Below, in pieces: positions 1-20,334 of a DNA stretch of 20,334 nt (positions are counted from its first letter, which is position 1; every line of letters begins with the position of its first letter). The notes under the pieces were generated by a model. The model did no database searches. It was not told where the DNA came from and was given only the letters and a program-made list of their open reading frames with translations. This stretch comes from Candidatus Latescibacterota bacterium (GTDB lineage: Bacteria > Latescibacterota > UBA2968 > UBA8231): NCBI GenBank assembly GCA_003529325.1, contig DPVW01000028.1:2562-22895 (forward strand). The letters run 5' to 3'. Both the position numbers and the translations under genes were made by a program.

Positions 1-15
1 TTCTTGCTGGCTACC

Positions 16-1113
16 TCAGGCCGACACGAGCCTCGCTGGCAGATCCTCTGGACGGGGTGGATCGATGACCAGTGTGCGACCGCAGGTGATCGCCCGGGTT
101 TCGACGGCGCAGCGCTCGGCGACATCCTCTATCGATTCGATGTCCTCCACGTGGGCGGCACCGAGGATGCGGCGCAGCATCTTGACGCCAGCGAACTGGA
201 TCGACTCCCGCCAGATCGACTGCAGCTGAGGGGAAGGTCCGAAGCTGAGACCGTAGGCATTCCAGCTGGCTTCGATCGACTGCAGCAGGGCAACTCGGTC
301 TGCCTCGGCGTGGGCATACCAGGCGAGCAGGTAGTTGGCCAGCAGCGCCCCCACGTCGAACGCGATGGGGCCATAGAAGGCGAACTCGCCATCGATCACA
401 CGAGTCTCCCGTCCCTTGACCATGACACTGCCCGTGTGCAGATCGCCGTGAACGACACCTTGCTGAGCTTCGTTGAACCGTCGACGAAGGTGCTGGATCT
501 CAGCCTGCAGTGCCGCATCGGAGCGGACGTCGGCGACGATGGCATCCAGCCCTTCGGTGTGGCGGTTGGTTGGGTCCTGCTGGAAGGGCTTGGTAAATAC
601 GTACTCAGACGTGATGGACTGCATCTCGGGGTTGTGGAAGTCCTGCCGGTATCGCGCCAGCTGCTGGGCTGAGGCTGTCTCTGCGAGAGTCGCCCGGTGC
701 GTCGTCCCCATGAAGGTACCCACGGCAGCGGCCACCTCCGGTTCGATCTCTCCGTCCATAAGAGCACTGCGCAGAATCCGATATCCTCGCAGGTCCTCCA
801 TCAGGATCACGTGTGCGTCGGCATCGAATTTCAGCGTCCTGGGAACAAAACCCGGCGCCAACTTATTGTAGATCGCCATCGCCCGAGCCTCCACGGCCAG
901 CCGCTGCTGCGTCAGCGGGTAGTCGGGTCCCAGCACCTTGATATAGGGGGGTGCCTGTTTGACGATCAGCGAACGTCTCAGGTCATTTTCGCGACAGACG
1001 CGGAACACGAAGTTGAGATTCCCGTCGCCTACTTCCTCCGCCACCAAAGGACCTTCTCCCAACAATCCCGTCTCGGCGACGTAGTCGCGTGCCACACCGC
1101 AAGTCCAATTCAT
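16..1113 (-). CDS. mtnK: S-methyl-5-thioribose kinase
   Basis: This enzyme phosphorylates 5-methylthioribose at C1 in the cytoplasm, a step of methionine salvage from methylthioadenosine. The product (365 aa) shows the family hallmarks: EEVGDGNLNFVF near residue 27 (nucleotide loop), VKQAPPYIKVLG, then VVHGDLHTGSVMV (catalytic loop) and VIDGEFAFYGPIAFDVG (metal-binding DGE motif). The usual family length is about 400 aa. The reading frame is open upstream to 1188, but I chose the ATG at 1113 because an AGAGGA ribosome site lies 10 nt upstream and known MtnK proteins start about this far before the GDGNLN motif. It is divergent from the polysaccharide operon. A partner mtnA (methylthioribose-1-phosphate isomerase) would be expected downstream, beyond the left edge, which I cannot see. 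The gene looks intact. Confidence 0.9.
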   Translation of the reverse strand: MNWTCGVARDYVAETGLLGEGPLVAEEVGDGNLNFVFRVCRENDLRRSLIVKQAPPYIKVLGPDYPLTQQRLAVEARAMAIYNKLAPGFVPRTLKFDADAHVILMEDLRGYRILRSALMDGEIEPEVAAAVGTFMGTTHRATLAETASAQQLARYRQDFHNPEMQSITSEYVFTKPFQQDPTNRHTEGLDAIVADVRSDAALQAEIQHLRRRFNEAQQGVVHGDLHTGSVMVKGRETRVIDGEFAFYGPIAFDVGALLANYLLAWYAHAEADRVALLQSIEASWNAYGLSFGPSPQLQSIWRESIQFAGVKMLRRILGAAHVEDIESIEDVAERCAVETRAITCGRTLVIDPPRPEDLPARLVSA

Positions 1114-1315
1114 GTCCTTACAATCCTCTTTCTTAACCACCGTGCCCCGAGTCAGAGAACATACCCAACTCAGGGGACATGCCGTCAAGTCAGGGTGATC
1201 ACGCGGAGCCCTTTGCAGAGCATGTGGGCGAATAGACGCAGATGCGACATTTGTCGAGTATACCCACAGGCAAACAACACCAAATCAACCGAAGACGAAC
1301 ACTGGGAGCCAGTCG

Positions 1316-1696
1316 ATGCTGCACGCCATCAAGGAGCTGACCTACACGATCCTGCTCGTCGACGATCTCGACAGGATGAAGGCGTTCTATCGTGACCTGT
1401 TCCCCTTCGAGATTCTCGGCGAAGGCGACACGGGCCTCAGCTTCAATCCTGGCAACACGCTGTTCTCGCTGCGCAAACGGACCCGCGACTACGATGGCAA
1501 GGGACCTCGTCTCGATGCACCCGGGGTGCAGCTGGCTTTCCGCGTTGAGCCGGAGCAGGTCGACGAGTGCTACCAGGTGCTCCTCGAGCACAATATCGAG
1601 ATCGCCGAGCCACCCACCGACCAGCCTCGCCGCCACCGGACACTCTACTTCTACGATCCCGAGCACAATCTGCTCGAGATCTACGCCGAGATCTAG
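1316..1696 (+). CDS. VOC-superfamily (glyoxalase/bleomycin-resistance fold) protein
   Basis: A 126-aa single-module VOC protein. The N-terminal strand KELTYTILLVDDLDRMKAFY and the C-terminal TLYFYDPEHNLLEIYAEI are the two usual beta-alpha-beta signatures, with a metal-ligand-like glutamate in LLEIY. Such proteins act as metal-dependent lyases, isomerases or dioxygenases, or bind small molecules; the substrate cannot be read from the sequence. A GGGAG ribosome site lies 7 nt before the ATG. It is the first gene of the operon: its TAG overlaps the AGGAGG ribosome site of the next gene. The context suggests a side role in sugar-acid catabolism, which is inference only. Confidence 0.85.
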   Translation: MLHAIKELTYTILLVDDLDRMKAFYRDLFPFEILGEGDTGLSFNPGNTLFSLRKRTRDYDGKGPRLDAPGVQLAFRVEPEQVDECYQVLLEHNIEIAEPPTDQPRRHRTLYFYDPEHNLLEIYAEI

Positions 1697-1712
1697 GAGG
1701 GGAACATCGACC

Positions 1713-2669
1713 ATGTACGTGGGAGTGCAGGGAATCGGTACATCGAAGCATGAACTGCAGTTCCTCACGCGCCATGGGGTCACACACATGGACAGTGGGC
1801 CTGATGCCGGTGATCTGGACGCCATCATCCGGCAGCGGCAAGAGGCCGATGACGAGGGTGTCGAACTGGAGATGATCCACATCGGCATCGCCGACAGCAT
1901 TGTCAGGGGATTGGATCCACAGCGCGATCGGGACATCGACGAGATCTGTCGCTGGATCGAGAATGCCGGCAAGGCCGGTCTGCGTGGACTGAACTACAAC
2001 TTCTCCACCGTCAGCTACCAGCGTACGCCGACGCGTTACGGCCGAGGCAACTCCGCCTACAGCTCCTTCGAACTTTCCAGATACGACAACGACGAACCAC
2101 ACGACGCCGAAGCCGTCACTCGTGACGAGATGTTTGCCCGTATCCACTACTTCCTCGAACGCGTCATCCCCGTCGCCGAACAATACAACGTACAGATGGC
2201 CAGCCACCTGCCCGACCCACCGGCACCCGTCCTGCGTGGTGAGGAGCGCTGGAATTACCCGGTTTTCGAGGGCCTCAAGCGGTTCAGTGAACTCGTCGAT
2301 AGCCCCTACCACGGCTTCAATTTCTGCTGCGGCGTCGCTGCCGAAGGTCTGCACGACCCAGGCGAGGAGTTGCCCCCCATCGTCGAGTATTTTTCGTCGC
2401 GGAAGAAGATCTTCAACGTCCACTTCCGCAACATTCGCGGCGGCCTCAACGACTTCGTCGAAGTCTGGCCTGACGAAGGGGACGTCGACATGTACACGCT
2501 GGCGAAGATCTTTCACCGGACTGGCTATCCCTATATGCTCATGCCAGATCACTCACCCCTGCATCCGGATGACGTCAACCCGGCAGGGGTTTCCGGCCGG
2601 GTGCGCCAGGGGTGGGCCTTCCAATTCGGCTACATCATCGCCATGATCCGCGCCGTGCAGGACGCCTGA
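1713..2669 (+). CDS. Mannonate dehydratase (UxuA)-like enzyme
   Basis: UxuA converts D-mannonate to 2-keto-3-deoxygluconate in uronate breakdown. This 318-aa protein matches the family in its second half: MASHLPDPP (His165), FNFCCGV (Cys205), FNVHFRNIRG (His237) and LMPDHSPLHPDD (Asp279). These are in the order of the four metal ligands known for mannonate dehydratases. The GDVDMYTLAKIF segment is also typical. It is about 75 aa shorter than E. coli UxuA, so the exact substrate may differ, for instance another aldonic acid. The start follows AGGAGGGG by 10 nt; an in-frame extension upstream runs through the VOC gene and is not real. No signal peptide is visible, so it is cytoplasmic. It is followed after 7 nt by the ADP-ribosylglycohydrolase-like gene. 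Confidence 0.85.
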   Translation: MYVGVQGIGTSKHELQFLTRHGVTHMDSGPDAGDLDAIIRQRQEADDEGVELEMIHIGIADSIVRGLDPQRDRDIDEICRWIENAGKAGLRGLNYNFSTVSYQRTPTRYGRGNSAYSSFELSRYDNDEPHDAEAVTRDEMFARIHYFLERVIPVAEQYNVQMASHLPDPPAPVLRGEERWNYPVFEGLKRFSELVDSPYHGFNFCCGVAAEGLHDPGEELPPIVEYFSSRKKIFNVHFRNIRGGLNDFVEVWPDEGDVDMYTLAKIFHRTGYPYMLMPDHSPLHPDDVNPAGVSGRVRQGWAFQFGYIIAMIRAVQDA

Positions 2670-2676
2670 CCAGCGA

Positions 2677-3795
2677 ATGATGCCTCAGATACGAGAGAGG
2701 ATTCGCGGCTCGGTACTGGGCCAGGCCTTCGGGGATGCCCTCGGCGCCCCTTTCGAGTTTGCACCACCAGACGCGGTGAACTGGATCGAAGAGCTGTGCG
2801 CCTTCACCGGGACGACGAGTCCCCATGGTCTGTGGGTGTCGCCGGCACCGAAGGGCACCGGCACGGATGATGTGCGCTACAACCGGCTGTTCATCGATTT
2901 GGTGGTGGAACTGGGTGGCCGCATGCCTGACGATGCCGAACTGGCGGCCCGTCTGCTCGATGTACACGAGAATCCCGGGAAATACTTCCCTGGCTTTGAG
3001 GAATTTGCTCGCGGGCAGTTCGGGATGTGGGAAGGAGTGTGCCGCGGCTGTCTGGGGCAGAATTCAGCGGCCCATCCGGGTGTACCGCCGAAGATCCTGG
3101 CGACTCGAAGTGTCGGTCTCAACTACCCGACGATTGCGGGACTGCTCATCATGCCGTCGGCGGGATTGTTGTATCCGGATGACCCTGAAAAGGCGTATCA
3201 GGCCGCATACGAGGCGGCTTTCTTCGACGTCGCCTACGCCCGCGAAGCGACGGCATTGTTCGCAGCCGCCCAGAGTCTGGCGCTGGCAGGTGTTGCGCCA
3301 GCGGATGTCGTCAGATCGGTGCTCACCATGGATCCGCTGCATCTGGGTGGGTATTTCGGTGGCCCATTCGTCACGGAAAATCTTCCAACCCTCCTCGACA
3401 GAGCCCACGGTCTGAGAGGGCCGGAACTGTCAACCTGGCTTTCCTCCGAACTACGCCAATTCAGCGTCTTCGATCCGTATCGGGCGCTGGCGATCGTATT
3501 CGCCGCTCTGCTCGCGCACAGCGAGGAGCCGATGATGGTGCTGCAGGTGGCGGCTAATCATATGGATATGGATGCTGCGGGTGCCGTGCGCCGGTATGCC
3601 GACATCGACTGCTACGCCGGTTTCGCCGGGGCTCTCGTGGGCACACTGTTCGGCGATCAGGTCCTGCGGCCGGAGGCCCGGGCACAGGTGCTGGAGAGCA
3701 ACAGAACCGTGTATGGCATCGACCTGGAGCAGGTCGCCTCTCGTCTTGTCGATGTGGTCGCGCCCGATGGGGGGGAGCACGAGACCGACCAATGA
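2677..3795 (+). CDS. ADP-ribosylglycohydrolase (DraG/ARH-fold) family protein
   Basis: A 372-aa protein of the ADP-ribosylglycohydrolase fold. The N-terminus has RGSVLGQAFGDALGAPFEF, then GTGTDDVRYN with Thr63-Asp64-Asp65, the first metal-binding cluster (usually TDDT). The second cluster near the C-terminus is degenerate: YADIDCYAGFAGALVG with Asp309 and Asp311, where the family normally has GGDTDT. Three of the usual acidic ligands thus seem to be kept. Known members remove ADP-ribose from proteins or hydrolyse related N-glycosides. Here it sits between a mannonate dehydratase-like gene and a lyase, so a role as a glycosidase on sugar fragments is plausible but unproven. Two ATG codons in tandem start it. 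Its TGA overlaps the next ATG in an ATGA, indicating translational coupling. No signal peptide. Confidence 0.82.
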   Translation: MMPQIRERIRGSVLGQAFGDALGAPFEFAPPDAVNWIEELCAFTGTTSPHGLWVSPAPKGTGTDDVRYNRLFIDLVVELGGRMPDDAELAARLLDVHENPGKYFPGFEEFARGQFGMWEGVCRGCLGQNSAAHPGVPPKILATRSVGLNYPTIAGLLIMPSAGLLYPDDPEKAYQAAYEAAFFDVAYAREATALFAAAQSLALAGVAPADVVRSVLTMDPLHLGGYFGGPFVTENLPTLLDRAHGLRGPELSTWLSSELRQFSVFDPYRALAIVFAALLAHSEEPMMVLQVAANHMDMDAAGAVRRYADIDCYAGFAGALVGTLFGDQVLRPEARAQVLESNRTVYGIDLEQVASRLVDVVAPDGGEHETDQ

Positions 3796-6700
3796 TCCAG
3801 TGGACCCCACGTGTCATCCTCACCGATCGCCTGTTCCGGCTGCCCGTGACCGGTACGGCAGACCAACCGCCGACACTGAACGCACCAGGATTTGGACTCG
3901 TCGATCGCCGCTGGTCCCGGCGTGACCAGGCGTGGATGTTTTACCTGCGCACGCCATCGTTGGGCGGCGACTATCCGATCACCGTCACGGGTGCGGATGC
4001 CTCAGAGGCTGCCACCATCGCCGTGCGCAGTCTCGACGAGTTGCGGCAACCCTTCGACGACAATGGCACCCAATGGCCACGGCGCTGGCCCCTCGGTGGC
4101 CACTGCACGAGTAGCCGCACGCGCCAGACCTTGCAGGACGAACCCCTCGTTAAAGCCGGCAACGACGAGATCCTGCGCTGGTGGCTGGACCAGGATGACG
4201 ACACACTGTGGCGGCAGTTGCCGGTCGCCGAATTTCCACGTGCCCATTACGTAAATGTGCACCAGGGTTGCCCCACGTGTGGCACGGCGATCTTTGCCCA
4301 TGGTGGTTTCTACCCTTGGACACGCAACCACAGACCGGGGGACCTGCGGTCCACCTGCCCTGCCTGTGCCGCCATATTTCCCAGCAACGATCTTCGCATC
4401 AACGATTTCAGCTCCGGCGATTTTGTCGACGACGGCTTTGGTTGGTTCGACGACGAGGGCCACGTCTTTCTCTTCGCCGCCACCTGTCATCGTGAACTCG
4501 TCGGTCAGTATAGCGGCGCCATCCGGACCATCACCGATCATCTGCGCCGACAGCCCACCGACATCGATGTCGCCCGACGTCTGGGGCTGATGCTGCTGCG
4601 CTGGTCGCTGGAAGAGGTCTATGTCGCCGCCGCACCGCAGTTCCGACACGGCCCCTCGCAGGAAGTGGAGCGGCCCTGGGACGGCGGACCCGTCGACTGG
4701 GCGGGCATGGAGGATCCCATCACCGCCCTCTATCGCAAGGGTTCGTTGGCCTACGCCATCGACGTGCCGAATGTCACCGTCGCCCTCGCCCTCGCCTACG
4801 ACACCGCCTGGCCTCTGCTGCGCGACGACGACGAGTGGATCGCCCGCGCCAGCGCCCAGGGCTTGCCGCTGGCAGATGCTGACGCGGGTTGTCAGTTGAT
4901 CGAAGAAGCGTTGTGCTGTCTGCTGCAGTGTGCCATCGATGGCGGGGCGCTGAGCAACAAACCAGGTACCAGCCTGGGTGTGCTGTCCGCCTTGCGGGCC
5001 CTCGACCGCGACGACACCACAAACGTGATGGATTGGCTCTACGATCGCAGTCCCGATCGATTGCGCGTCTTCGTCAGCAACAACTTCACCATCGACGGCC
5101 AGCCACCGGAGGCGACCGGTGGCTACAACGACACGCACACGCGTGGCGTCTTCGAACTCGAACACCAGGTCGCCGCTCTGCGAGTGTTGCAACCCGGTGC
5201 ATATCCTCTATCCCGCTTCCCGTCCATCACCGACGACCCACGCCTGGAACGCCTCGTCAGCGCCCCATACGACGTGACCATGTTAGGGCGTATCCCCTTC
5301 CACTTTGGTGATGGTGGCTCCTCCGGAGTACAACAGCCTCTCAACGATCGCGATCTGCTCGCCCCCCTCGATGAGGCAACCCTCGAACGTGCCGTCGCCC
5401 TGGGCTCCGATGCGGCTCGTGGATTGCTCGACAAGCGGCACCGCAACGAAGCGCTGACGCCGGGCAGCACAGTTCATGACGGGGTCGGTTTCGCCATCCT
5501 GCGCACCGACGAGTCGCCGGAAAGGGCCGCCGCAGGCATCATCTATGGGGATGCGCCCTGGCATCGACATCAGGACCTGCTCGATGTCCAGCTCTTTGCC
5601 TACGACCGCCCCTTCCTCTCCGCCCTCGGCTACCCACAGTCCTGGGCCCACGTCAACTCCTGGGAGGGCAACTGGGCGACGCACAACTCCGTCTGGTCCG
5701 TCGTCGATGGAGTCGAGCCTCTGCAGTTGCCCTTCGACACGCCCTGGCATTTTCTCAAGGAGATCGCCGGTCGTGGCCGATTGGTTCGCGTGCTGCGCAC
5801 CGAGGGTGTGCAGGTCGTCGAGATCGAGGCCAGCCGCTGGGTCTTCGACACCGACGCCATGCGCTGGATGCAGCCAGGCGTCAGCTACCGTCGGCTCATC
5901 GCCTTTGTCGAGACCGGTGGGCAGGGCGTCGCCCTCGTCGACCTGGCCCGCATCCATGGTGGGGATGAACATTGGCGTATGTGCCGCGGCTTGGAGGGCA
6001 CGTTGCAGCTGCAGGGCGCTGGCAAGCAGCCGCAATCAGGCACGCTGGCCGGCCGTGACATCGAGCGTGGTCAACTCGACGCTGTACGGCATGGGGATCA
6101 CCTCGGTCTGGCCTGGATGGATGACGTTGATCTGATCGAGGGTGGCGACGCGATTCGGGGCACGTGGACGAGTGTGCATGACGACCAGGCACATCTCGAC
6201 CTGCACATCCTGCGCACGACCCCTGGGACCCAACTGCGCAGTGCCCGCGCCGCCAGTGTGATGGATTCCCCGGAGCGCTCGAGATACAACTACCGCACCC
6301 TCGCCTGGCAGCGCACTGCGCCAGGTGACTCGACGACCTGTGTCGATCTTCTCTTCGAGCCACGTATCGACACCTCTGCGTTGACGGCGACCCGCACGAT
6401 TGGGGCGGACATAGAGACGGCGTCTGCTGTCGCACTAAGGACAGAGACGAGAGAAATCACCCTCTACTGGTCACCCGATCGCGGTCCTGACGAGGTCACG
6501 ATCTTCGACGACGGCACTGAACTACAGGGTCCGCTGGCTGTCGCCAGTTCAGGCCTGACACGGATGAGAAGACGGCTGTGTCTGCCGGCACCTCGACAGA
6601 GCGGCGCCATCGTCGCACTCGACCGCCGCAACTGTACGATTGACGTGCAGGGCTTTGATGACGTGGAGGCAGGGAACCGGATCGTCATCAACCCCGAGGG

Positions 6701-7058
6701 TCGCGCCCACAACTATGCGATCATCGCCGTCGAGTCGTTGCATTCGACGACGCTTCGACTCACCCTCGACATGGCCTCCCTCCACGGTCGAGCCCGCATC
6801 GCTGCGCTCGATGGCGCCCACCTGGAACTCGACTTCTTCCTCATCACCCGCACCGCTTCATTGCACGGCACGCGGCTGCAACGTGAGTTCGATGACTGCT
6901 GGCAGCCCATCGTCGCCGCCGCCAATCATGACGGCCACACGACGAGCATGGACCTTGAGGCGCCCTTGGCAGGCGCCCAGACCGGTGACTGGGTCGCTGC
7001 CGTAGACTACGTCGTCGGTGATATCGCCCGCCTCGAAAAACAACGAACGAGTGACTGA
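3792..7058 (+). CDS. Heparinase II/III-like polysaccharide lyase, cytoplasmic, with Cys4 zinc-ribbon-like insert
   Basis: A 1088-aa protein, longer than most heparinase II/III proteins. Residues 1-95 form a beta-rich N-terminal part. Cys160, Cys163, Cys189 and Cys192 (GCPTCG and TCPACAAIFPSND) form a probable structural zinc site. An alpha/alpha toroid-like region follows. Around residues 585-612 the hallmark GDAPWHRHQDLLDVQLFAYD with His591 and His593 corresponds to the heparinase II/III-like segment; a long beta-sandwich C-terminus ends the protein. Family members cleave uronic-acid-containing polymers by beta-elimination. There is no signal peptide, so the protein is predicted cytoplasmic and would act on imported oligomers. 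It starts in an ATGA overlap with the upstream gene, and the sulfatase begins 4 nt after its stop. A second, broken paralogue with the same Cys4 motif lies at 14966-16715. The exact substrate is unknown. Confidence 0.85.
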   Translation: MIQWTPRVILTDRLFRLPVTGTADQPPTLNAPGFGLVDRRWSRRDQAWMFYLRTPSLGGDYPITVTGADASEAATIAVRSLDELRQPFDDNGTQWPRRWPLGGHCTSSRTRQTLQDEPLVKAGNDEILRWWLDQDDDTLWRQLPVAEFPRAHYVNVHQGCPTCGTAIFAHGGFYPWTRNHRPGDLRSTCPACAAIFPSNDLRINDFSSGDFVDDGFGWFDDEGHVFLFAATCHRELVGQYSGAIRTITDHLRRQPTDIDVARRLGLMLLRWSLEEVYVAAAPQFRHGPSQEVERPWDGGPVDWAGMEDPITALYRKGSLAYAIDVPNVTVALALAYDTAWPLLRDDDEWIARASAQGLPLADADAGCQLIEEALCCLLQCAIDGGALSNKPGTSLGVLSALRALDRDDTTNVMDWLYDRSPDRLRVFVSNNFTIDGQPPEATGGYNDTHTRGVFELEHQVAALRVLQPGAYPLSRFPSITDDPRLERLVSAPYDVTMLGRIPFHFGDGGSSGVQQPLNDRDLLAPLDEATLERAVALGSDAARGLLDKRHRNEALTPGSTVHDGVGFAILRTDESPERAAAGIIYGDAPWHRHQDLLDVQLFAYDRPFLSALGYPQSWAHVNSWEGNWATHNSVWSVVDGVEPLQLPFDTPWHFLKEIAGRGRLVRVLRTEGVQVVEIEASRWVFDTDAMRWMQPGVSYRRLIAFVETGGQGVALVDLARIHGGDEHWRMCRGLEGTLQLQGAGKQPQSGTLAGRDIERGQLDAVRHGDHLGLAWMDDVDLIEGGDAIRGTWTSVHDDQAHLDLHILRTTPGTQLRSARAASVMDSPERSRYNYRTLAWQRTAPGDSTTCVDLLFEPRIDTSALTATRTIGADIETASAVALRTETREITLYWSPDRGPDEVTIFDDGTELQGPLAVASSGLTRMRRRLCLPAPRQSGAIVALDRRNCTIDVQGFDDVEAGNRIVINPEGRAHNYAIIAVESLHSTTLRLTLDMASLHGRARIAALDGAHLELDFFLITRTASLHGTRLQREFDDCWQPIVAAANHDGHTTSMDLEAPLAGAQTGDWVAAVDYVVGDIARLEKQRTSD

Positions 7059-7062
7059 TCCT

Positions 7063-8388
7063 ATGACCAACATCCTCTATATCCTCGCCGATGATCTGGG
7101 CTGGGGCGACATCAGTCTGCATGGTGCCCCGATCCGAACACCGAACATCGACCGCCTCGCCACCGAGGGCATGGAACTGACCCAACACTACGTCTGCCCC
7201 ATGTGTACACCGACACGGGCATCGCTACTCACCGGTCGTTATCCGGGCCGTTTCGGTGCGCACGCGACAGTTCCCTCCAATGCGCCGGTGCTGCCAGATG
7301 GTTATGCGACCTTGGCGACAACACTGCGCGACGCCGGCTACGACACCGGTCTGTTCGGCAAGTGGCACCTGGGGTCGAGCCCGCAATTCGGGCCCAACCA
7401 GTACGGCTTCAATACCTCCTATGGCAGCCTCGCCGGTGGTGTCGATCCGTATAACCACTTCTACAAACGCGGCGAACACTGCGTCACCTGGCATCGCAAT
7501 GGCGAATTAATCGAGGAGCAGGGACACGTAACGGATCTCGTCGTCCACGAAGCGACACAGTGGCTGGAGTCTCGTCAGCAGCCCTGGTTCGCCTACGTGC
7601 CCTTTACAGCGGTCCACGTACCGGTAAAACCCACCAGCGAATGGCTCGCCCGCTATTTCCACGAGCACTTCGACGAGGACCCTGCCAAGGACCTGTCTTA
7701 CAAGAAATACGCCGCCTACACGAGTCACATGGATTGGGCCATCGGTCTGCTGCTGGAGTCACTTGAACGGACCGGTCAACGCGATGATACGATCGTCATC
7801 TTTGCCTCTGACAATGGCGGTCTCGAGGACTGTCCGCTTGCGGGCAGCGACAAGTATCCGGGGTGGCAGCAGGAGTATCCCCGCCTCGGCAGCAACAAAC
7901 CGTATCGAGGCGTGAAAGCGCAGCTATACGAAGGGGGTGTGCGCACGCCGATGGTCGTCAGTTGGCGTGGGCAGATCGAGGCGGGTGTGGTCCTCGATGA
8001 CCCACTCCAGATCGTCGACTGGATGCCGACACTCTGCAGCCTTGCGGGCGCAACGCCGCAACAGGATCCACTCTGGGACGGGCTTGATATCAGTAGCCAG
8101 CTCCTCGGCACAGCGACCGACATTTCTCCGAGAAGCTGTTTTTGGAACTTCCGCGGCGGCCGCCATCTGGCTGCCCGCGTCGGCGACTGGAAGCTCATTC
8201 GCCGCGAACCGGACACGGGAGGGCCCGAACAGGAGCTCTTCCACATCGGCCGGGATCCATACGAGACCGAGGAAGTCAGCGGCGATCACGCCGATGTCGT
8301 CACCGAACTGCAGAGCTTCATCGACGACCAACGCCAACTCGACGACAGTGCCAAACGCGTCGACGTCGATTCTCCCCTCATGCCATGA
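7063..8388 (+). CDS. Sulfatase (alkaline-phosphatase superfamily, Cys type)
   Basis: A 441-aa type I sulfatase. Metal ligands are seen in LADDLGWGD (Asp10, Asp11) and SDNGG (Asp250, Asn251). The maturation motif CTPTRASLLTGRYP carries Cys48, which must be oxidised to formylglycine by a separate maturase not present in this window. GKWHLG and NKPYRGVKAQLYEGG are further family signatures. It removes sulfate esters, probably from the sugar handled by the upstream lyase. The start MTNILYI leaves no room for a signal peptide, unlike most secreted bacterial sulfatases, so an intracellular role is likely. The ATG lies 4 nt after the heparinase stop, and its own TGA overlaps the ATG of the MFS remnant (ATGA). 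The gene looks intact. Confidence 0.92.
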   Translation: MTNILYILADDLGWGDISLHGAPIRTPNIDRLATEGMELTQHYVCPMCTPTRASLLTGRYPGRFGAHATVPSNAPVLPDGYATLATTLRDAGYDTGLFGKWHLGSSPQFGPNQYGFNTSYGSLAGGVDPYNHFYKRGEHCVTWHRNGELIEEQGHVTDLVVHEATQWLESRQQPWFAYVPFTAVHVPVKPTSEWLARYFHEHFDEDPAKDLSYKKYAAYTSHMDWAIGLLLESLERTGQRDDTIVIFASDNGGLEDCPLAGSDKYPGWQQEYPRLGSNKPYRGVKAQLYEGGVRTPMVVSWRGQIEAGVVLDDPLQIVDWMPTLCSLAGATPQQDPLWDGLDISSQLLGTATDISPRSCFWNFRGGRHLAARVGDWKLIRREPDTGGPEQELFHIGRDPYETEEVSGDHADVVTELQSFIDDQRQLDDSAKRVDVDSPLMP

Positions 8389-9134
8389 AGAGTCGACCAG
8401 CCCGTGGCGGCCTCCGCAGCCTGCCAGCCACGGTCTGGGGGTTGGGTTTTGTCAGCCTCTTCATGGACATCTCCTCCGAGATGATCCACAGTCTGTTGCC
8501 GGTATTTCTGGTAACGACCCTGCACGCCAGTGCCACGACCCTTGGCCTCATCGAAGGACTCGCTTTCAGTGGACCGCTGCTGGCGGTACTGATCATGACG
8601 GCTTCGGGTGGCGATATCCGTCTCGTGTTCTGGCTGGCCGTGCCGGCGGCGTTCCTCGCCGTGGCGATCCTCGGTGTCGTCGTGCACGAACCGGAGCGCG
8701 TCACAGCCGTCAGCAAAACCGCCCCTGCACTGGAACCTTGTGCGACAGTTGGGTCGACCCTTCTGGGGTGTCGTCATCGTCGGCCTCGTGTTCACCCTGG
8801 CGCGCAGTAGCAGCGAGGCCTCTCTGCTACTGCGCGGTACCACCGTCGGTCTCGAACTCCGCTGGATCCCGATGCTCATCGTCATCATGAATGTCGTCTA
8901 TGCCCTCACCTCGTATCCGGCAGGGCGACTGTCGGATCGCATCGGTCGTTATGGCCTGCTGGCACTGATCGTAGCCGACGTGTTGCTGGCATTGGCCGAT
9001 GGTCTTGTCTATCTGGGCGCAGGTGTCGCCTTGTGGGGACTGCACATGGGTTCGGTGCAGCCGCCGTATTCTGGACCGGTGCCGGTCTGGCAGCCACCGC
9101 CGCCGTGGGTTTTACCGCGTTGCGCCCACGATGA
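8385..9134 (+). pseudogene. MFS transporter remnant with internal deletions and frameshifts
   Basis: Three pieces of one MFS protein are visible. The first, in the frame of the ATG at 8385, begins MKSRPARGG, runs through LGFVSLFMDISSEMIHSLLP and TTLGLIEG, then jumps near 8550-8575 to SGPLLAVLIM and DIRLVFWLAV; in the family about 90-100 residues (several helices) lie between. Near 8700-8735 the frame shifts by one to WGVVIVGLVFTLAR, MNVVYALTSYPAGRLSDRIGR and GLHMGSVQ. Near 9057-9062 the frame returns, to AAVFWTGAGLAATAAVGF and a natural-looking C-terminus with TGA at 9132-9134; about 70 residues are missing here. The translated product would be non-functional. It was presumably the uptake or efflux carrier of the operon. 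The start overlaps the sulfatase stop as ATGA. Confidence 0.85.
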
Positions 9135-9373
9135 CCGAGCGTCATTTCCGCTTCTTCCAGTGGAATGATCTGCATGTGCGTGATCGCCACGTGGCTGGAC
9201 GTAGCGGAGGTTATCCTGGGTGCAACGAAAAGGTGGCATGGCTTGCCGTTGCCGCCCGTGGCGAAGTCGCCGGGATCGAAGCCCCGGACTTCATCATCTC
9301 CGCGGGTGACCTCATTTGTGGCGGGATCGACGATTCGTGCCAGCCTGGCGTGAGGATGTTTCTATCCCGGTGA
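9131..9373 (+). pseudogene. Truncated metallophosphoesterase (calcineurin-like)
   Basis: The ATG at 9131 overlaps the stop of the MFS remnant (ATGA), continuing the operon. The 80-aa reading frame begins MTERHFRFFQWNDLHVRD, with the first metal-binding motif in the DLHVRD segment, and reaches DFIISAGDLICGG, the second metallophosphoesterase motif (GD). The similarity then stops: the remaining GNHE, His and GH motifs are absent and the frame ends at 9371-9373. Full-length members usually exceed 250 aa. A short possible C-terminal piece (VDYDAWVRCPE) lies in another frame near 9390-9425. I read this as a gene that lost most of its middle. The product is probably inactive; the substrate is unknown. 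Confidence 0.7.
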
Positions 9374-9395
9374 GACCAGGGTGACATTGTGGATT

Positions 9396-9631
9396 ACGAC
9401 GCCTGGGTTCGGTGCCCGGAGCGAGAGACCCGCTCCTGCTCAACCAATTCCGCCGCCCTGATTCCCAGGAGGCGACCTGCGACGCAACCGATCGAGCCAG
9501 TCGACCCGGGACAACTCACGTTCTACTGAGCGAAGAACGAAATCACTCAGACTGCATCCTTCGGCCGCCGCCCGCTGACGAATGCGATCATGCAGCGTCT
9601 CAGATACATTCTTGACCTGGAGACTGCTCAT
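9396..9631 (-). pseudogene. Ribbon-helix-helix antitoxin (FitA/VapB-like), frameshifted, toxin missing
   Basis: From the ATG at 9631, with a GAGGGA ribosome site 10 nt upstream, the frame reads MSSLQVKNVSETLHDRIRQR and AAAEGCSLSDFVLRSVEREL. This is the typical DNA-binding ribbon-helix-helix start of antitoxins that pair with PIN-domain ribonucleases. After RLRRRSP (about 9475) the frame runs to a stop at 9440, but the usual antitoxin tail continues in another frame as LGIRAAELVEQERVSRSGHR to TAA at 9396-9398. So a small frameshift splits the gene near 9465-9475. No PIN-domain toxin follows downstream, where the metallophosphoesterase remnant lies instead. The truncated 63-aa product could still bind DNA. 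Confidence 0.72.
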
Positions 9632-9716
9632 ATCATGCTGTTCCCTCGGATTGTGTAGCCCTGTAGAAGGAAGATAGCATGCCAGGCGCACTGCAACATT
9701 GACACTTGCCTTCCAC

Positions 9717-9745
9717 TTGACTTCGATATTCGCTTCTCTTCAATT
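9717..9745 (+). promoter_or_regulatory. Possible sigma70-type promoter for frdABCD
   Basis: A TTGACT box at 9717-9722 is followed after 17 nt by TCAATT (9740-9745), a poor -10 match. A second good -35-like box, TTGACA, lies at 9699-9704 without a good -10 at standard spacing. The position just before the inverted repeat and about 80 nt before frdA fits a promoter, but the evidence is weak. Confidence 0.25.
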
Positions 9746-9746
9746 A

Positions 9747-9776
9747 GGGGTTCAGTCCGATGTTGGACTGAACCCC
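9747..9776. repeat. Perfect inverted repeat (12-bp arms, 6-nt loop) upstream of frdA
   Basis: Arms GGGGTTCAGTCC (9747-9758) and GGACTGAACCCC (9765-9776) are exact reverse complements separated by GATGTT. No run of T follows on either strand, so a classical intrinsic terminator is unlikely. It lies 50 nt before frdA, in otherwise AT-richer DNA. It could be an operator for a dimeric regulator or a stem in the frd 5' leader. Confidence 0.8.
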
Positions 9777-9826
9777 ATTACTCATAGCAATCATGTGAAG
9801 CACCTAGCTGAAGGCCGGCTCTGTTC

Positions 9827-11569
9827 ATGGCTCAAGAAGAAACATCTGAGTACGACGTCCTCATCGTCGGTGGTGGCGGCGCGGGTCTGCGGGCGGCGAT
9901 CGCGGCGTATGAATCCGACCCCACATTGAAGATTGCCGTGGTGTCGAAGGTGTACCCCATGCGGAGCCATACGGTCTCCGCCGAGGGTGGCGCCGCAGCG
10001 GTCATCAAGCCCGACGACAGTCTGGAGGACCACTGCTATGACACGGTCTCCGGTGCGGACTGGATGTGTGATCAGGACGCCGTCGAGTCCTTCGTCAACG
10101 AAGCCCCCAATGAACTGCTGCAGATGGAGCACTGGGGTTGTCCGTGGAGTCGTGAAGAGGATGGCTCGGTGGCGGTGCGCCCCTTTGGTGGTATGAAGAT
10201 CAAACGCACGTGGTATGCCTCGGACAAAACCGGCTTCCACATGCTGCATACGCTGTTTCAGACGAGCCTCAAATACGATCCCATCAAACGTTACGACGAG
10301 TGGTTTGTGACCAAACTTCTCGTCGAGGATGGTCGCTGTCAGGGTGTGGTCGCCATCGAACTCGCCACGGGGCGGGTCGAGTCGATCCTGGCCAGGTCCG
10401 TCATCGTCAGTACCGGTGGTTGTGGCAAGATCTTCCCATTCACGACCAATGCCAATATCAAAAATGGCGACGGCATGTCCCTCGCCTATCGGGCGGGTGT
10501 CCCCCTCAAGGACATGGAGTTCGTCCAGTATCATCCCACTGGTCTGCCCTTCACGGGAATCCTCATTACGGAGGCTTCCAGAGCCGAGGGTGGCCACCTG
10601 CTGAACAAGGATGGTTATCGATATCTGCAGGATTACGACCTCGGCAAACCGGAGCCTGAGCCGGTGCTGCGGTCGATGGAACTGGGTCCGCGAGATCGTC
10701 TATCCCAGGCGTTCGTCAAGGAGCAGGAGAAGGGCGGCACCATGGTGGGCGAATACGGCCACTACGTGCATCTCGACATCCGCCACCTGGGTAAAAAGAA
10801 GATCGAGGCCCGCATCCCCTTTGTCCGCGAACTCTGTCTGAAATACGAGAATATCGATCCCGTGAAGGAGATGATACCCGTGCGGCCCGTCGTGCACTAC
10901 ATGATGGGTGGCATCAGCACCGACATCGATGCGGCAACCCCACTCCCCGGTCTGTACTCCGCGGGAGAGGCCGCTTGCGTCAGCATCAACGGTGCCAACC
11001 GTCTCGGTTCCAACTCCCTCACCGAGATCCTTGTCTTTGGCGCTCGTGCCGGGAAAAATGCCGCCACCTTCGCGCGCGAGCAGGGCAAGACCTCGTCAGG
11101 CGTGCACGCACAGATAAGGGACGAGCAACAACGCCTCGGTCAGTTGTTGAACGGTGGTGGCACCGAATCGATCGCCGGTCTACGCAAAGAGATGCAGGAT
11201 ACCATGGAGGAGGGGGCGGGGATCTACCGCACCCATTCATCTCTGGCCAAGTCAAGCGAGAAGATCCAACAATTACAGGAGCGCATCGGCAATGTCGCTG
11301 TCGGTGACTCGAGTCTCACCTTCAACACCGAACTGCCGGCTGCCATCGAGCTCACCTACATGCTCGACGGGGCGGAGGCAATCATACAATCGGCTCTCAA
11401 CCGCAAGGAATCTCGCGGTTCACATCAGAGATCCGACCACCCGGACAGGGACGACGAAAATTTCCTCAGTCACAGTCTGGCGTACCGAGAGCAGGGCGGG
11501 CCCCCGCGTATCGAATATCTGCCCGTAACCATCACGAAGTGGCCACCTGGCGAACGCGTTTACGGGTAG
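9827..11569 (+). CDS. frdA: Fumarate reductase flavoprotein subunit
   Basis: Catalytic subunit that interconverts fumarate and succinate at the cytoplasmic face of the membrane. The 580-aa protein has the FAD dinucleotide motif [17 protein letters not shown] near residues 7-23 and the covalent-FAD histidine in [10 protein letters not shown] (His48). Substrate and active-site segments are [27 protein letters not shown], and [16 protein letters not shown] (conserved His); [17 protein letters not shown] is also present. Blocks such as [13 protein letters not shown] and [17 protein letters not shown] are closest, from memory, to E. coli FrdA rather than to SdhA. Length is near the 602 aa of E. 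coli FrdA. The ribosome site is weak (GAAGG, 12 nt upstream). It is followed after 26 nt by frdB, and the set frdABCD is complete. Confidence 0.93.
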
Positions 11570-11595
11570 AACAAGGGTTAGCAGCAGGAGAGTCA

Positions 11596-12333
11596 ATGCC
11601 GAATATCACCCTCGAAGTACAGCGGTATCTGCCTGAATACGGCGAGGAGCCCATGTTTCAGGAGTACGAGGTCCCCCTCCGGGGGGACTGGGTGGTGCTG
11701 GATGCCCTCAACCACATCAAGGATCATATCGACGGCACTCTGTCCTACCGATGGTCCTGTCGCATGGGGGTCTGTGGCAGCTGTGGCATGATGATCAATG
11801 GCACGCCGGTACTTTCCTGCGCCGCCTTCCTCACCAGTTACGCCCCGGGACCGATCCGAATTGAGCCGATGGCCCACTTCCCGGTGGTGCGCGATCTGGT
11901 GGTTGACGTCACCGACTTCGTCGACAAACTCAAAGCTGTGAAACCGTGGGTGATTCGCGAAACGGAGAAACCCCTCGCCGAAGGAGAATTCCGCCAGACA
12001 CCGGAGGAACTGGACGACTTCAAGCAGTTCAGCATGTGTATCAACTGCATGCTCTGTTATTCGGCCTGTCCGGTATATGGATTGGAAAAGGAGTTCACGG
12101 GTCCCGCCGCCCTCGCCCTGGCACAGCGCTACAACAAGGACAATCGCGACGAGGGCAACGACGAACGCATGCAGCACCTGTCGAATGACGAGGGCATCTG
12201 GGCCTGCACGATGGTCGGTGAATGCTCCGAAGTCTGTCCGAAGCACGTGGATCCCGCCGGAGCGATCCAGCAATACAAGCTGGCAGGCGCTGCCGATTGG
12301 TGGAAGTCGCTGATCACACGGAAGGGTACGTGA
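11596..12333 (+). CDS. frdB: Fumarate reductase iron-sulfur subunit
   Basis: Carries electrons between the quinol site and FrdA. The 245-aa protein has all cluster ligands: [2Fe-2S] in [13 protein letters not shown] and PVLSC (Cys55, 60, 63, 75), [4Fe-4S] in [15 protein letters not shown] (Cys148, 151, 154 with Cys158 next), and the [3Fe-4S]-type group in [17 protein letters not shown] (Cys204, 210, 214). The [17 protein letters not shown] ending matches FrdB more than SdhB. I chose the ATG at 11596 because a CAGGAG ribosome site lies 5-6 nt upstream and the product then starts like known FrdB; an in-frame ATG at 11539 would overlap frdA. Its TGA shares one base with the ATG of frdC, so translation is coupled. 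Confidence 0.94.
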
Positions 12334-12737
12334 TGTCTTATACGCTGCATCATCCGAAGTGGCATCGGGACAGCAAACCGATCTTCTGGTGGATTCTGCG
12401 CTGGGCGTATATCCGGTTCATCTTCCGCGAGCTGACGAGTGTCGCCATCGCCTATTTCGCCGTTCTGCTGGTTCTCATCTATCGCGCCGTGCAGTCGGGG
12501 CCAGAAGCCTACGCGGCTCTTATGGGCAGTTTGGCACATCCGGTGATGATCACCATCAGCCTCTTCGCCCTCGGCGCCGTGCTCTACCACAGCATCACCT
12601 GGTTCAATCTGTCGCCGAAGGCGATGGTGGTTCGGCTGGGGCGATTCCGGGTGCCGGATCTGATGATCGCCGGTGGCAACTATGCCGCCTGGTTCGTTAT
12701 CTCAGGCATCATCGCCTGGGCCTATGTCACAGGATGA
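12333..12737 (+). CDS. frdC: Fumarate reductase membrane anchor subunit C
   Basis: A 134-aa membrane anchor with three hydrophobic helices (about residues 34-52, 65-88 and 110-132). It resembles E. coli FrdC (131 aa) in key places: FRELTSV places Glu33 at the position of the glutamate (E29 in E. coli) linked to menaquinol oxidation, and LYHSITWFNLSPKAM matches the LLHTKTWFELAPKAA block that carries the histidine near the quinone site. It anchors FrdAB and helps form the quinol site. The ATG overlaps the frdB stop by one base. There is no separate cytochrome b subunit, so the enzyme is of the two-anchor, heme-free type, by analogy with E. coli. Confidence 0.9.
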   Translation: MSYTLHHPKWHRDSKPIFWWILRWAYIRFIFRELTSVAIAYFAVLLVLIYRAVQSGPEAYAALMGSLAHPVMITISLFALGAVLYHSITWFNLSPKAMVVRLGRFRVPDLMIAGGNYAAWFVISGIIAWAYVTG

Positions 12738-12744
12738 GGACCAC

Positions 12745-13101
12745 GTGAGCACATCCATAAAAAGCAACGATCCCTTCTGGTGGACTCTATTTGGCGCGGG
12801 CGGCGCACTGTCGGCCATGCTCGTTCCCATGCTGCTCTTCCTCACGGGTGTGGCGACACCACTGGGTTGGGTCGAGGGACCGAGTTTCGACTCCGTCGCA
12901 ACCGTCCTGCTGCATCCCATCACGCGGCTCGTCGCCTTCGCCCTGATCAGTCTTTCATTGTTCCACTGGGCGCATCGATTCCGCTTCACCCTGTATGACG
13001 GTCTACAACTCAAGCACCTCTACCAGGTTATCGCCGTCATCTGCTACGGTAGCGCGATTTTTGGGAGTCTCATTGCGGCGTACGTGCTGTGGCCGATGTA
13101 G
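12745..13101 (+). CDS. frdD: Fumarate reductase membrane anchor subunit D
   Basis: A 118-aa membrane anchor with three hydrophobic helices. The N-terminal segment DPFWWTLFGAGGALSAMLVP aligns by eye with the [20 protein letters not shown] region of E. coli FrdD (119 aa), and LSLFHWAHRFRFTLYDGLQL matches its second-helix His-rich segment. I favour the GTG at 12745 because an AGGATGAGGA ribosome site lies 5 nt upstream and the length then fits; an ATG at 12724 would overlap frdC by 14 nt and add seven residues. Its stop lies 7 bp from the end of the converging epimerase gene, so no terminator fits between them. Confidence 0.87.
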   Translation: MSTSIKSNDPFWWTLFGAGGALSAMLVPMLLFLTGVATPLGWVEGPSFDSVATVLLHPITRLVAFALISLSLFHWAHRFRFTLYDGLQLKHLYQVIAVICYGSAIFGSLIAAYVLWPM

Positions 13102-13108
13102 CGGCCCG

Positions 13109-13942
13109 TCAGGGCAGATGCTGGCGCACGAAATCTCGTGATGCGGGCACACGCTCTTCCTCGAGGCTGTGCAGAATTACCGAGCCGTTGAAACCGACAC
13201 GATCCAGGCACGCCAGGTAGTACTCATAGTCGAGCACTCCTGTGCCCGCTGCCTGATGCCCGGCGTCACCATCCTTCTCCAGATCCTTGGCGTGTGCCAT
13301 CCGGATGTCGTCGCCAAGCAATTGAAAAGCTTCGTCGAGCACCTGTCTCATGCGGGCAAGTTGCCCCGCCTGGAACAGGTTGGCCCCGTCGATGACGACC
13401 TGCAAATGCGGTGATGCCACTTCGTCGAGCAACCGCCGCGCCTTCGACGCGGTGTTGACGACATTGTTCACCTCCGGCTCGAAGACCAGCGTCACGTCAG
13501 CCTCTGCAGCGATCTGGGTCGCCGCCGCCATGGCGCGCACCGCATCCGACCAGGCCTCCGGACTGTCGTTGTCAGGATGGGCGCGCCACAGGTAGTCGGC
13601 GTCCCGTGTGCCTGTGCACATCGTGATCAGCTCAGTACCCAGCGACCCGCATGCATGAGCCAGTACGCGCAAACGCGCCAGCCCTGCCGGCCCCTCTGTG
13701 GGGTGGAGGACATTCCAGGTTCCTGAGACGGCTGCCAGTTCGATGCCGCGCTCCGCCAGTGCTGACCGGACCTGCGTGCAAAGAGCCTCGGGGAGGTCTG
13801 CTGGCATCGACTCTCCACCGAGTGTTTCCAGATTCAGTTGGATCGAGGCGAGTTCGTTGGCGACGACGGCGTCGAGATTGGCCTCGATCGTGTGTCGCTC
13901 GAATACCTTGTTGAAGATTCCCAGCTTCATTGAATTTGCCAT
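13109..13942 (-). CDS. Sugar phosphate isomerase/epimerase-like TIM barrel (xylose isomerase-like)
   Basis: A 277-aa protein of the AP-endonuclease-2/xylose isomerase-like TIM-barrel family. Metal-ligand-type positions are visible at the strand ends: VFEPEVNN (Glu), VVIDGANLFQ (Asp), MAHAKDL (His) and ILHSLEEE (Glu). Members isomerise or epimerise keto-sugars or act as hydroxypyruvate, inosose or tagatose enzymes; the substrate cannot be assigned here. I chose the ATG at 13942 because a GAGGAGG ribosome site lies 12 nt upstream; the next in-frame ATG (13930) is also possible. No signal peptide. It converges on frdD and is divergent from the outer-membrane gene. The gene looks intact and may serve the same carbohydrate metabolism as the left-hand operon (inference). 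Confidence 0.85.
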   Translation of the reverse strand: MANSMKLGIFNKVFERHTIEANLDAVVANELASIQLNLETLGGESMPADLPEALCTQVRSALAERGIELAAVSGTWNVLHPTEGPAGLARLRVLAHACGSLGTELITMCTGTRDADYLWRAHPDNDSPEAWSDAVRAMAAATQIAAEADVTLVFEPEVNNVVNTASKARRLLDEVASPHLQVVIDGANLFQAGQLARMRQVLDEAFQLLGDDIRMAHAKDLEKDGDAGHQAAGTGVLDYEYYLACLDRVGFNGSVILHSLEEERVPASRDFVRQHLP

Positions 13943-14084
13943 GGTCGAATCGAGCCTCCTCGACAAAGATCACCTGCGCCACATCCTCGGCGTCATCCGG
14001 GTCCCGGACACGGGAGACTGCTGTTCTTCTGTCATCTTTCCATGCCTGTTCTGTCCCGTAGTCGCCGTCGGAAGTTGGCACTAT

Positions 14085-14101
14085 TTTGGCGCGCCGCCAA
14101 A
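14085..14101. repeat. Short inverted repeat between divergent genes
   Basis: Arms TTTGGCG (14085-14091) and CGCCAAA (14095-14101) flank a 3-nt spacer. It lies between the divergently read epimerase gene (start 13942) and the beta-barrel gene (start 14145), 43 nt before the latter. A regulator site is possible; no T-run supports a terminator. The rest of the 202-nt gap shows nothing else I can support. Confidence 0.4.
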
Positions 14102-14144
14102 TCTCATTCCTGCATAGGCCATCCTGAGTCGTTAGTATTGCCGC

Positions 14145-14969
14145 ATGAGGACTTTCCTGGCACTGATATTGTTGGCTCTCATCGGTTATCCGGGCCGCGT
14201 CGAAGCAGGCGCCTGGGCCCAGCCGCAAGGAGAGCGCTACCTCAAATTTTCCATCATTTCCTACGATGCCGACAAACACTTCGACGGCGATGGCGATAAA
14301 CAAGCCCTCGGAACGATGGATGACTCCTTCCATGCCGAACAGGGGTTTCTCTACGCCGAATACGGTGCGCTGAATCGATTGACCGTCATCGGTCAGACGA
14401 GTTGGGGTACGTTGGAGTCCGACAGCAGTCTGCTGCAGCGGACGACGAGTGGTTTGGGTGACATCGAGTTGGGGGCCAAGTATCAGTTGACGGATGGTCC
14501 CATCGTGCTGGCGCCATTCATTGGCCTGAAATTGCCCTTCGCCTACGACAGCGATGACGATCCCGCGCTGGGCACGGGGGATGCCGATCTGGAATTCAGG
14601 CTCCTGGCGTCGAGATCACTATACCCCGTGCCGGCTTACATCGGCGCCGAGTTCGGTTATCGTCTTCGCGGCGGCCAATTCTCCAATCAACTACCCTATG
14701 CCGTGGAAGTCGGCGCCAGCCCACACGCCCGGCTCTTCGCCAAACTCTACCTGTCGGGTATCAACACCTTGCTCAGCGATGGTAGCTTTTCCGAGGCGAT
14801 GGACTCCATGTCGACGCAGGTCTCCGAAGGAAACTTCACCAAGTGGGGATTTGCTGTCGCCGGGAACGTGACGGGACCTCTATGGGTTGATCTGTTGTAC
14901 GAGTCGATCTTCACCGGGAAGAATACCGGCGCCGGCAACTCCGTGGGCATCGGGCTCTCTTGGCACTAG
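14145..14969 (+). CDS. Probable outer-membrane beta-barrel protein with signal peptide
   Basis: A 274-aa protein that begins with a Sec signal peptide (Arg2, hydrophobic LALILLALIG, likely cleavage after VEA at residue 21). The mature part has alternating short amphipathic strands separated by polar turns: LNRLTVIGQTSWGTL, GLGDIELGAKYQL, IVLAPFIGLKLPF, DADLEFRLLASRSL, PAYIGAEFGYRL and KWGFAVAGNVTGPLWVDLLY. The pattern resembles the MetA-pathway phenol-degradation/transporter-like outer-membrane family (PF13557-like), though this is judged by eye. The C-terminus ends in GIGLSWH. It implies a diderm envelope. No strong ribosome site precedes the ATG. Its TAG overlaps the TAG of the converging heparinase-like pseudogene within the palindrome CTAG at 14966-14969. 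Confidence 0.78.
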   Translation: MRTFLALILLALIGYPGRVEAGAWAQPQGERYLKFSIISYDADKHFDGDGDKQALGTMDDSFHAEQGFLYAEYGALNRLTVIGQTSWGTLESDSSLLQRTTSGLGDIELGAKYQLTDGPIVLAPFIGLKLPFAYDSDDDPALGTGDADLEFRLLASRSLYPVPAYIGAEFGYRLRGGQFSNQLPYAVEVGASPHARLFAKLYLSGINTLLSDGSFSEAMDSMSTQVSEGNFTKWGFAVAGNVTGPLWVDLLYESIFTGKNTGAGNSVGIGLSWH

Positions 14970-16715
14970 CGCCACTCCACCGCCACATTCGCCCCAAGTA
15001 TCTCACACCCATCAGGACCCACCCGGCAACGGGCGACGCCGAGGATTTCGAAGGCTTCCCCCACGTCGACGTCGTAACGCAACCCCCCGTCGTATTGCTG
15101 GTCATCGACGAAGCCGCGCACCAGCGTCGTATCCCCCAGATCCAGCCGTTGCAGTCCTGACGCAACCGCCGTAACCCCTTCGATCCAATAGCAGGTATCA
15201 CGCGGCGAAGCACCGAGCACGCGTAGTTCAGCTCCCTGCAAGCACCCATCCGTCGGCAAATCCGCCTCGACATCCAGCCAGGTCGGGCCGGCCTCCTGTC
15301 GGGCAAAGTCGCAGATCACGCCTTCGTATTTTGCCCGCGCCAGGCACAACTCCCCTTGCGGCAGACGCACGCTGGTGCCACCGACGACGAGGATCTGGGT
15401 CGAACCATCCGTCTCGACGCCGATCCAGACGAAGCGTGCCGCTACGGCAATGCCGTCGCCGAGTTCGACATGCTCCGTGTGATCATCCGTGCTGAGCACC
15501 GTATCGACCCGTCCCATCGCCGTGTGCACACGCACCGCCGCCGCACTGTTCGACGTCAACTGCAGCCGTTGCACCGACGCCAATTCGCAGCGGTCGCCAC
15601 TGAATGGCTCGACGACGCCGACGAACAGGCTGCGCAGATCCTGCCCTTGATTGCGCTGTAGCAGATAGCGGAACTGCGTCGGATTGCCCGGTTTGTTATT
15701 CGGCGGTTCACCGAAGGCAAGACTCACGTCAGCCGCCGGGGACAGACCGTGATAACGAAGATGCTCGGCGTCGTCACCGGTGCGTGCGCCCCAGGTGTCG
15801 GCGAGCTCCCAGTCCACCCACCAACCCGGCGAGGGGTTGCTCTGTTGCTCGACGTTGCGCAGATAACTGAAGCCACTACCACGGTAACCGCCATCCGGTT
15901 TTCCATCGTAGTGCGCCCCAAAGGGAATGTCGCTGCCAGCGTAAGTGCCCTCGCCTTGCGACTGCAGGTCCAGTCCGTGGGTTGTCACTTTGCCACCGGC
16001 GACGCGGAACACATCCACCATGTAGGACTCGGTGTCATCGATGTCGATGATGGCCAGAGTGCGTCGATAGTCGCTGGTCTCGGAATAGACTTCGTCACAA
16101 CCGACCTCGATGACGCCGATGCCATCGCTGCACCGAGGAAGTCGACGAGATCGTCATCGCCATCGACGTTATCCAGCAGCACATCGGCGACACGTGACAA
16201 GCCTTCGGCAAGAGCGGTCTCCCAGATGCAGCCCTGTAGTCGGCCCTCGCCGGAACCACCATGCGAGTTGTACAACTCCATATCCGAATACGGCCGCAGG
16301 TCCATGGCGGGATAGACGTCGGCGATGCGATCGAGCAGTACCAGTCCTTTGTGGGCGTACTGCCGATCACCGGTATACAGATACGCCTGTGACAGGCGCT
16401 GAAATCGTTCTTCGGCCAGACTTCGTCACAGGACGGGCACTGAATCTTGAATGGTTTGTCGATGTCGAGAATCCACGGATAGTTGCCGTGTTCCTCGTAG
16501 ACCTTGCGACCGCAGGAGGGACAACCCAGTTTGGGATTTACATGGATCCCCCGCGGAATCTGTTGCCCCGTCACCAGGCGCCACAACGCATCGTCACTGC
16601 GCTCGACGAAGGGCTGGGCGGCGGCGACGGCTCTGTCGGCGATTTCGCCTGCCCATGGGTAGCGCCGGACATTGACCCGCGCTTGTTCGACTTCTTCTGT
16701 ACTGAGTAGGTTCAC
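14966..16715 (-). pseudogene. Second heparinase II/III-like gene, catalytic core deleted
   Basis: Three pieces in different frames form one broken gene. Piece A starts at a GTG at 16715 behind a GGGGGAGG ribosome site and includes LGCPSCGRKVYEEHGNYPW and CPSCDEVWPKNDF, the same Cys4 motif as in the intact paralogue at 3792. At about 16405 it jumps to piece B, QRLSQAYLYTGDRQYAHKGL through MDLRPYSDMELYNSHGGSG to LLDNVDGDDDLVDFLGA. Near 16105-16140 the frame changes again to piece C, IGVIEVGCDEVYSETSDYRR, which stays open as the beta-rich C-terminal domain to the stop at 14966. The central part with the HxH catalytic segment is gone, as is the stretch after PKNDF. Two deletions plus frame changes make it non-functional, though the C-terminal 380 or so residues remain an open frame. 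Confidence 0.82.
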
Positions 16716-16741
16716 GCCTCCCCCTCACTCCCTTGAAATCA

Positions 16742-16768
16742 CCTGCGGGTCTATATTGCGCCCGCAGG
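16742..16768. repeat. Inverted repeat with AT-rich spacer upstream of the P-loop gene
   Basis: Arms CCTGCGGG (16742-16749) and CCCGCAGG (16761-16768) are exact reverse complements around an 11-nt spacer containing TATATT. It sits between the start of the heparinase-like pseudogene (16715, minus) and the P-loop gene (16804, plus). An operator overlapping a promoter is possible. A TTGAAA at 16733 is only 13 nt from TATATT, too close for a standard promoter. Confidence 0.5.
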
Positions 16769-16803
16769 AGCCTAAAATCGATCAACCGAAGCGGGAGGAC
16801 AAT

Positions 16804-17421
16804 ATGCGGGTCATTGTGGTGGGTTGTGAATACAGCGGCGTAAGCACACTGATCAAGGGACTCGACGACTGGGCCGAACAGCGGGGATTCCACCACCACC
16901 TCGACGACCACTTCACCATCCCCGACGCCTATCATCTGAGCGTCGAAGAGCAGCAGGCCATGCTCGACATGCTGCCGGCCATCAAGGAACGATTCCAGCG
17001 CTTCCAACTCGTCTACCACGTGCGACTGCTACACCGTTACCGCCACATCCTGCTCGGCGGCTTCCACATCGAAGAAACGATCTACGGTCCACGTTATTAC
17101 TACCCGGGCAAAGCTCAACCGGTCCGTGAGTACGAACCCGAGATGCCTGACAACACCATCCTCGTGCATCTGCATGCGGCACAGGATATAATCCGCCAAC
17201 GCATGGAGGTCGCACCACACCCCCATCAGCTCGTGCCGTCTGACGACGTAGCTGAGGTCCTGGATGCCTATGCTGTGGAAGTGCGCCAGAGTTGGATCCA
17301 TCGCAAGATCGAAATCGACACGTCGGCGCTGACACCGGAGACGTTGCTGGCGTCATTTCTGCAGAAATCGATTCCCCATCTGGATGCGGAGGATGCCGGG
17401 ATCAGGACGTTGATTGGGTGA
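16804..17421 (+). CDS. Small P-loop-like protein of unknown function (nucleotide kinase-like)
   Basis: A 205-aa protein starting MRVIVVGCEYSGVSTLIKGL. This looks like a Walker A strand-loop-helix (GxxxxGxST) as in nucleotide kinases, but the lysine is replaced by Val13. Further blocks are FHHHLDDHFTIPD, LLHRYRHILLGGFHIEETIYG, RYYYPGK and NTILVHLHAAQDIIRQRM, the last like the lid/adenine region of thymidylate- or cytidylate-kinase-like folds. I do not recognise a characterised function. A GGGAGGA ribosome site lies 4 nt before the ATG. The gene appears intact, although its last 20 bp overlap the converging FliM remnant. It is divergent from the broken heparinase-like gene. Confidence 0.75.
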   Translation: MRVIVVGCEYSGVSTLIKGLDDWAEQRGFHHHLDDHFTIPDAYHLSVEEQQAMLDMLPAIKERFQRFQLVYHVRLLHRYRHILLGGFHIEETIYGPRYYYPGKAQPVREYEPEMPDNTILVHLHAAQDIIRQRMEVAPHPHQLVPSDDVAEVLDAYAVEVRQSWIHRKIEIDTSALTPETLLASFLQKSIPHLDAEDAGIRTLIG

Positions 17422-18135
17422 AGGTGTAACTCAGGCTCAGCGCCACATCCTCCAGGCCTGCCGACGAAATCGTCAGCCGCACATGGGTGACGATTTCAGT
17501 GGGGGCGACGATTGCCGAATCAGCCGTCATCAAGGTCACAGGATTCGTGTCCTACCTCAACATCCGAGATCGTCTGGCACGACGGATTCCCACGCCCCCG
17601 CCAGCTGCTCCATGACCTGCCCTATGGGGGTGCGCAGTCTGCCCATCTCATCCGGCGTCAAACGACGCCACTCGGGATGATGGTTCAACAGGGCGAAGGC
17701 GAGAGGCATGGGAAGGTCGAGGATCACCCGACAGGGTAATGGCGACATGGCGAAGCTGTAGGTGCAGGATGGATTTGTCAGAGCACCGATAAATTCAGCG
17801 CGGGTGCACCGAGCCACCGACAACAACTCGACCTCCACAGCCCTTTCGAGGCAGGTGGAAAGAATGGCTCCGGTCTGTGTCGCCAACTCGGTATGAATGC
17901 TCTCCAGATCCTCCAACTCAACCTGCACACCAACCGCCGAGACTGTGTCGCCGGCAGCCTCGACGACGCAGATCAGATTCCGCTGGCCGAATTCGACGGC
18001 GGGACGGGGTTTGAGGAACCAGTGCAGATTCGGGTGATTTCCATACGGATCGATGAGGACCCGTGCACCGGAGGGCATGACCCATAGGAACGCAGAGCGC
18101 CCGAGGTAGTAGAGGGTTACCTGTTCATCCATCAT
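17402..18135 (-). pseudogene. Chimeric remnant: metallo-beta-lactamase N-terminus joined to FliM middle domain
   Basis: From the ATG at 18135, with GAGGTG 5 nt upstream, an open frame of 192 aa runs to 17557. Residues 1-45 (LYYLGRSAFLWVMPSGARVL, IDPYGNHPNLHWFLKP) are the start of a metallo-beta-lactamase-fold hydrolase, but the HxHxDH motif that should follow is missing. From about residue 70 the protein is FliM-like: ESIHTELATQTGAILSTCLE, RAVEVELLSVARCTRAEFIG, ALTNPSCTYSFAMSPLPC and WRRLTPDEMGRLR, the flagellar motor-switch middle domain, lacking the usual GGxG loop. After the stop, FliM similarity continues in other frames (SDVEVGHES, then AIVAPTEIVTHVRLTISSAG) to TGA at 17402. The C-terminal SpoA domain is absent. 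Two unrelated genes seem to have been fused by deletion. A real domain fusion is less likely. Confidence 0.72.
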
Positions 18136-18195
18136 ATTTACACCTCGGTGGATATTCCTACCTTGTGTGTCATTCCCCTAATGGATGGACGCCAG

Positions 18196-18426
18196 ATGGA
18201 CATTGCCAATCTCTTCTCGCAGACCGCCGATGGTGCCACTCAAGCCGTGGTCGACTACTTCCTGAATGAGATCCCTGACCAGGCGCGGGGTACCAACAAG
18301 CTGGGTGTCACCATCAACCTCGCCGCGGACATCGACGCGACCGATGCCAATGGCAAGACGACACTGGACCATGCGGCTGTCCTGGAGCGCATACCCGCGA
18401 GCCTGCGACGACACGGAGCGAAGTAG
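18196..18426 (+). pseudogene. Shortened ankyrin-repeat protein
   Basis: A 76-aa reading frame from the ATG at 18196 (in-frame alternatives are ATG 18181 and GTG 18148; no strong ribosome site marks any of them). It begins MDIANLFSQTADGATQAVVD, like the first helix pair of a small ankyrin protein, continues with PDQARGTNKLGVT, and ends with ADIDATDANGKTTLDHAAV and SLRRHGAK. The last block is the typical final ankyrin repeat (GAD-D-DANGKT-LDHA, LLRxHGAK). Between LGVT and ADIDATD at least one repeat appears to be missing without loss of frame, and the last repeat is also slightly short. It could still be translated; I class it as a remnant because its repeats are incomplete. It is divergent from the MBL/FliM chimera. 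Confidence 0.55.
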
Positions 18427-18457
18427 GGCCCCGAGTTCCGCTTTCGGCGGTCCAGCG

Positions 18458-18891
18458 TCAGGGCTCCAGCAGTTGCGTGAACAGTTCCGGCTCCACGGAT
18501 CGCAGGCGCGCCAAGACTTGCCCGAGGAATACGGCCACCTTCGTGCCGACGAGAAAAATCGGATCCGTCACCTCCCACACCATCGCCGGTGTTACGCCAT
18601 CGATCTCAACCCCGTCGATGACGCGGATACCGGCGGGGAAAATATCCGCCGTGCGGGGCGCAGAGCGCACCTCAACCGACAGCAGATCTCTTCTTGGACC
18701 TCACGATGGAGTGCCTGCACGGGCGTCTCACCAGCCTCGCTCTTACCCCCTACGCAACCCAGACCGATCTGCGTGGATTCACCTGGGCAGTGCTGCCAGC
18801 CGCCAGGTTTTCTTACTTCGAGTACGAGACGTCACTTGAAAAAGAGCAGACAGCCGGCGCCACTGAACTGGCCGGGATCAATGCTTGTCAT
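18458..18891 (-). pseudogene. Nudix hydrolase with in-frame stop and frameshift
   Basis: An ATG at 18891 with GGGAG 8 nt upstream starts MTSIDPGQFSGAGCLLFFK, then meets TGA at 18832-18834. The same frame continues RLVLEVRKPGGWQ, IGLGCVGG and the Nudix box, which spans GGKSEAGE, TPVQALH and REVQEEIC (pattern Gx5Ex7REUxEE, codons 49-70). Just after the box, near 18683-18690, the frame shifts by one. The C-terminal part continues as DLLSVEVRSAPRTADIFPAG, MVWEVTDPIFLVG and ARLRSVEPELFTQLLEP to the stop at 18458. Nudix enzymes hydrolyse nucleoside diphosphates linked to other groups; here the final conserved glycine of the box is lost at the shift. TGA serves as the normal stop of several neighbours, so recoding is unlikely. 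An antisense frame over this gene is not coding. Confidence 0.75.
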
Positions 18892-18929
18892 ATGTACAAC
18901 TCCCATCCTCTAAATAGGACAACGACCCT

Positions 18930-19805
18930 ATGCCGACAGACCACACCCCCTTAAGCCTGCTCATCATCGGTGCTCATCCGGCGGATATCTTCGACCAGTC
19001 CGGTGGCACCATGGCGCATCACGCCAGACGTGGTGACCGTGTCGCCTGTTGTGTGCTTACCCATGGCGCCCGTGTGCACGATGCCGTGATCAGTGATCAG
19101 ATGTTCCATCAGGAGCGCGTACCCGAGGCTGAGCAGTTGCAAGAGTTGATGCAACAACGCGCTGACGTCAAGGCGCAGGAGGCGCGCCGGGCATGCGCAC
19201 TACTTGGATGCGAAGAGCTGTACTTCATGGGCCTTGATGATGCGGTCCTGCTCGTTACCGAAGAGGCGGTCAAACAGGTCGCCACGTTGGTGCGGCAAGT
19301 CCGACCGAATGTGGTCATCACCCATTTCCCCCGGGAAGGATCGACGACGACGAATCCGCACGCAATCGCTGGACAGATCGCCCTGTATGGGCTGCAACTG
19401 GCCGGTAGCGTCGATCCCGGGGACACGAACCCACCCCACAAGGTGAGTCAGACCTTCTTCTTTGGCACCGGGGGTGCACCCCTGCCGCGGGACGTGTGGG
19501 GTGCCGAGGGTGGCTATTACAACGATGTCTTCATCGATATCAGCGACGTCGTCGAGGAGAAACTGGCCGCCCTGGACACCCTCGTCAGCCAGGGATACGG
19601 TGGCGCCTACGCCCGCAAACGGATCGAGACCAGTGACGGTGCCTTCGGCGGTGCCGTACGTTGCGCCTATGCGGAGGGCTTTATCAAGATGAATGCCGAG
19701 TGCCATTACCACCTACCCGTTACCGAGCACGCCCTGGGGTTGGCGGCCATGAGTGATCACGAGGTGATCGCCCGGGCCTCGATCCGACACGACGATGAGG
19801 GCTAG
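18930..19805 (+). CDS. PIG-L (LmbE-like) family deacetylase
   Basis: A 291-aa protein of the zinc-dependent N-acetylglucosaminyl-deacetylase superfamily. The first motif, LLIIGAHPADIFDQSGGTMA, has His16 and Asp19 as expected metal ligands but Ala18 where most members have the catalytic aspartate (HPDDE). The GGTMAHHARRGDRV helix and DDAVLLVTEEAV follow; the second motif, VITHFPREGSTTTNPHAIAG, carries the candidate third ligand. Members remove acetyl groups from amino sugars or conjugates such as mycothiol precursors; no substrate can be assigned. An AGGA ribosome site lies 10 nt before the ATG. It looks intact, ends 4 bp from the converging amidohydrolase remnant, and overlaps no other real gene. 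Confidence 0.87.
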   Translation: MPTDHTPLSLLIIGAHPADIFDQSGGTMAHHARRGDRVACCVLTHGARVHDAVISDQMFHQERVPEAEQLQELMQQRADVKAQEARRACALLGCEELYFMGLDDAVLLVTEEAVKQVATLVRQVRPNVVITHFPREGSTTTNPHAIAGQIALYGLQLAGSVDPGDTNPPHKVSQTFFFGTGGAPLPRDVWGAEGGYYNDVFIDISDVVEEKLAALDTLVSQGYGGAYARKRIETSDGAFGGAVRCAYAEGFIKMNAECHYHLPVTEHALGLAAMSDHEVIARASIRHDDEG

Positions 19806-19809
19806 CGGT

Positions 19810-20094
19810 TTACAGCTTAAGCAGCCTGCAGGCGTTGCCACCCATGACGAGCCGCTTCTCTCGGTCACCGATGGCGGCGGTCAGGATCTTTCCCAGTTGC
19901 GTCCGGGGATCCATCAGCGGCTGGTCGGAGCCAAACAACACACGGTCGGCTCCGGCACCCTCTACCAGTTGCTCAATGACCCCTGGCGAACGGTAAGTCG
20001 AACAGGTTTCGAGGTAGAAATTCGGCAGCTCTCGCGCCATGTCGATGGCCTGCGTGCGATGGCTGCTGAGCAGACGCCGCGTCAGTCGGCTAAG
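19810..20094 (-). pseudogene. C-terminal fragment of an amidohydrolase-2 family protein
   Basis: The frame is open from 20094 to the TAA at 19810, with an internal ATG at 20040. The sequence RTQAIDMARELPNFYLETCS, YRSPGVIEQLV, AGADRVLFGSDQPLMDPR and KRLVMGGNACRLL is the C-terminal third of a metal-dependent amidohydrolase (PF04909-like); GSD carries the conserved aspartate. An in-frame TGA at 20095-20097 precedes it, exactly where a divergent DUF1501 gene begins to be recognisable, so the N-terminal two thirds (metal-binding HxH and central His) are lost. A 76-aa product from 20040 could be made but would be inactive. The fragment overlaps the DUF1501 reading frame by about 36 bp. Confidence 0.75.
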
Positions 20095-20334
20095 TCAGTG
20101 ATCTATATCTTCCTCTCGGGCGGATTGGCACAGCACGAGAGTTTTGACATGAAGCCGGACGCACCTGAAGAAGTGCGCGGTGAGTTCAAACCGATTTCGA
20201 CGCGTACGCCAGGCGTGCAGGTCAGTGAATACCTGCCGATGCTGGCCCAGTGCAGCGACAAGTGGTCGCTGATCCGCAGCCTGACTCACTCCTGGAACGA
20301 ACACTCCCAGGGCCATCACATCATGTTGACCGGC
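20059..20334 (+). CDS. DUF1501 protein, 5' end rearranged, cut by the window edge
   Basis: The frame from the ATG at 20059 (MAAEQTPRQSAKSVIYIFLS) runs open to the end of the window. GGLAQHESFDMKPDAPEEVR, GEFKPISTRTPGVQVSEYLP, KWSLIRSLTHSWNEHSQGHH and IMLTG are clear DUF1501 (PF07394) signatures, a sulfatase-superfamily-related domain of unknown function that is often periplasmic. Family members normally carry 40 or more residues before this, including a Tat signal (RRxFL). Here none is seen, and the upstream bases instead encode the amidohydrolase fragment on the other strand. So the 5' end may have been removed by the same deletion. Whether the rest is intact lies outside the window. Confidence 0.75.
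   Translation, partial: MAAEQTPRQSAKSVIYIFLSGGLAQHESFDMKPDAPEEVRGEFKPISTRTPGVQVSEYLPMLAQCSDKWSLIRSLTHSWNEHSQGHHIMLTG

Follow-up and report, generated by a model that had tools for sequence, protein, structure and literature searches.

Why should apparently damaged genes lie side by side with intact ones in a single stretch of bacterial DNA? This question arises from a 20,334-nucleotide region (the window) of a Candidatus Latescibacterota genome, for which the original prediction proposed that at least eight genes had lost internal segments, either through recent deletion-biased genome reduction of the kind seen in host-associated bacteria or through a systematic assembly artefact that excises segments. 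Deletional bias and the loss of pseudogenes are well described in bacteria (PMC2916853, citing Mira et al. 2001 and Kuo and Ochman 2009), and the same source places short indels and premature stops among the commonest lesions of bacterial pseudogenes; our literature search found no paper, judged by title, on such decay in Latescibacter. The reading that we favour, to which we assign a probability of roughly three in four, is that accessory genes between maintained genes decay piecewise by deletion, with assembly errors on top.

The window represents bases 2562–22895 of contig C205 (24,176 bases) in a scaffolded metagenome-assembled genome (G000) of 502 contigs and 5,533,864 bases, with completeness 85.02 and contamination 5.18. 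Comparisons drew on the sister genomes G002 and G003, on G001, which like G003 belongs to the window’s genus, and on G004 and G005 from other genera. The left 8.4 kb of the window is occupied by long open frames with Pfam matches: a kinase, a glyoxalase-fold protein, an ADP-ribosylglycohydrolase, a sulfatase, a UxuA-like protein (match over positions 173–332 of 352) and a heparinase-type protein of 1088 aa, the match of which falls under the cut-off.

Further along, the genes described as intact between damaged neighbours are indeed so in two cases. The quinol:fumarate reductase operon frdABCD (9827..13101, plus strand; TIGR01176, 947.7 bits) consists of open frames, with FrdA, FrdB and FrdD above the NCBIfam cut-offs and the FrdC match below, while a PIG-L family deacetylase (18930..19805, plus strand; PF02585, 74.7 bits) has a relative, L021, at 88%. 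The third, the so-called ‘P-loop’ gene kept open beside debris (16804..17421, plus strand), has no stops over 205 aligned codons and DNA identities of 74% to G002 and 79% to G003, so its frame stands as described; its name, given in the original prediction, does not, as no Pfam or NCBIfam family matched. Both the PIG-L and ‘P-loop’ genes are open and can be aligned to G002 and G003. FrdB of the window is 84% identical to the proteins of G004 and G005 but only 66% identical to the match in G001, and this greater closeness to other genera than to the same genus suggests that the operon may have moved between lineages. The neighbourhood of PIG-L and an amidohydrolase (18930–20062 in the window) is met elsewhere: an amidohydrolase of that family lies within ~5 kb of PIG-L, in varying order and orientation, in loci with the titles Gemmatimonadaceae, Ardenticatenaceae and Chloroflexi (L022, L060, L068).

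The clearest damage lies in a heparinase II/III-family paralogue (14969..16715, minus strand). Its best full-length relative, judged among the best 120 of the 139 proteins that matched at E 0.001 from 7999 scored candidates, is P0001 (1009 aa, named Candidatus Latescibacteria bacterium), which is only 70% identical. A tblastn search with P0001 recovered residues 3–109, 182–270 and 597–1005 in three blocks (16709–16389, 16395–16129 and 16144–14969), each in a different frame, so that ~72 and ~326 residues are missing and both losses are out of frame. Besides this frame-breaking lesion, the locus shows a further feature expected of a pseudogene formed by deletion, namely that relatives retain longer, intact homologues: eight genomes from other genera, like P0001, carry strong matches as open frames (1006–1042 aa in the eight). 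Small lesions were not seen in the three blocks, which contain zero stops, and this is unusual for bacterial pseudogenes.

Could these junctions nevertheless have been created in assembly? A 206-aa database protein, P0124 (a cluster of 6 members, the window’s own protein among them; longest contig 13,149 bases), crosses both heparinase junctions; its departures from the window are the first residue, the start codon, and one internal residue. P0005, the cluster of which likewise counts the window’s own protein, reproduces the 351-aa C-terminal frame apart from 3 differences. By contrast with P0124, the JGI sequence P0125 (4 members, contig 1171), which matches 53% of the 206-aa frame at 96% identity, still contains the first segment missing from the window and departs from the family frame, by eye, after about residue 284; judged from these proteins, the locus is in at least two states among very close sequences. 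The original prediction of deletion damage to this gene is borne out by the comparison with P0001, and its junctions recur in P0124.

The same gene is broken differently in the sister genome G003, where the orthologue retains P0001 residues 1–71, 116–272, 359–681 and 888–1005, reflecting three deletions. None of these shares both ends with a deletion in the window, although the second starts near residue 271 in both genomes. In G002 the copy is open from residue 549, near its contig start, to 1008, and relative to it the third G003 deletion has removed 617 bases between flanks that are 93.3% and 89.6% identical; inspection of this one junction by eye revealed no long repeat shared by the joined ends. 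Shortened frames shared exactly with sister genomes had been named as evidence against gene damage; the junctions that P0121 (described below) and P0124 repeat are not shared by G002 and G003. The ratio of differences at codon position 2 to those at position 3 is 0.16–0.37 in the heparinase blocks (three of four comparisons being made against G003’s own broken copy), compared with 0.28 for the intact paralogue, 0.11 for PIG-L and 0.23 for the ‘P-loop’ gene. This third-position bias is near that of the intact paralogue and is most simply understood if the bulk of the divergence arose while the gene was under selection and the breakage is recent.

A second junction lies in a 192-aa frame (17557..18135, minus strand), in which a metallo-beta-lactamase-fold start (PF13483, 17.4 bits, under the cut-off) is fused to a FliM-like piece (PF02154, 34.7 bits, FliM positions 13–136 of 192). 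One alternative is that some short frames of this kind are working genes. The fused frame is open and recurs as P0121 with 2 differences, on a 24,002-base contig and in a cluster of 3 members that includes the window’s own protein; yet it runs from the beginning of one fold into an internal stretch of FliM, it is matched at E 0.001 by only 3 protein clusters from 319 candidates and most FliM-like matches elsewhere occupy longer frames. By our own count, 27 of 43 other FliM-like matches across 40 genomes sit in open frames of 330–400 aa, and one such long frame (359 aa) occurs on contig C363 of the window’s own genome. A functional short gene therefore seems to us highly improbable. The predicted damage to this gene is upheld for the fusion, given P0121 and the long FliM frames elsewhere, and not for a gap inside FliM, which we rejected as a lesion since P0123 has equal spacing by eye.

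As the respective junctions recur on other contigs in P0121, with 2 amino-acid changes inside the frame, and in P0124, with 1, the metallo-beta-lactamase/FliM and heparinase junctions are probably real. The independence of these proteins, and of P0005, from the window’s assembly is uncertain; the P0121 contig is close in length to that of the window (24,176 bases), so this protein may share a pipeline with the window or derive from a related sample. The fused frame lies within debris between the ‘P-loop’ and PIG-L genes (17424..18955) that amounts to 1532 bp in the window, against 108 bp in G002 and 123 bp in G003. We think that a gain in the window’s lineage would be simpler than loss in two sisters.

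Damage to an MFS transporter was also confirmed. The remnant (8385..9063, plus strand; PF07690, E 2.8e-6, below the cut-off) aligns in a tblastn search with the 388-aa protein L240 in two blocks, residues 2–62 at 8412–8591 (62%) and residues 191–317 at 8695–9063 (31%), with a switch of frame between them and no match for the middle of L240 nor for its last ~70 residues; the C-terminal part has a relative in two of 39 other genomes. At the corresponding place in G003 (L220 11911–12204), 85 bp rather than the window’s 1383 bp separate the heparinase-type gene from the MFS start, the sulfatase is absent and, in our own reading, the MFS frame also ends early.

Other proposed lesions fared less well. 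For the supposedly damaged metallophosphoesterase, a 79-aa frame (9134..9373, plus strand) could represent its start, as it matches PF00149 over positions 2–47 of 191; this match is weak (E 0.02, under the cut-off) and the piece had zero matches in the other 39 genomes. The RHH antitoxin thought to be damaged is an 83-aa frame (9440..9691, minus strand) that passes the Pfam cut-off for a FitA-like protein (PF22513, 28.1 bits against a cut-off of 27), which lends the claim no support. The 92-aa frame called ankyrin had no Pfam match, nor had the frame at 18694–18954 called Nudix, while a minus-strand frame at 18426–18692 contains stops.

The right end of the window provides a different kind of junction. 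Scaffold misjoins at assembler overlaps are known in short-read metagenome assemblies, and here the C-terminal part of an amidohydrolase (19810..20062, minus strand; PF04909, 45.8 bits) abuts a 272-base piece (20063..20334, plus strand) that we take, from the original prediction and our own reading, to be DUF1501-like. An exact 24-nt repeat occupies 20039–20062 and recurs directly after a 27-N gap beyond the last base of the window; on one side the amidohydrolase extends as far as the first copy, and on the other it resumes at the second, its N-terminal part lying beyond the gap from L099 18747 on. In the relative L022, the corresponding residues are continuous by eye. Because the repeat flanks the 272 bp and 27 Ns and the amidohydrolase resumes past its second copy, we read the junction as a scaffold error that misplaced the DUF1501-like piece: the break predicted at about 20080 is present in the assembly and is not gene damage.

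Such errors extend beyond the window. In the G000 contigs sampled, exact repeats of 15–77 nt flank nine of the 20 internal N-runs; five of the nine are 22–24 nt long, as at the window’s right end, and one run of 347 Ns corresponds to 18 bp in G002. At L109 and L115, an N-run separates direct duplications that match exactly over at least 50 and 77 bases, which may be two strain variants assembled one after the other. The G000 assembly is error-prone, and claims that rest on the assembly alone are therefore weakened. It might then be supposed that every junction is an artefact, with contig ends misjoined and segments excised by the scaffolder or gap closer, and the repeat-flanked N-runs, the 347-N run and the split amidohydrolase all lend this idea some weight. 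It does not readily explain why the heparinase and metallo-beta-lactamase/FliM junctions appear again, with small differences, in other contigs, nor why G003, the sampled contigs of which are free of internal N-runs, has like deletions, the one junction inspected there showing no long repeat. Moreover, within 3 kb on the window’s contig, no repeat of at least 18 nt was found beyond the pair at 20039–20062, the only junction with an assembler-scale repeat, and among the genes listed as damaged a scaffold misjoin accounts for the amidohydrolase/DUF1501 case only. We also weighed two shorter repeats, one of 13 nt at 16087/16418 and one of 14 nt at 16106/17959, as possible assembly joins, but set them aside as short, the first pair lying by eye in native coding context. 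We regard a wholly artefactual origin as unlikely: the proposed systematic artefact is not supported as a general account, although the assembly does contain scaffold errors, that near 20080 among them.

Genome-wide, deletion-driven reduction in a recently host-restricted bacterium was the other proposal, and the presence of several broken genes in a single window, together with the broken heparinase of the same-genus G003, would be in keeping with it. So would the coding segments in a 176-kb sample of G000 (window contig included, N-runs removed): these average 737 nt, compared with 929–1102 nt in six comparison sets, 31% are under 300 nt (6–23% in those sets), 23% have no stop at their end (6–18%) and frame switches number 62 per 100 kb (43–53), which could mean either more erosion or more assembly error across the genome. 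The coding fraction of that sample is 0.920, within the 0.908–0.958 of the same comparison sets. Initial coding fractions of 0.755 for G000 and 0.806 for G003 had pointed to genome-wide erosion, a conclusion that we rejected, as wholly masked contigs and N-runs had been counted as non-coding; once the contigs were split at N-runs, the switching penalty softened and the sample slightly enlarged, the fractions came to 0.920 and 0.924.

A tblastn survey with 982 reference proteins, a small sample that is blind to short fragments, found an internal deletion in only two of 53 regions in G000, one being the window’s own heparinase, compared with 2/34 in G003 (where one case, L151, has overlapping pieces and looks spurious), 0/21 in G002, 1/46 in G001 and 0/44 in G005. 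In G000, the three longest frames for class I tRNA synthetases run open for 940–1112 aa. Sulfatase (PF00884) matches number 82, against 34–53 in four relatives, and by our own count the 48 among the matches listed are all near full length. DNA alignment of three more contigs, one of them covered over its first 20 kb, gave blocks of 6.4, 3.3, 2.1 and 1.9 kb with no large gaps, and in places G000 has more DNA than its sisters, as where its 7.3 kb compare with 1.9 kb in both G002 and G003. Because such long blocks accompany spots with extra DNA, the pattern, as read from these alignments, is one of gene flux rather than uniform loss. Neither many pseudogenes nor low coding density, as expected of host-restricted reduction, was found in the 53 regions and 176 kb sampled from this genome of 5.5 Mb at 85% completeness; the shorter coding segments point the other way. 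The proposed host-type reduction is accordingly not supported, and we consider it very unlikely.

What remains of the predicted window-wide erosion is that a few accessory genes appear truly broken, whereas one break is a scaffold error and several lesions lack support. In the piecewise decay that we favour, accessory genes lying between maintained genes would be dead or dying and would be removed via internal deletions of ~130 to 1000 bp, which might arise without long repeats through replication slippage or end joining. The debris at 17424–18955 would have entered the window’s lineage and decayed afterwards, and one of the listed junctions, with many N-runs, would represent assembly errors overlying real decay. 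This account resembles bacterial pseudogenes under deletional bias, in which unmaintained genes shed pieces while their neighbours stay; it differs in that short indels and stops are described there (PMC2916853), whereas the lesions traced in the window are deletions of that larger size. A more speculative idea, which we hold to be quite unlikely, is that the genus has an unusual mutation spectrum, in which dead genes of at least two species would decay almost exclusively through several separate mid-sized deletions lacking long repeats, with few small indels or stops, perhaps due to a particular end-joining repair system.

The window looks like ordinary gene turnover rather than part of a shrinking genome, its apparent erosion being, on our reading, a mixture of accessory-gene decay and scaffolding error. 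This suggests a quick test for metagenome-assembled genomes, in which repeats flanking N-runs, together with a search for the same junction in other contigs, may separate decay from misassembly.
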